Of a stretch of DNA of 64,000 nt, positions 1-64,000 are shown piece after piece. Made by a program: the position numbers and the translations under genes. Numbering within the stretch: the stretch's first letter is position 1; every line of letters starts with the position of its first letter. The notes below the pieces were generated by a model that was given only the letters and a program-made list of their open reading frames with translations, was not told the DNA's origin and searched no databases. The stretch lies in NCBI GenBank assembly GCA_019913005.1, contig JAIOHL010000182.1, forward strand, positions 1 to 64,000, read 5' to 3'. The stretch is from Anaerolineae bacterium. Its GTDB lineage: Bacteria > Chloroflexota > Anaerolineae > Aggregatilineales > J027.

Positions 1-57
1 TGCCCGCAGTAGGTCGTCAATCACCGTGTAGATGGTTACAATTAGATGCTCGTTCAT
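1..57 (-). CDS. IS transposase, N-terminal fragment (runs off left edge)
   Basis: Read on the minus strand from ATG at 57, the first 19 codons give a peptide starting MNEHLIVTIYTVIDDLLRA, which runs past position 1. The I-x-x-x-x-DDL-x-x-A pattern resembles the start of IS982/IS5-like DDE transposases; that match is from memory of the families and rests on only 19 residues. A GGAG lies 11 nt upstream of the ATG, and a promoter-like pair and an inverted repeat lie further upstream, as is usual at the leading end of an insertion sequence. No catalytic residue is visible because the rest of the gene is outside the window. Confidence 0.5.
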   Translation of the reverse strand, partial: MNEHLIVTIYTVIDDLLRA

Positions 58-120
58 GCTGTTCTGCGCTCCGCTCGTGTGTTTGGTGACTACGATTGTG
101 GAGCGTTGCCAGCATGAACG
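51..120. repeat. Imperfect inverted repeat around the transposase start
   Basis: CGTTCATGCT at 51-60 pairs perfectly with AGCATGAACG at 111-120, and CGCTCC at 67-72 pairs with GGAGCG at 100-105 inside it. On the minus strand the hairpin would bury the Shine-Dalgarno and start codon of the transposase. Many insertion sequences use such a structure to block translation from read-through transcripts; that role is inferred here. Confidence 0.5.
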
Positions 121-124
121 TCAA
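95..124 (-). promoter_or_regulatory. Candidate promoter of the transposase
   Basis: On the minus strand, TTGACG (119-124) and CACAAT (95-100) are separated by 18 nt. The predicted start of transcription, near 88, lies upstream of the transposase ATG at 57. Confidence 0.35.
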
Positions 125-165
125 CTAGCAATCAAGGTAAATATATAAGGCGAGATTCGCAAATA

Positions 166-390
166 ATGATAGACAATAAGTTATTTCCAATAGATGAATT
201 CAATATGCAACCTGTAGGATTGTGGCATCCGGTCTATGATGATGGCAAATTAATCGGCAGTTACGGAGATGTTACAAACATATGCGTAAATGCCACCTAT
301 ATAGATTCCGGAGTGCATCTAGGATCTATAAGGCTATTTATTTCACCCGCAACTGAATATTCATACGTATGGGCATTTCATACCCCCTAG
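166..390 (+). CDS. Hypothetical 74-aa protein
   Basis: I do not recognise this ORF. It is AT-rich compared with all the housekeeping genes downstream and encodes a small soluble protein rich in Tyr, Ile and Asp, with no membrane segment, signal peptide or cysteine pair beyond one Cys. No clear Shine-Dalgarno precedes the ATG. It lies next to an insertion-sequence end, so it could be a transferred small gene, a fragment of a longer gene, or chance. The composition argues for foreign origin if it is real. Confidence 0.3.
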   Translation: MIDNKLFPIDEFNMQPVGLWHPVYDDGKLIGSYGDVTNICVNATYIDSGVHLGSIRLFISPATEYSYVWAFHTP

Positions 391-535
391 CTGCCGCAAA
401 CATCTGGCAAACTGACACCTGCCCCCTTGACGGAAAAGCGACTTAGGGTTAGCTTTTTGACGTGCAATTTTTAACAGACACCAAACGTCCCGGCGGACGA
501 TTTTTGATATTTGAACACCTATGAGGAGAAATTTA

Positions 536-1096
536 ATGCGTTATTTGCTGATCCTATTGACGCTGTTGGCGATGCTGTTTGTGGCAGGTTGCGGCGAACC
601 CAAGATTCAAGTTGAAGTTTCACATGGCGAAGAAGCAGAAGGTGAACATGCCGAGGGTGAGGCCGTTGAAGGCGAAGGCACAACAGGCGAAGAAACCCAT
701 ACTGAAGAAGGCGCGGCTACTGAGGGTGAAACGACCACGAGCGAAGAACCCGCTGCCCCCTCTATCGCCGAATCATTAGCTGCTGCGGGTGTAGAAGTTG
801 AAGAAGGCGAAGCAATAGCCGAACCGCTCTTTGAAGTTGAAGGACACATTTTGACGGTCAACGGTCAAGAAGTACAGGTCTACGAATTTGCCGATGCCGC
901 CGCCGCTGAAGAACAGGCTGCCCTCGTCGCCCCCGATGGCACGTCCATTGGCACAACCCCGGTCTCCGTCGAAACAACACCCCATTTCTATCACAAAGAC
1001 CACACCATCGCCTTCTATGCGGGGGAAGATGCCGCTGTCTTGGCTGCACTAGAAGTCGTGTTCGGTGTGCCATTCGCGGGTGGCACGGCTGAATAA
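536..1096 (+). CDS. Glu-rich secreted lipoprotein
   Basis: This is a 186-residue predicted lipoprotein. The start at 536 is chosen over an in-frame ATG at 521 because AGGAG (524-528) lies 7 nt before 536 and would be inside the coding region of the longer form. Residues 1-18 form a hydrophobic signal peptide ending in the lipobox VAGC, with Cys19 as the lipidation site. Residues ~27-72 are a low-complexity stretch of Glu/Gly/Ala/Thr, probably an extended acidic linker. The last ~90 residues look like a small folded domain. Family and function are unknown; the domain could bind a ligand at the cell surface. A shared terminator separates it from the convergent miaB. Confidence 0.75.
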   Translation: MRYLLILLTLLAMLFVAGCGEPKIQVEVSHGEEAEGEHAEGEAVEGEGTTGEETHTEEGAATEGETTTSEEPAAPSIAESLAAAGVEVEEGEAIAEPLFEVEGHILTVNGQEVQVYEFADAAAAEEQAALVAPDGTSIGTTPVSVETTPHFYHKDHTIAFYAGEDAAVLAALEVVFGVPFAGGTAE

Positions 1097-1117
1097 TTGG
1101 CCCATTTAACCCGAAAT

Positions 1118-1152
1118 AAAAAGGACGGTCAACTATCTGCCGTCCTTTTTTT
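1118..1152. terminator. Bidirectional intrinsic terminator
   Basis: AAAAAGGACGG (1118-1128) and CCGTCCTTTTT (1140-1150) form a perfect stem with an 11-nt loop. Both sides end in A/T runs, so it can serve the lipoprotein gene on the plus strand and miaB on the minus strand. Confidence 0.85.
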
Positions 1153-1176
1153 GATCTCTTTTGTCGGCCCATCCGT

Positions 1177-2628
1177 CTAAAATGAGGTCAATGGAATGAC
1201 ATCCCCGGCAAATTCGCTGACTGGAATCGAATCGGATTGAATCGGCTGCACAGCCTGACCGGGGAGGCGGGCTTGCATACTATATGGCCCTGTCCAGATG
1301 ACCTCGACCTGCGCCAACTGCCCCCGCCAATCGCGGCTGTCGTCCTCAAAAAAGACCAGCTTGTTTTGGGGGATACGTCCGCGCCACTTGCCTTTGACCT
1401 TTTCCTCTACCAACACTTCCACTTTTTGACCGAGGAAGCGCGTGTTGACCTCTGCCATGACCTGCTCCTGCAAATTTTCGAGGGCGGTATGACGTCGTTT
1501 CTTCTCGGTTTTTGGTACATCATCCACCATGCGCCGATCCGATACCGTGCCGGGGCGCGGGCTGTACATGGCTAGATGCGCCTTATCCAGTTTCAATTCC
1601 GCCAACACATCATAGGTCTGCTGGAATTGAGCATCCGTTTCGCCGGGGAAGCCGACAATGATATCGGTGTGGATGGCGACTTCTGGAATCACCCGCCGAA
1701 TTTTATCAATCAAATCCCGGTATTGTTGGGCCGTATAGCCGCGTTTCATATTGTGCAGCACTTCATCATCCCCAGCTTGAATCGGCACTTCGATATGCGG
1801 CATCAAACGCGGGAGTTCCGCCACCGTCTCCAAGAGTTCATCGGTCATCCAATTGGGGTGACTGGTCAAAAACCGGATACGATAGAGGTCTTCTTCTTCC
1901 GCCACCTGATGAATCACCCGTAATAATTGGGCCAGATTCGGGCCATCGGCAATATCCTTGCCATAGCGGTCTACAATCTGCCCCAACAGGGTAATTTCTT
2001 TGACTCCCTGTCGCGCCAGACTCCGCACTTCACGCACGATCTCACCCACCGGACGGGAACGTTCAATGCCACGTCGGAATGGAATAATGCAGAAAGTACA
2101 GGCGTGGGAGCAACCATAGACCACCGGAAGATGGGCGCTAACCAAAGTCCCCTGCTCATGAGCGGGCAGCACAATTTCGTTGTCTTCGTGTGGCTGCATC
2201 TCATCCATGATCTGGTTGAGTTTGGCGCGTTTGGCGACTTGCGCAGTAATCGCGTCAGCTTCAACCGTGCGATCTTGCAAAAAGGCAATCAACGGTTCAG
2301 TTTCGCTGGGGGGGATAAACACATCCACAAACGGCACTTGTTTACGCAGACGCAGCGGGTCTTGCACACCGACCAAGCACCCCATCAAACTAATCACCAT
2401 CTTGGGATTTTGCTCTTTCAGCTTTTTTAGTTGCTGCAAACGACCCCACGCCTTATCTTCGGCCTGTTGGCGCACTACACAGGTGTTGATGACGTGAATA
2501 TCCGCGCCATCCGGGTTGGCCTCATCCGCTGCGTGATACCCCAACAATTCAAGGGCCGAAGCCAAGCGTTGTGAATCGGCGACGTTCATCTGGCAGCCAA
2601 GTGTTTGAATGTTGTACTTCATCGTCAT
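1177..2628 (-). CDS. miaB: tRNA-2-methylthio-N6-dimethylallyladenosine synthase MiaB
   Basis: MiaB adds the 2-methylthio group to i6A37 of tRNAs reading UNN codons, using two iron-sulfur clusters. The 483-residue protein has the expected order. The N-terminal UPF0004 domain carries cluster ligands Cys12 (LGCQMN), Cys50 (NTCVVRQ) and Cys84 (LMGC). The radical SAM motif is Cys173-x3-Cys177-x2-Cys180 (GCSHACTFC). A C-terminal TRAM region includes FLGQKVEVLVEE. Length is close to the family norm. Two in-frame ATGs (2628, 2622) are possible starts; no strong Shine-Dalgarno decides between them. MtaB or RimO are less likely, because the early LGCQMN and the spacing fit MiaB. Confidence 0.93.
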   Translation of the reverse strand: MTMKYNIQTLGCQMNVADSQRLASALELLGYHAADEANPDGADIHVINTCVVRQQAEDKAWGRLQQLKKLKEQNPKMVISLMGCLVGVQDPLRLRKQVPFVDVFIPPSETEPLIAFLQDRTVEADAITAQVAKRAKLNQIMDEMQPHEDNEIVLPAHEQGTLVSAHLPVVYGCSHACTFCIIPFRRGIERSRPVGEIVREVRSLARQGVKEITLLGQIVDRYGKDIADGPNLAQLLRVIHQVAEEEDLYRIRFLTSHPNWMTDELLETVAELPRLMPHIEVPIQAGDDEVLHNMKRGYTAQQYRDLIDKIRRVIPEVAIHTDIIVGFPGETDAQFQQTYDVLAELKLDKAHLAMYSPRPGTVSDRRMVDDVPKTEKKRRHTALENLQEQVMAEVNTRFLGQKVEVLVEEKVKGKWRGRIPQNKLVFFEDDSRDWRGQLAQVEVIWTGPYSMQARLPGQAVQPIQSDSIPVSEFAGDVIPLTSF

Positions 2629-2734
2629 TGTGCTTCTACCCCATGCAGCAAAAAGTTCCGGTGGGATTGCTGGGAATTTTTCTAACCGATATGCAGTTTA
2701 TTGTAGCGGGTTGCAAACAAACAGGTCAAGGTGG

Positions 2735-3286
2735 TTAATTAAACATGCGCGTCAAACTCGGCTGGGTAACGGGCACATAACCACGTTGGGTCGCTCGCAA
2801 ATTTTGGATACTCACAAATGAATCGGCATCAATAGATTGAATGATCTCATTACATTTTGTTAGATCATGGCGCTCAATAATGGATTCCACAATCGAGACC
2901 TCGCCTTCACCGCCTCGCCCAGAGACTTCCGTCGCCCCAAAGCCCGCCGCACGAATAGCCTTTGCAATTGCCTCGCCTTTTTCCCGCTGACGGGTCACAA
3001 CCATCACCATGATATAGCCGCGTGTCCATTTATCTTCCAACCACTGCCCAAAATACCCCCCAACCGCAAAACCGCCACAGTAGGCTATCAAATTGACGAT
3101 CGAATTAAGATTGTTAACCACCGCCCCCAACACCACCACAAAAATCAGGGATTCAAAAAAGGCCAAAATAGTCGAATATAGTTTATTGCCACGTGTGATT
3201 AAGATGAGGCGAATCGTGGTAATCGTGTTGCCCAGCACCCGTACCAAAAAAATACCGACTGCGAAGGCGATTGCTTCTAACTCCAT
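2735..3286 (-). CDS. UPF0316 (DUF5698/DUF2179) membrane protein
   Basis: The 183-residue protein has about three N-terminal membrane segments (residues ~1-75), including a FFESLIFVVVLG stretch and a glycine-rich third helix (YCGGFAVGGYFGQWLE). A cytosolic C-terminal domain (~90-165) follows, with the DUF2179-type pattern (YIMVMVVTRQREKGEAIAKA, then a glycine loop). This arrangement is typical of the UPF0316 family, whose biochemical role is unknown; related DUF2179 domains are suspected small-ligand sensors. It lies about 100 bp upstream of miaB on the same strand and may be cotranscribed with it. Confidence 0.8.
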   Translation of the reverse strand: MELEAIAFAVGIFLVRVLGNTITTIRLILITRGNKLYSTILAFFESLIFVVVLGAVVNNLNSIVNLIAYCGGFAVGGYFGQWLEDKWTRGYIMVMVVTRQREKGEAIAKAIRAAGFGATEVSGRGGEGEVSIVESIIERHDLTKCNEIIQSIDADSFVSIQNLRATQRGYVPVTQPSLTRMFN

Positions 3287-3383
3287 TAACTCTTATGCTC
3301 CATGAAATTTGAGCCTGACGCTTGCTTCCGTCCATCCGGCACAGGATAATACCACAAATCAGGGTGGTGCTACATGAACCCGG

Positions 3384-4034
3384 ATGTTTATCGGCCCACT
3401 GAAAAGGACACGCCCATCAATGCTCAAACGCTGGCGACTGCCACAGGATAATTTCCCCGATGACACCGAAACCCGTGCGTTTCAGCATTACAAAGACGGC
3501 AAACAACCCCCGCATTTTCATTTTCCGGGCTGGCGGCTTGGCAATTGGAAAGTCATCTTACCCGCGACCCTCTTTGTAGCCATCGTCATCGTAACGGCCA
3601 TCTTGGTATTTTTGTGGTCGGAACCACGCGAACGATTTGTAGTGGTCACGAGTGCCTCAACCGCGCCCGCTGATTTACCTTCCATACCTGTTGGGGGGGA
3701 TTTTCCAACCGATGCCGCGCAGCAGTTTATCCGCGTCCCCGCCCGCATTGAAGACACCTTGCAAGCAGGTCAACGGCGAGGCTATACATTTGTGGTCAAA
3801 CCCGGCTTCACATGGCAGATCACTGCCGTCGCCAATGATAGCCTGCTTGACCCGGTGCTCAGTCTTTACGGGCCAGATGGCATCATTATGGATTTTAATG
3901 ATAATGCGACTGAAAATGAAACAACGGCTCAAATCACCTTGACGGTTCAGCAAGAGGGGGTTTATGCGGTACTGTTGGAGGGTGCAAATGGGTCATCGGG
4001 AGATTACATATTGTATGTGCCTATACCGGATTAA
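3384..4034 (+). CDS. Membrane-anchored protein with PPC-like domain
   Basis: This 216-residue protein has a cytosolic N-terminus rich in basic and aromatic residues, one membrane helix at ~57-78 (VILPATLFVAIVIVTAILVF), and an extracytoplasmic C-terminal half. Residues ~125-214 look like a bacterial pre-peptidase C-terminal (PPC) beta-sandwich. The support is the pattern of a hydrophobic strand, an LxxYGPDGxxxDFNDN turn, and a closing GDYILYV strand. Such domains usually sit beside proteases or carbohydrate-active enzymes; none is attached here. An ATG at 3420 is an alternative start. The gene overlaps the convergent glycosyltransferase gene by 4 bp. Confidence 0.7.
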   Translation: MFIGPLKRTRPSMLKRWRLPQDNFPDDTETRAFQHYKDGKQPPHFHFPGWRLGNWKVILPATLFVAIVIVTAILVFLWSEPRERFVVVTSASTAPADLPSIPVGGDFPTDAAQQFIRVPARIEDTLQAGQRRGYTFVVKPGFTWQITAVANDSLLDPVLSLYGPDGIIMDFNDNATENETTAQITLTVQQEGVYAVLLEGANGSSGDYILYVPIPD

Positions 4035-5386
4035 CCTGCTCCTGAAATGTGGAGGATACGGTCAGTCAAAATATCCACCACATCCACGAGTAAAATTGCT
4101 AGTGTAATCAGGTTAAATAGATGCAACCACGCGATGGGTCGCCCAAAGGCTTGTACAGTGGGTTGCCGCCGATGAAAATAGGTTAATAGCCCACCAATCA
4201 CAAACATAAATGGCAAGAACATCGCCAGCATAAACCGATGCCCCATCGCAATTGGCACATACCACGCATATAACAGAGCATACGCGCCAAAATAACTGAG
4301 ACAAAACAATGCCACCACCCAATATTTTTTCAGAAGCGCCTTCAGATGCGTGTGCCAAAATACCACACACGCCCATAACGTAAACACGCCGTACAGTTGA
4401 ATGTATTTGGCATACCCATAGGCACATGGACAAAGCGTATGCCGATCAAATGACTTAATCAGTCCGGAATTAATCCGATAAACAATATCCTCCGCCGTGT
4501 GTTCCCGTAGATATTTGCTCATCGAGGGGATTTCATCGGCTGGCATATTGGGATATTGGGTCACATCCTGATACTTGCGTGTTCCATAGCGCACCTCATC
4601 CCATGAGTCATACCAAACGTAAAAGGTGGTATTGACGTTGTAGAACCAGTGCCCAAAATGAATCCGCATATAGATCAAGAAGGGCGAAATCAGGATTAAA
4701 AACACCAGCCCCACTAGGAGGCCGTTTTTGAGGTAAGCAGGTGTGGCGCGATTCTTCCAAAATTCATAGCCCCATTGGACGACGTACCACCCTACAAACA
4801 GCACCAATGCAGGCAGTACCGAGGCTTTCGCAAGATAGGCCAGTCCGGTTATCACCCCTGTCCAAATCGCCAATTTCCGCGTAGGGGCCACTAACATTCG
4901 CAGCATCAACAAGAAGCTAATAAAGGTCAGGAAATAATATAGCACCTCAACCTGAAAATAGCCCGCTCTGAACATAAACACGGTGAACATGCTAATCAAT
5001 TGCAGATTTAGGGCCAATAGCGGTGGAAATCGGCGAAACAATATCCACGCCACGCCTGCCAGCACCAGCACGGATAGCCCAATATTCAACCAGCGCCCCC
5101 GCCGAAAAAATTCGAGATCACTGCCATTTGGAGCATAGTGCAGCGACTGTATTAGAGGATACAACGGCATTTGGTTGCCATTGCGAAAATCGCTGAAAGT
5201 GGATTCACGCAACTTCTTGGCATAATCCATATACGAGCTTTGGTCAATGAGACGTGGGGAAGTATTTTTTTCAACCGATTGAGCTATCGCGCCATAGAGA
5301 TAAAGACTCAACACCACCACCGTGAGAATGGCATATCCCACGCGGCGCTGTCGAGTCGAAAATTTTGGGAAGAGGGTGGGCATCAT
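4031..5386 (-). CDS. GT-C fold membrane glycosyltransferase-like protein
   Basis: This is a polytopic membrane protein of 451 residues with roughly ten hydrophobic helices. After the first helix a large outer loop carries DQSSYMDYAKKL followed by RNGNQMPLYPLIQSL. This matches the layout of GT39/ArnT-like GT-C enzymes, which use an acidic residue in the first loop and a polyprenyl-phosphate sugar donor. It may transfer a sugar to a lipid or protein on the outer face; donor and acceptor are not predictable. It starts 4 nt after the stop of the upstream permease gene, so the two form an operon. Confidence 0.7.
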   Translation of the reverse strand: MMPTLFPKFSTRQRRVGYAILTVVVLSLYLYGAIAQSVEKNTSPRLIDQSSYMDYAKKLRESTFSDFRNGNQMPLYPLIQSLHYAPNGSDLEFFRRGRWLNIGLSVLVLAGVAWILFRRFPPLLALNLQLISMFTVFMFRAGYFQVEVLYYFLTFISFLLMLRMLVAPTRKLAIWTGVITGLAYLAKASVLPALVLFVGWYVVQWGYEFWKNRATPAYLKNGLLVGLVFLILISPFLIYMRIHFGHWFYNVNTTFYVWYDSWDEVRYGTRKYQDVTQYPNMPADEIPSMSKYLREHTAEDIVYRINSGLIKSFDRHTLCPCAYGYAKYIQLYGVFTLWACVVFWHTHLKALLKKYWVVALFCLSYFGAYALLYAWYVPIAMGHRFMLAMFLPFMFVIGGLLTYFHRRQPTVQAFGRPIAWLHLFNLITLAILLVDVVDILTDRILHISGAG

Positions 5387-5390
5387 TTAA

Positions 5391-6353
5391 TTAATGACGG
5401 GCCGGTTTGGTCGCACGCCACGCCGCAAACAGCACCAAGCCGTTCGCAATCGCCGCCTCAACTAACACAATGGCGAGCAGGACGCCCCCCACATAAACGG
5501 TGTAATCCACATCCGCCCAAACCTGACCCAGTGTTTCCAAATGCAGCAATTTAAGGGCCATATCACCTTCAAGCGCTGAAAAAAGCAACCGTGCCCATGC
5601 CTCGGTGCGTTCCATATCCAACGCCCCCTCAAACAAACGATCATCTAGCGATATAGCAAAGATGCTCTGCAAAATACGCAACCCGATCAAGGTCAACAAT
5701 CCCAAAATCACTACTGACCGCGCACGGGTATAGACCGCCAACACAATACCGATAGCCGCTGCCAACCCCACCGCAATAAACGGCATCATAATAAACGCGG
5801 TCATTAGGGCCGTCATCAGCAAAATGGCAATATTGAGTGAGATTTCGGGGGTGATGCCGCTGATGTACAAATCCAGTGCCCGTCCCTGAAAATCTACAAT
5901 ATCTTTCATCAACAGCCCAATATAAACCAAGCGCCCGATCAAAATCGCCAGTAGTAGCCACTTCAACCGGAAAAATACGGAAATCCAGCGTGCTCGTAGG
6001 CTTAAGGATGCCCCAACGGTTGTCAGCTTTAGGCTGTCCCACGTCTGTTTCTGCCGTTCAACTGCCACCACATTCGAGGTCATCGCCAGCGCCAACACAA
6101 GGGCTATCGTCTGTGCTCCAACCAATGGGCCATAGAGCACGTCGCGTAGGGCTGGTTCATCATCACCGGAATCCTGTTTCGCGGTCACATAACCAAGCCC
6201 AACCACCAGCGCGATTAATGCTATTCCAATCAGCAGTCGTAGGAACCCACGCAGGCGGCTGGATCGTTCTATCGGGCCAAGAATGCTCCGCATAATGGGG
6301 TGAGTAGGTCGCGCCCATTGTGGTAATTGGCTATAAGCAATTTTTTCGATCAT
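5391..6353 (-). CDS. ABC-2-type permease-like membrane protein
   Basis: This 320-residue protein has about six membrane helices. The first cytosolic loop carries VVAVERQKQTWDSLKLTTV, which fits the ABC-2 permease signature in which a Glu-Lys/Arg-x-x-x-x-Trp segment contacts the ATPase. No ATP-binding gene is next to it. A second protein with the same arrangement lies at 25891. The start is supported by GGAG 8 nt upstream of the ATG. It is the first gene of a two-gene operon with the GT-C-like protein, which hints at glycoconjugate export, but this is inference. Confidence 0.65.
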   Translation of the reverse strand: MIEKIAYSQLPQWARPTHPIMRSILGPIERSSRLRGFLRLLIGIALIALVVGLGYVTAKQDSGDDEPALRDVLYGPLVGAQTIALVLALAMTSNVVAVERQKQTWDSLKLTTVGASLSLRARWISVFFRLKWLLLAILIGRLVYIGLLMKDIVDFQGRALDLYISGITPEISLNIAILLMTALMTAFIMMPFIAVGLAAAIGIVLAVYTRARSVVILGLLTLIGLRILQSIFAISLDDRLFEGALDMERTEAWARLLFSALEGDMALKLLHLETLGQVWADVDYTVYVGGVLLAIVLVEAAIANGLVLFAAWRATKPARH

Positions 6354-6563
6354 GCAACACGCTCCACTAAAATTAATCTAAACACCTTGAGGGGGATTGC
6401 TAGTATTTTAAAACATTTGTCAAAGATGCAAATTGTCAAATAATTAAAGTCGGGGCATGATTCCCCACCGACATTCTGACTCTATCATAAGTTCTTTTAT
6501 GCTAATTTCATGGAGAATTCATAAAAATCTTTATAAGAGCACTATCTAACCGCTCAAAAAATG

Positions 6564-6600
6564 TTGCATTAGCAGATTCATTCATCTATAATTGTTATAG
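6564..6600 (+). promoter_or_regulatory. Promoter with overlapping palindrome, response regulator gene
   Basis: TTGCAT (6564-6569) and TATAAT (6587-6592) have an ideal 17-nt spacer. The palindrome CTATAATTGTTATAG (6586-6600) covers the -10 element, a position where a bound regulator would block transcription. The rest of the AT-rich gap from 6354 shows no gene. Confidence 0.6.
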
Positions 6601-6630
6601 TGTAAATTCTCGAAATGGATAAACAATACT

Positions 6631-7503
6631 ATGTCAACCAATCCTGAGGATGCCTTAATCCTTGTCGTGGATGATGAGGGTGCTATTCGCTACTCGGTAA
6701 CTAAAACTTTGGAAAGAGTGGGTTATCAAGTAATGACCGCCTCAAGCGGTGAAGAGGCACTCGATATTATGTCACAACACGGCTTTGATGTTGTCGTGAC
6801 TGATATTCGGATGCCGGGTATCAGCGGGGTTGACCTATTGGCACGTATCAAAGAACAATCGCCGGATGCCATCGTTATTCTGATGACGGGCTATGCCAGC
6901 TTAGGAACAGCAGTTGAGAGTTTGCGGCTGGGTGCCCATGATTATCTCATCAAGCCCAGCACCAGTGAAGACATCCGTGACAGTGTTTCACGCGGGGTCG
7001 AACGCGCCCGTAATCTGCGCCGCCGCCGTGAACTGTTGACGACCATTAAATCGAACGTTTCGGCCCTCAGCGAAGAAAAAGCTGCCCCGCGTAATGTCAT
7101 GGTTCCGCCTGCCGCCAAACCTCGGATTGACTATAGTCCAACTGCCATCCCTACCCCGGCTGCACCTGCCATCTCCACCACCATGACTGCGATGAATCTT
7201 GGCCCGCTGACCATCTATCCCGGGCGTTATCAAATTGAGGTCGAGGGCACCATGATTGACCTGACCCCCACCGAATTTGACCTCCTGCTGTATCTAGCCG
7301 CACATCGGGGACGGGTCGTGCCTTGCTCAGAACTTGTCCGCGAAGTGCGCGGCTATGGGGTGGAAGAACGTGAAGCGCGTGAAGTCATCCGCCCCCATGT
7401 CAGCAATTTACGACGCAAATTGAAGAATGCTTCGCAAAACCCTAACATTTTGGTGAACGTGCGTGGCATTGGTTACCGCTTAAATGATGTAGAGTTGTCC
7501 TAG
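6631..7503 (+). CDS. Response regulator, receiver plus winged-helix
   Basis: This is a 290-residue two-component response regulator. The receiver (residues ~8-125) has the acidic pair Asp14-Asp15, the phosphoacceptor Asp58 in VVTDIRMPG, Thr86 in LMTGYAS and Lys108 in YLIKPS. A proline/alanine-rich linker (~150-185) leads to an OmpR/PhoB-type winged helix (~195-288), with LTPTEFDLLLYLAAHRG and a closing VRGIGYRL. The receiver itself resembles NtrC-type receivers. No histidine kinase gene is adjacent, so it is an orphan in this window. The palindrome over its promoter would allow autoregulation. An intrinsic terminator follows. Confidence 0.92.
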   Translation: MSTNPEDALILVVDDEGAIRYSVTKTLERVGYQVMTASSGEEALDIMSQHGFDVVVTDIRMPGISGVDLLARIKEQSPDAIVILMTGYASLGTAVESLRLGAHDYLIKPSTSEDIRDSVSRGVERARNLRRRRELLTTIKSNVSALSEEKAAPRNVMVPPAAKPRIDYSPTAIPTPAAPAISTTMTAMNLGPLTIYPGRYQIEVEGTMIDLTPTEFDLLLYLAAHRGRVVPCSELVREVRGYGVEEREAREVIRPHVSNLRRKLKNASQNPNILVNVRGIGYRLNDVELS

Positions 7504-7518
7504 TTTATGATTTAACAT

Positions 7519-7551
7519 AAGGGGGGAATTTACGATCTGCTCCCCCTTTTT
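7519..7551 (+). terminator. Intrinsic terminator after the response regulator
   Basis: AAGGGGG pairs with CCCCCTTTT across a 16-nt loop, followed by a T run. It closes the response-regulator transcript. Confidence 0.75.
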
Positions 7552-7812
7552 ACATCTCAATGCAAACTCCCCATTGTAATCCCCACATGATTTATGTCCT
7601 AATTTTCAGTTATTTAGCTCATTAACTAATATTTCCATCATAGCCAAATCGCAGTAGGCAGGTTACACTGAAGCAAAATTAGGTTTTTTTTTGGAAACGG
7701 TTAAAAGTTGGTATGATATAATGTAAGGGTGTGTGCTCACTTAATAACAAAAAGGTCATTTTGGGGAGATTTTGTCTAAATATATGTGAATTGAAGGTGT
7801 TTTGTAGACATC
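7552..7812 (+). promoter_or_regulatory. Intergenic region with extended -10 promoter
   Basis: No gene is visible in this AT-rich gap. TGATATAAT at 7714-7722 is a perfect extended -10 element (TGnTATAAT). TTGGAA at 7691 is a possible -35, but at 20 nt it is too far for a standard spacer. Transcription would start near 7729 and drive the WD40-GTPase-TIR gene with a leader of about 85 nt. Confidence 0.5.
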
Positions 7813-10785
7813 ATGGAATTAGAAAAACAGGGTCTAGGGTTTTCGCTCAAAACAGTTCTACGTGGACACACAAACGAAATCTATCAACTAGACTGGGCTA
7901 CCAATCCCCAGCTATTGGCAAGCCCATCTTCTGATGGCACAATTCGTATTTGGAATCCTCTCGAAGGCCGCATCCAAACGGTGCTTGCCGACCAAATGCA
8001 GATTGTCTATAGTGCGTCTTGGTCACCTGACAGCAAGCGGCTTGTTTCGGTCTCAAACGACGGCCTGATCCGCATTTGGAATGTGGCAAGTGGAACCGTT
8101 CAACAGCGGATTGAAACAAACGAAAAATCGCTTACCTATGCCGTATGGTCGCCATTGGGGGATCGTATCGCTACTGCGCCGCACCACCACTCCGTTTGGC
8201 TTTGGGACGCTGAATCCGGCGAAGTCCGCCTGAAATTAACTGAACACACCGATGCCGTAAGCAGCCTCGCGTGGTCACCCGACAGCCGCATACTGGCCTC
8301 CGGGGGTCACGACGCCGTGATTGTGTTGTGGGATACTGTCTCTGGCAAGTGCCTGCGAAAATTAGAGGGGCATCAAGGTCGAATTTATACCCTCACTTTT
8401 TCACCCGATGGCAAGACACTCGTTTCTGGTTCAGAGGACAAAACCATCCGCGTCTGGGAAATCGAAACGGGTAAGCAGCGATTTTTGATCGAGGCGCATA
8501 CTCGCGCTGTACATGGGGCCGCCTATTCACCCGATGGCGCACTATTAGCTTCCAAATCTGCCGACAATACAACCCGCTTGTGGCGTACAGACACATGGGA
8601 AACCTTTGCCTTTTTGGAATCCACCCGCAACACGCCAAGTTCCCATCTGGGCGGGATTGCCTTCCACCCGACTCAGTCTATATTGGCCCTGCCTTGTGAA
8701 GAGGATACCGTTGTGCAAATTTGGGAGTTAGATACCAAGAACCTGCTCACCAAGCCTACCATTACCCCGGCGGTTCGATATACCAATGCCAAAGTGGTCT
8801 TAGTCGGCGATACCGGGGTTGGCAAGTCGGCCCTCACACTCGTGCTAACGGGCAATCGTTACCAAGAGACCGAATCCACCCACAGTCGCCAAGTTCACGT
8901 CCTCGATAGCCAAACGATCCGGGTTTCTTCCAATGTGGAGGAAATTCATGAGGTATTGCTGTGGGACTTAGCTGGACAACCGGGCTATCGCCTAATTCAC
9001 CAACTGCATCTACATGAAGTCACCGTCGCGCTCGTCGTATTTGATGCCCGCAATGAAGTAGACCCCTTCAGCGGTGTCCTCCACTGGGTTCGCGCGTTAC
9101 GACAGGCCCAGCAATTCAACCGGAACGGTAAATCTCAGCCGATGAAGATTTATCTCGTGGCAGCCCGCGTAGATCGCGGTGGAATCGGCATTACACAGGG
9201 CCGCATCAAACAGATGATGGATACCTTCAAGCTGGACGGCTATTTTGAAACCAGCGCCCGTGAAGGCTTCCGCATTGATGACGTTCGCAAGGCGGTCCTA
9301 AAAGCGATTGATTGGGACGCATTACCCAAAGTCAGTTCCAGCCATCTCTTTAAGGCGATCAAAGAATATTTGGATTCTGAGAGTGATGCGGGTCACCAAC
9401 TCTCCGGCGTAGATGACCTCTATTTCGGCTTCCTCCGTACCATCGGCGCACCCGAAGCCTCCGACGAAGTCCGCGCCCAATTTGACACATGTATTGGCCT
9501 ATTGGAATCCAAGGGCCTCATCAAACGGCTCAGTTTCGGCGATATGGTGCTGTTGAAGCCAGAGATGTTGGATTCCTATGCGTCGGCACTTGTCAATGCT
9601 GCCCGTAACGAACCTGACGGCATGGGCGTGATTAGTGAAGAAGACGCCCGCAGTGGCAACTTCGCAGTTCCGCAAGGGGAGCGCCTTAAGAACCGCGAAC
9701 GTGAAAATATCCTGCTCATCGCCACCATTGAAACCCTGCTGCGCCATGAAATTGCCCTGCGTACCCCGGCTGCCGAGGGAACGTATCTTGTTTTTCCGTC
9801 GCAAATCACCCGCGACATGACCAACCCACCCGAACTGGATGGGCCAAGCGTCGTCTTCCAGTTTGAAGGCCCCATCGCCAACATCTATGCCATGCTAGTC
9901 GTGCGTCTATCCCGTAGCGGATTCTTCAAGTTAAAAGAAACGTGGCGCAACGTTGCGACCTTTGCGCCCTTAATCGGCGGCACTTGCGGCATCAGCCTAG
10001 AAAATCTGGGTGAGGGACAAGCCAAACTCAGTGTATTTTTCGATAGACCCACCACCGAATACAGCCGCATTCAGTTTGAAGAGTTCATCAATACCCATCT
10101 ATACAAACACGCCTTGCCTGATACCCTCAAGCGCGAAGTCATGCTCGTCTGCCCGGAGTGCGGCTATCATGTGCCGCAGGATGTTTTGCACAAGCGCAAA
10201 GCCCGTAAAGATGAATCCATGTCCTGCCCCATCTGCACAACCCTTTTGATTTTCCCGGATGTCAAGAAGCTCTCCGTGACACAGACACTGGATGTCGTGT
10301 CCGGTATGGATAAAAACGCCAACACCTATCGGGACTTGGCAACGGCCAGCGCGATTGTGAACGGCAAAACCGAGTTGGGCGAATTTGACGTCTTTATGTG
10401 CCACAACAACCAGAATAAAGCCGAGGTTATCCGCATTGCCACCAAGCTCAAGGAAAAAGGCATTCGACCTTGGCTCGATGAATGGGAACTCCGTCCGGGT
10501 CTGCCATGGCAGCGCCTTTTGGAACAACAAATAGAAAATATCAAGTCCGTAGCGATATTTGTCGGCAAAAATGGGATTGGCCCTTGGCAAGACTTGGAAT
10601 TAGGGGCGTTTATTCGAGAATTTATTAAGCGTTCCATGCCCGTAATTCCCGTCATTCTGCTAGATTGCCAACAACCACCGGCACTGCCCATTTTTCTTAC
10701 GAGTATGACATGGGTAGATTTTCGCAAGGAATCCCCCGATCCTTTCGAACATCTCATATGGGGAATTACAGGCAAACGCGAATAG
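7813..10785 (+). CDS. WD40-GTPase-zinc ribbon-TIR multidomain protein
   Basis: The 990-residue protein combines five parts. Residues ~10-310 form seven WD40 blades, each with an SPDG-like turn and a xIRIW/xVWLW strand end. A Ras/Roc-like GTPase follows (~325-500), with the P-loop GDTGVGKSA, DLAGQPGY as switch II, AARVDRG in place of the usual NKxD, and ETSAREG. Residues ~510-770 are helical/beta and COR-like. Next is a Cys4 ribbon (CPECG ~780, CPIC ~805). A C-terminal TIR domain (~857-985) starts FDVFMCHNN and carries the acidic loop WLDEWELRPG. Known relatives act as NAD-cleaving immune effectors or scaffolds. Here WD40 could sense, the GTPase switch, and TIR act; this is inference. No obvious partner gene adjoins it, and the following HEAT gene may be separate. 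Confidence 0.88.
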   Translation: MELEKQGLGFSLKTVLRGHTNEIYQLDWATNPQLLASPSSDGTIRIWNPLEGRIQTVLADQMQIVYSASWSPDSKRLVSVSNDGLIRIWNVASGTVQQRIETNEKSLTYAVWSPLGDRIATAPHHHSVWLWDAESGEVRLKLTEHTDAVSSLAWSPDSRILASGGHDAVIVLWDTVSGKCLRKLEGHQGRIYTLTFSPDGKTLVSGSEDKTIRVWEIETGKQRFLIEAHTRAVHGAAYSPDGALLASKSADNTTRLWRTDTWETFAFLESTRNTPSSHLGGIAFHPTQSILALPCEEDTVVQIWELDTKNLLTKPTITPAVRYTNAKVVLVGDTGVGKSALTLVLTGNRYQETESTHSRQVHVLDSQTIRVSSNVEEIHEVLLWDLAGQPGYRLIHQLHLHEVTVALVVFDARNEVDPFSGVLHWVRALRQAQQFNRNGKSQPMKIYLVAARVDRGGIGITQGRIKQMMDTFKLDGYFETSAREGFRIDDVRKAVLKAIDWDALPKVSSSHLFKAIKEYLDSESDAGHQLSGVDDLYFGFLRTIGAPEASDEVRAQFDTCIGLLESKGLIKRLSFGDMVLLKPEMLDSYASALVNAARNEPDGMGVISEEDARSGNFAVPQGERLKNRERENILLIATIETLLRHEIALRTPAAEGTYLVFPSQITRDMTNPPELDGPSVVFQFEGPIANIYAMLVVRLSRSGFFKLKETWRNVATFAPLIGGTCGISLENLGEGQAKLSVFFDRPTTEYSRIQFEEFINTHLYKHALPDTLKREVMLVCPECGYHVPQDVLHKRKARKDESMSCPICTTLLIFPDVKKLSVTQTLDVVSGMDKNANTYRDLATASAIVNGKTELGEFDVFMCHNNQNKAEVIRIATKLKEKGIRPWLDEWELRPGLPWQRLLEQQIENIKSVAIFVGKNGIGPWQDLELGAFIREFIKRSMPVIPVILLDCQQPPALPIFLTSMTWVDFRKESPDPFEHLIWGITGKRE

Positions 10786-10916
10786 GGACAACCGTTTTAG
10801 TGTAGTCTTCAAAATCCAGTTTTGGGTGGGACATAATCAGAGGCCATCATCACTGTAATCGAGCAGGGAGGGATGAATGTTAACGCCTGTGCGGACGTAA
10901 GAAAGAGGCATATACA

Positions 10917-12416
10917 ATGGAAAGCTCATCAGATGGCAAAGGAAAATCCCGCCTTCAGGGGCGCAAAAGGGGGCGCTCTGCGGACCGTGCCCGCGAAAGG
11001 ATTGCGAACACTCAGTTCGACAATGAGCCAGCGGCCATTGACCACCTGCTCGATTTATTGAATGACCTCGACCCCAAAGCACGCTATCGAGCCGTGACAG
11101 CCCTCGGGCGAATGCGTGCCGTCCAAGCCGTTCCGAAGCTGATGGAAATGCTCGACGACCCCGTTCCACAGGTAGCCCAAGTCTGTATACAAGCACTTGG
11201 CATGATTGGTGATACCCAAGCAATTCCTGCACTTATTCCCTTGATAGTTCATCCAGAATTGGGTATGTTTGCGCTGAATTCGCTCCGCAAACTGGGCTAC
11301 GAACCAAACGACAACCCGTCTCCCCAATTAGACACTTTTTTCGGGACATCTCGACCACAAGAACCAGTACGGAACGGCATGAACGGCAATAATAACCACT
11401 ACGGACGCTCTCAAAACCCAAATAATCATAATCATAACTCTCGTTCGCGTCAGCCAACCCCGGAAGAAAATGAAATGGATTGGCTGATCACGTCGCTGCG
11501 CAGTGATGATCCAGTCGAACGGGCACGGGCCGCAAAAGCACTTGGCAAACGCGGGGATTGGCGTGCAACGGAACCGCTGATTCGTGCCCTACATGAATCA
11601 AAATATGACCCCGACCAAGAAGACCCACTTGACCAACTGGGTGACCCGGCGGTTGAGCCGCTCATTGAATCACTGCAAGACGCTGACGCCAGTGTGCGTG
11701 TATTGGCAGTGATGGCCCTTGCGAAAATAGGCGATGGTCGCGCTGCCGAACCATTGGTTGCCGCCCTCAAGGATAGCGATGAATTGGTACAAATGGCGGT
11801 CTGGACAGCCCTTGTGGACATGGGCAAGCCCGCCGTTGAGCCGCTAATTTCGGCGCTCCGTGACAATAACCCAGACGTACAGCGCAGTGCGGCCCTTGCT
11901 CTTGGCGAACTTGGCGATGATCTGGCCGTTGAATCCCTAATCGAAGTGCTGACCGATCTTGACTATCGTGCTCGCAGTGCCGCCGCCAAAGCCCTCGGTC
12001 AAATTGGCGATTATCGGGGCGTCCAAGCCTTGACCATCGCCCTGCGCGATAAAGATGTCACCGTGCGTCGCCGAGCCGCCAATGCACTAGGCGACATAGG
12101 TGATCCGCGTGCCATTGAAGCCCTAATTTGGGCCATGGACGACCAAGATCATATCGTCGGCCACAGTTCCATCATCGCCTTGCACAACATCATGCGAAAA
12201 CAAGTAGACCGTTCAATGGAGCGCTTGATTAATGATTTGTATCAAGCCAATATGAAAATCCGGGCCAGCGCTATTGTCGCACTTGGTTCATTGGGTGATA
12301 AACGCGCCCTCCAACCCTTAATCGAAACGTTGAGTGATCCCAGCACCGAACCCAAGCTGCAATCCCTCATTATTGAATCCATGCGTAAACTACGCCAAGG
12401 CCCCGATGCAAGCTAA
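10917..12416 (+). CDS. HEAT-repeat (PBS-lyase type) protein
   Basis: The 499-residue protein consists mainly of HEAT repeats of about 31 residues, each with the D-x-x-V-R-x-x-A-x-x-A-L-G-x-x-G pattern. They fall into an N-terminal block (~35-140) and a longer C-terminal block (~185-490). Between them is a low-complexity Asn/His/Gly linker (~145-185). The N-terminus is highly basic. There is no signal peptide. Such alpha-solenoids usually bind protein partners; a phycobilin-lyase role is not implied. An AGAGG 8 nt upstream supports the start. The 131-bp gap from the WD40-TIR gene leaves it open whether they are cotranscribed. Confidence 0.88.
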   Translation: MESSSDGKGKSRLQGRKRGRSADRARERIANTQFDNEPAAIDHLLDLLNDLDPKARYRAVTALGRMRAVQAVPKLMEMLDDPVPQVAQVCIQALGMIGDTQAIPALIPLIVHPELGMFALNSLRKLGYEPNDNPSPQLDTFFGTSRPQEPVRNGMNGNNNHYGRSQNPNNHNHNSRSRQPTPEENEMDWLITSLRSDDPVERARAAKALGKRGDWRATEPLIRALHESKYDPDQEDPLDQLGDPAVEPLIESLQDADASVRVLAVMALAKIGDGRAAEPLVAALKDSDELVQMAVWTALVDMGKPAVEPLISALRDNNPDVQRSAALALGELGDDLAVESLIEVLTDLDYRARSAAAKALGQIGDYRGVQALTIALRDKDVTVRRRAANALGDIGDPRAIEALIWAMDDQDHIVGHSSIIALHNIMRKQVDRSMERLINDLYQANMKIRASAIVALGSLGDKRALQPLIETLSDPSTEPKLQSLIIESMRKLRQGPDAS

Positions 12417-12427
12417 TAGACTTCTCT

Positions 12428-12461
12428 GGTGAAGCGATTTTTAACCTAAAATCGCTTCACC
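12428..12461. terminator. Perfect 14-bp hairpin after the HEAT gene
   Basis: GGTGAAGCGATTTT (12428-12441) pairs completely with its complement at 12448-12461 across a 6-nt loop. No strong T run follows, so it may act as a weak or factor-assisted terminator, or protect the mRNA end. Confidence 0.6.
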
Positions 12462-12502
12462 CCAACCCCCAAAATTCTTACCCAACTTGCCTGTTTTCTA
12501 TC

Positions 12503-12532
12503 TTGACTCCGACCTGTTAACGGGAGTACAAT
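12503..12532 (+). promoter_or_regulatory. uvrA promoter
   Basis: TTGACT (12503-12508) and TACAAT (12527-12532) are separated by 18 nt. Transcription would start near 12540, giving a leader of about 90 nt before uvrA. Confidence 0.7.
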
Positions 12533-12546
12533 CGCACATCTGTTCG
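12533..12546 (+). promoter_or_regulatory. uvrA: LexA-like SOS box overlapping the uvrA promoter
   Basis: CGCACATCTGTTCG differs from the Bacillus/actinobacterial-type LexA operator (CGAAC-N4-GTTCG) by a single base in the two half-sites. It begins right after the -10 element, over the expected transcription start, where a repressor would block initiation. uvrA is a classic SOS gene. The match is seen in the sequence; regulation is inferred. Confidence 0.6.
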
Positions 12547-12629
12547 CTGTCAGGTCAAAGGGTCAACCTGAGGGTGAAATGTTGTCTCCCCTGCCCATCA
12601 CTACCTTATGATGAACCACAAGAGGAATC

Positions 12630-15530
12630 ATGCAAGACAAGATTATTGTGCGCGGTGCGCGGGAACACAATCTGAAAAATATTGATGTCGAGATTCCGCG
12701 TGATAAACTGGTTGTGATTACCGGTCTGTCTGGAAGTGGTAAAAGTTCTCTGGCGTTTGACACCATCTTTGCCGAAGGTCAGCGCCGCTATGTTGAAAGC
12801 CTCTCCGCCTATGCCCGTCAATTCTTGGGCCAGATGGAAAAACCTGACGTAGATCAAATTGAGGGCCTCAGCCCCGCCGTCTCAATTGATCAAAAAGGGG
12901 TCAGCCACAACCCCCGATCAACGGTTGGGACGGTAACAGAAATATACGATTATCTCCGTTTGTTATATGCCCGTGTCGGCAAGCCCCACTGCCCGACCTG
13001 TGGCACACCGCTAGAGGCCCAATCTGCCCAACAAATTGTAGATACTGTCGCCGCCCTGCCGGATGGGACTCGTATCCAAGTGCTTGCCCCGATTATCAAA
13101 GATCGTAAGGGTAAACATGAAAAAGTCTTCAAAGATATTCAAGAAGCGGGGTTCGTCCGAGCACGGGTCAATGGTGAGGTTTATGAAGTAGATAACCCAC
13201 CCGATCTTGACCGGTACAAGATGCACACGGTTGAAATTGTGGTAGACCGTCTGGTGGTTCGCCATTATGATGACCCCACCAGTGAAGAAGCCCGCAGCGC
13301 CATCACCCGCCTAACCGACTCGATTGAGACCTCCCTTGAACTAGGCGACGGCTTTGTCATCATCAATGATCTCACCGACAGCAGCAACTCGGTAGATCAT
13401 GTCTTTAGTGAGCAATTGGCCTGTCCGTTTGGACATGGCAGCTTCCCCGAAGTCGAGCCGCGCACCTTCTCCTTCAACAGTCCACATGGGGCGTGTACGG
13501 CTTGTCAGGGGTTAGGAGTCAAGCTCGAAATTGATCCCATACTGGTCATCCCCGACCCAGAATTGAGCCTTGCTGAAGGGGCAATTCAAGCCCAAGCGTG
13601 GCCGCAGGGCAAAGATAGCTATACCATGCAAATTATCGCCAGCGTATGTAAGCAGTATGGCATTAACTACAACGCCGCATGGAGCAAACTCACCCCCGAC
13701 CAGCAGCAGATTATTTTGTATGGCACGGACTCAGAAAAGGTCGCGGTTGAATATGTCAGCCACGAAGGAGATCGGCGGGTCTATAAGACTCAATTTGAAG
13801 GCATCATCCCCAATCTGGCGCGGCGCTACAACGAAACGACCTCAGATTGGATGCGTGCCCGTATTGAAGAAGTGATGTCGGAACGGCCTTGCCCCACCTG
13901 CAATGGCCGCCGTCTCAATCCTTGGGCACTCGCCGTCACGATTGCCAACTTGTCCATCAACGATGTCACCGCCCTGCCCGTCAAACGTCTGGCGGAATGG
14001 GTTCATTCGTTGAGTGGTGAAAATAATGGGCATGTCGCAATCCTGAATACCCGCGATGCTGAAATCGCCAAGCAGGTCTTAAAAGAAATCAGCAGCCGCG
14101 TCAGTTTTATGGTCAATGTCGGCCTCGACTATCTAACCCTCAACCGTTCGGCAGGCACGCTCTCCGGTGGTGAGGCCCAGCGTATCCGACTGGCGACACA
14201 AATTGGCTCACGGTTGACGGGCGTCTTGTACGTCTTGGATGAACCCTCCATCGGGCTGCATCAACGTGACAACGAACGCCTGATTAACACCCTCAAAGGG
14301 ATGCGTGATCTAGGCAACACCCTCTTGGTCGTCGAACACGACGATGAGACCATGCGGGCCGCCGATTGGCTGATTGATATGGGGCCGGGGGCGGGTGAAC
14401 ATGGTGGTCAGATTATCGCAACAGGCACGCCCGAAGAAGTGATGCATGATCCCAATAGTATCACGGGCGCATTTTTGAGTGGTCGCCGCCGCATCGCCAT
14501 CCCGCCAACCCGTCGTCCGGGGAATGGGCGCAACATCGTCATTCGGGGCGCACGTGAGAACAACCTCAAAAATGTAGACGCCGAGATTCCATTGGGTAAG
14601 CTGGTTGTGATTACAGGTGTCAGCGGGTCGGGTAAATCCTCCTTGATGGTGGACGTGCTTTATCGGAAATTGGCCCAACGGCTCTATGGCAGCCGCGAAC
14701 GCCCCGGTGACCACGACACGATTGATGGCATCGAGACGATTGATAAGGTCATCAACATTGACCAAAGCCCGATTGGTCGCACCCCACGTTCCAACCCCGC
14801 CACCTATACCAAGATGTTTGATGACATCCGTAAGCTGTTTGCCGACCTGCCCGAAAGCAATATCCGGGGCTATTCACAGGGCCGCTTCTCCTTTAATGTG
14901 AAGGGTGGACGCTGTGAAAACTGCGAAGGTCAAGGGATGCTGCAAATTGAGATGCAGTTTTTGCCGGATGTCTATGTCGTCTGTGATGTCTGTCACGGCA
15001 AGCGTTATAACCGGGAAACCTTGCAGGTCAAATATAAAGGCAAGAGCATCGCGGATGTGCTGGATATGACCGTCACCGAGGGCTTAGAATATTTTGAGAA
15101 CATCCCGACCATCTTCCGTCGCCTCGAAACTTTAGAGTCAGTCGGGTTGGGTTATATCCGCATTGGGCAACCTGCGACCACCCTCTCTGGCGGGGAAGCC
15201 CAGCGTGTCAAACTCAGCCGTGAACTCTCGAAAAAAGGGACGGGGGACACCCTGTATGTCCTCGACGAGCCTAGCACAGGTCTGCACGCCGCCGACGTGG
15301 AACGCCTGATTAATGTGTTGCAAACGCTGGTAGATCGTGGCAACAGTGTGCTTATCATCGAACACAACCCCGACATCATCAAAGTCGCCGACTGGTTGAT
15401 TGATATGGGACCGGAGGGGGGTGAGGATGGCGGTGAGGTCATTGCTGTCGGCACACCCGAAGAAATTGTCGCCTGTGAACATAGCTACACTGGGCAGTAT
15501 ATCAGGCCCTATCTGGTCGGGGAACGTTAG
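12630..15530 (+). CDS. uvrA: Excinuclease ABC subunit A
   Basis: UvrA recognises bulky DNA lesions and loads UvrB in nucleotide excision repair. The 966-residue protein has two ABC ATPase halves. The first Walker A is GLSGSGKSS (~32-40) and the second GVSGSGKSS (~661-669). Signature motifs are LSGGEAQRIRLA (~510) and LSGGEAQRVKLS (~851). Zinc-finger Cys pairs include CPTCGTPL (~121), CPTCNGR (~424) and the C-terminal CENCEGQG...CDVCHG module. Length fits the family. AGAGG lies just upstream of the ATG. The gene has its own promoter and is followed by a hairpin before pfkA. The LexA-like box suggests induction by DNA damage. Confidence 0.98.
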   Translation: MQDKIIVRGAREHNLKNIDVEIPRDKLVVITGLSGSGKSSLAFDTIFAEGQRRYVESLSAYARQFLGQMEKPDVDQIEGLSPAVSIDQKGVSHNPRSTVGTVTEIYDYLRLLYARVGKPHCPTCGTPLEAQSAQQIVDTVAALPDGTRIQVLAPIIKDRKGKHEKVFKDIQEAGFVRARVNGEVYEVDNPPDLDRYKMHTVEIVVDRLVVRHYDDPTSEEARSAITRLTDSIETSLELGDGFVIINDLTDSSNSVDHVFSEQLACPFGHGSFPEVEPRTFSFNSPHGACTACQGLGVKLEIDPILVIPDPELSLAEGAIQAQAWPQGKDSYTMQIIASVCKQYGINYNAAWSKLTPDQQQIILYGTDSEKVAVEYVSHEGDRRVYKTQFEGIIPNLARRYNETTSDWMRARIEEVMSERPCPTCNGRRLNPWALAVTIANLSINDVTALPVKRLAEWVHSLSGENNGHVAILNTRDAEIAKQVLKEISSRVSFMVNVGLDYLTLNRSAGTLSGGEAQRIRLATQIGSRLTGVLYVLDEPSIGLHQRDNERLINTLKGMRDLGNTLLVVEHDDETMRAADWLIDMGPGAGEHGGQIIATGTPEEVMHDPNSITGAFLSGRRRIAIPPTRRPGNGRNIVIRGARENNLKNVDAEIPLGKLVVITGVSGSGKSSLMVDVLYRKLAQRLYGSRERPGDHDTIDGIETIDKVINIDQSPIGRTPRSNPATYTKMFDDIRKLFADLPESNIRGYSQGRFSFNVKGGRCENCEGQGMLQIEMQFLPDVYVVCDVCHGKRYNRETLQVKYKGKSIADVLDMTVTEGLEYFENIPTIFRRLETLESVGLGYIRIGQPATTLSGGEAQRVKLSRELSKKGTGDTLYVLDEPSTGLHAADVERLINVLQTLVDRGNSVLIIEHNPDIIKVADWLIDMGPEGGEDGGEVIAVGTPEEIVACEHSYTGQYIRPYLVGER

Positions 15531-15535
15531 GTCAA

Positions 15536-15569
15536 TCGGCACAAAGTTTGATAGTCTCTTTTGTGCCGA
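15536..15569 (+). terminator. Hairpin between uvrA and pfkA
   Basis: TCGGCACAAA (15536-15545) pairs perfectly with TTTGTGCCGA (15560-15569) across a 14-nt loop. A third, related copy (TTGGCACAAAA) sits about 10 nt before the pfkA start and could compete for pairing, as in an attenuator. It lacks a long T run. Confidence 0.5.
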
Positions 15570-15632
15570 CTGGCGCTAAAATTCGTCCGATGCTTAAATA
15601 AATTGCGTAAAGTTGGCACAAAAGAGTTCGAC

Positions 15633-16598
15633 ATGAAGAAAATCGCAGTCCTCACCAGCGGTGGCGATGCCCCCGGCATGAACGCTGCCATTCGCGCTGT
15701 CGTCCGTACTGCGCTTGATATGGGTATGGAAGTTTACGGTATCCGACGTGGGTATACCGGGATGCTGGCGGGTGATTTTGAACGCATGACCAATCGTGAA
15801 GTCAGCGGTATTTTGCAGCGCGGCGGCACGATTCTCCAAACCGCCCGCAATGAACAATTCAAAACCCCCGAAGGTCAAAAACGCGGCCTCCGTCGGCTCA
15901 ATGAAGTCGGCGTGGATGGCCTAGTCGTCATTGGCGGTGATGGCAGTCTACGCGGTGCCCAAGCCCTTCATAGTCTCAATTTTCCAGTCGTGGGGATCCC
16001 CGGCAGCATTGACAATGACATCTGGGGCACCAACATGAGCATTGGGGTGGATACTGCCCTCAATACCATCTTGGATGCGATTGACAAACTGCGTGACACC
16101 GCTACCAGCCACGAACGCGCTTTCTTGGTCGAGGCAATGGGGCGCAATTGTGGTTATCTGGCCTTAATGAGCGGCATTTTGGGCGGGGCAGAATTGGTCG
16201 TTACCCCCGAAAAACCACTTGAACTTGACGAAATCGCCAAAGCCCTTGACGACGCCTATACACGCGGCAAATCCCACGCCATCGGGGTGATCGCCGAAGG
16301 TGCAAAATATAACATCACGGAAGTCGCCAAATATCTTGAAGACCGCACAGTTGGTTTTGAAGTCCGCATGACCATTTTGGGCCATGTCCAGCGCGGAGGT
16401 AGCCCATCGGCTTTTGACCGTCTACTCGCCACCCGGTTGGGTGTGGCCGCTGTTGAACAACTGGTCGCAGGCAATTCGGGTGTCATGGTTGGTCTTGATG
16501 GACGCGATATTACCTGCGCACAGATTTCCGATGTCATTAGCAAGCAACGTGGCATCAGTGACCACTATTTTAAGATGGCTGAGGTCTTGTCACGGTGA
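15633..16598 (+). CDS. pfkA: ATP-dependent 6-phosphofructokinase
   Basis: PfkA phosphorylates fructose 6-phosphate to the 1,6-bisphosphate in glycolysis. The 321-residue form starting MKKIAVLTSGG is chosen because it matches the usual start and length; an upstream in-frame extension of 24 codons would overlap the hairpin. Visible motifs are LTSGGDAPGMNAAIR, GIRRGYTGM, VVIGGDGSLRGA, the catalytic GSIDNDI, EAMGRNCGYLAL and HVQRGGSPSAFDR. The glycine after GGDGSxx and the PGSIDND context indicate the ATP-type rather than the pyrophosphate-type enzyme. The next gene starts at its stop codon, so the two are translationally coupled. Confidence 0.96.
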   Translation: MKKIAVLTSGGDAPGMNAAIRAVVRTALDMGMEVYGIRRGYTGMLAGDFERMTNREVSGILQRGGTILQTARNEQFKTPEGQKRGLRRLNEVGVDGLVVIGGDGSLRGAQALHSLNFPVVGIPGSIDNDIWGTNMSIGVDTALNTILDAIDKLRDTATSHERAFLVEAMGRNCGYLALMSGILGGAELVVTPEKPLELDEIAKALDDAYTRGKSHAIGVIAEGAKYNITEVAKYLEDRTVGFEVRMTILGHVQRGGSPSAFDRLLATRLGVAAVEQLVAGNSGVMVGLDGRDITCAQISDVISKQRGISDHYFKMAEVLSR

Positions 16599-17824
16599 TG
16601 CGTCGGATCACATTCGCTATTGTACTGGCAGGCCTGTTCATCCTATTGGCAGGCATCCACCAACCCACCCTTGCTCGTCAGAATGCCGACGAGGTAGTGC
16701 TCGCCTATGTCCACGAAAATACGGTGAAATTAGCGGATGCACAGGGTAATCCCATCACCATCGTTGGGCCAGAATTTCAAACGGGTCAAGCCGCCAGCCT
16801 GCTCTGGACACCCGACGGTGAACGGCTCTATATTGCGCGGCGCGACGGCCTCTACGAAACCAGTGCCGAAGGTGGCGCAGCGGTGCGTCTCCCCGGTGAT
16901 TTCAGCATCACGATGGCGCTAGATCGCAGTGGCAAATCCATCTACTACATCGAATCCAGCAACCCTGCCGAGGCCGATCAACCCGGTTTTATCACCTTCC
17001 CCCTGCGCGAAACCAGTTTGCTCAACATGGGGGGGACGGGGCGCTTGGTGAATTACATTGGCAACTATTCGCTCGGTTCGTCCGATGTGGCGTTGGGCGG
17101 GGCGGCTTTTCAATATGCCCGTGATGGTGGCATCTTGGGAGGTGGTCGTCCGCGTTTAATCCCCACCTATGGCACAACTCTATTTTATTCCTGCTGTTTT
17201 CCTGATGCTGGCTTAAATGCCATTGATATTTCATCCGGCGAGATTCGCGCTTACGACAGCACGTTTATCCCCGGCCCGTCCGCCATCAATTCCAGCCTAT
17301 CTCGTTTGGCAGGCCCGACCATCAACGGCACCATTCGCGTGATTGACTTAATTACCGCTGGCACACGCGACTATCCCATCAATTTTGGCGACGTGGAGCG
17401 CATCGCATGGGCATTGGATGACAGCGCCCTCTATTTGGCGGTGCGGGGCACTCCCAAAGACCCTCTGCCCCTGAGTCCATTAGTCACCTCCCCGATTGAT
17501 GACCGCGAGGCCGATATTTTTGTCTGGCGTTTGGACTTGGTAACGGGTGGTTTGGTGCAATTGGCAGAATTGGGGGATTTTTACGGGGTATCTTCGATTG
17601 CCGCCACCGATGAGTATGTCTTTTTGACCGTTGTGGAGCGTAATGTTGCCCTGGTTAACGACCTCAATTCAGGCCGTCTCCCCGCCGACCTCAGCCCCGC
17701 CGACCCCCGCCTGACAAGTGATTATTTGACAGGCAGTATCTTATACCGCATCCGCACCGATGGCAGCGAAGCCCTCTCGATTTTGGCGGATGTGTGGGGT
17801 GTCGTCGCCAAACCGAGAAGGTAA
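16598..17824 (+). CDS. Secreted beta-propeller-like protein
   Basis: The 408-residue protein has an N-terminal signal peptide (MRRITFAIVLAGLFILLAGI..., cleavage likely near LAR-QNA). The rest is made of short beta-rich repeats such as LLWTPDGERLYIARRDGLYET and RIAWALDDSALYLAVRG, typical of TolB/WD40-like propellers. Its start overlaps the pfkA stop (TGATG); a GTG one codon earlier is possible. It has no lipobox and no enzymatic motif that I recognise. It may be a surface or secreted binding protein; coupling to a glycolytic gene gives no clear functional clue. Confidence 0.75.
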   Translation: MRRITFAIVLAGLFILLAGIHQPTLARQNADEVVLAYVHENTVKLADAQGNPITIVGPEFQTGQAASLLWTPDGERLYIARRDGLYETSAEGGAAVRLPGDFSITMALDRSGKSIYYIESSNPAEADQPGFITFPLRETSLLNMGGTGRLVNYIGNYSLGSSDVALGGAAFQYARDGGILGGGRPRLIPTYGTTLFYSCCFPDAGLNAIDISSGEIRAYDSTFIPGPSAINSSLSRLAGPTINGTIRVIDLITAGTRDYPINFGDVERIAWALDDSALYLAVRGTPKDPLPLSPLVTSPIDDREADIFVWRLDLVTGGLVQLAELGDFYGVSSIAATDEYVFLTVVERNVALVNDLNSGRLPADLSPADPRLTSDYLTGSILYRIRTDGSEALSILADVWGVVAKPRR

Positions 17825-17864
17825 CGAAAAGTAGGCGGGAATCATTTTCGTGCCATATAAATGG

Positions 17865-18644
17865 TCAACCTTTTTTGGTTCGTAGCATTTCTCTTATGAC
17901 TCGAACGCTTGCTTCATGATTGCTAAGATTTGGCTCCCCTTGAAATAAGCCTCGAATTTCAGGGCTATTTATGGCAACTTCTATATTATCACCGCTTGCA
18001 ACGGCAAGTCTAAATACTTCTGTTCTTTTCAAAGTCTGACCATCAGGTAGGCTATAATTAGTCGCTTTGGTTTCAGTTGAAACAGAAACAATATCTCTAT
18101 ACAAATATTCAACAGTTTTTTCATTAAGAAATACATTTCTCAAGAAATTATAATCTGCTGAATAGGTGGCTATTCTAGATTCAGAAAGACAAATCACCAC
18201 TAACTGATTACAACTGTAATGGAGCTTTCCTTCTGGATCTTTTGCGACTACTAATTCATGGTCGGGAATACCATATGTTTTCCAAAACAACGGCCCATAA
18301 ATAAGCATAGGTTCACGCACTAACTCTTCTCTAACCAAGCCTAATCTCTGTAATGCAAGCTTGACAACACGACTCAAATCTTCGACTAACCAAGCCTCTA
18401 TTTGACTAGTAGGAGGAAATTCATTCAGGTCTTTTAGAGTGAATCCCCACTTCTTGAGTTGATCTCGATACTCTACTGCTATCTTCTCGTGTTCATCTAA
18501 TTTTTTAGCCCCATTAAAAATCATGTCTCCTAAAGTTTCAAGACAACCCATTGATTCAGGCTCTTTCTTTCCAAACTTAAAAAACCAAACACGGATTTGA
18601 TATCTCTTGATCGACTCATCAATCATACGAGAGTTAACGCTCAT
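17865..18644 (-). CDS. Unknown protein coupled to a TIR gene, PH-like C-terminus
   Basis: The 259-residue protein is not recognised as a whole. The N-terminal half is helical and basic. The C-terminal part (~140-250) has the strand pattern seen in bacterial PH-like domains: QLVVICLSESRIATYSADYNFL, then VEYLYRDIVSVSTE, then FRLAVASGDNIEVAI. No signal peptide or membrane helix is present. It overlaps the end of the upstream TIR gene by 11 bp and has GGAGG 6 nt before its ATG, so the two proteins are made together. It is AT-richer than the flanking pfkA and mreB regions, consistent with transfer. A role as membrane- or ligand-sensing partner of the TIR protein is inference. Confidence 0.6.
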   Translation of the reverse strand: MSVNSRMIDESIKRYQIRVWFFKFGKKEPESMGCLETLGDMIFNGAKKLDEHEKIAVEYRDQLKKWGFTLKDLNEFPPTSQIEAWLVEDLSRVVKLALQRLGLVREELVREPMLIYGPLFWKTYGIPDHELVVAKDPEGKLHYSCNQLVVICLSESRIATYSADYNFLRNVFLNEKTVEYLYRDIVSVSTETKATNYSLPDGQTLKRTEVFRLAVASGDNIEVAINSPEIRGLFQGEPNLSNHEASVRVIREMLRTKKG

Positions 18645-19686
18645 GGTTTTCCTCCATTTTTAGCAGAAGTAAAACTATCTCATTATCAAATTTGGGGATT
18701 AAATCAAGAAGTGCCTTAACCTCAGCTTTAGTAGTCAATCCTTTTGCGGCAAGTGCCAAGCAATCCGAAATCTTAGGGTTTTCAATTTGGAATCCCTTCC
18801 CTCGAAAATAATCATCCTTTATCAAAGCTAAAAATAGAGCAATATGTGCTTGGGTTGCATCTCGGTCAAGTCCATTAAGGGTCTGTTCCTTGATAACAAT
18901 TGCTTCGTCTCGATTTAGCAATCTTGGGCGCCTGCCACGCAAATTGGCTAATGCCAGTGCATACCAACCATAAGCGTGTGTCGGTTCTCGCTGTACGATT
19001 TGTTCCAATAGCCCAATGGCTATATCAAACGAACGCATCATTAAATGGCATAATGCCACTGTCAACAAATCATCAATGCTGGCATTGGGTATAGTGGTGC
19101 GTGGTTGATAATGTTTCAAATAATTTTGCATTGCAACGGGAGACAAGCCGTATAACTCGCCCAAACGCGACGGTTGGTACACTGCACCACATTTCGGGCA
19201 ATGCGCGTTATCCGTTTCACTCACCGTAGCACAGACGAAACATTTTTTAGTTGCGGGTAAAGGCTGAACAGAGGCCAACGATGCTAGTAATTTTCTAAAG
19301 CCGCCGCTGTAGTCTGAGCGAAAATCCACATATTGGAGGGGGTGAAGTTGCAGCCAAAATTCAGGTTCGCAATTGGTCAACAAAACGGGAATGATAAGGA
19401 GTTTGGATTCGCCTTTTTTGGCTCTCTCTGAACCTAAATTAAGCGCAAACTGAAATTCGGCCCGACACACATCTGAGGCAAGCGAATTATGAGAAACTAA
19501 CAAAATAAAGGTGTCAGAGTTTCTAATCCCCTGCTCGATTTCTCTTTCCCATTTATGTCCAGCACGAATACTATCGTCATTGGTATCAAACCAAACTGAA
19601 TCTACATTTTGGCGTAAATCAGCCACAAATTGAGTAGCAAACTTGGTGTCTTTGTGGGAATAACTGATGAAGATTTTGAATGGCAT
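18634..19686 (-). CDS. TIR-domain protein with zinc ribbon and helical repeats
   Basis: Residues ~3-135 are a TIR domain: KIFISYSHKD at the first strand, VWFDTNDDSIRAGHKWEREI in the BB-loop region, ILLVSHNSLASDVC and LLIIPVLL. Where NAD-cleaving TIRs usually carry the catalytic Glu (the FxDxxxLxxG loop), this loop reads DTNDDSIRAG with Asn/Asp only, so NADase activity is uncertain. A Cys4 ribbon follows (Cys149, Cys152, Cys163, Cys166). Residues ~185-345 are helical and TPR-like (AIGLLEQIVQREPTHAYGWYALALAN). It is the first gene of a two-gene cassette. The promoter lies so close that the mRNA is probably leaderless. Confidence 0.8.
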   Translation of the reverse strand: MPFKIFISYSHKDTKFATQFVADLRQNVDSVWFDTNDDSIRAGHKWEREIEQGIRNSDTFILLVSHNSLASDVCRAEFQFALNLGSERAKKGESKLLIIPVLLTNCEPEFWLQLHPLQYVDFRSDYSGGFRKLLASLASVQPLPATKKCFVCATVSETDNAHCPKCGAVYQPSRLGELYGLSPVAMQNYLKHYQPRTTIPNASIDDLLTVALCHLMMRSFDIAIGLLEQIVQREPTHAYGWYALALANLRGRRPRLLNRDEAIVIKEQTLNGLDRDATQAHIALFLALIKDDYFRGKGFQIENPKISDCLALAAKGLTTKAEVKALLDLIPKFDNEIVLLLLKMEENHER

Positions 19687-19693
19687 AATTTGG

Positions 19694-19723
19694 ATTATAA
19701 ATGATAGTTTTAATAATCAACAA
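19694..19723 (-). promoter_or_regulatory. Leaderless-type promoter of the TIR cassette
   Basis: On the minus strand, TTGTTG (19718-19723) and TATAAT (19694-19699) are separated by 18 nt. The predicted transcription start (~19687) is next to the ATG at 19686, and no Shine-Dalgarno is present. A second TATAAT lies at 19728-19733. Confidence 0.5.
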
Positions 19724-19798
19724 TATCATTATATCAAAATATGCCAAATCATTTACATTAAATTTAGGGCAATATGTCACTTTTTACCAATTTTAGAT

Positions 19799-19981
19799 TT
19801 ATCTTGGCACAGGGTCGCCATGCGCTTCTAAAGACTCTATATATAGCGCAATCGCCTCTTTGATATTTTCAATGGCCTCTTCGCGTGTTATACCCTGACT
19901 GATACATCCCGGCAAACTAGGGCATTCAATCACCCAATACCCATCGTCACCGGGATAGAGAATCACACGTCTCTCCATCAC
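19799..19981 (-). CDS. HicB-like antitoxin-family small protein
   Basis: This 60-residue protein has the HicB/UPF0150 fold pattern. RVILYPGDDGYWVIECPSLPGC is followed by SQGITREEAIENIKEAIALYIESL, that is, a beta-rich half with the PSLPGC turn and then one helix. It has no DNA-binding extension. HicB proteins normally neutralise the HicA mRNA interferase, but no HicA-like double-stranded-RNA-binding protein is adjacent. Its start overlaps the stop of the 84-aa gene upstream (ATGA), so the two are coupled. It could be a solitary HicB. Confidence 0.75.
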   Translation of the reverse strand: MMERRVILYPGDDGYWVIECPSLPGCISQGITREEAIENIKEAIALYIESLEAHGDPVPR

Positions 19982-20232
19982 TTCTCCTCCATCATCCTAA
20001 TCCGAATTTTCGCCTTGAGCATCGCCATTAAATGATCCATGTACTCCATCTCATCTAATTCGGCGTTTTCTTCAGAAGTCAAAGTCCGTTCTTTATTCTG
20101 TTGGAGCAAATAACGCAAACGCTCCTGAAGCCCTTCAGAAGCGCGAAAATCAAGAACTTGTTGTGCAGAGGGACAAGTCGAAAGAAAGTCCAAAACCTCG
20201 ATTTTGATACTCGGAATCTTGGAGTCTGCCAT
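19978..20232 (-). CDS. Small helical protein paired with HicB-like gene
   Basis: The 84-residue protein is almost wholly helical and charged, with segments IEVLDFLSTCPSAQQVLDFR, LQERLRYLLQQNKE and LTSEENAELDEMEYMDHLMAMLKAK. I have the impression of similar small proteins in cyanobacteria and Chloroflexota beside toxin-antitoxin or HNH genes, but I cannot confirm a family. AAGGA just upstream supports the ATG. It begins 24 bp after mreB and overlaps the HicB-like gene, so mreB, this gene and the HicB-like gene probably form one transcript. Confidence 0.7.
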   Translation of the reverse strand: MADSKIPSIKIEVLDFLSTCPSAQQVLDFRASEGLQERLRYLLQQNKERTLTSEENAELDEMEYMDHLMAMLKAKIRIRMMEEK

Positions 20233-20256
20233 TTTTCCTTGCCCAAATAATAACTA

Positions 20257-21318
20257 TCAATGCTGGGTCGAGCCGCGCTCCAGACCAGCCAAGAGGCTTC
20301 GCAAGTTGTCGTAATCCTCCAACACACGCCCTGCCCCACGCGCCACACACGTCATGGCATCTTCCGCCAGCCATACCCGCACATTGACTTCATCCGCCAC
20401 GCGCTCGGTCAGCCCTTTCAATTGCGACCCACCCCCGGCAAGGCAAATACCGGATTCCATCAGGTCAGCCACCAATTCCGGCGGGGTCTCGTCCAGCGCA
20501 TCCCGAATCGTGTCCACCAAAATCCCTACCGAGCCGGATAGGGCCTCACGGATTTCAATGGACGACACCTCACGTGCTTCCGGCAGACCGCTAATCAGAT
20601 TACGACCCCGCACCAGCATGGTACGTTCTTCCAACAACGGAAATGCCGAGCCAATTTCGATTTTAACCTTTTCGGCGGTACGCTCCCCGATCAGCAAGTT
20701 ATATTTGGAGCGCATATATTGGACAACATCTTCGTCCATTTCATCACCTGCCACCCGAATACTGCGGCTGATGACGATACCCCCCAACGAAAACACGGCC
20801 ACTTCGGTTGTCCCGCCGCCGATGTCCACAATCATACTGCCGCGTGTCTCTTGAATCGGCAGTCCGGCCCCGATTGCCGCCGCGACGGGTTCTTCAATCA
20901 AAAAGGCTTCGCGTGCCCCGGCGCTCATCGTCGCGTCATACACGGCCCGTTTTTCGACTTCGGTCACACCGGAGGGAATCCCAACCACCACACGCGGACG
21001 GGGAATCGGCACCCAGCTTTGTTGGTGGGCCTTACCAATAAAATATTCAAGCATCCCCTCAGTAATTTCAAATTCGCTAATGACGCCATCCCGTAAAGGG
21101 CGCACCACCAAAATTTTATTGGGTACTTTGCCGGACATTTCTTTGGCTTCCTGCCCAAATGAAAGGGGTCGCCGCGTTTTCTTTTCGATGGCGACATATG
21201 AGGGTTCGTTAATCACAATCCCTTTACCACGCACACTCACCAATGTGTTCGCCGTACCGAGATCAATACCAATGTCTAGTGAAAACAGGCCAAGCAGCCA
21301 GTCTAAAGGACTAACCAC
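20257..21318 (-). CDS. mreB: Rod shape-determining protein MreB
   Basis: MreB is the actin-like filament that positions the elongasome for lateral wall synthesis. The 353-residue protein has the family motifs. These are the phosphate-1 loop IDLGTANTLV, VVVGIPSGVTEVEKRAV, EEPVAAAIGAGLP, phosphate-2 IVDIGGGTTEVAV, and the adenosine motif GICLAGGGSQLKGL. A short N-terminal extension (MVSPLDWLLGLFSLD) may be a membrane-binding amphipathic helix. The start is GTG with AAGGAGG 10 nt upstream. It is separated by more than 20 kb from mreC/mreD/mrdA, which is unusual compared with the common mreBCD cluster. Confidence 0.95.
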   Translation of the reverse strand: MVSPLDWLLGLFSLDIGIDLGTANTLVSVRGKGIVINEPSYVAIEKKTRRPLSFGQEAKEMSGKVPNKILVVRPLRDGVISEFEITEGMLEYFIGKAHQQSWVPIPRPRVVVGIPSGVTEVEKRAVYDATMSAGAREAFLIEEPVAAAIGAGLPIQETRGSMIVDIGGGTTEVAVFSLGGIVISRSIRVAGDEMDEDVVQYMRSKYNLLIGERTAEKVKIEIGSAFPLLEERTMLVRGRNLISGLPEAREVSSIEIREALSGSVGILVDTIRDALDETPPELVADLMESGICLAGGGSQLKGLTERVADEVNVRVWLAEDAMTCVARGAGRVLEDYDNLRSLLAGLERGSTQH

Positions 21319-21414
21319 GCTGTTTGCGCCTCCTTATTTCAGGGTTTATAGTCTTAAGAGCGCGGCTATTGTACAGCCGAGCCGTTGTTTATCCAAGAAA
21401 GAAATGTACTAGAG

Positions 21415-21981
21415 ATGAATCCTACCCAAAATCCAAAAGACGACCACTCCTATCACTACACGCCATCCTCACAAATGGCTGAAAAATTAGTGATGAACCG
21501 GCAAGGTAAATTAACCCGATTGCAGCGATCCCCCATCGTGATAGCAGCCCTTGTCTCCAGCATCGGCTTCATCTGCTCCGCCACCATGCTGGCAACCGGG
21601 GTTGGCCTTATATTACGTGGACCTAGCGGCGGAATCCTGAGTTACTTCTTCTATTTCATGATGTTTCTCAGTTTTTTCTTCCTTGCCGGGGTCTTATGGA
21701 CAAATGCCAGCATGTTCTTGCCGGAGACATTCTCCAAAAAACCTGTCCGGTGGCAACGCGGCCCGTTGGAAATCAAAATGGCATCCCGGAATCGGCCCGA
21801 AATGCCATTCTCATTCATCATTGGCAGCTATAGTTTTGCCCCATTTGTCGTCCCATCCGAAGTCCCTATGAACACAGGCCGTGAATACATCGTGTATTAT
21901 TCAACCCGCAGTCGCTTATTGTTGAGTATCGCCCCCACCGACCAGCCCGAATCCAAAAATTGGCTACCTCTCAAATCCTAA
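21415..21981 (+). CDS. Hypothetical two-helix membrane protein
   Basis: I do not recognise this 188-residue protein. Two membrane helices are visible: IVIAALVSSIGFICSATMLATGVGLIL (~36-62) and SYFFYFMMFLSFFFLAGVLW (~71-91). They are flanked by a polar N-terminus and a C-terminal domain of about 90 residues that is probably cytosolic. The ATG at 21415 is preferred over an in-frame TTG at 21385, although neither has a good Shine-Dalgarno. It is divergent from mreB and ends with a 4-bp overlap with the convergent HEAT/membrane protein gene. Confidence 0.65.
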   Translation: MNPTQNPKDDHSYHYTPSSQMAEKLVMNRQGKLTRLQRSPIVIAALVSSIGFICSATMLATGVGLILRGPSGGILSYFFYFMMFLSFFFLAGVLWTNASMFLPETFSKKPVRWQRGPLEIKMASRNRPEMPFSFIIGSYSFAPFVVPSEVPMNTGREYIVYYSTRSRLLLSIAPTDQPESKNWLPLKS

Positions 21982-22955
21982 CTGACCTCTGGAGTGGGCC
22001 ATTGAGGTTGAATCTTCTGCCACTCAAACAGCAGCAAATCGAACGCTTGTTGAATGGCAGCAAGGGTACTGGTCACTTGGGCCTGTGTATCCCCAATCGC
22101 CCAATCCGTGCTATTTAATTGATCTTTCCCGGAACACGCCGTCTCAATTTGACTGCGTGTTTTATATAAACCCTCTTCGACCTCTTCCATCAAGTTAAAA
22201 ATTGGGTCTAGCCCTTCTTGATGATACTCGTTGACATCTCCGACCCATTTCGGGCGTTCCGGCACGGTATATGCTTCTGCCGAGGGCACCGTTTTGCAAT
22301 CCAGTGTGGCCGCGTTTAAAGCGGTTTGATACGCCAGCGCAGTCTGAGCGTTATCTTGCACCCATTCATTTAACTTATACAGTGCATCCGCCCGATTAAT
22401 CGCGGCGTCTTCGGGGGTATTGATTTCATTATAGGCCACAATGGTCGCACCGAGCAGTGCAAAACACGCCGCCATCCACATAAACACCCGAAAACAACCG
22501 GATACCCGACCACGGGAACGTTCGCGCCGAGCGGCCTTCTGTTTCGCTTTTTTGGCCCGTCGGCCTTCTTTTTCTGGCGCAGGGGCGGGTGCTTCATCCG
22601 GTTCTGGGGGCAGATCCAAAATATCTTCATCATCCCACTTAATTTCCGTGACGACTGGCCCGGCTTGTCGGCTAATATCGCCAGAAAGCATCTGCCATTC
22701 ATAATCATCATCGGCGGCTTTCATTAGTTTCTGACGTGCTTCAGCCTCTTGACGCTGACGCAATACTGATAGGGCACGTACCGCTTTATAGGCGAGATCG
22801 CGCACCTTTGGATTTTGATCCAGCGTAGCGACCTTATCTAATTCATCAATCAGCGAAATATCACCTGTTTTGCCAAGTGCCATGACTGCGTTATAGCGCA
22901 CTTTCGGGTCGGCGTCAGCGAGTTTCTGAATGAGTTTTTTTGTTTGCTTATCCAC
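21978..22955 (-). CDS. HEAT-repeat protein with single membrane anchor
   Basis: The 325-residue protein starts with about two HEAT repeats (DADPKVRYNAVMALGKTGD, NPKVRDLAYKAVRAL). A charged Pro/Glu- then Lys/Arg-rich linker (~110-150) leads to one membrane helix (~158-178, CFRVFMWMAACFALLGATIVAY). The last ~145 residues, predicted outside, are helical with a few cysteines. The domain order suggests a link between a cytosolic partner bound by HEAT repeats and an external domain. The function is unknown. It is divergent from the methyltransferase gene with about 90 bp between them. Confidence 0.75.
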   Translation of the reverse strand: MDKQTKKLIQKLADADPKVRYNAVMALGKTGDISLIDELDKVATLDQNPKVRDLAYKAVRALSVLRQRQEAEARQKLMKAADDDYEWQMLSGDISRQAGPVVTEIKWDDEDILDLPPEPDEAPAPAPEKEGRRAKKAKQKAARRERSRGRVSGCFRVFMWMAACFALLGATIVAYNEINTPEDAAINRADALYKLNEWVQDNAQTALAYQTALNAATLDCKTVPSAEAYTVPERPKWVGDVNEYHQEGLDPIFNLMEEVEEGLYKTRSQIETACSGKDQLNSTDWAIGDTQAQVTSTLAAIQQAFDLLLFEWQKIQPQWPTPEVS

Positions 22956-23048
22956 GACACGACTCCGGATTTAGAGAATGTCAAAATCAATTTTCTATGC
23001 GAAGATTGTAGACATTATCACCCCACCCTGAGTACAGGTCAAATCGTC

Positions 23049-23933
23049 ATGGGAACGCCGCTCGTGTTTATTGGTATGCTGGTTTCAATCGGGTTAGTTG
23101 GCCTGATCCTTTGGTGGCTCTTCAACACGACGGAAGGCGTCTATTTAGGTCGCCGGGTGGTCATCTGGCTCTATGATCGTTATGCCCATCGTTATGACCG
23201 CACCAAAGAATTTGAAACCGCTTATGAAACCGCTTATCTGGGTCGCCCCCTGCTGCAAGCACTCGATACCCCAAATGCCCTGATTTTAGATGTTGCGACA
23301 GGCACAGGCCGCCTACCCGCCACATTATTTCAACGTCCCGCCTTTACGGGCAAGATCGTTGCCGTTGATCTCAGCCGTCAGATGTTGGCCCGAGCCGCCG
23401 AAAAATTGCAATATGAACTCCATGCCAACCGCGCCTATCTCCTGCACTGTCCCGCCGACCACCTCCCTTTCCCCGATCACACTTTCGAGGCCGTCACCAT
23501 CCTAGAAGCTCTTGAATTTATGCCCTCCCCAGAAGCCGTCCTGCGTGAAATCCACCGTGTCACCCGTCCCGGCGGCGTAGTCTTGATGTCCAATCGGCAG
23601 GGGCGTGAAGCCAAACTTTTGCCGGGTAAAACCATGACCAACGAACGTTTTGAACACTATTTAACCGAAACACTGGGTTTTGAATTTGTCGAGATTCAAC
23701 GCTGGCAGGTCGGCTATGCGTTGGTATGGGCTTTTAAGGCAGGCGACTCTTCCCCCGCCATTGCCAAACCGCTAGGGGAAATTTGGCGCTGCCCCGCCTG
23801 TGACCAAACCGCGCTTACTCCACAAACCAATCAATGGGTCTGCGAAAATTGCGGACAGATCATCTTGGTTGGATCAGATGGTGTCATTGAACTTTTTTCA
23901 GCAAAAGTGGACAGACCAATGGCAAAATATTAA
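23049..23933 (+). CDS. Membrane-anchored class I SAM methyltransferase
   Basis: The 294-residue form starting MGTPLVFIGMLVSIG is chosen because a longer frame would overlap the divergent HEAT gene and leave no promoter. One N-terminal membrane helix (~4-26) precedes a type-11 methyltransferase domain (~75-215). Motif I is LDVATGTGRLPA, and the domain continues with VAVDLSRQML and FEAVTILEALEFMPSPEAVLREIHRVTRPGG. A C-terminal Cys4 ribbon (CPACD...CENCG) closes the protein. The helix-plus-ribbon arrangement is reminiscent of UbiE-like small-molecule methyltransferases of actinobacteria and Chloroflexota; the substrate is unknown. Confidence 0.85.
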   Translation: MGTPLVFIGMLVSIGLVGLILWWLFNTTEGVYLGRRVVIWLYDRYAHRYDRTKEFETAYETAYLGRPLLQALDTPNALILDVATGTGRLPATLFQRPAFTGKIVAVDLSRQMLARAAEKLQYELHANRAYLLHCPADHLPFPDHTFEAVTILEALEFMPSPEAVLREIHRVTRPGGVVLMSNRQGREAKLLPGKTMTNERFEHYLTETLGFEFVEIQRWQVGYALVWAFKAGDSSPAIAKPLGEIWRCPACDQTALTPQTNQWVCENCGQIILVGSDGVIELFSAKVDRPMAKY

Positions 23934-23979
23934 ACTTTCCATCACTTTTTTGCCTTAACCCTATAGGCCAGAACACTCT

Positions 23980-24007
23980 CCCCTCTCTCAAAGCGTTGGG
24001 AGAGGGG
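23980..24007. repeat. Palindromic GC-rich hairpin (dispersed-repeat type)
   Basis: CCCCTCTCTCAA (23980-23991) pairs with TTGGGAGAGGGG (23996-24007), with one mismatch and a 4-nt loop. A G-rich tail GTCGGGGGTAGGG-like segment follows. Such CCCTCTCC/GGAGAGGG hairpins are often dispersed intergenic repeats in bacterial genomes; only one copy is in this window. Confidence 0.5.
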
Positions 24008-24044
24008 TCGGGGGTAGGGCTTCACAATGGATTGGAGCAACTTT

Positions 24045-24815
24045 ATGGCGACGGCCCTTCTCCGTTATTACACCAACAACGGCATTCAGCTTGGCATGAT
24101 TCAAAATGGCATTGTATATCGGGTGGAAGGCGACCTACAGGGTAACTATTACGCCGGGGCCGAAATCAGCGCGTTAGATAACATCCAACTCGCCCCGCCC
24201 ATCCAACCCAGCAAAATTGTGTGTGTGGCCCGCAACTATGCCGCCCATGCCGCCGAACACGCGGTTGAAGTCCCCAAAACACCTATGCTTTTTTTGAAAC
24301 CGCCCAGTTCACTGATTGCCTATGGCGAAAATATCGAACTGCCTGCCGATATTGGTCGCGTAGATTTGGAAGCCGAACTCGCCGTCATCATCGGCAAACG
24401 TGCTAAACGGATTAAAAAAGAGGATGCCCTCGATTATGTACTGGGCTATACCTGCGCCAACGATGTCTCGGCCCGTGTGCTGCAAAAAGCCGATGGGCAA
24501 TGGGGACGTGCCAAAGGATTTGACACCTTCTGTCCGCTTGGCCCATTTATCGTGACCGACATCGAGAAACCCAACAATCTTGGCATCAAAGCACGGCTGA
24601 ATGGCGAGGAGATCATCAATTCCAATACCTCCTACATGGTCTTTGATGTCGCCACGCTGATTGAATTTATTTCGCAGGCCATGACCCTCGAACCCGGTGA
24701 CGTGATCTTGACGGGTACACCCGAAGGTGTGACCGAGATTAAACCCGGCGATACGGTTGAAATCGAAATCGAGGGGGTCGGCAGTTTGAGTAATCCAGTG
24801 GTCGCGGTGGAATGA
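24045..24815 (+). CDS. Fumarylacetoacetate hydrolase family protein
   Basis: The 256-residue protein belongs to the FAH superfamily, which includes hydrolases, isomerases and decarboxylases of aromatic catabolism. Motifs include KIVCVARNYAAHAAEH, the metal-binding VDLEAELAVIIGK, GYTCANDVSARVLQ, KGFDTFCPLGPFIV, and EPGDVILTGTPEGV. The start at 24045 is preferred over 24027 because GGAG at 24034-24037 lies 7 nt upstream. The exact reaction (acylpyruvate hydrolysis, oxaloacetate decarboxylation or homoprotocatechuate-pathway isomerisation) cannot be told apart. It overlaps the Nudix gene by 4 bp. Confidence 0.88.
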   Translation: MATALLRYYTNNGIQLGMIQNGIVYRVEGDLQGNYYAGAEISALDNIQLAPPIQPSKIVCVARNYAAHAAEHAVEVPKTPMLFLKPPSSLIAYGENIELPADIGRVDLEAELAVIIGKRAKRIKKEDALDYVLGYTCANDVSARVLQKADGQWGRAKGFDTFCPLGPFIVTDIEKPNNLGIKARLNGEEIINSNTSYMVFDVATLIEFISQAMTLEPGDVILTGTPEGVTEIKPGDTVEIEIEGVGSLSNPVVAVE

Positions 24816-25249
24816 TTATTCGACGCAAAGCCTTCGCCTATATCACGCATCAAAATCGCTTGTTGGTGTTTGAACACGCCGATTATCCCGATGCGGGTAT
24901 CCAAGTTCCGGCGGGTTCGATTGAACCAGATGAGACTCCCGAACAAGGCGTCATGCGTGAAGCCTTTGAGGAAACAGGCTTAGAGGGTCTTATATTGGTG
25001 GAATTTCTGGGCATGGTCGAACATCATTATGGCCGTGAGGAAATCGCCCACCGCTACTTTTTCCATCTGACGTGTGACCATGCACCACCTGAAACATGGT
25101 CACATATGGAAACCAATCGCAGTGACGGCAACCCTGAACCGCTGGAATTTCGCTTCTATTGGGCCACCCTACCTGATAGCGTCCCCCAAATGGTTGCCGA
25201 TCATGATATTCTGGTAAATGAACTTTCTCGGCGACTTGGCCTGAAATAA
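24812..25249 (+). CDS. Nudix hydrolase
   Basis: The 145-residue protein carries a full Nudix box, beginning GSIEPDETPEQGVMREAFEE and ending TGL, that fits Gx5Ex7REUxEExGU. It therefore hydrolyses a nucleoside diphosphate linked to another moiety. The substrate is not predictable. It is coupled to the FAH-family gene by an ATGA overlap, which suggests a shared metabolic or housecleaning role. A hairpin follows, shared with the convergent kptA. Confidence 0.9.
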   Translation: MIIRRKAFAYITHQNRLLVFEHADYPDAGIQVPAGSIEPDETPEQGVMREAFEETGLEGLILVEFLGMVEHHYGREEIAHRYFFHLTCDHAPPETWSHMETNRSDGNPEPLEFRFYWATLPDSVPQMVADHDILVNELSRRLGLK

Positions 25250-25281
25250 TGCCCCTGTCCATTCGTGGGACATTGATTTTG

Positions 25282-25308
25282 TAGCCGAGGAATCAAATTC
25301 CCCGGCTA
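25282..25308. terminator. Hairpin between convergent Nudix and kptA genes
   Basis: TAGCCGAGGAA (25282-25292) and TTCCCCGGCTA (25298-25308) pair with one mismatch over a 5-nt loop. The arm overlaps the kptA stop codon. No strong T run on either side, so terminator strength is doubtful. Confidence 0.45.
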
Positions 25309-25857
25309 TTCCTCGGCCCGAATAAACTCCGGCGGCACAAAATCCGCCAACCACACATTTTCATTCCCCAGATAAAACGCTACCCCATTACGATAGGCGT
25401 CACCCGCCAAAATCTCTAAAATGACGACCTTGCCGCCTTTCCGACTTGCCACCTCTGTTGCCATCTTGCGATCCGTCGCAAAATGCACATATTGGCGTTT
25501 CATCGGTTTGAGACCTTTTTTCAAAATCACATCCAGCACCGAATGGGTGGTGCCATGATACAAAATTCGCGGCGGGGCGGATGGCGTTTTTTTGACTTTC
25601 TGGCTTGTCGAATGTCCATAGAGCGCCCGAATCTGCCCATCCGCGATTTCGTAGCGTTTTTTGCTGGCCTGTTCATTCATCTGCACCACGTCCGCCTCGG
25701 TGAGATGTTCCCATTCCGGCCTCAGTTTACGGAGCGACTGCAATAAATCCTCCACCGCAACCCAACCATTTTCGTCCAATGTGAGTGAATATAGTTTAGG
25801 TCGGTGTCGCAAGGCTAAAGAAACGGTTCGGCTCAAATGGGTATAATTAAGACTCAA
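25306..25857 (-). CDS. kptA: RNA 2'-phosphotransferase KptA/Tpt1
   Basis: KptA transfers an internal 2'-phosphate from RNA to NAD+, giving ADP-ribose cyclic phosphate. The 183-residue form has the expected motifs: LALRHRP near the start, LDENGWVAVEDLL, ILYHGTT, and RQYVHFATD. The start is a TTG at 25857, giving SLNYTHLSRTVSLALRH after the initiator. A GGGAGGA sits 8 nt upstream, and a longer ATG-started frame would add 25 unmatched residues containing this Shine-Dalgarno. Bacteria with no tRNA splicing by this route still carry kptA; the RNA target here is unknown. Confidence 0.88.
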   Translation of the reverse strand: MSLNYTHLSRTVSLALRHRPKLYSLTLDENGWVAVEDLLQSLRKLRPEWEHLTEADVVQMNEQASKKRYEIADGQIRALYGHSTSQKVKKTPSAPPRILYHGTTHSVLDVILKKGLKPMKRQYVHFATDRKMATEVASRKGGKVVILEILAGDAYRNGVAFYLGNENVWLADFVPPEFIRAEE

Positions 25858-25890
25858 TTGAAAAATCCTCCCACTATAGGGGTTCAAGGG

Positions 25891-26814
25891 ATGTATAACC
25901 GGATTCCCGATTGGCTGCCGGGATGGGCGCACCCGCGTTTCCCGCTTGTGGCAAACGAACTACGCAAATTGAGCATTTTTGATTACCGCATCGCTGCCAC
26001 CAGCCATCGCTTGGTTCGGCTGTTTTCGATTCTCAATCCTATTCTATTGATTATATCGTTTATACTGTTGATTTCGCATGAAGTCACCGTCGGCTTCATG
26101 GTCTATATCCCCCTGCTCTTTATCGCCCCCCTGTTGATGCTCCTGTCCGAAAGTTTCTATCTGCGCCTACTGACCAATGCCCGCTGGATGGCTGCCCATG
26201 CCATTGCTGGCGAAGTTGAACACGGCACATGGGACATCATCCGCACCGTGCCCCTGCCACGCTATCAATTGATTTTTAGCAAATTTGCCGCCTTGTTGTG
26301 GACAGCCCAACCCACCTTGCTGCAAATTTTTGTCTCACGCCTAGTCATTGCCCTGTTTATCGGCCTGCTGCGCTACAATCTCAATAATGTAACCCTCACT
26401 CTCGCCGATGCCCTCCCCCTAGCGCTGTTGGGGTTGATGATTGTCCTGATGCCCCTTTTGGAATTATTTGTCACCATGAGCGGCGGCTTGTTGATTTCCG
26501 CCACCACGCCTAATATCCGCCAAGCCAATCTCTGGATGCTGATTATGCAGGGGCTGTTCCGTATGCTGACTGGACTGCTCTTTTTTGTGCTGCATTATGA
26601 CGCCGCCGACTTTAGCCTGATTCGCTTTTTTCCCCTGCTGATTTTTCCGCATTGGGAATTGATGCTGTTGTGGATGTGGTTGCCTGTTCCCCTATCCAAA
26701 GCCGATCAACTCAACTATTTCGCTACACCGCTGATACTGGCCTATGTACTGTTGCCGTTGATTGTTGGGGGGTTGTCCCTGTGGAGTGCCATTCGCCGTG
26801 TGCAAAATACCTGA
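25891..26814 (+). CDS. ABC-2-type permease-like membrane protein
   Basis: The 307-residue protein has about six membrane helices. The first loop carries HAIAGEVEHGTWDIIRTVPL, matching the E-x-x-x-GTWDxLxxxPL signature of ABC-2 permeases. The N-terminus (RFPLVANELRKLS) is typical of this group. The start at 25891 is chosen because the longer frame overlaps the kptA promoter region and start. There is no ATPase gene beside it. It shares its layout with the protein at 5391-6353; the two may pair with one ATPase encoded elsewhere. Confidence 0.75.
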   Translation: MYNRIPDWLPGWAHPRFPLVANELRKLSIFDYRIAATSHRLVRLFSILNPILLIISFILLISHEVTVGFMVYIPLLFIAPLLMLLSESFYLRLLTNARWMAAHAIAGEVEHGTWDIIRTVPLPRYQLIFSKFAALLWTAQPTLLQIFVSRLVIALFIGLLRYNLNNVTLTLADALPLALLGLMIVLMPLLELFVTMSGGLLISATTPNIRQANLWMLIMQGLFRMLTGLLFFVLHYDAADFSLIRFFPLLIFPHWELMLLWMWLPVPLSKADQLNYFATPLILAYVLLPLIVGGLSLWSAIRRVQNT

Positions 26815-26841
26815 ATCGGCCTCACTGCCCGCCTCTGACTA

Positions 26842-26850
26842 TGCTACAAT
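26842..26850 (+). promoter_or_regulatory. argS: Extended -10 promoter of argS
   Basis: TGCTACAAT is a TGn-type extended -10 element, and transcription would start near 26857. A good -35 is not visible. The leader of about 35 nt contains AGGAG 7 nt before the TTG start. Confidence 0.5.
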
Positions 26851-26891
26851 AAAAAACTCAATTTCTATGGACTGACATTAGGAGTACCGCG

Positions 26892-28613
26892 TTGACCTTT
26901 ACGCCCATTCCCCAACGCATTGAAGGCTTTGTCCGCGATGCCATTGCCGCCGCGCAACAAGCCGGAAAACTGCCCGCCGCCGATGCCATTGCCGTGCCAA
27001 TTAATCGCCCCAAAAAAGCCGATCAGGGCGATTATGCCTGCCCTGCGCCGATGGCCCTTGCCAAAACCTTTGGCCTCAAGCCGCTGGATATTGCCCAGAC
27101 TATCGCCGACCACATGCCCCAAAATGAGCTTTTGCGCGAGGTGATTGTTGCCGCACCCGGCTTCCTCAATTTTTGGCTCAATCGTGACTGGGTGCGTGAG
27201 CAAATTCACACCATCATCAAGGCTGATGACAAGATTTTTCAACAAGATATTGGCAAGAACCGCCGTGTGAATGTGGAATTCCTCAGCGCCAACCCAACCG
27301 GCCCGCTACATGTCGGACGCACACGCGGAGCAGTCGTGGGGGATGGCATTGCCCGGTTGATGGAAATGTGCGGCTGGAACGTCTACCGCGAATATTATTT
27401 CAACAACGGGGGTCGCCAAATGACTCTACTGGGTCAAAGTTTGCAGGCCCGTTATTTGCAGGCATTGGGCATTGACGCCGAACTCCCCAAAGGCGGCTAT
27501 GAAGGTGAGTATCATAGTGACATGGGTCAAAAATTGGCGGGTGAAAAAGGCGACGAATGGAAAAACGCCGATTGGTCGGTCTTTAAAGAATATGCCGAGC
27601 AAGAAATCTTCCGCAACATCGAAAACACCCTTGACCGTCTTGGCATTCACTTTGACCTGTTTTTCCCAGAACTCAGTTTGTATGGCGAACCCGTTGAGCA
27701 GGTGCGTGCTGAACTCGAAAAACGTGGCTATCTCTATTATTCGCCGACCCGTCATGGCGCGTCAGAAGAAGATGTAGCCGCCGCCAAAGCCAAAAATCTC
27801 GCCCCGGCCCTCTGGTTCAAGAGTACCGAATTTGGCGATGATGAAGACCGTATTATCTTGCGAAGCACGGGTGAACCCACCTATGTGCTGCCTGACATCG
27901 CCTATCATGTCAACAAATTAGGGCGCGGCTTCGACCTATGTATTGATATTTTTGGCTCTGACCACTTCACCGAGGCCCAAACCGTCAATCGCGGTCTGCA
28001 AGCGTTAGGCTATGACGCTGATAAGGTCAAGGTCGTCTTGACGCAGTGGGTACAGTTGATGCGCGAAGGTCAGCCCGTCGGCATGAGTACCCGCAAAGGC
28101 GAGGTCGTCAATTTGGATGACCTAATTAATGAAATCGGCCCGGACGCCGTGCGTTATTTCATGCTCAACCGCAGCACCGACGCCACCATCAATTTTGATT
28201 TGGGTTTGGCGGTCAAGGCATCGAATGAAAATCCGGTGTTTTATATCCAAAATGCCCATGTGCGCTGCGCCGGGATTTTGCGCCAAGTCGAGGAGCGTGG
28301 TTATCCCAACGATTGGGACAAAGACGCGGATTTATCGCTGCTTGGCGAATCCGAAACAGCCTTCATTTTGAAGATGTTGGAATTTCCCGATCAATTGGTC
28401 TTTGCCCATGACAACCTTGCCCCGCATCAAATGGCGTTTTGGGCATTGGATTTGGCACGGGCGTTCCATCCGCTTTATGATGAAATCCGTGTGTTGCACA
28501 GCGAAGTACCTGAAGATGTCGCCAAAGCCCGCCTGAAGATGTATCGCGCCGCCAAGATTGTCTTTAAGCGTGTCCTAACCTTGATGGGCATGACCGCCCC
28601 CGAACGCATGTGA
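26892..28613 (+). CDS. argS: Arginyl-tRNA synthetase
   Basis: ArgRS charges tRNA-Arg. The 573-residue protein has the N-terminal additional domain (1-~115), the HIGH-type motif in GPLHVGRTRGAVVGD (~137-147), the KMSKS-type loop GMSTRKGEVVNL (~397), and a DALR anticodon-binding domain (NENPVFYIQNAHVRCAGI to the C-terminus). TTG is the start, with AGGAG (26880-26884) 7 nt upstream. Length matches the family. It has its own promoter and a terminator, and so is probably transcribed alone. Confidence 0.97.
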   Translation: MTFTPIPQRIEGFVRDAIAAAQQAGKLPAADAIAVPINRPKKADQGDYACPAPMALAKTFGLKPLDIAQTIADHMPQNELLREVIVAAPGFLNFWLNRDWVREQIHTIIKADDKIFQQDIGKNRRVNVEFLSANPTGPLHVGRTRGAVVGDGIARLMEMCGWNVYREYYFNNGGRQMTLLGQSLQARYLQALGIDAELPKGGYEGEYHSDMGQKLAGEKGDEWKNADWSVFKEYAEQEIFRNIENTLDRLGIHFDLFFPELSLYGEPVEQVRAELEKRGYLYYSPTRHGASEEDVAAAKAKNLAPALWFKSTEFGDDEDRIILRSTGEPTYVLPDIAYHVNKLGRGFDLCIDIFGSDHFTEAQTVNRGLQALGYDADKVKVVLTQWVQLMREGQPVGMSTRKGEVVNLDDLINEIGPDAVRYFMLNRSTDATINFDLGLAVKASNENPVFYIQNAHVRCAGILRQVEERGYPNDWDKDADLSLLGESETAFILKMLEFPDQLVFAHDNLAPHQMAFWALDLARAFHPLYDEIRVLHSEVPEDVAKARLKMYRAAKIVFKRVLTLMGMTAPERM

Positions 28614-28620
28614 GAAATAA

Positions 28621-28650
28621 AAAGGGCGATTCACAAACAGGTCGCCCTTT
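28621..28650 (+). terminator. Intrinsic terminator after argS
   Basis: AAAGGGCGA (28621-28629) pairs with TCGCCCTTT (28642-28650) across a 12-nt loop, and both flanks are A/T-rich. It can also serve the convergent cupin gene. Confidence 0.75.
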
Positions 28651-28679
28651 CGATTTTCACTTATGGAATCTTAGAAATC

Positions 28680-29045
28680 TTAAACCCAAAGCTGATCTTC
28701 AATGGCTACCGTGCGCTCGGTTTCCACATCCCCAGTATGGGTGGTTTGTTTGGGTTCAATCAACATAATATGGGTCTCGACTGGCGCATATGGGTTATGT
28801 TCAACCCCTTTCGGCACGACAAACAATTCCCCCGGGTGGAGTTCGACAGTGCGATCCCGCATTTGAATAATCAGTTTGCCACTGATGACAAAAAATATCT
28901 CATCTTCGTGTTCATGGGCGTGCCAAACAAACTCGCCTTCCAGCTTGGCTAATTTAATATACTGCCCATTCGCCTCGGCAATGATACGCGGCGACCAATG
29001 ATCGCTAAACAATTTGAATTTCTCAACCAGATTGGCTTTGTCCAT
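28680..29045 (-). CDS. Single-domain cupin protein
   Basis: The 121-residue protein has both cupin motifs. Motif 1 is HAHEHEDEIFFVISGKL, which supplies two His and a Glu for metal binding, and motif 2 is PGELFVVPKGVEHNPYAP, which supplies the last His. Single-domain cupins act as small oxygenases, isomerases or sensors; the substrate here cannot be assigned. The ATG follows AAGGA at a suitable distance. The C-terminal tail (THTGDVETERTVAIEDQLWV) is typical of a group of uncharacterised cupins. Confidence 0.9.
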   Translation of the reverse strand: MDKANLVEKFKLFSDHWSPRIIAEANGQYIKLAKLEGEFVWHAHEHEDEIFFVISGKLIIQMRDRTVELHPGELFVVPKGVEHNPYAPVETHIMLIEPKQTTHTGDVETERTVAIEDQLWV

Positions 29046-29107
29046 TGATGGGATGTCCTTTGTTGGTGAAGCCGTCTTGGAATTTCAAATTTCTACGTCA
29101 CAGATAG

Positions 29108-30109
29108 TTACTGCGCCGCACCGGGGTCGCTAATTGTCACCGCTTCGTTAATCGCAAAATATAACACAGAGCTTTCAAAACTCAGCGCCAATGTAAACTC
29201 GGCGGATGTATCGCGTGCTACATTGAGTCCATCCATCTCCGAGAGGTTGATTTCGACCTCCAATACCAACTGCTCCCCGACCAAGCCACCATCCTCCGCG
29301 TCCAAAAATACGGTGATGGTCAGGCTGCTATCAGTAGCCAGATGGTCAAAAAAGGCCGCCCGATCAAGGATGCCCAAACGGGGATTGGCGAGAATGCTTT
29401 CGACATCAATATCCAACACCTCAATCCCCACCAGTGGGTCAACGGTAATGGTATAGACCTGCACGGGATTGGCATATTGCCGCAAGGTGACTTGACCCAA
29501 ATCTTCGACAGCCGTCGCCGTTTCCAATAATTCATTGGTGGCCCGCAGCGCAATCAATTCTTTGGCGTCCACATGCGATTCCAAATTTGCCACTTCTGCT
29601 GAGGCCAAATCCGCTGTCACCGCTGCGTTGATGGGAGTGAAGTCATCGAGTTCAACATTGCGCCCGTCATCCGGCGAGGCAGTACGATCCCCCTGCACAT
29701 ACACCATGCCGCTAATCCCCACAATCTCGAAATCGGCCTGCACCGTGACGTTGTTAATGGTCTGGCGGCCTTCTGTTTCGCGGATGGTGCGGGTCTGCCC
29801 CAATTCGGTCTGCACGGCGCTGTTGGGCACATCATATACCGAATCTACATTACGGCGGGTGTTATCATTCAAGGTATACGGGTCAGCATCCCCCACCGCC
29901 AAACTCAGCCCCAATTGGCTGTTTTCACCCGACTGTGCCGAATAGGTATTCCAATTGCGCGTCCGCTCATACGCCGCCAAAATTTCACGCAGCGCCGCCT
30001 GTTCTTGGCGAGAAAGGCCGTCATCTTGGGCCAACCCAATCGTAAGTGGCAGGTTCATAAAGACTAGTGCGACCAGACCTAGCATGAGAGGGCGAAATAA
30101 TTGACGCAT
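29108..30109 (-). CDS. Secreted protein, paralogue of its upstream neighbour
   Basis: The 333-residue protein has a signal peptide (MRQLFRPLMLGLVALVFMNLPLTIGLAQ), then a helix resembling AALREILAAYERTRNWNTYS and a long beta-rich body. The ATG at 30109 is preferred because it lies 4 nt after the upstream stop and gives a proper signal peptide. The layout matches the upstream protein (signal, LxxLxxAYxNT-x-x-Y helix, beta-rich body, SLESxVLxFxxxxAVTI-like end). The fold recalls LolA/LppX-type lipid-binding proteins, but I cannot be sure. Confidence 0.7.
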   Translation of the reverse strand: MRQLFRPLMLGLVALVFMNLPLTIGLAQDDGLSRQEQAALREILAAYERTRNWNTYSAQSGENSQLGLSLAVGDADPYTLNDNTRRNVDSVYDVPNSAVQTELGQTRTIRETEGRQTINNVTVQADFEIVGISGMVYVQGDRTASPDDGRNVELDDFTPINAAVTADLASAEVANLESHVDAKELIALRATNELLETATAVEDLGQVTLRQYANPVQVYTITVDPLVGIEVLDIDVESILANPRLGILDRAAFFDHLATDSSLTITVFLDAEDGGLVGEQLVLEVEINLSEMDGLNVARDTSAEFTLALSFESSVLYFAINEAVTISDPGAAQ

Positions 30110-30113
30110 CAGG

Positions 30114-31088
30114 CTATCCCACTCCTTCCTCAACAGGCGGCATTTGGATGTCAAACTCGGAATTTAGATCACTCAGCGTTAGCGTCTCGGATTGATGATG
30201 GGTAATTGTGACCGCCGCCCCACCCAAATCGCTGCCAAAGGTTTTGCTGTCCAACGCGCTTTCGAGGCTAAGGGTCATCGTTTGGCGATACACCCTCTGG
30301 TCATCCGCGCCGACCCATACTTCCAACGTATAGACCGCCCCTTCAAGCAAGGCACTTCCTGCCTCCTCGGATAATTCCAAATCGCCTAGCAGTGCCGAGG
30401 CGTCTTGCCCCAACGCTGCCATTGCTTCCGCCGCATTGAGCGTTAGCAAATAATGGTTCATAGTCTGCCCGTCTAGTTCATCCGGCAGCGACTCGGCGGA
30501 TTGCACGACAGTAGTATTCAGCAACGCAGGCATCATATCCAGCCGCACATGCTCAAGCGAAGATGCCACCTCGGTCAGCGACACCGTGCCATTGTCTCCC
30601 AACGCTATCCCCTCTTGGATTTCTTGCCATCCCTCCGGCAATCCGGCCCGATATGGTGGCGCGGTCTCATCCAAGTTGATAAACACTCGTCCATCAATGG
30701 AAACAAGCGCGACGGTCAATTCCAGTTGGGGGATCATCTCAATTTCAGGTAGGGGCGCTCCCGATTCCAGCGGGCCGGGTACGACAATTTGACCTTGTGC
30801 CACGCTCTGGCTTATAGACGAACTTGTATTCGCTCCCTCAATTTGTGCCGTTTGGAATTCGACAATTCCCATCGAAATGATATACACCGTATCGCCTTGC
30901 ACCAATTGGGTACTTTGCGAAGTCAGACTGTCCCACTGCGCCGTGTAGCCGGATACCGCCGCTGTGTTTTGATAGGCCGTCGTCAGCATATCCAACGTCG
31001 CCTGCAAATCATCTTGGGCCTTCACACGCAGCATAGGTATTCCTAAAAGCAGGATAACGATGATCCAAACAAACTGTTTTTTACCCAT
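30114..31088 (-). CDS. Secreted protein, LolA/LppX-like architecture
   Basis: The 324-residue form starts MGKKQFVWIIVILLLGIPML with cleavage likely after VKA. A TTG at 31115 that overlaps the regulator stop codon is an alternative start. After the signal peptide comes TLDMLTTAYQNTAAVSGYTAQW and a beta-rich body with MSLESALDSKTF and VTITHHQSETLTL near the end. This resembles proteins that shield a lipid or measure surface stress; the assignment is weak. It lies between the MerR-like regulator and its paralogue, all on one strand with minimal gaps, so regulator and secreted proteins form an operon. Confidence 0.7.
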   Translation of the reverse strand: MGKKQFVWIIVILLLGIPMLRVKAQDDLQATLDMLTTAYQNTAAVSGYTAQWDSLTSQSTQLVQGDTVYIISMGIVEFQTAQIEGANTSSSISQSVAQGQIVVPGPLESGAPLPEIEMIPQLELTVALVSIDGRVFINLDETAPPYRAGLPEGWQEIQEGIALGDNGTVSLTEVASSLEHVRLDMMPALLNTTVVQSAESLPDELDGQTMNHYLLTLNAAEAMAALGQDASALLGDLELSEEAGSALLEGAVYTLEVWVGADDQRVYRQTMTLSLESALDSKTFGSDLGGAAVTITHHQSETLTLSDLNSEFDIQMPPVEEGVG

Positions 31089-31111
31089 TAGCTTATTTGC
31101 TACTCCAAGAT

Positions 31112-31753
31112 TCAAGATTGGGGACCGGGGGGAAGTTGCTCATGAAAATATTCAACCAGCGCCAGTTGAATCGTGTTAAAAATCTGATTGATCTTGCGCA
31201 ATAGTCGAATTTGGGCCTCGTGGTCAAGTTGAGCCACCTGTGGCATTTGCATCGCGGCTTCGGTCAGGCTGTCACGGAAAAACATGACGATTTCCAAGCC
31301 ATCGCGCACCGAAAGATGATTGGCGATGCTATTTTGGGCATAACGCACCGCGATGCTTTGGGCCTCAATTAGCAGGCTGTCATCATCTACTGGCATGGCG
31401 ATATGCTGCATAATCAAGCCCAACAGCCGTTTGCCCAGTTCGCGCTGTTCTTCGCGCTGTTCGCCATCAAATGCGGTCAGTCCGGAAGGGGGCAAGCTGG
31501 TTTGCAGGCGATGGCGCGTCTCGACCAACGCATAACTCACCCACGCCTGCTGGTTATTGGGCGTAATCTGTTGTTCCTGATGTTTGACAAACACCGCCAC
31601 GTCCGATTCCAAAAATCGGCGGTGTCCACCGGGAGTGATATAAACCGGAATGCTGCCGTTATCAGCCCAACGCCGCAGGGTCGTTGGATGGATACCGAGC
31701 ATTTCTGCCGCTTGTGCCAATGTCAGCCATTTTTTTGCCGTTGCGTCTGTCAT
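31112..31753 (-). CDS. MerR-like/excisionase-type HTH regulator
   Basis: The first ~55 of 213 residues are a MerR-like winged helix: LTLAQAAEMLGIHPTTLRRWADNGSIPVYITPGGHRRF. The remaining ~155 residues are helical (LGKRLLGLIMQHIA, SLLIEAQSIAVRYAQNSIANHLSVRDGLEIVMFFRDSL) and resemble RsbRD-type sensor domains. I read it as a single-component regulator that senses an unknown signal. It is the first gene of an operon with the two secreted paralogues and probably controls them. Confidence 0.85.
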   Translation of the reverse strand: MTDATAKKWLTLAQAAEMLGIHPTTLRRWADNGSIPVYITPGGHRRFLESDVAVFVKHQEQQITPNNQQAWVSYALVETRHRLQTSLPPSGLTAFDGEQREEQRELGKRLLGLIMQHIAMPVDDDSLLIEAQSIAVRYAQNSIANHLSVRDGLEIVMFFRDSLTEAAMQMPQVAQLDHEAQIRLLRKINQIFNTIQLALVEYFHEQLPPGPQS

Positions 31754-32053
31754 GACCCTGACCGTGTATCATTCAATATTAGCCTGATTCTAACAGCAGT
31801 TGACTGATGCCGAAAGTTACCGCCTGTTTCTCAGTAAAAGCATTAAAGGTGGTTATATTTCTGCTGCTGACCTTGCTTGTAATGATCGTGAACTTCGACC
31901 TTATCATTGCAGGTTATCTTATGATAACGTGAGTTTGGGGGGATTTGATATATTTGACATCTCGTAGCTTCCTTTTCTTCACCTCAATTCTATACTCAAC
32001 TTTAGAGCGAGGTTGTTTCACCTATTCTGGCATAGAGAATATGGAGATTAAAA
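31754..32053 (+). other. Intergenic region with a possible 55-codon ORF and a hairpin
   Basis: No certain gene lies here. A TTG-started frame at 31800-31967 encodes 55 residues, including LFLSKSIKGGYISAADLAC and ELRPYHCRLSYDN. It looks more protein-like than chance and could be a fragment of a lost gene. A second frame (31807-31932) would make a 41-residue single-helix membrane peptide. GTTATC-TTAT-GATAAC (31913-31928) is a short perfect hairpin. The two frames cannot both be conserved genes, and neither has a Shine-Dalgarno. Confidence 0.3.
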
Positions 32054-32629
32054 ATGACCGCATTCACACCGGATTATTCACACTACTTCTGGCAAGGCGA
32101 AAGAACCAGATTGCGCCCTTTCCGGCTGGAAGATGCCGAGTTACGTTTCATAGCATCTTTAGATAGTCCAACTCGGCAACTCCATCAGGATGGCATTGAA
32201 TTGCCTACGTCGGTGGAACTTCAGAAAGAATGGTTGGAGAAGGCAGCCGGTTTCAAGGATGATCGCATGATCCGGTTCGCTATGGAAAATTTGGACGATG
32301 TCACCGTAGGGTGGGTTACGTTACACAGCACCGATCAGAAAAATGGGACGTTTAGTTTTGGTGTCGCCGTTTATCGTGATTATAGAGGACATGGCTATGC
32401 CATTGATGCTGTGCGTACCCTGCTCAAATATGGTTTTTGGGAACAACGCTATCAAAAATGCAATTCGGTATGTGTACACACCAATGAAGCATCTATTCGG
32501 ATGCACAAGAAACTAGGGTTTATAGAAGAAGGGAGAATCAGACGCAACAGTTTCTTCAACGGAAAATATCATGATGATCTGTTATTTGGCATGACCCGCG
32601 AGGAGTTCGACGAACTGATGGAAGCATAA
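32054..32629 (+). CDS. GNAT N-acetyltransferase (RimJ-like)
   Basis: The 191-residue protein is a GNAT acetyltransferase of the RimJ/RimL type. It starts with a TRLRPFRLEDAE strand-helix, has the acetyl-CoA loop VYRDYRGHGYAIDAVRTLLKYGF, and the later N-E-A-S-I-R-M-H-K-K-LGF-x-EEGRIRR motif. The target could be a ribosomal-protein N-terminus, a small amine or an antibiotic. GGAG lies 7 nt upstream of the ATG. It stands alone. Confidence 0.9.
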   Translation: MTAFTPDYSHYFWQGERTRLRPFRLEDAELRFIASLDSPTRQLHQDGIELPTSVELQKEWLEKAAGFKDDRMIRFAMENLDDVTVGWVTLHSTDQKNGTFSFGVAVYRDYRGHGYAIDAVRTLLKYGFWEQRYQKCNSVCVHTNEASIRMHKKLGFIEEGRIRRNSFFNGKYHDDLLFGMTREEFDELMEA

Positions 32630-32638
32630 GACCACTAG

Positions 32639-32773
32639 GTTCCCTGCTGTTCAGGTATCGCTCTGTTGCTCGTTGTGGGCTTCTGTTGGGTTTACCGTAT
32701 TGTGCAAAACGAGTACAAAATCTTGCAACAGGAACGCCAAGCCAAACAAGCAACAGGCAAATACCCTACTTAA
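32639..32773 (+). pseudogene. Possible C-terminal remnant of a membrane protein
   Basis: Directly after the acetyltransferase gene, a frame without a normal start runs 44 codons. It encodes a hydrophobic helix (SGIALLLVVGFCWVYRIVQ) and a charged helical tail (NEYKILQQERQAKQ) before a TAA. The helix-plus-amphipathic-tail pattern is what the end of a small membrane protein would give. It has no Shine-Dalgarno. It may equally be chance. Confidence 0.3.
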
Positions 32774-32804
32774 TCGAGATTGATTGGGAGGATTGGTCTA
32801 TCTC

Positions 32805-34187
32805 TTACTTTCCCTTCACCCGAACACGCGGCCCTTGTGCAGTATCTTCAATTTCATACCCTGCCCCTGTCACCGCGTCGCGCAAGGCATCGGCATCTTT
32901 CCAACGTTTTTCGGCGCGGGCCTGCTGACGCTGCTCCACCATCGCCAAAATTTCATCAGGGATGATTTCCACAGCAGGCTGCCATGTCGCCAATTGCAAG
33001 CCCATCACGCGGTCAAAGTCGAGCAACGTGGCTTTTTTGATTTGGGGTGGCAAATCGCTTTTGACCATTTCCCAAACCAGCGCCAGCACACGCGGCATAT
33101 TCAAGTCGTTGTTGATATGCTCCAAGAATCGCGCCTGATAGTCGGGGTCAACTGCATCGCCGGCTTCGCCCCATTCATACGAGGCTTGGCGCAACCGCTG
33201 TAAGGCCGTCACCGCCGCGTCAAGACTGTCCCAACTAAACGTCAATTTGGCCCGGTAATGAGCGCCGAGGCAGAAGAACCGATAGGCTAGTGGATCATAG
33301 CCCTTATCAATCAAGGTCTGAATCCGCAAGAATTCGCCAGTGGATTTCGACATTTTGCTGTCATCCAGTTGCAAGAAATAGCCGTGCATCCAGAAGTTCG
33401 CTAGACGGGTATTAAAACACGCCTCGGATTGGGCGATTTCATTGGGATGATGAACCGTGATATGGTCTTCCCCACCGCAGTGAATATCAAAATATTCACC
33501 TAGATACTTCGCCGCCATCGCCGTGCATTCAATATGCCACCCCGGAAAACCGACGCCCCAAGGACTGTCCCATTCCATCTGGCGTTTGACATCCGGCGTG
33601 CTGAATTTCCATAGGGCGAAGTCGGTGGGGTTGCGCTTTTCACCCACGTCTACCCGTGCCCCGGCCTTTTGCCCCTCAATATCCAATCGCCCAATATAGC
33701 CATAATCCGACTGTTTGGAGGTATCAAAATAGATGCCATCAGACGTGCGATAGGTGTAACCATTGGCGGCAATCGTCTCAATCGCCTCAATCTGCTCCTC
33801 AATATGGTCGGTGGCCCGGCACCAAATCGAAGGGTCTTCGATATTGAGATGCTTCAGGTCGCTCTGAAAAGCGCGAGTATATTCGGCAGCGATGTCCCAC
33901 GCGGTTTTGCCTGTGCGCCGAGAGCCTTTTTCCATCTTATCTTCGCCCGTATCGGCATCCGAGGTCAGATGGCCTACGTCGGTAACATTCATCACATGCC
34001 GCACTTTATAGCCGTTATATTCCAACACCCGCTTGAGAATATCCTCAAAAATATAGGTGCGGAGGTTGCCGATATGGGCATAGTCGTAGACCGTCGGGCC
34101 GCACGTATACAGGCCGACTTCTGGTGGATGAAGGGGTTCAAAAGGTCGTACCGTGCGGGTATAGGTATCAAAGAGTTGCAGTTCCAT
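32805..34187 (-). CDS. cysS: Cysteinyl-tRNA synthetase
   Basis: CysRS charges tRNA-Cys. The 460-residue protein has the zinc ligand Cys29 in [16 protein letters not shown], whose HIGN (38-41) is the HIGH motif. The other zinc-site region is [15 protein letters not shown], with [20 protein letters not shown] following. KMSKS lies at about 277-281. The DALR-like end closes with the [16 protein letters not shown] helix. Length and order are those of the bacterial enzyme. MshC and similar ligases are less likely, as length and motif details fit CysS. Confidence 0.97.
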
Positions 34188-34374
34188 ATGTTGTCCTAAG
34201 CGTCAAGCCGTTTCCCAAATTGCTGATTTCTTAAATACTCCGAATCAAAGCCATATGTTGAAGGTTCTAACCTATCGCTGTTTACTTCCATGTTACCTTA
34301 GCGCAGGCCAATCGTCTATCGGGCAATCCTCCCAACGAAACCACTACCCTCCTTTGACGCCACCATGATTTGGG

Positions 34375-34403
34375 TTGACCCAAGCGCCTGCCTACGTCAT
34401 AAT
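34375..34403 (+). promoter_or_regulatory. Promoter giving a very short leader for the transglycosylase gene
   Basis: TTGACC (34375-34380) and CATAAT (34398-34403) have an ideal 17-nt spacer. Transcription would start at ~34410, two bases from the ATG at 34412, and no Shine-Dalgarno is visible, so the mRNA is probably leaderless. Confidence 0.6.
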
Positions 34404-34411
34404 CTGCATTT

Positions 34412-36844
34412 ATGCGACTGAAAACACCTTCCCCCTACCCCCTGATATTGATCGCCCTTGCAGCAGCACTGGGATGCAGCCTGACCGGGACACCCGAACC
34501 GATTATTGTCACCGCCACCCCGGAAGGCACAGGCGGCCCAATTTACATCACCGCCACACCCAATTTTACGCCGACCCCCGAACCTGTTGCTTTGCCCACC
34601 CTACCGCCCGAAGATGCCATTACCGCCGCCGAAAGCGCTTTGTTTAATGGCAATTACGAGGAAGCGGTCAAGCAGTACCAAACGGTGGTCAATCAGGAAT
34701 TTGTTGCCAGCGACCTCCGCGCCTCGGCCTATTATGGGTTAGGACAGGCCAATCTGCGGGAAGGCTATTTCGACCAAGCCTTCATCGCCTTCAGTGAATT
34801 TATCCAGCAGTTCCCCGACGACCCGCGCATCGCCCAAGCCTATTTTCAGCGTGGGGATGCCAATTTAGGAATCGGCAGTTGGGAAGCCGCCATCACCGAT
34901 TTTCAAAAATATCTATCCCTGCGCCCCGGCCTAATAGATAGCTACGCTTATGAGCGTATCGGAGATGCCTATCTTGCGTTGAATCTGCCGACCCAAGCCT
35001 TTGAAAATTACCTTGCCGCCGCCGACGCCACTCGCACCCTTGTACCCCTCTTGGTTTTGCGTGAGCGCATCGCCGCGACGTATGTGAATCAAGGCTTATT
35101 GACCGAGGCCGTCGCCCAATACGACGAAATTCTACAAATCGCCCAAAATGGTGGGTATCGCGCCAGCATTGAATCACAGGCCGCTGCGTTGGAATTGCAG
35201 GCCGGGAATACGGTGGCTGCCTACACTCGGTTACAGCGCATTTTTAACGACTATCCCTCGACCATCTACGGCTATCAAGCTATGCAGACCCTTTTGGCAG
35301 CAGGTTATGAAATTGACCCGCTTGAACGTGCCCAGATCAGTTTTGCCGCCGAAGATTATGGGGATGTGATTACCGTCCTCAATGATTACAGTACGACGGT
35401 TTACACCATGCCCACCGATGCCCTGTTATTGTTGGGGCAGGCCTATCGGGGTTTGGGTAATTTCGACGCTGCCTTCACGACCCTACAAACCATTACCACC
35501 AATTACCCCACTGACCCACTATTTGGTGTGGCGTGGTTGGAACAAGGCCGCACGCTGTTTTTGCAGGGCAATTTTATCGGCGCAGCGTCCCATTACAGCC
35601 AGTTGCCCACCGTCAGCCCGGCCAGCCCCCAAGCCCCTGAAGCCCTGTGGCGCTCCGGCTATATCTATGCCACGCAACTCAATGACAATCAGCGTGCCCT
35701 GCAAATGTTTGACCAATTGGGCAAAACCTATCCCGGTAACGAGTGGGCACAGGATGGCCTTTTAATCGCTGCCTCACTCGCCTTAAACTTAGGCCAGACC
35801 CAACAGGCCCAAGCCCTCTACACCCAATTGGCGAATACAGGGACGGGCGAAAACAAAGCGTTGGCTTTTTTGTGGTTGGGGCGGCTCTACCGCGATCAGG
35901 GCCAAACCGACCTTGCCGAGCAATCGTTTTTAGGTGCGTCCCAAGCTGACCCCGGTAGTTATTACAGCCTGCGTGCCCAAGACATCCTTGCAGGCCAAGA
36001 ACCGTTTACCCCACCCGCCAGCTATCAATTTGAATTTGATGAGGCGCAGGAAATCGCCAAAGCTGAAGATTGGATGCGAACGACGTTTGACATTCAGCAA
36101 GAAGGAGCGCTCTACCCCCTTAGCCAAGCACTGGAAACCGACCCGCATATGATCCGGGGGCGCGAATTGTGGGCACTCGCCGCCTTTGATGATGCCCGTG
36201 CCGAATTTGACACCCTGCGTGAAAGCTACGAAGCCGACCCGCTGGCGACCTATCAATTGGCCCACTATTTTGCGGAAATGGGCCTCTATCGCTCCTCGAT
36301 TGAAGCTGCCGCCATTTTGCTGATTAACGCCGGGGTGGATACTTTAGACGCCCCCGGTTATATCGCCCGTCTGCGCTACCCCATCCACTATGCCGATTTG
36401 GTGCTGCCTGCCACCGAAAAATATAATCTTGACCCCCTGCTGGTATTCAGTCTGATTCGCCAAGAGAGCCTGTTCCAAAGTTTTGCCACCAGCACAGCCG
36501 CCGCACAGGGTCTCATGCAGATTATTCCCGACACTGGCGCTGACATCGCTGCCCAACTCAACTGGCCCAATTACACCAACAGCGATGTCTATCGGCCCTA
36601 TGTCAATGTCGAGTTTGGTACCTATTATTTGGATTGGACGCTCGGCTTGGTAGACAATGTGCCCTACGCGGCACTGGCAGGCTATAACGGCGGCCCCGGC
36701 AATGCCCAAGAATGGCTGTCCATCGCTGGCCCGGATTTGGACAAATTTGTGCAAACCATCACCTTTGACGAGACGCGCACCTATGTGACGCGCATCTATG
36801 AACAATACGACACCTACCGTGCCCTCTATGGCATCAACAACTAG
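34412..36844 (+). CDS. Lipoprotein lytic murein transglycosylase with TPR repeats
   Basis: This enzyme cleaves peptidoglycan glycan strands to 1,6-anhydro ends. The 810-residue protein starts with a lipoprotein signal (lipobox ALGC, Cys22) and a Thr/Pro-rich linker. Residues ~65-640 are TPR-like helical repeats (AITAAESALFNGNYEEAVKQ, DDPRIAQAYFQRGDANLGIG and so on). The C-terminal SLT domain (~655-795) has LLVFSLIRQESLFQSFA with the catalytic Glu685, then AAQGLMQIIPDTG and AALAGYNGGPGN. It is Slt70-like, but lipid-anchored. It overlaps the next gene, so the two are translated together. Confidence 0.93.
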   Translation: MRLKTPSPYPLILIALAAALGCSLTGTPEPIIVTATPEGTGGPIYITATPNFTPTPEPVALPTLPPEDAITAAESALFNGNYEEAVKQYQTVVNQEFVASDLRASAYYGLGQANLREGYFDQAFIAFSEFIQQFPDDPRIAQAYFQRGDANLGIGSWEAAITDFQKYLSLRPGLIDSYAYERIGDAYLALNLPTQAFENYLAAADATRTLVPLLVLRERIAATYVNQGLLTEAVAQYDEILQIAQNGGYRASIESQAAALELQAGNTVAAYTRLQRIFNDYPSTIYGYQAMQTLLAAGYEIDPLERAQISFAAEDYGDVITVLNDYSTTVYTMPTDALLLLGQAYRGLGNFDAAFTTLQTITTNYPTDPLFGVAWLEQGRTLFLQGNFIGAASHYSQLPTVSPASPQAPEALWRSGYIYATQLNDNQRALQMFDQLGKTYPGNEWAQDGLLIAASLALNLGQTQQAQALYTQLANTGTGENKALAFLWLGRLYRDQGQTDLAEQSFLGASQADPGSYYSLRAQDILAGQEPFTPPASYQFEFDEAQEIAKAEDWMRTTFDIQQEGALYPLSQALETDPHMIRGRELWALAAFDDARAEFDTLRESYEADPLATYQLAHYFAEMGLYRSSIEAAAILLINAGVDTLDAPGYIARLRYPIHYADLVLPATEKYNLDPLLVFSLIRQESLFQSFATSTAAAQGLMQIIPDTGADIAAQLNWPNYTNSDVYRPYVNVEFGTYYLDWTLGLVDNVPYAALAGYNGGPGNAQEWLSIAGPDLDKFVQTITFDETRTYVTRIYEQYDTYRALYGINN

Positions 36845-38828
36845 ACGGCTCACGCACCTCCTGTTGGAATCCATCGCCCCGCTGCTGATTATGGTAGTGG
36901 GGTTTCTGCTGTATCGCCCTGCCCTTGATTTAATGCTGTTCTGGGATGACATCCCACATATGCTCTGGCTGGATACCCATCTGGGTGGGGAGTATTGGCT
37001 CAGTTCCAGTGGCTTTCCGTTCTATCGCCCCGCCGCCTTTACCGCGTGGGAAATTTTGGGGCATGATGCCGCTGCCCTACACACCCTTTCCGTTGGGCTA
37101 CATCTCATCAACGCCGTTTTAGTGTCTGCACTTGCCCATCGTCTCAGCCATTCGCGCCAAGCTGGATTTTTTGCCGGATTGCTGTTTGTCACTTTCCCCT
37201 TTAGCTATCAAACCGTCATCCCCACCCCGGCCCAATTTCACCTCTGGCTGACATTCGGCTTTTTGGCCTCGGCCTATTTGATTTTGGTGTGGCTCGATCA
37301 TCCACAGCATTGGAAACTCATCTTGGCATGGGTCGTGGCGTTTTGGGCTATCTTCAGCCACGAAAACGGCATTATCGCCCCGCTGTTAATTGGTCTGATG
37401 ATTTTTACCGCCCATCCCAATCAACTGCCCTTGCGCCGCGCCGATTTTGAATTGACCCGCCTGCGCCAAAATCGCCTCATCGTCGCACTTGCCCCGATTG
37501 CTTTTTTTGCCCTGCTCTACGGCCTCATCTGGCAAATTATTCCACTCGATAACGACTCGACTGGTCTCAAGACCGCCGCGCTGGATGTCAAAATCGGCCA
37601 AACCTTACAGGCCATCGGTTTCCCATTGGCGGCCCAATTCCGCATGTTTCTTGATCCCCCAAGCGGCACGGCGTTGGCATGGGTCAGCGGCTGTGTGGCT
37701 CTTACGATTTTTGGCGTATGGTTTTACATGCACCATCGCTGGCCCATCCATAACGACGAGGGTGACACCCCACCCCCCGCGTCATTTGAACCGACTCGCC
37801 TTGCCCGTCTTGGCCTCCTATGGATTCCATTGGCAATGCTCCCGGCGTGGCTATTTTTGGATGTCGGCTACCTATTGAGCAACCCGCGTTTGCATTATCT
37901 GGCATCGGTGGGAGTTGCATGGGCATGGGCCGGATTATTGACCACCCCTCTCCCACGTATCGCCCCGCGTCTATTGCAACCGATTATCGGCGTGACCGGG
38001 ATTGTTATTGCATTGATGGTCGCCCTACCCTTTATCCAAAATCGGCTGGATGAGCACCATCTGTTGAACGATTACTATCAGGAAATCGCCGATACCGCCG
38101 CTGTTGAAAATCAATCACTGTTGGTGGTCAATCCACCCGCCTACCTTGCCCCACGCCAACCGACCTTTTTGTTGGGTGCGGAAGGCAGCGTCTATCTGCC
38201 TGATTTCGTGAGCCTGAACGACTTTTTGCGCCTCAATGACGGGGATTTTCCAGATAGTGCCCTCACCCATGTCGCCCGTGCCGATGACATCATCCCTGCC
38301 ACCACACGGATTTATCAGGTTGAAGCCGCCGGCTTGGATCGGGCCACCCTATCGAACTATGATCGGGTGCTGGTTAGTCGGCAAATTGGCGGAGATATTT
38401 ATGCTCCCCTCGCTGGCATCCAGCTGGCTAATGCGCCGATTTCAACCACCCCTGCCGCCGATTTTGACAATGGCATCCTTTTGGAATCGCTGAAAATTGG
38501 GCCGGATGAAGCATTAAGCGCGGCGACTGCCAAGCATATTTTGCGGCTGGAACTCATCTGGCAGGTGCAATCTCCCCCCACCGAACCACTGGAGATTTTT
38601 GTACATCTGATGTGTGATGAGCGCCTTGCTACTGATGCTGATGGCCCGCCCGTAGGTCGTCTCTATCCATTGGCAATGTGGCAATCCGGCGAACGCTGGC
38701 AAGATTTTCGTTATTTCATTATCCCAGATGGCCTCTACCCGCCGGAGTGTTTATCAGTGCTGATCGGCCTGTATAATCCAACTTCCGGTGATCGCCTGCC
38801 CGTCACCGCGACCATACCCATAAACTAA
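36828..38828 (+). CDS. GT-C-like polytopic membrane protein
   Basis: The 666-residue protein has roughly ten membrane helices in the first two thirds and a soluble, beta-rich C-terminal domain outside. After the first helix comes FWDDIPHMLWLDTH, an acidic pair in the first outer loop as in GT-C enzymes. FSHENGIIAPLLIGLM later on recalls the KENA-type motif of TMTC/GT39 relatives. Hence a lipid-sugar-dependent glycosyltransferase is likely, without proof. The start at 36828 is preferred to 36798 because it reduces the overlap with the transglycosylase gene; neither has a Shine-Dalgarno. Confidence 0.7.
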   Translation: MASTTRRLTHLLLESIAPLLIMVVGFLLYRPALDLMLFWDDIPHMLWLDTHLGGEYWLSSSGFPFYRPAAFTAWEILGHDAAALHTLSVGLHLINAVLVSALAHRLSHSRQAGFFAGLLFVTFPFSYQTVIPTPAQFHLWLTFGFLASAYLILVWLDHPQHWKLILAWVVAFWAIFSHENGIIAPLLIGLMIFTAHPNQLPLRRADFELTRLRQNRLIVALAPIAFFALLYGLIWQIIPLDNDSTGLKTAALDVKIGQTLQAIGFPLAAQFRMFLDPPSGTALAWVSGCVALTIFGVWFYMHHRWPIHNDEGDTPPPASFEPTRLARLGLLWIPLAMLPAWLFLDVGYLLSNPRLHYLASVGVAWAWAGLLTTPLPRIAPRLLQPIIGVTGIVIALMVALPFIQNRLDEHHLLNDYYQEIADTAAVENQSLLVVNPPAYLAPRQPTFLLGAEGSVYLPDFVSLNDFLRLNDGDFPDSALTHVARADDIIPATTRIYQVEAAGLDRATLSNYDRVLVSRQIGGDIYAPLAGIQLANAPISTTPAADFDNGILLESLKIGPDEALSAATAKHILRLELIWQVQSPPTEPLEIFVHLMCDERLATDADGPPVGRLYPLAMWQSGERWQDFRYFIIPDGLYPPECLSVLIGLYNPTSGDRLPVTATIPIN

Positions 38829-39880
38829 AATCCGCGTAACAGCGCCCTCGGCCCGCGATATAGGGGACAGACACACCGCGCACATTCGGCCCGTTCGCCA
38901 TTCCGATAAGCCGTCCGCAGTGCTATTGCCGCCGGGTCATTAAGGGCATCTTCTAGTTCAACCCCATCGCCATTCAGCTTGCCCCACGATGGCAAAAAAT
39001 AGCAGGGTTGCAAGCGTCCATCCCAATTGACCACCGCCGAAATATGCGGGGCATTGCAGCGCGGCCCTTCAAATTCACCCACCCCCAACGGCTCGGCAAA
39101 ATAATCATATAGGCGGCGTAGTTTGCTAGGGCTTTCGGCAATACGACCATTGGCAAAATGGGTGGCATGGGTGCGCTCTAAGTCGTCCAATATCGTCGCG
39201 AATTCGGGCAAGTCTTCCGCCGTTAACCCGACAAATTCATTGACGGGCATATTCAGCGGGATGACATCCTCAAAACGTGGCCCAAACGCATAGGGGTTGA
39301 CCGTATCCACCGCCAAAAAGCTGACCTGCTGCGCCCCGGCTCCCAGCGAAGTATCCACAATCTGAGGCATCTGACGAAAATTGGCCCGCATCAAGGTGGT
39401 GCGCGTACTAACCGGGATACCTGCCCTGCTCACGATTTGCATCCCTTCCAAGATGAGATTCAGCCCATCCACCCCGCGTATTTTTTCATACAGGTCGGGG
39501 GTCGCCGCGTCCAAACTGACTGTCAGCATGTCCACATAAGCGATGACCTCCTCGGCTTGTTTCCGCAGCAAAAGGCCGTTCGTCAGCAGCCAAATCTTCG
39601 ACCCCGCCGCTCGAAATTGTTGGGCAATCGCGGGCCATTCGGGATGCTGCATGGCTTCCCCGCCCGACAGCAAAATCAACTGTGTGCCTAATTTTTGGCT
39701 AGATGTTGCCAATCGTTCAACCAATCCCATGTCCATGTTACGGCGCGGCGCTTTCCAAATGTCGCACATGGCGCATTTGCTGTTGCACCCGTCCGTCAAA
39801 TACAGCACCAACAGTGGCAGGGTACGCAGATGGTCGGACATCAGATTGGGTAGGCTGCGGAGGTGGGTCAATTTCATCAT
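38825..39880 (-). CDS. Radical SAM protein with SPASM-type C-terminus
   Basis: The 351-residue protein has the radical SAM cluster motif CNSKCAMC (Cys-x3-Cys-x2-Cys) near residue 32, then LSGGEAMQHPE and LLTNGLLL. The C-terminal region has GPRCNAPHISAVVNWDGRLQPCYF and ECARCVCPLYRG, the cysteine spacing of a SPASM/twitch auxiliary cluster. Members modify peptides or act in cofactor and lipid pathways. No precursor peptide gene is evident next to it, so the substrate is unknown. It overlaps the convergent GT-C-like gene by 4 bp. Confidence 0.88.
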   Translation of the reverse strand: MMKLTHLRSLPNLMSDHLRTLPLLVLYLTDGCNSKCAMCDIWKAPRRNMDMGLVERLATSSQKLGTQLILLSGGEAMQHPEWPAIAQQFRAAGSKIWLLTNGLLLRKQAEEVIAYVDMLTVSLDAATPDLYEKIRGVDGLNLILEGMQIVSRAGIPVSTRTTLMRANFRQMPQIVDTSLGAGAQQVSFLAVDTVNPYAFGPRFEDVIPLNMPVNEFVGLTAEDLPEFATILDDLERTHATHFANGRIAESPSKLRRLYDYFAEPLGVGEFEGPRCNAPHISAVVNWDGRLQPCYFLPSWGKLNGDGVELEDALNDPAAIALRTAYRNGERAECARCVCPLYRGPRALLRGF

Positions 39881-40020
39881 GGTAGCTACAATTTCTCACT
39901 TGCGGCAAACAATTCAAGTCCAAAGTATACTTGCCCCTGTTGTGATTAGCGACCCAAAGCGAAAACTAGAGATAAAAAATCATAGAATATACGTTCTATT
40001 TATATAAGCCGAATTTGAAT

Positions 40021-40036
40021 TCGTAACCGTGGTTAC
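40021..40036. promoter_or_regulatory. Operator-like palindrome upstream of the ligase-like gene
   Basis: CGTAACCGTGGTTACG is a perfect 7-2-7 inverted repeat in the AT-rich gap between the divergent radical SAM and O-antigen ligase-like genes. It fits a dimeric regulator site. No further gene is visible between 39881 and 40137. Confidence 0.4.
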
Positions 40037-40137
40037 GGATTTATGGTCATGAATTATATAGAATGGCTTGGTGATGACCGTTAAGCTATAAAAAGTGTGT
40101 TAGGGCAAACCCAAATATTCGGACATATCCCAGCATA

Positions 40138-41610
40138 ATGAATCAACCAACATCCTCACAACTCCTTTGGCAGCGTTGGACCAAAACTCTGACCTATGCC
40201 ATGCACGGCCTGATTTTATTCATCTTTTTCAGCGCAACGTGGTGGTGGCGACCACGTTGGGCCTACGCCGAATGGGTACCCGACTTTTTCCGCGAACGAT
40301 TGAGCTACCCCTCCAATACCCAAGAATATTTGTCGGTCTACTACATCCGCTTTACGTTGGTATATCTAGTGGTGATCTTAGCCTGCCTGTGGGCTTTGAC
40401 GATGTTTAAGGGCCTGCACGAACTGGTCTTGGATGGGCGCATCTGGTGGGCGGCGGGATTGGTCATGCTCTCCTTTTATATTCGTCTATCGGTGGGATGG
40501 GCTGACCAAAAAGGCATTGCCAATTCGCAGGCGATTCAATGGATGCTAGTGACGATTTTTGCCCTGATTGTGACGTGTAACGGCCCACAGCCACGTTGGG
40601 TAGCGACGGCGCTGGTCGGGGGCACAATCTTCCATGCCGTCATCGCCATTACCCAATCAGCTTTACAGCATGAAGTCAATCTGGCATGGCTCGATCAGCA
40701 CTGGCTCAAAATCGGCCTCGACTTGGTGGAATATCGCCGCAGCCCCGATGCCTCCGGTGTGCCGGTAGTGCAAGCCGATGGGGTGCGCTTCCTACGGGCC
40801 TATGGCCTGACCTCCCACCCCAATCCACTCGCCGGAGGATTGGCGGTTGGCATTATCGCAGGCCTGTGGATGTGGCTCAAACCCGAAACACGCCGCGCCG
40901 CCGCATGGGTCACAACGATTGGTGTTTGGGGACTGCTGCTGACCTTCAGTCGTTCGGGAATAGGCAGTCTCGCGGTTGGCCTCCTCACCACCGTTGGCTT
41001 ATTTTTCATCAACCGCGATTTAAAAGGCGATGGCTGGCGGGGTATCGTGGCGCTGGCGATGATGCTGGCTCTCGTTGGCGGGGTGTTTTATATCGGCTAC
41101 CGTCCGTTAATTGAATCCCGCGCTGGAGAGGGTGAAGAAGGCTTGCCCTCCGTCGAGGACATCAGTATTGCCGCCCGTGAAATCCTCACGCAACAAGCCC
41201 GTGAGATTTTCCGTGACCATCGCTGGACAGGCATTGGCATTGGCAATTTCCCGTGGGAAAGCCAAAAAATGATTGACCAAGACCCGCGTGATTTAGATAT
41301 ACAGGGCACAAATGTCCATAATATCTATTACCTGATCCTCGCCGAATTGGGAATTGTAGGGGCCGCCCTCACCAGTTGGATTTTCATCTTAGCAGGGGGC
41401 CTGCTGTGGATTCAATGGCGCGAAGGCAAACTCAGCCCCGAAGCCGCCTGTTTGTGGGGAGCAGTTGGCGCATGGCTGGCGGTTGGGTGGTATGATTATT
41501 ATCATTGGGTCATCTTTACCCATCAAATTATTTTTTGGGGCGTCATGGCTGCGGCGCTCACCCCTAGTAATCGTAGGTCGGGAGACATAGAAGCTGATGA
41601 AACCGATTGA
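40138..41610 (+). CDS. O-antigen ligase/polymerase-like membrane protein
   Basis: The 490-residue protein has about ten membrane helices and the Wzy_C/WaaL pattern. The features are FLRAYGLTSHPNPLAGGLAVG, LLLTFSRSGIGSLAVGLL, a large outer loop, then HRWTGIGIGNFPWES and NVHNIYYLILAELGIVG. The Arg/His residues in that loop are those used in glycan transfer from polyprenyl diphosphate. It is likely to ligate or polymerise a surface polysaccharide. The next gene begins 14 bp before its stop codon. Confidence 0.85.
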   Translation: MNQPTSSQLLWQRWTKTLTYAMHGLILFIFFSATWWWRPRWAYAEWVPDFFRERLSYPSNTQEYLSVYYIRFTLVYLVVILACLWALTMFKGLHELVLDGRIWWAAGLVMLSFYIRLSVGWADQKGIANSQAIQWMLVTIFALIVTCNGPQPRWVATALVGGTIFHAVIAITQSALQHEVNLAWLDQHWLKIGLDLVEYRRSPDASGVPVVQADGVRFLRAYGLTSHPNPLAGGLAVGIIAGLWMWLKPETRRAAAWVTTIGVWGLLLTFSRSGIGSLAVGLLTTVGLFFINRDLKGDGWRGIVALAMMLALVGGVFYIGYRPLIESRAGEGEEGLPSVEDISIAAREILTQQAREIFRDHRWTGIGIGNFPWESQKMIDQDPRDLDIQGTNVHNIYYLILAELGIVGAALTSWIFILAGGLLWIQWREGKLSPEAACLWGAVGAWLAVGWYDYYHWVIFTHQIIFWGVMAAALTPSNRRSGDIEADETD

Positions 41611-42013
41611 ACTCAACGACCAGTGGCGTTTTATGCGACAGGATGTGCCCGGTAGTGCCGATTACAGCCAAGTATCGGTGCATGACCATCTGTGGCCCAC
41701 TTTGACCATCCTCAAAGGCGAGGCCCTCAAAGAATTGGTCAGCGACGAGGGCTGTGTCTGGCTGCGACAAACCTTTGAGATGCCCGCCAATGACGAATGC
41801 AGTACATGGTGGTTGGAATTTGCCGAGCCGCTTCAAGGCAAAGTGTGGGTCAATGGCAAGTCGCTGGGTGGCGATAATAAACAGCGCTTTAATGTCACCG
41901 CCGAGGTTTCAATGGGCAGCAATCTGGTCGTGCTGTGTCTTGACTGTCCACTCTATCCCGATGATGACCACACATGGCGCAAAGCCTCGTGTGTGCCGTA
42001 TCCGTGTGAATGA
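41597..42013 (+). CDS. Stand-alone GH2-type sugar-binding jelly-roll domain
   Basis: The 138-residue protein looks like the N-terminal sugar-binding domain of glycoside hydrolase family 2 enzymes. It has LNDQWRFMRQD, HDHLWPTLTIL, CVWLRQTFEMP, WWLEFAEPLQGKVWVNGKSLG and GSNLVVLCLDCP. No catalytic barrel follows. It has no signal peptide, so it acts in the cytosol or is a remnant. It overlaps the O-antigen ligase-like gene by 14 bp, which suggests coupling and possibly a carbohydrate-related role. Confidence 0.65.
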   Translation: MKPIELNDQWRFMRQDVPGSADYSQVSVHDHLWPTLTILKGEALKELVSDEGCVWLRQTFEMPANDECSTWWLEFAEPLQGKVWVNGKSLGGDNKQRFNVTAEVSMGSNLVVLCLDCPLYPDDDHTWRKASCVPYPCE

Positions 42014-42066
42014 CCGCGAATTGCCACCTCTTGGCTGACAGCCGCATCGCCCTTTACACGATGGGG

Positions 42067-42072
42067 TATAAT
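42067..42072 (+). promoter_or_regulatory. -10 element of the mreCD-mrdA operon
   Basis: A perfect TATAAT, preceded by GGGG, gives a start near 42079 and a ~29-nt leader that holds AAGGA before the TTG start of mreC. No convincing -35 is visible. Confidence 0.45.
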
Positions 42073-42107
42073 TCCTCTCCGAATTCGGTGGAAAAGGAAT
42101 TATTGGG

Positions 42108-42965
42108 TTGATCGGGAATCGTTCGCCGCGCACAGTGGCTATTGGCAGCGCCCTGTTTATTTCAATTGCATTGGTCATTCTCAGTCTGTTGGGGACACTC
42201 TCACCAGCCGAAAGTTTGGGCCGTGCGCCGCTAACTTTTTTGGAGAATATTTTGGGCGGTTTCAGTGGTTCATTGGATAGCGCTGCCGATGATATTGCCG
42301 AAATTCGCTCGCTCCGTACCCGCAACCGCGAACTCGAAGAGGCCCTTGCGGATTATCAAGCCGAACTCGCCGAACTGCGCGAAATCCGCAGTGATTATGA
42401 CCGCCTGATCGCCCTGCTCAATTACACCACCCTAACGCCTGAAGATTTTCGGTATGTCACCGCCGATGTGATAGGGCGGGATACCGCTGGCATCGTCCGC
42501 ACCCTTCATTTAGACAAAGGCACTCGTGATGGAGTCGCCACTGGTGATCCGGTTGTCACCGAACTGGGCCTTGTCGGACGTGTGGTCAAAGTGAGTGCGA
42601 CGGGTTGCGAAGTGCTGCTTATCACTGACGCCAACAGCGCCGTTAATGCCCGCATCCAAAACCCGAAGCGGGATGTCGGTACGGTACGCGGTTCGCTCTC
42701 TGGTGATCTTGTCCTGACGTTTGTTGACCCCGATGCCCAAATCGGCGTGGGCAACCTTATATTGACCTCCGGTGAGGGTCAAAATTTCCCCGCTGACCTC
42801 ATCATTGGACAGGTGACGGGGGTTAGCCTTAGCGACGATGAATTATTCCAGCAGGCCTCGATTCGCAGCTTGGTGGATTTTTCGCGGCTCGAATTTGTCT
42901 TGATTATCACCAACTGGGAGCCGGTTGACCTCTCGGTTTTTGACGACACGACGGGAGCCAATTAA
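42108..42965 (+). CDS. mreC: Cell shape protein MreC
   Basis: MreC links the cytoplasmic MreB filament to PBP2 in the elongasome. The 285-residue protein has one N-terminal membrane helix (~10-30) and a coiled coil (~60-105, IRSLRTRNRELEEALADYQAELAELREIRSDYDRLIALL). The rest is the two beta-barrel lobes (DVIGRDTAGIVRTLHLDKG, LGLVGRVVKVSATGCEVLLITDANSAV, FPADLIIGQVTGV). The start is TTG, with AAGGA 9 nt upstream. mreD follows after 3 nt. Confidence 0.94.
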   Translation: MIGNRSPRTVAIGSALFISIALVILSLLGTLSPAESLGRAPLTFLENILGGFSGSLDSAADDIAEIRSLRTRNRELEEALADYQAELAELREIRSDYDRLIALLNYTTLTPEDFRYVTADVIGRDTAGIVRTLHLDKGTRDGVATGDPVVTELGLVGRVVKVSATGCEVLLITDANSAVNARIQNPKRDVGTVRGSLSGDLVLTFVDPDAQIGVGNLILTSGEGQNFPADLIIGQVTGVSLSDDELFQQASIRSLVDFSRLEFVLIITNWEPVDLSVFDDTTGAN

Positions 42966-42968
42966 TTC

Positions 42969-43478
42969 ATGGCGATTTATTATATTGGCTTTCCGGTTCT
43001 CATGATCGTGGCCGTCATAGATGCGACCTTTATGCAGTTATTTCGGTTGTGGGGTGGGGCACCCAGCCTGATGTTGATGGTAATTGTCTCGTGGGCACTG
43101 GTGGCCGATCTCGAAGATGCGCTACCTTGGGCGGTGATCGGCGGCGTGATGCGTGATCTACTATCCGTCACGCCAACAGGCAGTTCCGCTGTGGCCTTTG
43201 TGCTGATCGTGATTGCGATTGACCGTATTTTTCCGAAAATAAGCTGGCACAATATCGCCATCCCCCCACCCACCGTTTTGGTGGCAAGTTATGTCTATGG
43301 CCTGATGATGTTTGGGTTTCATCGGATGGCGGGTTGGGATGTGCCCTTTTTAAACGGCCTGTGGTATATCATCCTACCCGGTGCAGTCATGAATTTTGCC
43401 GCGATTTTGATTGTTTTTCGGCTGATTGGCGGGGTCAATAACTTCCTACGCCCACAGCGCGGCTCGATGTTGCGATAG
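42969..43478 (+). CDS. mreD: Rod shape protein MreD
   Basis: The 169-residue protein has five to six membrane helices and the MreD layout, with LWGGAPSLMLMVIVSWALV near the start and WAVIGGVMRDLLSVTPTGSSAVAF in the middle. MreD stabilises the MreC-PBP2 complex in the membrane. Its position between mreC and mrdA fixes the call despite low sequence conservation in this family. Confidence 0.9.
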   Translation: MAIYYIGFPVLMIVAVIDATFMQLFRLWGGAPSLMLMVIVSWALVADLEDALPWAVIGGVMRDLLSVTPTGSSAVAFVLIVIAIDRIFPKISWHNIAIPPPTVLVASYVYGLMMFGFHRMAGWDVPFLNGLWYIILPGAVMNFAAILIVFRLIGGVNNFLRPQRGSMLR

Positions 43479-43511
43479 AAAATGGTTGGGGGCATAAAGT
43501 GAGGTAGTGGT

Positions 43512-45872
43512 ATGAATCGAGTTCTTTTGCCCTTTCAAGGTTGGCGACTGCACTTCTTTCGAGGTGCGGTGGTGGCTATGCTGATTGTGCTTTTGCTTCG
43601 GACATGGCAGTTGCAATTTATTCAAGGAGCCTCGTTCCGTGCCGACTCCGACGAAAATCGCTTCCAAACCCTGCCTCTTGCAGCACCGCGTGGCAAAATT
43701 TATGACCGCAATGGTCAGCCATTGGCGCTCAACGACGCCGCATTTTTGGTCACAGTTACCCCGGCCCTGCTGCCCGACGATGTGGATGACGTACTGCAAA
43801 TCTATAATCGTCTATCGGCGTTGGTAGACGTACCCGCCACCCGTGCCATTGCGGATGCTTCGGGGCGGGTAGATGAGATCAGCATTGACGAAAAAGTGCG
43901 AGAGGGCGAAGGTATCGCACCCTTCCGTGCCGTTGTCATTGCTCCCGACGTGGATGAAAACGTGGCACGCGAAATTTTGGAAAGCCGCCAATCACTCCCC
44001 GGAGTTGCTATTGAGGTGCGCTCGGTACGGCGCTATCCTTCCGGCGAAAAAACCTCCCAAATCATCGGTTATCTTGGCCCGATTTCTGAAGAGCAAGCTC
44101 TAGAGCTTATTGAGCTTGGTTATGATCCGGCCTATGACCGCGTAGGGTATGCGGGCATTGAAGCCTATTTTGAGACCGAACTTAAGGGTACCAATGGCAG
44201 CGAAACCACCGAGATAGATGTGGCAGGTCAGCCGCTCCGCCTTGTAGACCGCACCGCCCCACAGCCGGGGGTCAGCATCCAACTCACGATTGACCTTGAA
44301 CTGCAAGAGGCCGCCCAGCGTTTCCTCGTCGAAGGCATCAACCAACTGAATGCCCGTGAGCGCCGCCTTGTCTCCCAATCCGGGGTCGTGATTGCCATGA
44401 ATCCCAAAACGGGCGAAATTTTGGCAATGGTCTCATGGCCGACCTATGACAACAGCCGTTTTGCTCGCAGCATTGATGCTGAGTATTATTTCGGCCTTGC
44501 CGATAATCCTCTGACCCCTTTGGTCAATCATGCTATCGGGTCGCTCTATCCCCCCGGTTCGGTCTGGAAGATGCTGACCTCCATCGCCGTGCAAGAAGAA
44601 GATGTGATTGACCCAGCAACCCCCTTATTTGACGGTGGCAGTCTGGTCTTACCCAACGCCTACGCCCCCAACGACATCGCACGCGGTCAAACGTTTGTCT
44701 GCTGGCTCGATTCTGGACATGGTACACAAAACTTGATTGACGCCATCACCAACAGTTGTGACGTGTATTTTTATCAGGTCGGCGGGGGCAATCCCTCCGT
44801 TCCCGCCTCAGTGCTAAAGCCAAATGGTCTCGGCGTGGATAACCTCTATCGTTGGGCCACCACCTTTGGCATAGGGTCTGATCTCGGGGTGGAGATTTTT
44901 GGCGAAACCGCAGGTCGAATGCCGGATCGTGACTGGAAACGCCGTGTCTATGGCGAAAGTTGGTCAACCGGGGACACCTATAATGCGGCCTTTGGTCAGG
45001 GCTATGTCACACTGACCCCTTTGCAACAGTTGGCAATTATTTCCGCCATCCTCAATGATGGGGTGTTTATGCAGCCAACCCTCCTCAAAAATTTCCAAGA
45101 CGCCAGCGGCAATATTTTGCAGGAATTTCCCCCACAGGTTATGCGTACCGTTGTCCCGCCTGCCGATGGGAGTCCGATGATTCTCAACATCCGTGAAGAT
45201 ATGCTGGTGCAGGGGGCCAACAGTCTGTCCTGCCGCTGTGAATCGGATTCGCCCTACTATGCACCAGAGCGCTGCAATCCCGACACCTATACGGGCCAAT
45301 TTGACAGCGACCCCGCCGCCGAAGTTGAAAGTTTTATTCAATATAGAGTTCACGTCCCCTATCAATATCGCTGGAATGCTGGATTGTGCGACCCATTGGC
45401 GATTCAGGACTGGCAGGGATATACCCCCCCGATTGCCTCCATCGAGAGTTTCCGTCTCGCCCAACAAGGGATGCTCGAAGTGGTTACACGCGGGACATCC
45501 TCGGCGGCGGCAAATCCGGCAGCCCCACCGTTGGGATATGTGTCGGAAGGCGGAAAAACGGGCACCGCAGAATATTGCGACGACATCGCCCGACCACAGG
45601 GGTTGTGCATTCCCGGACGCTGGCCCTCACACGCTTGGTATGTGGGATACGCCCCCGCTGACGACCCCGAAATCGCTGTCGTTGCCTTTGTCTATAATGG
45701 CGGTGAAGGTTCGCAGAACGCCATGCCGATTGTGCGCCGTGTGCTGGATTATTATTTCCGTCGGCCCGCGCCCGAACCTGAGACCGAGACGACCACCACC
45801 GTCGAACCGACTGGCGAGACCGATGCAACAGCCACACCCGAAAGCACCGAGCCTGCCCCCGCAGTGCAATAG
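43512..45872 (+). CDS. mrdA: Penicillin-binding protein 2 (elongasome transpeptidase)
   Basis: PBP2 crosslinks peptidoglycan during elongation with RodA and MreCD. The 786-residue protein has one N-terminal helix (~16-36), the dimerisation domain (PRGKIYDRNGQPLALND), and a transpeptidase domain. The active motifs are SVWK (Ser350, Lys353), NSCD as the second motif, and GGKTGTAE (Lys682). Two features are unusual: a Cys-containing insertion at ~567-640 (SLSCRCESD, PERCNPD, AGLCDPL), and a Thr/Glu/Pro tail of ~35 residues. GAGG 7 nt before the ATG supports the start. It ends the mreCD operon. Confidence 0.95.
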   Translation: MNRVLLPFQGWRLHFFRGAVVAMLIVLLLRTWQLQFIQGASFRADSDENRFQTLPLAAPRGKIYDRNGQPLALNDAAFLVTVTPALLPDDVDDVLQIYNRLSALVDVPATRAIADASGRVDEISIDEKVREGEGIAPFRAVVIAPDVDENVAREILESRQSLPGVAIEVRSVRRYPSGEKTSQIIGYLGPISEEQALELIELGYDPAYDRVGYAGIEAYFETELKGTNGSETTEIDVAGQPLRLVDRTAPQPGVSIQLTIDLELQEAAQRFLVEGINQLNARERRLVSQSGVVIAMNPKTGEILAMVSWPTYDNSRFARSIDAEYYFGLADNPLTPLVNHAIGSLYPPGSVWKMLTSIAVQEEDVIDPATPLFDGGSLVLPNAYAPNDIARGQTFVCWLDSGHGTQNLIDAITNSCDVYFYQVGGGNPSVPASVLKPNGLGVDNLYRWATTFGIGSDLGVEIFGETAGRMPDRDWKRRVYGESWSTGDTYNAAFGQGYVTLTPLQQLAIISAILNDGVFMQPTLLKNFQDASGNILQEFPPQVMRTVVPPADGSPMILNIREDMLVQGANSLSCRCESDSPYYAPERCNPDTYTGQFDSDPAAEVESFIQYRVHVPYQYRWNAGLCDPLAIQDWQGYTPPIASIESFRLAQQGMLEVVTRGTSSAAANPAAPPLGYVSEGGKTGTAEYCDDIARPQGLCIPGRWPSHAWYVGYAPADDPEIAVVAFVYNGGEGSQNAMPIVRRVLDYYFRRPAPEPETETTTTVEPTGETDATATPESTEPAPAVQ

Positions 45873-45927
45873 ACATACATGAGAATGGGCAGATTTAGAC
45901 TTGCGCTAGGTCTGCCCCGCCCAGTTA

Positions 45928-45933
45928 TATAAT
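45928..45933 (+). promoter_or_regulatory. -10 element before the split DUF35 pair
   Basis: TATAAT lies in a TTATATAAT context about 165 nt upstream of the first DUF35-like gene. TTGCGC at 45901 is a poor -35 with a 21-nt spacer. The gap 45873-46096 shows no other gene. Confidence 0.3.
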
Positions 45934-46096
45934 CTCAGGCGTAAAACCCCATCACCAAGCCTTAATCTCTGCCCAAAAATACTCTCAAAACCTCTCAAAA
46001 CGAAACTTGAGAGATTTTGATAGGCACACCGCGCTATCGTATGAACAACTTGATGGATCGGAAACACAACTCCAAATGCAAAGGGGTAGAAGTACA

Positions 46097-46291
46097 ATGA
46101 ACATTTCTCAAAACTGGCGGCTGAATCCCCAACGGTATACCCTCGAAGGGTCATCCAACGAACAGGGTGAGGTCACTTTTCCGCCACGTCCCAATATCGA
46201 AAATCGCTTGCCCGAACACTACGAATTTGAACTCGATGGCGAAGTCGAGACCGAAGCACCTGAAGTCGTAGCGATTCAGCGAGTTGCCTAA
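46097..46291 (+). CDS. DUF35 N-terminal (rubredoxin-like) domain protein lacking cysteines
   Basis: The 64-residue protein aligns by eye with the zinc-ribbon half of DUF35 proteins, normally W-R-x-x-x-x-x-Y-x-L-x-G-x-K-C-x-x-C-G-x-x-x-FPPRxxCxxC. Here WRLNPQRYTLEGSSNEQG and VTFPPRPNIEN keep the frame, but all four Cys are replaced (Ser/Gln/Asn and Ile-Glu-Asn). It therefore cannot bind zinc in the usual way. An AAGGGG about 10 nt before the ATG supports the start at 46097 over an upstream in-frame ATG. It is followed after 4 nt by the OB-fold half. Confidence 0.65.
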   Translation: MNISQNWRLNPQRYTLEGSSNEQGEVTFPPRPNIENRLPEHYEFELDGEVETEAPEVVAIQRVA

Positions 46292-46295
46292 TTAT

Positions 46296-46598
46296 ATGAG
46301 CGTCCAAACGTCGCCAACGACCTCCCCTATCCCTGTTAAACTCGGCGGTAAGGGCGAGGTCTACAGTTTTACCATTGTGACCGACCCCCCGGCAGGTTTT
46401 GAGGAACAAGCGCCCTATGTTTTGGCGTTGGTAAGGCTGGCTGAAGGCCCACTGGTAACGGCCCAACTGACCGACCTTGATGGTCCGCCACATATTGGTA
46501 TGCAGGTCGAGATGGTCACGCGCAAACTCAGTACAGAAGGCTCAGAGGGGATTATTATCTACGGCTATAAATTCCGCCCTCTCCTGAATCCAGCCTAA
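46296..46598 (+). CDS. DUF35 OB-fold domain protein
   Basis: The 100-residue protein matches the acyl-CoA-binding OB-fold half of DUF35. The features are GKGEVYSFTIVTDPPAGFEEQAPYVLALVRLAEG, VTAQLTDLDGPPHIGMQVEMVTRK and YGYKFRPL. In archaea and bacteria DUF35 proteins partner with thiolases and HMG-CoA synthases to shuttle acyl intermediates. No thiolase gene is in the window. The two halves, normally one protein, are encoded by adjacent genes here. A terminator follows. Confidence 0.8.
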   Translation: MSVQTSPTTSPIPVKLGGKGEVYSFTIVTDPPAGFEEQAPYVLALVRLAEGPLVTAQLTDLDGPPHIGMQVEMVTRKLSTEGSEGIIIYGYKFRPLLNPA

Positions 46599-46623
46599 TT
46601 CAAAATTACACTGAACATTTTAG

Positions 46624-46667
46624 AACTCCGACGTGTATATATTTTGAAGAACACGCCGGAGTTTTTG
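46624..46667 (+). terminator. Intrinsic terminator after the DUF35 pair
   Basis: AACTCCGACGTGT (46624-46636) and ACACGCCGGAGTT (46651-46663) form a 13-bp stem with one mismatch, followed by a T run. Confidence 0.85.
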
Positions 46668-46746
46668 GCTATGCCCCTTTTACCTTTGCGGTTCTTACGG
46701 TATTATATTCACGCGAATAGCTTATTTTTTGGGAGATAATTTGCTA

Positions 46747-47157
46747 ATGAAACGTGCTGTTTTGATGATAGTCCCCTTGCTGGTGATCTTGAGTCTCTCA
46801 GCGTGCAGCGGTGATGTTTATAGCCTCGCCTATACCGCCTCTGGGGATGGCACAAACCCCAATGCACTTGTTGAAAATAGTGGACAATTTTTGGTCACCG
46901 ACGATTTGAATATAGTTGTTCGACTGAACAAACATAACGATGATGTTGAGGTTGAAGCCCGTTTCTATCTACCAGAAGATGTGCCATTGGGTGATCCGCT
47001 CAAGATGACTGCCAGCAAGGATGTCGGCACGGTGGTACTTGGGTTGGATTATGAAACCCGCCCCGATCAAACTACCGATTGGCCGCGTGGCACCTATAAG
47101 GTAGATATTTTTGTAGATGGCGAAAAATCTGAGACGATCTCATTTAAAGTCGGTTAG
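46747..47157 (+). CDS. Small lipoprotein
   Basis: The 136-residue protein begins with a lipoprotein signal (MKRAVLMIVPLLVILSLSAC, Cys20). The body is beta-rich, with FLVTDDLNIVVRLNKHND and WPRGTYKVDIFVDGEKSETISFKV at the end, as in small immunoglobulin-like or copper-chaperone-like extracellular domains. GGGAG about 11 nt upstream supports the ATG at 46747 rather than one six codons earlier. The function is unknown. A terminator follows closely. Confidence 0.75.
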   Translation: MKRAVLMIVPLLVILSLSACSGDVYSLAYTASGDGTNPNALVENSGQFLVTDDLNIVVRLNKHNDDVEVEARFYLPEDVPLGDPLKMTASKDVGTVVLGLDYETRPDQTTDWPRGTYKVDIFVDGEKSETISFKVG

Positions 47158-47196
47158 AGGCCTCATAGGATTCGCCGTTTCATATGCCTAAACGTC

Positions 47197-47222
47197 AAAA
47201 GCCCATAAAAATTGGGCTTTTT
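47197..47222 (+). terminator. Intrinsic terminator after the small lipoprotein gene
   Basis: AAAAGCCCA (47197-47205) pairs with TGGGCTTTT (47213-47221) across a 7-nt loop. Confidence 0.8.
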
Positions 47223-47413
47223 GCATCTAAAATTAAGGATAAAACTCTCACCCACGAATAAAGTTCTTTAAGGTATACTAGAAGATAAATGGCGACCTTT
47301 GCATGTATAGCCCCATCTAGCTGTGGAGGTCATATCGAAAACGAAAAAAGGCATTATTTGTCCTATCCCCATTGTTCAGTTTCAAGTCTAACCTTGTGAG
47401 AGGAGTTTTTCGC

Positions 47414-48703
47414 ATGGCTGTTATACAGTCAGCCCCTATTACCGCCCCCAATGAGGCCTATCAGACCGCAATGGCGCAGTATGACCGGGCCGTATCGTAT
47501 CTGAATTTACATGATGGTCTAGTCGAGTTCATGCGTCACCCCAAACGGGAATATACGTTCCATTTCCCAGTACGGATGGATAACGACGAAGTACAGATGT
47601 TTACAGGCTATCGTGTCCATCACAACACAGTCCTCGGCCCTTCCAAAGGTGGTATTCGCTACGCACCGTATGTCAACATTGATGAAGTACGCGCCCTCGC
47701 CATGTGGATGACATGGAAATGTGCATTGGTTGGCCTTCCCTATGGGGGAGCCAAAGGCGGTGTCATCTGCGACCCCAAAGTGCTTACTAGACGTGAAAAT
47801 GAAGCCCTGACCCGCCGTTTTGCCTCAGAGTTAGCCCCCGTCATTAGTCCCTACAGTGATATTCCCGCTCCCGATATGGGTACCAACGCCCAAACAATGG
47901 CATGGATGATGGATACCTATTCAATGACAATGGGCTATTCTGTCCCCGGCGTCGTTACAGGTAAGCCCATCAATATTGGCGGGAGTGAAGGCCGTGAAGA
48001 AGCAACCGGACGTGGGACAGTCATCGTGATGGAAGAAGCTCTCAAGCATGCCCAAGATCAAGAAACCAACAAAGGTGAAATCAAGGTTGTGATACAAGGC
48101 TTCGGAAATGTAGGCTCATTTGCCTCCCTATATGCCGATGAATTAGGCTATAAGGTGATCGGTGTCAGTGATGTCAGCGGTGGTGTCTACAGCCCCAATG
48201 GTCTCGACATCCGCGAACTCTTTAATTACACCCGTCAAGGCAAAATGCTCAACGATTACATTAGCCGCGATGTGGATCATCTCACCAATGCTGAATTGCT
48301 AGAACTCCCCTGTGATGTGTTGATCCCCGCCGCGATGGAAGGTCAAATCACCCATAAGAATGCGGATAAAATTCGAGCCAAGCTGATTGTTGAAGGCGCG
48401 AATGGCCCTACCACCACCGAAGCTGACGACATTTTAAATGAACGGGGCGTCCTTGTGGTGCCAGACATCCTTGCCAACGCGGGTGGTGTCACTGTTTCCT
48501 ATTTTGAATGGGTACAAGACCTGCAAATGTTCTCGTGGGACATTGATGAAATCCGCCGCCAACTGCAACGGATTTTGGTCAAGGCGTTTGACAAAGTGGC
48601 ACAGGTACGTGAAGACTTTGGTACCGACATGCGGACTGCCGCCCAGATTCATGCCATCAAGCGTGTCGCCGATGCCACGATGATACGCGGCTTCTACCCA
48701 TGA
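47414..48703 (+). CDS. gdhA: Glutamate dehydrogenase (Glu/Leu/Phe/Val family)
   Basis: This enzyme reversibly deaminates glutamate to 2-oxoglutarate with NAD(P). The 429-residue protein, started at 47414 because AGGAG (47401-47405) is 8 nt upstream, has the substrate-binding GPSKGGIRYAP and MTWKCALVGLPYGGAKGGV with the catalytic lysines. DIPAPDMGTNAQTMAWMMD and the dinucleotide fold VIQGFGNVGSFAS follow. Length and motifs fit the hexameric class of Gram-positive bacteria and archaea. Leucine dehydrogenase is less likely, because the sequence is longer. A strong terminator follows. Confidence 0.93.
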   Translation: MAVIQSAPITAPNEAYQTAMAQYDRAVSYLNLHDGLVEFMRHPKREYTFHFPVRMDNDEVQMFTGYRVHHNTVLGPSKGGIRYAPYVNIDEVRALAMWMTWKCALVGLPYGGAKGGVICDPKVLTRRENEALTRRFASELAPVISPYSDIPAPDMGTNAQTMAWMMDTYSMTMGYSVPGVVTGKPINIGGSEGREEATGRGTVIVMEEALKHAQDQETNKGEIKVVIQGFGNVGSFASLYADELGYKVIGVSDVSGGVYSPNGLDIRELFNYTRQGKMLNDYISRDVDHLTNAELLELPCDVLIPAAMEGQITHKNADKIRAKLIVEGANGPTTTEADDILNERGVLVVPDILANAGGVTVSYFEWVQDLQMFSWDIDEIRRQLQRILVKAFDKVAQVREDFGTDMRTAAQIHAIKRVADATMIRGFYP

Positions 48704-48726
48704 TACGCTAACCGGACATAAAAATG

Positions 48727-48756
48727 AAAAAAGGACAGGGCGCCCTGTCCTTTTTT
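48727..48756. terminator. Bidirectional intrinsic terminator after gdhA
   Basis: GGACAGGGC and GCCCTGTCC form a perfect palindrome, flanked by A6 and T6 runs. It serves gdhA and the convergent receiver-domain gene. Confidence 0.9.
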
Positions 48757-48782
48757 GATTGAACCACTGAACAATTCAGCAG

Positions 48783-50981
48783 CTATGCCATAGTCTGTTC
48801 ACTGTAATAACGGATAAAGCGCTCAATTGCTTGGGGTTCCAACAGACGCCCCGGCGCGGTAATGCTATAGCTACTGGCCCACACCGACCCATAGACTTGG
48901 GGGTCTTGGCCTAGCGCCTCCAACAAATAGCGATTGGTCTCACCCATCAAGATGTCCATCATCTCGGCAGGCTGCGCTTTGACCGGAATTTCGATATGGA
49001 CATTTACCCAAAACTCCCCGACCATGACATCCACAAAATCCCAATCCTGTTCGCTGGCGACTTTTTGCAGCCAATAGCCGAGGGGTTCGCTGTAATCCAC
49101 TAAGCGGATATTCGGCGCCTGCAATAACCATAAACACGCAAAACCCGCGTAGCTTCCCGGTTCGCGCACATTCGGGCTAGGCTTCACATCGCGCAGTCCA
49201 GCAGGTGCTTTCAGATCAGTGGGGCGGCTGTGTTGGGTGGGAACATCTTCCTCAATAATCGTTGCTGCCTGTTCGACCATTTCAGGCGGGGCTGGCACAT
49301 GCACCTCATCCGTATGGGTAGTTTTCTCAGGAATCAGCATTAGGGCCTCGGTCAATTGGGCCACCTGCTTGCGAATCATGCGTACAGGCAGATCCCCGGA
49401 GAATACCAATGTCAGCGTCAGATCATCCACACTGCGCACACTGAACAACAGGCATTGTCCATAACCTTCCAGATGCAGATAACGCATTCGGGTATTATTT
49501 TCGCCCTCACGGTGCCATGCCATCAACACCGCTTGGACAATTTCGTGCCAAATATCGCTCGAAAAATTGCCCGTGCGCCCCACTGGGTAATCATGATGCG
49601 TCAGCAAAATCCCCAGCGCCGAGTTCTCCAACGAAAGCTGGGTGAGTTGTAGTGCGGCCCGTGCAATCACATCCATCTCGCCCAACATTTCCTCCACCGC
49701 CGCCTCATCAACGCGCAATAATTCAGTTTCGGGTAGAGTTGTCTCCGGATTTTGGTCGGACAGCACCATCGCCTGTGTAACGTCCTCTAAGGTGGTGGGA
49801 ACTAATTCAGCCTCATCTATCACCGTCTTCATGCTGTCGGTGCTGGTTTTGGAAAGCACTGCATATAAACGCGGATCTTCGTCACTTTCGGCTTCAGCAA
49901 GAGCTTCAAGTAGTTCCACATTGATTGGGCCAGAATCATGACTTGGCCCTTGCAACCATTCGATTTCTTCACGGGTCAACGGGTCGGGGAGCAAATCGAA
50001 TTCAGGGAGCAGAATGGGCTGGGTCACTGCAAGATACGGCGTCGTGTCATATTCTTTCGGTTCAAATAGGTCAGGGTCTATCGGTTGGAGGCGCTCCCCC
50101 GTTTTTTCTAATAATTCCTCAACCGTTGTTGGAGTGGGATGCAGCCCCTTCAGGAGTTCGCCCAGATAAGCCCTTTCTTCTTTGGTGCGCGGCTTTAACC
50201 ATGAGGGCAAGGGTCGAATTTGAGGCTGTCCGGTCTGCTGCGAAAGCTGTTCGATACGCATCAGGACTGTATCCAATGGCATAGCTTCATTTTCGGTAAT
50301 ACGCAGTGCCGCCGCTGCCATCAAGCCCATGTTTTTCCCTGACTCCACCGTCCGATTGGACAGCGGACTGACAGCGGATTCAGGTGAGGTGGGCAGCATC
50401 TGTTGACTTTCGTTGGCTTCGTGACCTCCCAAAATCTCCGCGACGACTGCCGGGTCTTGTAACAATTCTAGCACCCGCCCCACCGTAGCACCCTCCTCAA
50501 TCGGTGGTTCCGGGTCAATCGCTTGCATCATCGCGGCCTCAACCACCGTCTCGATTGGGACAACATTATCTCGACGGATAGAGGATTCATTGGCCTTGTT
50601 GCGTAGATTGGAGTAAAAATCATAGCCCTGTTTAATGGCGTGTTCAATCAATTGGGCTAAATCGCGTGCCACATAGGGTTTGTGGATGTATCCCTGTACA
50701 TCCAACGCCGGCACACGGTCAGGGTCACTGGGTGTACTACCCGACACGATAACGGGCAAATCTGGTTGGCGCACCCGCATCCCCAAAATGAGTTCGGCAG
50801 GGTCGCCATGTTCAAGGTGCAAATCCACCACCGCAACCGAATACCGCTGTTCATCGAGCGCCGAAAGGGCTGGACGTGAACGGCCCATAGCCCGGACATC
50901 AAAATCTAATTCCTCAAGGGCTTTTTTCAGCCGCAGAATAAACCCAATATCCGAATCTACAATCAAAACCCGCCGTGTCAT
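48783..50981 (-). CDS. Receiver-roadblock-like protein with degenerate Y1-transposase-like C-terminus
   Basis: The 732-residue protein starts at the ATG at 50981 (GAGG 8 nt upstream). Residues 1-120 are a receiver with Asp9/Asp11, phosphoacceptor Asp53 (VVDLHLEHG) and Lys101 (YIHKPY). A long acidic, helical, partly disordered region follows (~125-430). Residues ~440-555 resemble a roadblock/LC7 domain (ALGILLTHHDYPVGRTG ... DLTLTLVFSGDLPVRMIRKQ). Residues ~610-730 match the IS200/IS605 TnpA (Y1) fold: FWVNVHIEIPVKAQPAEMMD, then NRYLLE, then SVWASSYSITAPG, then QAIERFIRYYSEQ. The HUH motif reads N660-V-H662, and the catalytic Tyr position is Phe722, so DNA cleavage is not expected. It has no IS ends. 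I infer a domesticated nucleic-acid-binding output domain. Confidence 0.75.
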   Translation of the reverse strand: MTRRVLIVDSDIGFILRLKKALEELDFDVRAMGRSRPALSALDEQRYSVAVVDLHLEHGDPAELILGMRVRQPDLPVIVSGSTPSDPDRVPALDVQGYIHKPYVARDLAQLIEHAIKQGYDFYSNLRNKANESSIRRDNVVPIETVVEAAMMQAIDPEPPIEEGATVGRVLELLQDPAVVAEILGGHEANESQQMLPTSPESAVSPLSNRTVESGKNMGLMAAAALRITENEAMPLDTVLMRIEQLSQQTGQPQIRPLPSWLKPRTKEERAYLGELLKGLHPTPTTVEELLEKTGERLQPIDPDLFEPKEYDTTPYLAVTQPILLPEFDLLPDPLTREEIEWLQGPSHDSGPINVELLEALAEAESDEDPRLYAVLSKTSTDSMKTVIDEAELVPTTLEDVTQAMVLSDQNPETTLPETELLRVDEAAVEEMLGEMDVIARAALQLTQLSLENSALGILLTHHDYPVGRTGNFSSDIWHEIVQAVLMAWHREGENNTRMRYLHLEGYGQCLLFSVRSVDDLTLTLVFSGDLPVRMIRKQVAQLTEALMLIPEKTTHTDEVHVPAPPEMVEQAATIIEEDVPTQHSRPTDLKAPAGLRDVKPSPNVREPGSYAGFACLWLLQAPNIRLVDYSEPLGYWLQKVASEQDWDFVDVMVGEFWVNVHIEIPVKAQPAEMMDILMGETNRYLLEALGQDPQVYGSVWASSYSITAPGRLLEPQAIERFIRYYSEQTMA

Positions 50982-51062
50982 GAATTTGCCTCTAATCACG
51001 TTCCAATAGCTGCAACTCTTAGGATAGCAGAAAACTTTCGCCCCCCGCAACGAGTAGGTAAA

Positions 51063-51150
51063 TAAAAATCCCCCCACCGAGCCTCGACAGCCACTAATGG
51101 AGGGACTTTTGTGACTTACACCGGGGAGAGGTAAAGCCCCTCATCCCCGG
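51063..51150 (-). terminator. Terminators after the first binding-protein gene
   Basis: On the minus strand, a hairpin at 51121-51150 (CCGGGGA ... TCCCCGG arms) is followed by a second one (TCCCTCCA at 51098-51105 with TGGGGGGA at 51069-51076) that runs into TTTTTATTT. The second is the likely terminator. Confidence 0.65.
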
Positions 51151-51171
51151 CCAAGTTTTTTTGGGGCTAAA

Positions 51172-52935
51172 TTAGCCGCGAGCAGCCAACTTGGCAGCCA
51201 TATCAATGCTGTACGCACCCCAGTGAGCGCCGCCGAACAGGCCGTCGGTCTCAAATGGGCCAGTGTACCATGGCTTGAACAGGCTGAAGGCCGAGCGCAG
51301 GAAGATCGGGGCGATTGGGAATTCACCTTCTTCGCCGAAGAATGCTTCTTCAACTTCCGCATACAGTTGTTCACGGACAGCCGGGTCACTTTCGCGGGCA
51401 GCCTGATCAATCAGGTCGTCCACTTCGGTGCAGGGGCGCATGAAGTTGTAGTCAACATTGCAGGACAGCACGTCGTGTACCCAGTTGTTGGCGTCACCAT
51501 AGTCTGGACCCCAGCCGAGCGTCCAAGCATTCGGACGATCCTGTGTGGGGGTCTTGGAGTCAACGACTTCCAACAGAACCGAGAATTCCAGTTGTTCGGT
51601 GTTGAACAGCGCGGGATCGCAGCCAAGATATTCTTCAGCAGCGGCGGCCCAGAATTCAACCCATGTACCAGCGCCCGTGTAGGCGACGAGGTCAATGTTC
51701 GGGAAGCCTTCGCAGTTAGGATAACCAGCAGCTTCGAGTTCGGCAACCGCGTATTCGGGGTTGAAACCAACACCGACTTCATTGATGGGTGGCGCACCAG
51801 CCATACCGGGGGGGGTGAAGTGGATCATTGGCACACCACGACCACCACGAATTTGTTCCACAAACGCGGCGCGGTCAATGATGGCGCTGAAGGCACGGCG
51901 AGCGTTGATATTATCGAACGGCGCTTTGTCATGGGCATAGCCGAAATAGAACACGGCGAGGTCGAAGATCTGCAAAACTTGTTGAGACAGAACTGGGTCA
52001 TTCAACACGTTTTGGATTTCAGCAGTGGGTACAGCAGTCGCATCCAGTTGGTTGTCAAGGAAGAGGGCATAGGTCGTACCGCCGTCTTCAATGATGGTCT
52101 GGTTGATGACTTCGATGTTGCCGGTCCCGCTGAACAGGTCAGCCGGGAGGGCTTCATTACGCATAAACACGCGGCGCACGCCACGAGTAATTTCGTCAAC
52201 GAAGAATGGGCCATTGGTCACGATGTTGCCGGGGGCAGTCCATTCGTCACCGAATTCTTCAATGGCTTCCTGAGGTACAGGGCGGATCATCCACATGGGG
52301 GTCATGGACAGGAAGAAACCAGCCGCGAATTGCAGTTCAACCACGACGGTGGTGTCATCCGGGGCGCTAACCTTGGTGGTGTCGCCAAAAACGAGATCGT
52401 CAGTTACGGATTCACTGGCGGTCTGATTGACCACATCGCAACCCGCAATCACAGTCGCTGCAATGGAGCCATAGTAGCTGCCCAAACGGGGATCGCAAGC
52501 ACGCTTCATGCCGTACACAAAGTCACCTGCAACAACGGGGCGCACGACGGTGGCGGTATCGCTGGCCGGGTCCCACTTCATCCAGTTGACATCGGTGCGG
52601 AGGCTGAACGTCCAAGTCAAACCATCGGCGCTGGCTTCCCAAGTCGTCGCCAGTTCGGGTGTCACCGCGCTGGTGATGGGATCATAGTTGGTCAGGCCGA
52701 GGAACAGGTTTTCAATAGGGGTGATCGAAACAGTGTCCGACGCCAGAACCGGGTCGAGCGAGCTAATTTCGCTGCTGTCGGCGGTGTCACGGGTGACAGG
52801 TTCATCCTGACGATATTGAGCCGTAATGGTAATCTCGCTGTCGGCAGCGGCGGCGAAGCCGGTCGGCAGCAGAGCAACCACCATCGTCAGCACCACGGCG
52901 ACGACTGGGATCATCCGAAAGACTTTCTTTGACAT
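51172..52935 (-). CDS. Family-5 extracellular solute-binding protein, copy 1
   Basis: The 587-residue protein is an oligopeptide/dipeptide-type ABC binding protein (SBP_bac_5). The start at 52935 has AGGAGGAG 7 nt upstream. A signal peptide (MSKKVFRMIPVVAVVLTMVV ... AAA) has no lipobox. The mature part has ITAQYRQDEPVTRDTADSSE, the family segment PELATTWEASADGLTWTFSL, the interdomain GNIVTNGPFFVDEITRG, and a C-terminal KPWYTGPFETDGLFGG. Cys pairs (AGCDVVN, NCEGFPN, LGCDPALF, LSCNVD, RPCTEVDD) recur in all copies. No permease or ATPase gene is in view. A long leader with an operator-like palindrome precedes it. Confidence 0.92.
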   Translation of the reverse strand: MSKKVFRMIPVVAVVLTMVVALLPTGFAAAADSEITITAQYRQDEPVTRDTADSSEISSLDPVLASDTVSITPIENLFLGLTNYDPITSAVTPELATTWEASADGLTWTFSLRTDVNWMKWDPASDTATVVRPVVAGDFVYGMKRACDPRLGSYYGSIAATVIAGCDVVNQTASESVTDDLVFGDTTKVSAPDDTTVVVELQFAAGFFLSMTPMWMIRPVPQEAIEEFGDEWTAPGNIVTNGPFFVDEITRGVRRVFMRNEALPADLFSGTGNIEVINQTIIEDGGTTYALFLDNQLDATAVPTAEIQNVLNDPVLSQQVLQIFDLAVFYFGYAHDKAPFDNINARRAFSAIIDRAAFVEQIRGGRGVPMIHFTPPGMAGAPPINEVGVGFNPEYAVAELEAAGYPNCEGFPNIDLVAYTGAGTWVEFWAAAAEEYLGCDPALFNTEQLEFSVLLEVVDSKTPTQDRPNAWTLGWGPDYGDANNWVHDVLSCNVDYNFMRPCTEVDDLIDQAARESDPAVREQLYAEVEEAFFGEEGEFPIAPIFLRSAFSLFKPWYTGPFETDGLFGGAHWGAYSIDMAAKLAARG

Positions 52936-53338
52936 TTTTAAGCTCCTCCTAGAGAGCATCTTAAAACTTTTTTTGTATTCAACTCATCATTGGTCCGGAT
53001 TTATCCGGGTTTGTCCGGCCTTCTGCCCCGGCAGCATGGGTAGGGCGTCGAGTGCGGCTGTTGCTCCTTTCTTAAAACCATTGGTGCTTGGCTTCCAATG
53101 CGTTGTACATGCTTACTTGCCAGGACAAGTCAAGGATACAACCAGTTGGGTTGGGGACTCTTTGTGGAGAAAGGGAGTGTTTGGGGAGTTGGAATGGAAA
53201 GAGGACAACAAGCTGTCTCTGCAATCCCAAAATGAACTTTCCGTGACCCCATCAAAATAACTATTTCTCACAAAAGTAGGAAGCACAAGTCCACTAAATT
53301 TAAATTTGTACTACAGGACTCACTCGATGCTGATATAA
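52936..53338 (-). promoter_or_regulatory. Long 5' leader of binding-protein copy 1
   Basis: No gene is seen in this ~400-nt stretch, which lies between the predicted transcription start and the ATG. It contains TCCGG three times at 10-nt intervals (52994, 53004, 53014). It also has TCCGG-N5-TGCCCCGG-GCATG and TCGAGTGCGG elements (53014-53057, plus strand) that recur in the leader of copy 3. The role is unknown; RNA regulation is possible. Confidence 0.5.
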
Positions 53339-53368
53339 ATTATAGCGATGTACACCGCTAGAATGCAA
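53339..53368 (-). promoter_or_regulatory. Promoter of binding-protein copy 1 with operator-like palindrome
   Basis: On the minus strand, TTGCAT (53363-53368) and TATAAT (53339-53344) are 18 nt apart. The spacer is almost filled by the near-perfect palindrome TAGCGATGTACACCGCTA (53343-53360), an ideal position for a repressor. Confidence 0.6.
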
Positions 53369-53501
53369 ATGGTTCGCCAGATTAGAGATTTTTAATCTTG
53401 ATCATTTTTTAATGAAAGCCTTAATTTAAGCCATAAACTGAATGATGTGAAGATTTATTTTGCATCAACCTTACGAATTGAAAAAAAGTATAGCCAATAA
53501 A

Positions 53502-53533
53502 AATCCCCTCCACCAATCAATGGCGAGGGGATT
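53502..53533 (-). terminator. Terminator after binding-protein copy 2
   Basis: AATCCCCTC (53502-53510) and GAGGGGATT (53525-53533) form a perfect 9-bp stem. On the minus strand it runs into TTTATT. Confidence 0.85.
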
Positions 53534-53570
53534 GTGTGGTAGGATTAAACCCACCCGTTGTTATGATCGG

Positions 53571-55349
53571 TTATTCACCACGCGCTGCTAACTTGGCTGC
53601 CATATCAATGCTATACGCACCCCAATGTGGGCCACCAAACAACCCGTCGCTTTCAAATGGGCCAGTGTACCACGACTTAATCAAGTTGAAGCTAGTATCC
53701 ATGAAGATAGGTGCAATGGGGTAGTCCCCCTCTGGCCCAAAGAAGGCTTCTTCAATTTCAGCATACAGTTGATCACGCACCGTCGGGTCAGATTCACGCG
53801 CTGCCTCGTTAATGAGGTCGTCTACTTCGGTGCAGGAGCGCATAAAGGCATTATCGGCGGTGCAGGACAACACGTCATTCACCCAGTTGTTGGCGTCGCC
53901 ATAATCTGGCCCCCACCCCAAGGTCCAAGCGTTGGGGCGGTCTTGGGTTGGTGTATCAGCATCAATAATTTCTAACAGCACCGAAAATTCAAGCTGCTCG
54001 ACATTAAACAAGGAGGGGTCACAGCCGAGATATTCCTCAGCCGCCGATGCCCAAAAGTCGGCCCAATTGCCAGCCCCGGTATAGGTTGCCATATTGACAT
54101 TCGGGAAACCTTCGCAGTTGGGATAGCCCGCTGCTTCCATTTCGGCCTTCGCATATTCGGGGTCAAACCCAACACCAATTTCGTTGATAGGCGGAGCATG
54201 AGCCATACCGGGCGGAGTAAAGTGAATCATCGGAATGGCACTACCACCCAAGACCTGATCAATAAAGGCTTGACGGTCAATCACCGCCCCAAAAGCACGC
54301 CGCGCATGTTCATTATCAAACGGCGCTTTGTCATGACCAAAGGCGAAATAGAAGACCGAGAGGGCAAAAATCTGAATCACCTCTTGGGAAAGTTCGGGAT
54401 CCCCCAGAATATTTTGCAGTTCCGCCGAAGGCACCAAGGAAGCATCCAGTTGATTATTGAGATAGAGCGAATAGATCGTGCCGCCGTCTTCAATCACCTG
54501 CTGATTAATGATCTCAATATTGCCCGTGCCGCTAAACAGATCGGCGGGTAGATTTTCATTCCGGATGAATACACGTCGAACGCCACGAGTCAGTTCATCT
54601 ACTACATAGGGGCCATTCGTCACAATGTTACCGGGGGCTGTCCATTCATCACCAAATTCCTCAATGACTTCCTGTGGCACGGCACGGAGCATCCACATGG
54701 GGGTCATCGAGAAGAAAAAGCCTGCTGCAAATTGCAATTGGACTACGAGTGTTGTGTCATCAGGCGCACTCACCGCAATCGTATCGCCATAAACTAGATC
54801 ATCCGTCACTAACTCAGTGGGTGTCTGATTAACCACATCACAACCCTTGATGACCTTCGCGGAAATCGTGCCGTAATAACCGCCGAGACGAGGGTCGCAG
54901 CCGCGTTTAATGCCATACACAAAATCGCTTGCGACCACCGGACGAACAATGGTTGCGCTGTCACTGGCTGGGTCCCAACGTAGCCAATTGACATCGGTGC
55001 GCAGGTTGAATGTCCACGTCACATTGTCGGGTGCAATCGTCCATGAGGAAGCCACTTCCGGATTGACCGCGCTGGTAATGGGGTCATAGTCCGTCAGGCC
55101 GAGAAATAGATTCTCGATAGGGGCAATCGAAATTTGATCCGAAGCAATCTGTGGGTCAAGGGAGCTAATTTCGCTGCTTGCCGCCGTGTCACGCTGCACG
55201 GGGACATTTTGGCGATAAAGCGCGACCACGGTGACTTCCGCATCACTGGCCGATGCGAAACCGACGGGCAACATTGCCGCGACTAGGGCCAACACCAGTA
55301 ATAAAGCTGGCATTAGTCTAACCACTCTTTTTACCACTTCTCTATTCAT
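53571..55349 (-). CDS. Family-5 extracellular solute-binding protein, copy 2
   Basis: The 592-residue paralogue has AGGAG 7 nt before its ATG. The signal peptide (VVRLMPALLLVLALVAAMLP ... ASA) has no lipobox. Its body follows copies 1 and 3 almost without gaps: SSEISSLDPQIASDQISIAP, PIENLFLGLTDYDPITSAV, WTAPGNIVTNGPYVVDELTR, ESDGLFGGPHWGAY. It differs most in WTIAPDNVTWTFNLR and in PSAELQNILGDPELSQEVIQ, both outside the shared framework, so ligand preference may differ. It has its own short-leader promoter and a terminator. Confidence 0.92.
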   Translation of the reverse strand: MNREVVKRVVRLMPALLLVLALVAAMLPVGFASASDAEVTVVALYRQNVPVQRDTAASSEISSLDPQIASDQISIAPIENLFLGLTDYDPITSAVNPEVASSWTIAPDNVTWTFNLRTDVNWLRWDPASDSATIVRPVVASDFVYGIKRGCDPRLGGYYGTISAKVIKGCDVVNQTPTELVTDDLVYGDTIAVSAPDDTTLVVQLQFAAGFFFSMTPMWMLRAVPQEVIEEFGDEWTAPGNIVTNGPYVVDELTRGVRRVFIRNENLPADLFSGTGNIEIINQQVIEDGGTIYSLYLNNQLDASLVPSAELQNILGDPELSQEVIQIFALSVFYFAFGHDKAPFDNEHARRAFGAVIDRQAFIDQVLGGSAIPMIHFTPPGMAHAPPINEIGVGFDPEYAKAEMEAAGYPNCEGFPNVNMATYTGAGNWADFWASAAEEYLGCDPSLFNVEQLEFSVLLEIIDADTPTQDRPNAWTLGWGPDYGDANNWVNDVLSCTADNAFMRSCTEVDDLINEAARESDPTVRDQLYAEIEEAFFGPEGDYPIAPIFMDTSFNLIKSWYTGPFESDGLFGGPHWGAYSIDMAAKLAARGE

Positions 55350-55385
55350 GGGTTCTCTCCTAAAAATACTAAAGAATCACGAAAA

Positions 55386-55414
55386 ATTGTACTGGATACC
55401 ACAATTTGGCACAA
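55386..55414 (-). promoter_or_regulatory. Promoter of binding-protein copy 2
   Basis: On the minus strand TTGTGC (55409-55414) and TACAAT (55386-55391) are 17 nt apart, giving a leader of about 30 nt. This contrasts with the long leaders of copies 1 and 3. Confidence 0.5.
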
Positions 55415-55464
55415 AAGGTTCAATTCATTTAAGGTTTTCTCATAATGTGAAACATCCGTAAAAA

Positions 55465-55509
55465 CACCAATCCCCCCGATGTAGCAAATCGCACGCGGAG
55501 GGATTGGTG
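55465..55509 (-). terminator. Terminator after binding-protein copy 3
   Basis: CACCAATCCCCCCG (55465-55478) and CGGAGGGATTGGTG (55496-55509) form a 14-bp stem with one mismatch, followed on the minus strand by TTTTT. Confidence 0.9.
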
Positions 55510-55578
55510 GTTAGAGTCCCCTACCCTGCCGTCATCATCTAAAGGCGATGGCAGGGCTAGGGAATCACTTAGACTAAG

Positions 55579-57345
55579 TTATTCACCGCGTGCTGCCAAC
55601 TTCGCAGCCATGTCAATGTTGTAGGCACCCCAGTGAGCGCCACCAAAGAGGCCGTCGCTCTCAAATGGGCCGGTGTACCACGGTTTCACCAATGTGAAGA
55701 ACGAACGCAGATAGATCGGGGCAATCGGGTATTCACCTTCTGCGCCAAAGAACGATGCTTCGATCTCGGCATACAGTTGGTCACGTACCGCCGGATCACT
55801 TTCGGCAGCGGCCTGATTAATCAGGTCGTCTACTTCGGTGCAGGGACGCAGGAAGGCGTTGTCGGAGGTGCAGGACAGCACATCGTTCACCCAGTTGTTG
55901 GCATCACCATAGTCGGGACCCCAGCCGAGCGTCCAAGCATTCGGGCGATCCTGCGTGGGGGTGTTGGGATCAACGATTTCCAACAACACGGAGAATTCAA
56001 GTTGTTCAACATTCAACAACGATGGGTCACAGCCGAGATATTCTTCAGCCGCTGCTGCCCAGAAGTCTGTCCATGTACCAGCACCCTGATAAGCGACCAT
56101 ATCAATCGCTGGGAAGCCTTCGCAGTTCGGATACCCGGCTGCTTCCATTTCGGCGACGGCATATTCGGGGTCAAACCCAACACCAACTGAATTAATGGCG
56201 GGGGCATGGGCCATGCCGGGTGGGGTAAAGTGAATCATCGGCACACCGCGACCAGCCAACACCTGCTCAATGAACGCTTGGCGATCAATGATGGCACTGA
56301 AAGCACGACGCGCGTGAACATTGTCAAAGGGGGCTTTGTCATGACCAAAACCGAAATAGAACACGGTCAGGTCAAAGATTTGCAGCACTTCTTGGGACAA
56401 TGTGGGGTCAGACAACACATTTTGGATTTCTGCCGCAGGCACACCGGAACTGTCGAGTTGGCTGTTTTGATACAGCGCGTAGATTGTACCGGCGTCTTCA
56501 ATCACGGTGGTGTTGATGACTTCTACATTGCCAGTACCGCTGAACAGGTCCGCAGGCAGGGCTTCGTTGCGAACATACACACGCCGCACCCCACGAGTAA
56601 TTTCTTGCACAAAGAATGGGCCGTTCGACACGATATTGCCGGGGGCGGTCCATTCGTCACCGAATTCTTCAATGACTTCTTGTGGGACAGCACGCAGCAT
56701 CCACATGGGGGTCATGGAAAAGAAATAACCAGCGGCGAATTGCAGTTCGACCACGAGGGTCACGTCATCGGGGGCGCTGACGGCAATAGTTTCACCGTAA
56801 ACGAGATCATCCGTAACGTTTTCGGCAACCGTTTGGTTGACCACATCGCAGCCCTTGATGACCTTAGCGGAAATCGTACCGTAATAACCACCCAAACGGG
56901 GATCGCAGCCGCGCTTAATGCCATAGACAAGATCGCCTGCCACAACTGGGCGCACGACAGCGGCGGTTTCGGTTGCCGGGTCATAACGCATCCAATTGAC
57001 ATCACTGCGCAGATTGAACGTCCATACCAAACCGTCGGCGCTCACTTCCCATGAAGTCGCCAATTCGGGGTTAATCGCGCTGGTGATTGGGTCATAGTCT
57101 GTCAGGCCCAAAAACAGATTTTCAACCGGGATGATCGAAACGCTGTCTGAAATGATCGCTGGGTCAAGGGAGCTAATTTCGCTCTGGCTTGCCCCGTCAA
57201 TCGTAACAGGCGTATCCTGACGATATTGGGCCACAACTGTAACAGTGGCATCTTCCGCAGCCGCAAAGCCCGTCGGAAGTAATGCAACCACCAGTGTCAG
57301 CACAATCGCTGCGACTGGGATGAGTCGAAAAGTGGATTTAGACAT
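55579..57345 (-). CDS. Family-5 extracellular solute-binding protein, copy 3
   Basis: The 588-residue paralogue is closest to copy 1 at its start (MSKSTFRLIPVAAIVLTLVV, cleavage at FAAA-ED). AGGAGG 7 nt upstream of 57345 decides the start. It carries the shared framework (SEISSLDPAIISDSVSI, PVENLFLGLTDYDPITSAI, GVGFDPEYAVAEMEAAGYPN, EEYLGCDPSLLNVEQLEFSV). Its long leader shares motifs with copy 1. It has a strong terminator. A peptide or other oligomer ligand is likely, but the sequence does not show which. Confidence 0.92.
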   Translation of the reverse strand: MSKSTFRLIPVAAIVLTLVVALLPTGFAAAEDATVTVVAQYRQDTPVTIDGASQSEISSLDPAIISDSVSIIPVENLFLGLTDYDPITSAINPELATSWEVSADGLVWTFNLRSDVNWMRYDPATETAAVVRPVVAGDLVYGIKRGCDPRLGGYYGTISAKVIKGCDVVNQTVAENVTDDLVYGETIAVSAPDDVTLVVELQFAAGYFFSMTPMWMLRAVPQEVIEEFGDEWTAPGNIVSNGPFFVQEITRGVRRVYVRNEALPADLFSGTGNVEVINTTVIEDAGTIYALYQNSQLDSSGVPAAEIQNVLSDPTLSQEVLQIFDLTVFYFGFGHDKAPFDNVHARRAFSAIIDRQAFIEQVLAGRGVPMIHFTPPGMAHAPAINSVGVGFDPEYAVAEMEAAGYPNCEGFPAIDMVAYQGAGTWTDFWAAAAEEYLGCDPSLLNVEQLEFSVLLEIVDPNTPTQDRPNAWTLGWGPDYGDANNWVNDVLSCTSDNAFLRPCTEVDDLINQAAAESDPAVRDQLYAEIEASFFGAEGEYPIAPIYLRSFFTLVKPWYTGPFESDGLFGGAHWGAYNIDMAAKLAARGE

Positions 57346-57667
57346 TTTGGCCCCTCCTGGAGAGCGCAATTTATCTTAAGAATCGAATTTTTTGGGTGGG
57401 TTCATCCGGTCAGTTGCCCCGGAAAGCATGTCGAAAGGGTGGCAGCATAGATTTCTCCTGATTGTGAATGGGTCTCGCATCGGGTGCGGTTTTACACAAC
57501 ATATACATGGGGGACAGTTTGGAAGTTCAAGGAATTTTTGAGGGAATCGCATCGAGCGAATTCGGTTCCTAGAAACAAGCCTTGTTTCCAAACCGCACAC
57601 CCGTCAAGTGAATTGCAGGGCAACCCAATGGGATGTTGTTAAAAACTCACTGATGCCATTAATGAAG
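57346..57667 (-). promoter_or_regulatory. Long 5' leader of binding-protein copy 3
   Basis: No gene is seen here. On the plus strand, TCCGG (57405), TGCCCCGG (57415-57422), GCATG (57426) and TCGGGTGCGG (~57480-57489) repeat elements of the copy 1 leader in the same order, although the surrounding sequence has diverged. Confidence 0.5.
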
Positions 57668-57695
57668 ATTATAGGAAGGGTTCACCCATTGTCGA
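57668..57695 (-). promoter_or_regulatory. Promoter of binding-protein copy 3
   Basis: On the minus strand, TCGACA (57690-57695) and TATAAT (57668-57673) are 16 nt apart. An AAATCTCT-R-AT motif lies just upstream, as in copy 1. Confidence 0.45.
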
Positions 57696-57782
57696 GAAAC
57701 ATCAGAGATTTCTAACGTCTCTATGGTTTTGTTAAGTCGTCGAACCAGATGCAATTTTCAAGCGTACATGCAATTAGAAATA

Positions 57783-57864
57783 AAAAGAGGGTTTGCCAGG
57801 ACAGCCCTCTTTTTGCCCCATAAAAGGCAAAAGGAGTAGGAGTGTTAACCATACCCCTACTCCT
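57783..57864 (-). terminator. Double terminator after binding-protein copy 4
   Basis: In minus-strand order there is AGGAGTAGG/CCTACTCCT (57832-57864) followed by TTTTGCC. A second stem, GAGGG/CCCTC with an A/T flank (57783-57814), ends in TTTTTA. Confidence 0.75.
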
Positions 57865-57948
57865 CATCAATTACAAAAATGACGATTCTATAGCCTGCCT
57901 ATCTCATAACAAGCTAAGGCTCTATTGTACCGACCACTGATTTAGTGC

Positions 57949-59712
57949 CTATTCACCACGTGCTGCTAACTTCGCCGCCATATCAATCGTATAGGATCCC
58001 CAATGAGCGCCACCAAACAACCCATCCGTTTCAAATGGGCCAGTGTACCATGGCTTAAAGAGACTGAACGCGGAACTTAGGAACAACGGCACAATCGGGT
58101 AGTCCCCATCCGGGCCAAAGAACGCCTCTTCAATTTCGGCATACAGTTGGTCACGTACCGTCGGGTCGGTCTCGCGGGCGGCCTGATTCAAAAGATCGTC
58201 CACTTCGGTGCAGGGTCGCAGGAAGTTGTAATCTGCCGTACAAGACAGCACATCATTAACCCAATTGTTGGCATCGGCATAATCCGGCCCCCATCCCAAC
58301 GTCCACGCATTGGGACGATCTTGGGTAGGCGTCTCGTTATCAATGATTTCCAGCAGTACCGAAAATTCAAGCTGCTCGGTATTAAACAGGGTGGGGTCAC
58401 AGCCAAGATATTCTTCGGCAGCCGCAGCCCAAAAATCAGCCCAATTGCCTGCCCCTTGATAGGCCGCGATGTTGATATTTGGAAAACCCTCGCAACCGGG
58501 ATAGCCCGCTGCTTCTAGTTCAGCAACGGCATAGTCGGGGTCGAAGCCAACGCCGATTTCATTGATGGCGGAAGCATGAGCCATACCGGGGGGCGTAAAG
58601 TGGATCATCGGCACACCCTGACCGCTGGCAACCTGCTCCACAAACGCCTGCCGATCCACAATCGCGGCAAAGGCTCGACGGGCATGGACATTATCAAACG
58701 GCGCTTTGTCATGGGCAAAACCAAAATAATAAACACTCAAGGTGAAAATTTGGCGAACTTGCTGCGACAATTCGGGGTCGGCCAGCACATTCTGTAGTTC
58801 CGCCGGGGGCACACCCGCCGCGTCATGCTGATTGTTGAGATAGAGAGCATAGGCAGTCCCAGCATCTTCAATCACGCTGTAGTTGACCATCTCAAGATTG
58901 CCGTTGCCGCTGAATAGGTCTAAAGGCAAGGCTTCATTACGCACATAGACCCGCCGCACCCCGCGTGTAATTTCATCTACGAAATAGGGGCCATTGGTGA
59001 CGATATTGCCGGGGGCAGTCCATTCGTCGCCATATTCTTCAATGGTTTCCTGTGGAACAGCACGCAGCATCCACATGGGCGTCATAGAGAAGAAATAGCC
59101 CGCCGCGAACTGCAATTCGACTACCACCGTCACATCATCCGGCGCACTGATTTTGACGGTATCGCCAAACACCAGATCATCTGTCGTGGCTTCGGCACTG
59201 GTCTGATTCACAATATCGCAGCCCGCAATTACTTTGGCAGCGACTGAACCGTAATAGTTGCCGAGGCGACCATCACAAGCCCGTTTGATGCCATAGACAA
59301 AGTCGCCTGCCACCACTGGGCGCATAACCGAGGCAGTTTTGCTGGCGGGGTCATAGTGCATCCAATTGACATCCGAGCGCAAATGGAATGTCCATTTCAG
59401 GCCATCTTGACTCACTTCCCAACTGGTCGCTAGTTCAGGATTGACCGCACCTGTCACGGGGTCAGAATCGGTCAGGCCCAAAAAGAGATTTTCAATGGCG
59501 GTAATGGAGAGTGCGTCACTGGCAATGCCGGGGTCAAGTGAACTGACCTCATCCGGGGATGATGTATCACGAGACACAGGGACATCTTGGCGATAGAGCG
59601 CTGCAATGGTGATAGTGCTGTCGGACGCCGAAGCATAACCCATCGGTAACAGCGCGACCACCATTGTCAAAACCACTATCAATACGGGCAATAATCGAAT
59701 TCTTGAAGTCAT
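57949..59712 (-). CDS. Family-5 extracellular solute-binding protein, copy 4
   Basis: The 587-residue paralogue starts at ATG 59712 with AGGAGG 9 nt upstream; a TTG two codons earlier is less likely. The signal peptide (MTSRIRLLPVLIVVLTMVVA ... ASA) has no lipobox. The framework is kept (DEVSSLDPGIASDALSI, AIENLFLGLTDSDPVTGAV, GNIVTNGPYFVDEITRG, FETDGLFGGAHWGSY). It shows distinct residues in the ligand-facing middle, for example NQHDAAGVPPAELQNVLA and VASGQGVPMIHFTPPG. It is followed by two terminators. Confidence 0.92.
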   Translation of the reverse strand: MTSRIRLLPVLIVVLTMVVALLPMGYASASDSTITIAALYRQDVPVSRDTSSPDEVSSLDPGIASDALSITAIENLFLGLTDSDPVTGAVNPELATSWEVSQDGLKWTFHLRSDVNWMHYDPASKTASVMRPVVAGDFVYGIKRACDGRLGNYYGSVAAKVIAGCDIVNQTSAEATTDDLVFGDTVKISAPDDVTVVVELQFAAGYFFSMTPMWMLRAVPQETIEEYGDEWTAPGNIVTNGPYFVDEITRGVRRVYVRNEALPLDLFSGNGNLEMVNYSVIEDAGTAYALYLNNQHDAAGVPPAELQNVLADPELSQQVRQIFTLSVYYFGFAHDKAPFDNVHARRAFAAIVDRQAFVEQVASGQGVPMIHFTPPGMAHASAINEIGVGFDPDYAVAELEAAGYPGCEGFPNINIAAYQGAGNWADFWAAAAEEYLGCDPTLFNTEQLEFSVLLEIIDNETPTQDRPNAWTLGWGPDYADANNWVNDVLSCTADYNFLRPCTEVDDLLNQAARETDPTVRDQLYAEIEEAFFGPDGDYPIVPLFLSSAFSLFKPWYTGPFETDGLFGGAHWGSYTIDMAAKLAARGE

Positions 59713-59950
59713 CTGCAAGATCCTCCTGAGTTGAATGAATGGGATTGGCTTGAGGACTCACTTGCCGTAAAACGGGGTACGCAGATTTTATGCAGAAATA
59801 CGGCGGAAGGTTGTAAAGATAGGGTTTTTCTCATCTATTATAAAATTTGTCAAAATGGTGAACTTATGGCTAATTCAAGGGGTACTTACGTAAAATTACC
59901 CCTTACCATTTGCGTGCCCAAAAAGTTCAAGCGGATTTTCACAAAAAAGC

Positions 59951-59975
59951 CGAGAGGGGCCAGGACACCCTCTCG
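59951..59975 (-). terminator. Terminator after binding-protein copy 5
   Basis: CGAGAGGG (59951-59958) and CCCTCTCG (59968-59975) form a perfect stem. On the minus strand it is followed by GCTTTTTTGT. Confidence 0.9.
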
Positions 59976-60009
59976 ATAAATTTATTCGACTATTTTTTTA
60001 TTTTTTTAC

Positions 60010-61767
60010 TCACTGTGCGGCCAATTTCGCAGCCATGTCAATGGAATAGGCGACCCAGTGCTGTCCACCGAAAAGGCCATCGGTCTCAAACGGGCCAGTG
60101 TACCATGTCTTGAACAGCAGATAGTCCGAACGGAGGAATATGGGCGCGATTGGGAACTCTCCATCCGGGCCAAAGAACGCCTCTTCAATTTCGGCATACA
60201 GTTGGTCACGCACACCGGGGTCGCTAACCGTCGCGGCCTCTGCAATGAGGTCATCCGCTTCGGTGCAAGGTCGTTTCATGCGATTAGAAACCGTGCAGGC
60301 CAATACGTCACCTACCCAGTTGTTGGCGTCGCCATAATCCGGCCCCCACAACAGCGTCCATGCGTTGGGACGATCTTCGGTTGGGGCATCAGAATCGGTG
60401 ATTTCGAGCAGTACCGAGAATTCGAGTTGTTCGATGGTGAACAGGGTCGGGTCACAGCCGAGATATTCTTCAGCCGAAGTCGCCCAAAATTCACCCCAGT
60501 CCCCCGCCGTCGTATAGGTGACGATGTTGATGTCGGGGAAACCTTCGCAGTCAGGATAGCCTGCTGCTTCAAGTTCAGCGGCGGCATAGTCGGGGTCAAA
60601 GCCGACACCCACTTCATTGATCGGAGCGGCATGAGCCATACCGGGGGGTGTGAAGTGAATCATTGGCACCCCACGCCCTTCCTGTACCTGATCTATGAAG
60701 GCTTGGCGGTCAATGATGGCGCTGAACGCACGCCGAGCATGAACATCATCAAACGGTGCTTTGTCGTGGGCAAAACCAAAATAGGACACCGCAAGGTCAA
60801 AAATCTGGCGTACTTCATTTTGATACTGCGGGTCAGACACCACACCCTGCAATTCTGCGTCGGGGATATTGGTCGCGTCGAGTTGATTATCCAGATACAG
60901 CGCGAACTGTGTGCCGAGGTCTTCAATCAATAGGGTGTTCACCACATCAATGTTGCCAGACCCCTGCAAATCGGCGGGTAGAGCTTCATTGCGGACAAAC
61001 ACGCGGCGTACTCCACGAGTCACTTCTTGGACAAAATAGGGGCCGTTGGTGATGATATTGCCCGGTTGCGTCCATTCGTCGCCATAATCTTCAATCGCTT
61101 CCGCCGGGGTTGGGCGCAGTACCCACATCTGGGTCATCGAGAGGAAATAACCCGCTGCAAATTGCAGGTTAATCACTACCGTCGAATCATCTGGCGCGGA
61201 GACTTGGGTAGTATCTCCATAAACCAAATCATCCGTTACTTGGTCAATCGGGGTCTGGTTGACGACACTGCAACCCGCGATTACACCAGCAACCACCGTG
61301 CCATAATAGCTCGCAAGGCGGGGGTCACAGGCGCGTTTGATGCCAAACACAAAGTCGCCTGCCACAACCGGACGAATGACGGCGGCGGTGTCGGCGGTGG
61401 GGTCATACTGCATCCAATTGACATCGGTACGCAGATTAAACGTCCACGTCAGGCCGTCGTCACTCACCGTCCATGAGGTTGCCAATTCCGGCACGATCTG
61501 ATTGGTGATGGAGTCAGAATCGGTCAGGCCCAAAAACAGGTTTTCGACAGACGTGATCGAAATCTGATCTGACCCAATGGCGGGGTCAAGCGTACTGACT
61601 TCGCTGGTCGAGGCCGTATCACGTTGCACGGGCACGTCTTGCCGATATTGGGCCGTGACGGTAACGGTACTGTCTTCGGCGGCCACCAAACCAACCGGAA
61701 TGAGGGACACCAAGAGGGTCAGCAGCACAGCCATAACCGTGCCTGCTCGCAAGGTGTTTTTAGACAT
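60010..61767 (-). CDS. Family-5 extracellular solute-binding protein, copy 5
   Basis: The 585-residue paralogue is the most divergent complete copy. It has SEVSTLDPAIGSDQISITSV, MTQMWVLRPTPAEAIEDYGD in place of MTPMW...VPQE, a one-residue-shorter GSGNIDVV segment, and it ends AKLAAQ without the RGE tail. AAGGAG 7 nt upstream supports the ATG. The signal peptide (VMAVLLTLLVSLIPVGLVAA) has no lipobox. The Cys framework is conserved, with an extra Cys in LACTVSN. A palindrome lies upstream (61875-61898). Confidence 0.92.
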   Translation of the reverse strand: MSKNTLRAGTVMAVLLTLLVSLIPVGLVAAEDSTVTVTAQYRQDVPVQRDTASTSEVSTLDPAIGSDQISITSVENLFLGLTDSDSITNQIVPELATSWTVSDDGLTWTFNLRTDVNWMQYDPTADTAAVIRPVVAGDFVFGIKRACDPRLASYYGTVVAGVIAGCSVVNQTPIDQVTDDLVYGDTTQVSAPDDSTVVINLQFAAGYFLSMTQMWVLRPTPAEAIEDYGDEWTQPGNIITNGPYFVQEVTRGVRRVFVRNEALPADLQGSGNIDVVNTLLIEDLGTQFALYLDNQLDATNIPDAELQGVVSDPQYQNEVRQIFDLAVSYFGFAHDKAPFDDVHARRAFSAIIDRQAFIDQVQEGRGVPMIHFTPPGMAHAAPINEVGVGFDPDYAAAELEAAGYPDCEGFPDINIVTYTTAGDWGEFWATSAEEYLGCDPTLFTIEQLEFSVLLEITDSDAPTEDRPNAWTLLWGPDYGDANNWVGDVLACTVSNRMKRPCTEADDLIAEAATVSDPGVRDQLYAEIEEAFFGPDGEFPIAPIFLRSDYLLFKTWYTGPFETDGLFGGQHWVAYSIDMAAKLAAQ

Positions 61768-61933
61768 CTAGGAACTCCTTTTTGAATCGAAATTGATGTA
61801 ATTAGGCTGTCAGTGGCGGGTTAGGCCGACCTAGAACGACACCCCTCCTAAACCTTTACGCACATACCCTTATTAACAAGGTGCTTAAGCGCCTTGTTCT
61901 GTGGATATGGCTTGCGTCCCGGATAAAAAATAG
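61768..61933 (-). promoter_or_regulatory. Upstream region of copy 5 with 24-bp palindrome
   Basis: No gene is seen. At 61875-61898, AACAAGGTGCTT is followed directly by AAGCGCCTTGTT, a palindrome with one mismatch. It could be an operator or a hairpin in the copy 5 leader. No clear -10/-35 pair was found. Confidence 0.45.
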
Positions 61934-61963
61934 GCAACCTACACTGGGAACAAATGTAGGCTG
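61934..61963 (-). terminator. Terminator after the HEAT-repeat gene
   Basis: GCAGCCTACA and TGTAGGTTGC (minus strand) form a 10-bp stem with one G-T pair, followed by TATTTTTTATC. The ~200 nt from here to 62160 show no gene. Confidence 0.8.
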
Positions 61964-62160
61964 CTGACCAATGACGAGTAGCGTGCTTTCGGATGGCTGA
62001 TGCAACTCCAACGAAGTGTTTCGTCTACTCACTCTATTTACACCGAAATATGGAAGGGTGTTCGATTCTAAGAGGGGATTCACCAAAATACTAATTCTTT
62101 GAACCTATTCTGATACATGGGGCTATTGTTAATTCTCAATCAGGAAATTTGCCACAAGAG

Positions 62161-63534
62161 CTAAATACTGCTATTTTTTCGCCGCTCCCACTCCTCTACC
62201 GCCAACAATGTCTCTGGTGTCCCAATCTGCCGAAGGGCTTCTGCCGCGATAGGTGGAGTTGCGAGATCAGCATGATTCAACATTGGAATCAAGTATGGAA
62301 TAGCCCGTGTATCGCCAATTTCTCCCAAAGCCCAAATTGCCTTTTGTCGTACTGGAGCATCTTGGTGGACATCCTGCATAGCTTGAATGAGAGGGTCTAC
62401 CGCACTCAATTCACCCATTCCGCCCAGCACTCCAACAGCGATATAACGCACCGGATATTCAGGTGCATTTAGAGCCTGCTTGATAAATTCAACAACTTGT
62501 TTCTCTCGATAATGACTTAGTGCAATAATCACCGAATACTTCACTCGCCAATCTTCGGTGTCAAAAGCAGCTATCAATCGCTCAATGAGGCTAACCTCCC
62601 CTATTTTGCCAACAGCAAAAGAGGCGGCTATTCGTACCTTTGTATCCTCATCTCTGAAAGCGGCAAACAACGCATCAAAAGCACGGATGTCAGGTATTTT
62701 GGATAGCCCAGAAGCACAATACCAGCGTATATCAGCATCCGAGTCTTTGAGTCCAGCAATCAATGATTCAAGTGCCTGCCTGTCTCCAAGGTATCTTAAT
62801 GACGATGCCACTGATCTTCGAACTGTTACATCTTCATCGGTCATCGCCCCTATCAGATGTTTAACTGCGCGAGTACCGCCCATATGGCCCAATGCCATTG
62901 CCGCCAATTTACGTACCTTTGGGTTTTGGTCATCAAGAGCAGAGGCTATCGGGTCAATAACTCGCAAATCTTTACTGAAACTAAGTGCATATATCACTTC
63001 CCTTCGCATCCTTGGGCTATCATCTTGGAGAGTGGCAATTAAGGTTTCCATAGCACGCGAATCATCAAACTTGCATAGAGCCTGAGCCGCCATACCACGC
63101 CCATATTCATCAAAATGCTCGGTATCGTGGAATACGGCGAGTAGAGCCTGAAGCGCAGGCTCACCAAAGCTCTTGAATGCCCAAACACCGCGCATAGCTA
63201 CTTTAGGATTAGTCAGAACCTTAGTTATTAAAGGTTGAATGGCCCGTAAATCTCCAAGCCCTGTTAACGCATCTACTATTTCTTGTATCGAGAACCCCCA
63301 ATCTTCATCCAGAGCAGCAATCAGAGGTTCAACCGCAGGTGTTCCAATCTGAACAAGCGCCGCCACCACATCATCACTAATGCCCAACGCTTGAGCTTCA
63401 TGCAGCGCCTCAAGCAGGGGTTCAACTGCATCCCGTCCAAGTTTCACCAACTCATCACGAGCTAGAATCCGCATTTGTTCATCTCGGTTTAGAAAATCCC
63501 CGATTAATTGTTGAATCCTCTGAGCCTGCTCCAT
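62161..63534 (-). CDS. HEAT-repeat protein cotranscribed with binding-protein copy 6
   Basis: The 457-residue protein is an uninterrupted alpha-solenoid of about 14 HEAT/PBS-lyase repeats, for example RDELVKLGRDAVEPLLEALH, DDQNPKVRKLAAMALGHMGG and DEDVTVRRSVASSLRYLGD. It has no signal peptide. The ATG lies 8 nt after the copy 6 stop codon, and its Shine-Dalgarno (GGAG) overlaps the end of that gene, so translation is coupled. Composition is AT-richer than in the binding-protein genes. It probably scaffolds a protein partner in the cytosol; why it is tied to an exported binding protein is unknown. Confidence 0.88.
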   Translation of the reverse strand: MEQAQRIQQLIGDFLNRDEQMRILARDELVKLGRDAVEPLLEALHEAQALGISDDVVAALVQIGTPAVEPLIAALDEDWGFSIQEIVDALTGLGDLRAIQPLITKVLTNPKVAMRGVWAFKSFGEPALQALLAVFHDTEHFDEYGRGMAAQALCKFDDSRAMETLIATLQDDSPRMRREVIYALSFSKDLRVIDPIASALDDQNPKVRKLAAMALGHMGGTRAVKHLIGAMTDEDVTVRRSVASSLRYLGDRQALESLIAGLKDSDADIRWYCASGLSKIPDIRAFDALFAAFRDEDTKVRIAASFAVGKIGEVSLIERLIAAFDTEDWRVKYSVIIALSHYREKQVVEFIKQALNAPEYPVRYIAVGVLGGMGELSAVDPLIQAMQDVHQDAPVRQKAIWALGEIGDTRAIPYLIPMLNHADLATPPIAAEALRQIGTPETLLAVEEWERRKNSSI

Positions 63535-63542
63535 CGCGCTCT

Positions 63543-64000
63543 TTACTCCGCCCTCGCCGCTAATTTCGCCGGCATATCAATGGTCTGCGCGTTCCAATGT
63601 GTCCCACCAAACAAGGCATCGGTCTCAAAGGGTGCGGTATACCATGACTTAATCAAGACAAAATCGGAGCGCAGGAACAGCGGCGCAATCGGATATTCAC
63701 CCCGTACACCAAAAAAACTCTCCTCAATTTCGGCATACAACTGTGTCCGCACGGCTGGGTCGTTGGAACGGGCCGCCGCGTCCATCAAATCGTCTATACT
63801 ACTGCACTGCCGCCGAAACCGATTCAGCGCCGTACACGAGAGCACATCCGTTAGCCAGCTATGCGCGTCGCCATATCCCGGTCCCCACCCCAACGTAAAC
63901 ATATTGGGACGTTCATCACCGTAGACATCCGGCGCGATGGCTTCCAACAGCACCGAAAATTCAAACTGCTCAATTGTGAATAGGGTCGGGTCACAGCCCA
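63543..64000 (-). CDS. Family-5 extracellular solute-binding protein, copy 6 (partial)
   Basis: Only the last ~150 residues are in the window; the gene continues beyond position 64000. They match the C-terminus of the other copies: GCDPTLFTIEQFEFSVLLEA, TLGWGPGYGDAHSWLTDVLS, RTQLYAEIEESFFG, KSWYTAPFETDALFGGTHWN and MPAKLAARAE. It is more diverged than copies 1-4: YGDERPNMFTLGWG replaces the TQDRPNAWTLGWG-type segment, and RRQCSSIDDLMDAA replaces RPCTEVDDLINQA. Confidence 0.9.
   Translation of the reverse strand, partial: GCDPTLFTIEQFEFSVLLEAIAPDVYGDERPNMFTLGWGPGYGDAHSWLTDVLSCTALNRFRRQCSSIDDLMDAAARSNDPAVRTQLYAEIEESFFGVRGEYPIAPLFLRSDFVLIKSWYTAPFETDALFGGTHWNAQTIDMPAKLAARAE

Follow-up and report, generated by a model that had tools for sequence, protein, structure and literature searches.

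A domain homologous to TnpA of the IS200/IS605 elements forms the C-terminus of a 732-residue protein encoded in the window, by which we mean the whole stretch of 64,000 nucleotides that was analysed. The domain lacks the catalytic residues of TnpA, is under strong purifying selection, and belongs to a family that is inherited vertically in the class Anaerolineae. Along the protein it is preceded by a receiver (REC) domain, a linker of about 310 residues, and an MglB-type roadblock domain. The finding means that strong selection can preserve a dead Y1 domain as part of a signalling-type protein throughout much of a bacterial class. The reading we favour, with middling confidence, is that of a non-catalytic scaffold, in which the dead TnpA fold would serve as a docking module and be combined with REC and roadblock domains through flexible linkers.

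The features of the gene are as follows.

48783..50981, minus strand: whole gene, 732 aa plus stop; ATG at 50981, with which the ortholog starts agree
50628..50972, minus strand: REC (receiver) domain, residues 4-118; Pfam Response_reg E=1.2e-10
50823..50825, minus strand: phospho-acceptor Asp53; D in 65/69 aligned rows
49680..50621, minus strand: long linker, residues 121-434, rich in P/E/D/S/T (42%), probably disordered
49317..49679, minus strand: roadblock domain (MglB/LC7-type), residues 435-555; AF2 model against roadblock structures, Z 10-12
49155..49316, minus strand: second linker, residues 556-609, which contains a motif of the SRPTDL(K/R) type; family alignment
48786..49154, minus strand: Y1/TnpA-like domain, residues 610-732, acidic, without catalytic residues; profile and fold
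49002..49010, minus strand: lost HUH position, Trp658-Val659-Asn660; alignments to TnpA and to true Y1 proteins of the same genome
48816..48818, minus strand: Phe722 at the catalytic Tyr position; F in 64/87 family members

Receiver and roadblock domains

The Response_reg match covers residues 5-112. Asp53 and Lys101, which an earlier note on this DNA had picked out as receiver motifs, are both present, and so are Asp9 and Asp11. Phosphorylation of the receiver is therefore plausible for the 732-residue protein, judging from these residues, yet it does not appear to be general across the family. In a fuller set of relatives the Asp53 column is occupied by A, G or S in nine, and only about 30 of 84 have all or nearly all of the acidic pair, the Asp and the Lys; the remaining receivers are without the acidic pair, without the Asp, or without the Lys. 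Because most relatives have lost at least one key residue, phosphorylation as a universal input is doubtful.

The roadblock domain is recognised by its fold. Residues 5-126 of a 303-residue model match MglB, Ragulator subunits and archaeal roadblock proteins at Z 10-12, which bears out the roadblock-like domain suggested in the earlier note. The profile of a 23-member family alignment matches MglB weakly (E=0.07). The fold is thus shared with MglB and other Roadblock/LC7 proteins, but in this family it lies within a multidomain chain and is missed by Pfam Robl_LC7, which matches neither the 732-residue protein nor any of the 23 aligned members. The linker that separates REC from roadblock ranges from 5 to 1010 aa in relatives, with P, E, D, S and T abundant. 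The second linker carries a motif of approximately T-x-P-S-R-P-T-D-L-R-x-P-E-G-L in otherwise variable sequence, and a looser SRPT-like pattern occurs in 30 of 87 members.

Small Ras-like GTPases are the usual partners of roadblock domains. Among the neighbours scanned, neither a small GTPase nor a kinase was recognised next to the gene; that no adjacent GTPase was seen is a further difference from MglB. Two small Ras-like GTPases (L130, L131) are encoded elsewhere in the same genome and are candidate roadblock partners; one is preceded by a DUF4388 protein and the other by an apparent OmpR-type response regulator.

Alternatively, the protein could unite the roles of RomR and MglB in one chain and govern a small Ras-like GTPase in cell polarity, motility or growth. 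The MglB-like roadblock fold, the RomR-like combination of REC and disordered linker, the two GTPases in the genome, and the location of the gene near a PBP2 gene in its own lineage all agree with such a role. However, neither GTPase adjoins the gene, the genome also has separate stand-alone roadblock proteins, and the most widespread neighbour of the family genes is polA rather than a polarity gene. We consider this explanation somewhat unlikely. RomR of Myxococcus xanthus is the nearest functional precedent for a REC domain with a disordered linker and roadblock partners (PMC12719032), and as such it also speaks for the scaffold reading. It shares the REC domain and the long disordered linker, it is linked to roadblock proteins, and it binds one of them, MglC, through its C-terminal helix (PMC12719032). 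Unlike the 732-residue protein, RomR itself has no roadblock or Y1 domain. Similarly, archaeal response regulators with NitrOD3 have a roadblock-related output domain (PMC5847659), but no Y1-like domain has been described in them.

The TnpA-like domain and the loss of its catalytic residues

Pfam Y1_Tnp is sub-threshold against the whole protein (E=0.013), and against the last 132 residues alone the model (PF01797) gives E=5e-4, still short of the Pfam cut-off. The profile search proposed in the earlier note thus stays below threshold for the single protein, but it succeeds for the family, as all 23 members of the alignment match Y1_Tnp, the best at 2.3e-10. In turn, the profile built from these 23 members matches experimental TnpA structures at E-values between 1.6e-15 and 4e-7, including 2f4f (1.6e-15), 2ec2 (3e-14), ISDra2 2xo6 (2.9e-12) and ISHp608 2vhg (3e-7). 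Structure prediction with a fold search, proposed together with the profile search, gave the same answer. The model of residues 610-732 (pLDDT 94.3, pTM 0.87) has TnpA chains as its top matches at Z 13.6-15.4, with the next unrelated fold at 9.1, and Foldseek aligns it to TnpA with TM of about 0.65-0.75; most of the TnpA structure matches leave unaligned the final helix, which bears the Tyr position. The C-terminal domain is homologous to IS200/IS605 TnpA, with which it shares the fold, the order of strands and helices, the W-x-x-x-Y and P motifs, and a C-terminal helix with the Tyr position. It differs in having no HUH, in having mostly Phe for Tyr, and in being fused to REC and roadblock domains. 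The comparison with RAYT structures, also suggested beforehand, yields a weaker match (4er8, Z 8.3). TnpA-REP or RAYT proteins are likewise domesticated Y1 proteins kept by the host, yet they retain HUH and Tyr and process REP hairpins, whereas the present family is without HUH.

In profile alignments the Asp-His-hydrophobic-His of TnpA falls on Phe657-Trp658-Val659-Asn660. The HUH position had earlier been placed at Asn660-Val-His662, which the profile alignment rules out: this is two residues too late, the His columns being Trp658 and Asn660, and His662 stands in a variable column. The assignment of Phe722 to the position of the catalytic Tyr, on the other hand, agrees with the profile alignment. 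Both HUH histidines are kept in none of the 87 family members. Most of them have Tyr, Phe or Trp in the first His column, and the second His column varies. The Tyr column reads F in 64 members, Y in 15 and L in 5, and the Tyr-retaining members belong mostly to the f9/f12 clade. The Y1-like domain presumably cuts no DNA. A survey of TnpA-Y1 proteins set aside sequences lacking the core motifs as probably non-functional (PMC6006769).

The charge of the domain bears on what it may bind. In the 732-residue protein the Y1-like domain has a net charge of -9 and a pI of 4.3, and members of its own order (n=68) have medians of -8 and 4.6. For the sister f9/f12 clade (n=16) the medians are +4.5 and 9.4, and for true Y1 proteins (n=16) they are +6 and 9.3. 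The earlier note had proposed that the dead domain is an output module, controlled by REC, that binds DNA or RNA hairpins without cutting them. TnpA does bind hairpins, in the f9/f12 clade the domain is basic and mostly keeps the Tyr, and one f9 member (L069) even clears the curated IS200 cut-offs; hairpin binding is possible in that clade, as far as composition can tell. For the 732-residue protein, however, the proposal finds no support, since so strongly acidic a domain is unlikely to bind nucleic acid, and the frequent loss of key REC residues also weighs against control by the receiver. A local basic patch on the acidic domain is possible and compatible with the net charge figures. All considered, we judge a hairpin-binding output unlikely. 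Rather, the reversal of net charge within the own order makes protein docking the most likely role of the domain there, and such a module would probably dimerise. The basic and acidic clades offer a direct test of functional change in a transposase fold.

Two proteins of the f9 clade, L069 (542 aa) and L074, score above the Pfam cut-off for Y1_Tnp, as L069 does for the curated NCBIfam cut-off for IS200 transposases. Non-mobile proteins of this kind are therefore liable to be annotated as transposases.

Descent and selection

A search of 100 related genomes gave orthologues with 79-96% identity within the genus and lower identity across the order. With the 23-row profile and a threshold of E<=1e-15, the family is present in 104 of the 121 genomes examined from the order (75 of the 83 of high quality), usually in one copy; family f3 had no match in its nine sampled genomes. 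A scan of public genomes with the family alignment returned 22 loci, all in Chloroflexota MAGs. Throughout the phylum, only the class Anaerolineae gave matches that extend over the roadblock domain. The other matches cover the Y1 part and are mostly short frames, and those examined are ordinary Y1 transposases with HUH intact. Genome G016 has two copies (L096, L097), one of which splits REC and roadblock-Y1 between separate reading frames.

The Y1-like domain has a dN/dS of about 0.03-0.045 within the genus, similar to the values for the REC and roadblock domains and below that of the linkers. When 84 family domains are placed in one tree with 16 true Y1 proteins, built on an alignment of only 130 columns and rooted for drawing, one well-supported branch divides the two sets, and the clades of the Y1-like domain follow the genome families. 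One separating branch, together with clades that track genome families, fits a single domestication followed by vertical descent. IS200/IS605 elements are set apart by mobility, whereas here there is usually one copy per genome, the tree tracks taxonomy, and the domain is acidic in the own order. That a TnpA fold has been domesticated in a signalling-type protein with loss of catalysis, the central proposal of the earlier note, is upheld by the universal loss of HUH, the low dN/dS and the separate branch. The same observations contradict the view that the domain is a transposase still active or only recently fused, or else a relic in decay; although Pfam and NCBIfam name it a transposase, we attach almost no weight to this view.

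Gene neighbourhood and proposed role

Of the 86 members for which 350 bp or more of sequence is available downstream, 44 have polA directly downstream on the same strand, the median gap being about 95 bp. The arrangement is found in nine families (f1, f2, f4, f5, f8, f9, f12, f17 and f19), a tally that includes L032 of f1, whose downstream sequence falls slightly short of 350 bp. The f17 and f19 proteins (L077 and L081) abut polA and consist of REC and roadblock without the Y1-like domain. This suggests that REC-roadblock may be the older core; the alternative is that the Y1 domain was lost. REC-roadblock proteins without the Y1-like domain, of 268-323 aa, occur in other families of the class (L077, L081, L147, L150, L152).

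Gene order with polA, a purely positional link, raises the possibility that the family is connected with DNA replication or repair. The protein could be a replication or repair accessory that acts with DNA polymerase I and is anchored to the replication machinery by its dead TnpA domain. The same-strand order in nine families, including proteins without Y1, is consistent with this. A further point in favour is the binding of the beta clamp that has been suggested for TnpA of IS608, in the vicinity of the TnpA C-terminus (PMC6006769). As a sign of such a link the clamp-binding motif QL[SD]LF was sought and rejected, being essentially absent (1 of 89). Furthermore, gene order can be coincidental, as exemplified by phoPR-polA of Bacillus subtilis. 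In the genus of the 732-residue protein the gene has gdhA and a PBP2 gene as neighbours, and polA is on another contig, so the linkage to polA is not indispensable. We find an accessory role of this kind improbable. A bolder version, in which a transposase became a catalytically inactive component of a signalling scaffold that operates alongside DNA polymerase I at replication forks, and in which one order changed it from a nucleic-acid binder to an acidic form that binds proteins or mimics DNA, appears to us more doubtful still. Nevertheless, long retention and the adjacency to polA in about half of the relatives make it probable that the Y1-like domain has a genuine non-cutting role.

In the scaffold that we favour, the roadblock domain would probably provide a second interaction surface beside the docking Y1-like domain, and REC, where it retains its key residues, would supply an input by conformation or phosphorylation. 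Taken singly, domesticated Y1 proteins, dead enzyme domains and output domains related to roadblock have precedents. In the open-licence papers searched no described REC-Y1 or REC-roadblock-Y1 protein was found, in line with the earlier note, whose author knew of no regulator of such a type. What is new relative to the literature searched is a dead Y1 domain retained by selection in a REC-roadblock protein that is widespread in a class and often encoded next to polA.

The surroundings of the gene in its own genus show two further arrangements. After the PBP2 gene come two genes similar to mreD and mreC, as judged by size and order alone. In the window, the gene adjoins a minus-strand run (51172-57369 and beyond) of about five paralogues in tandem, each about 590 aa long, that resemble peptide- or solute-binding ABC proteins.
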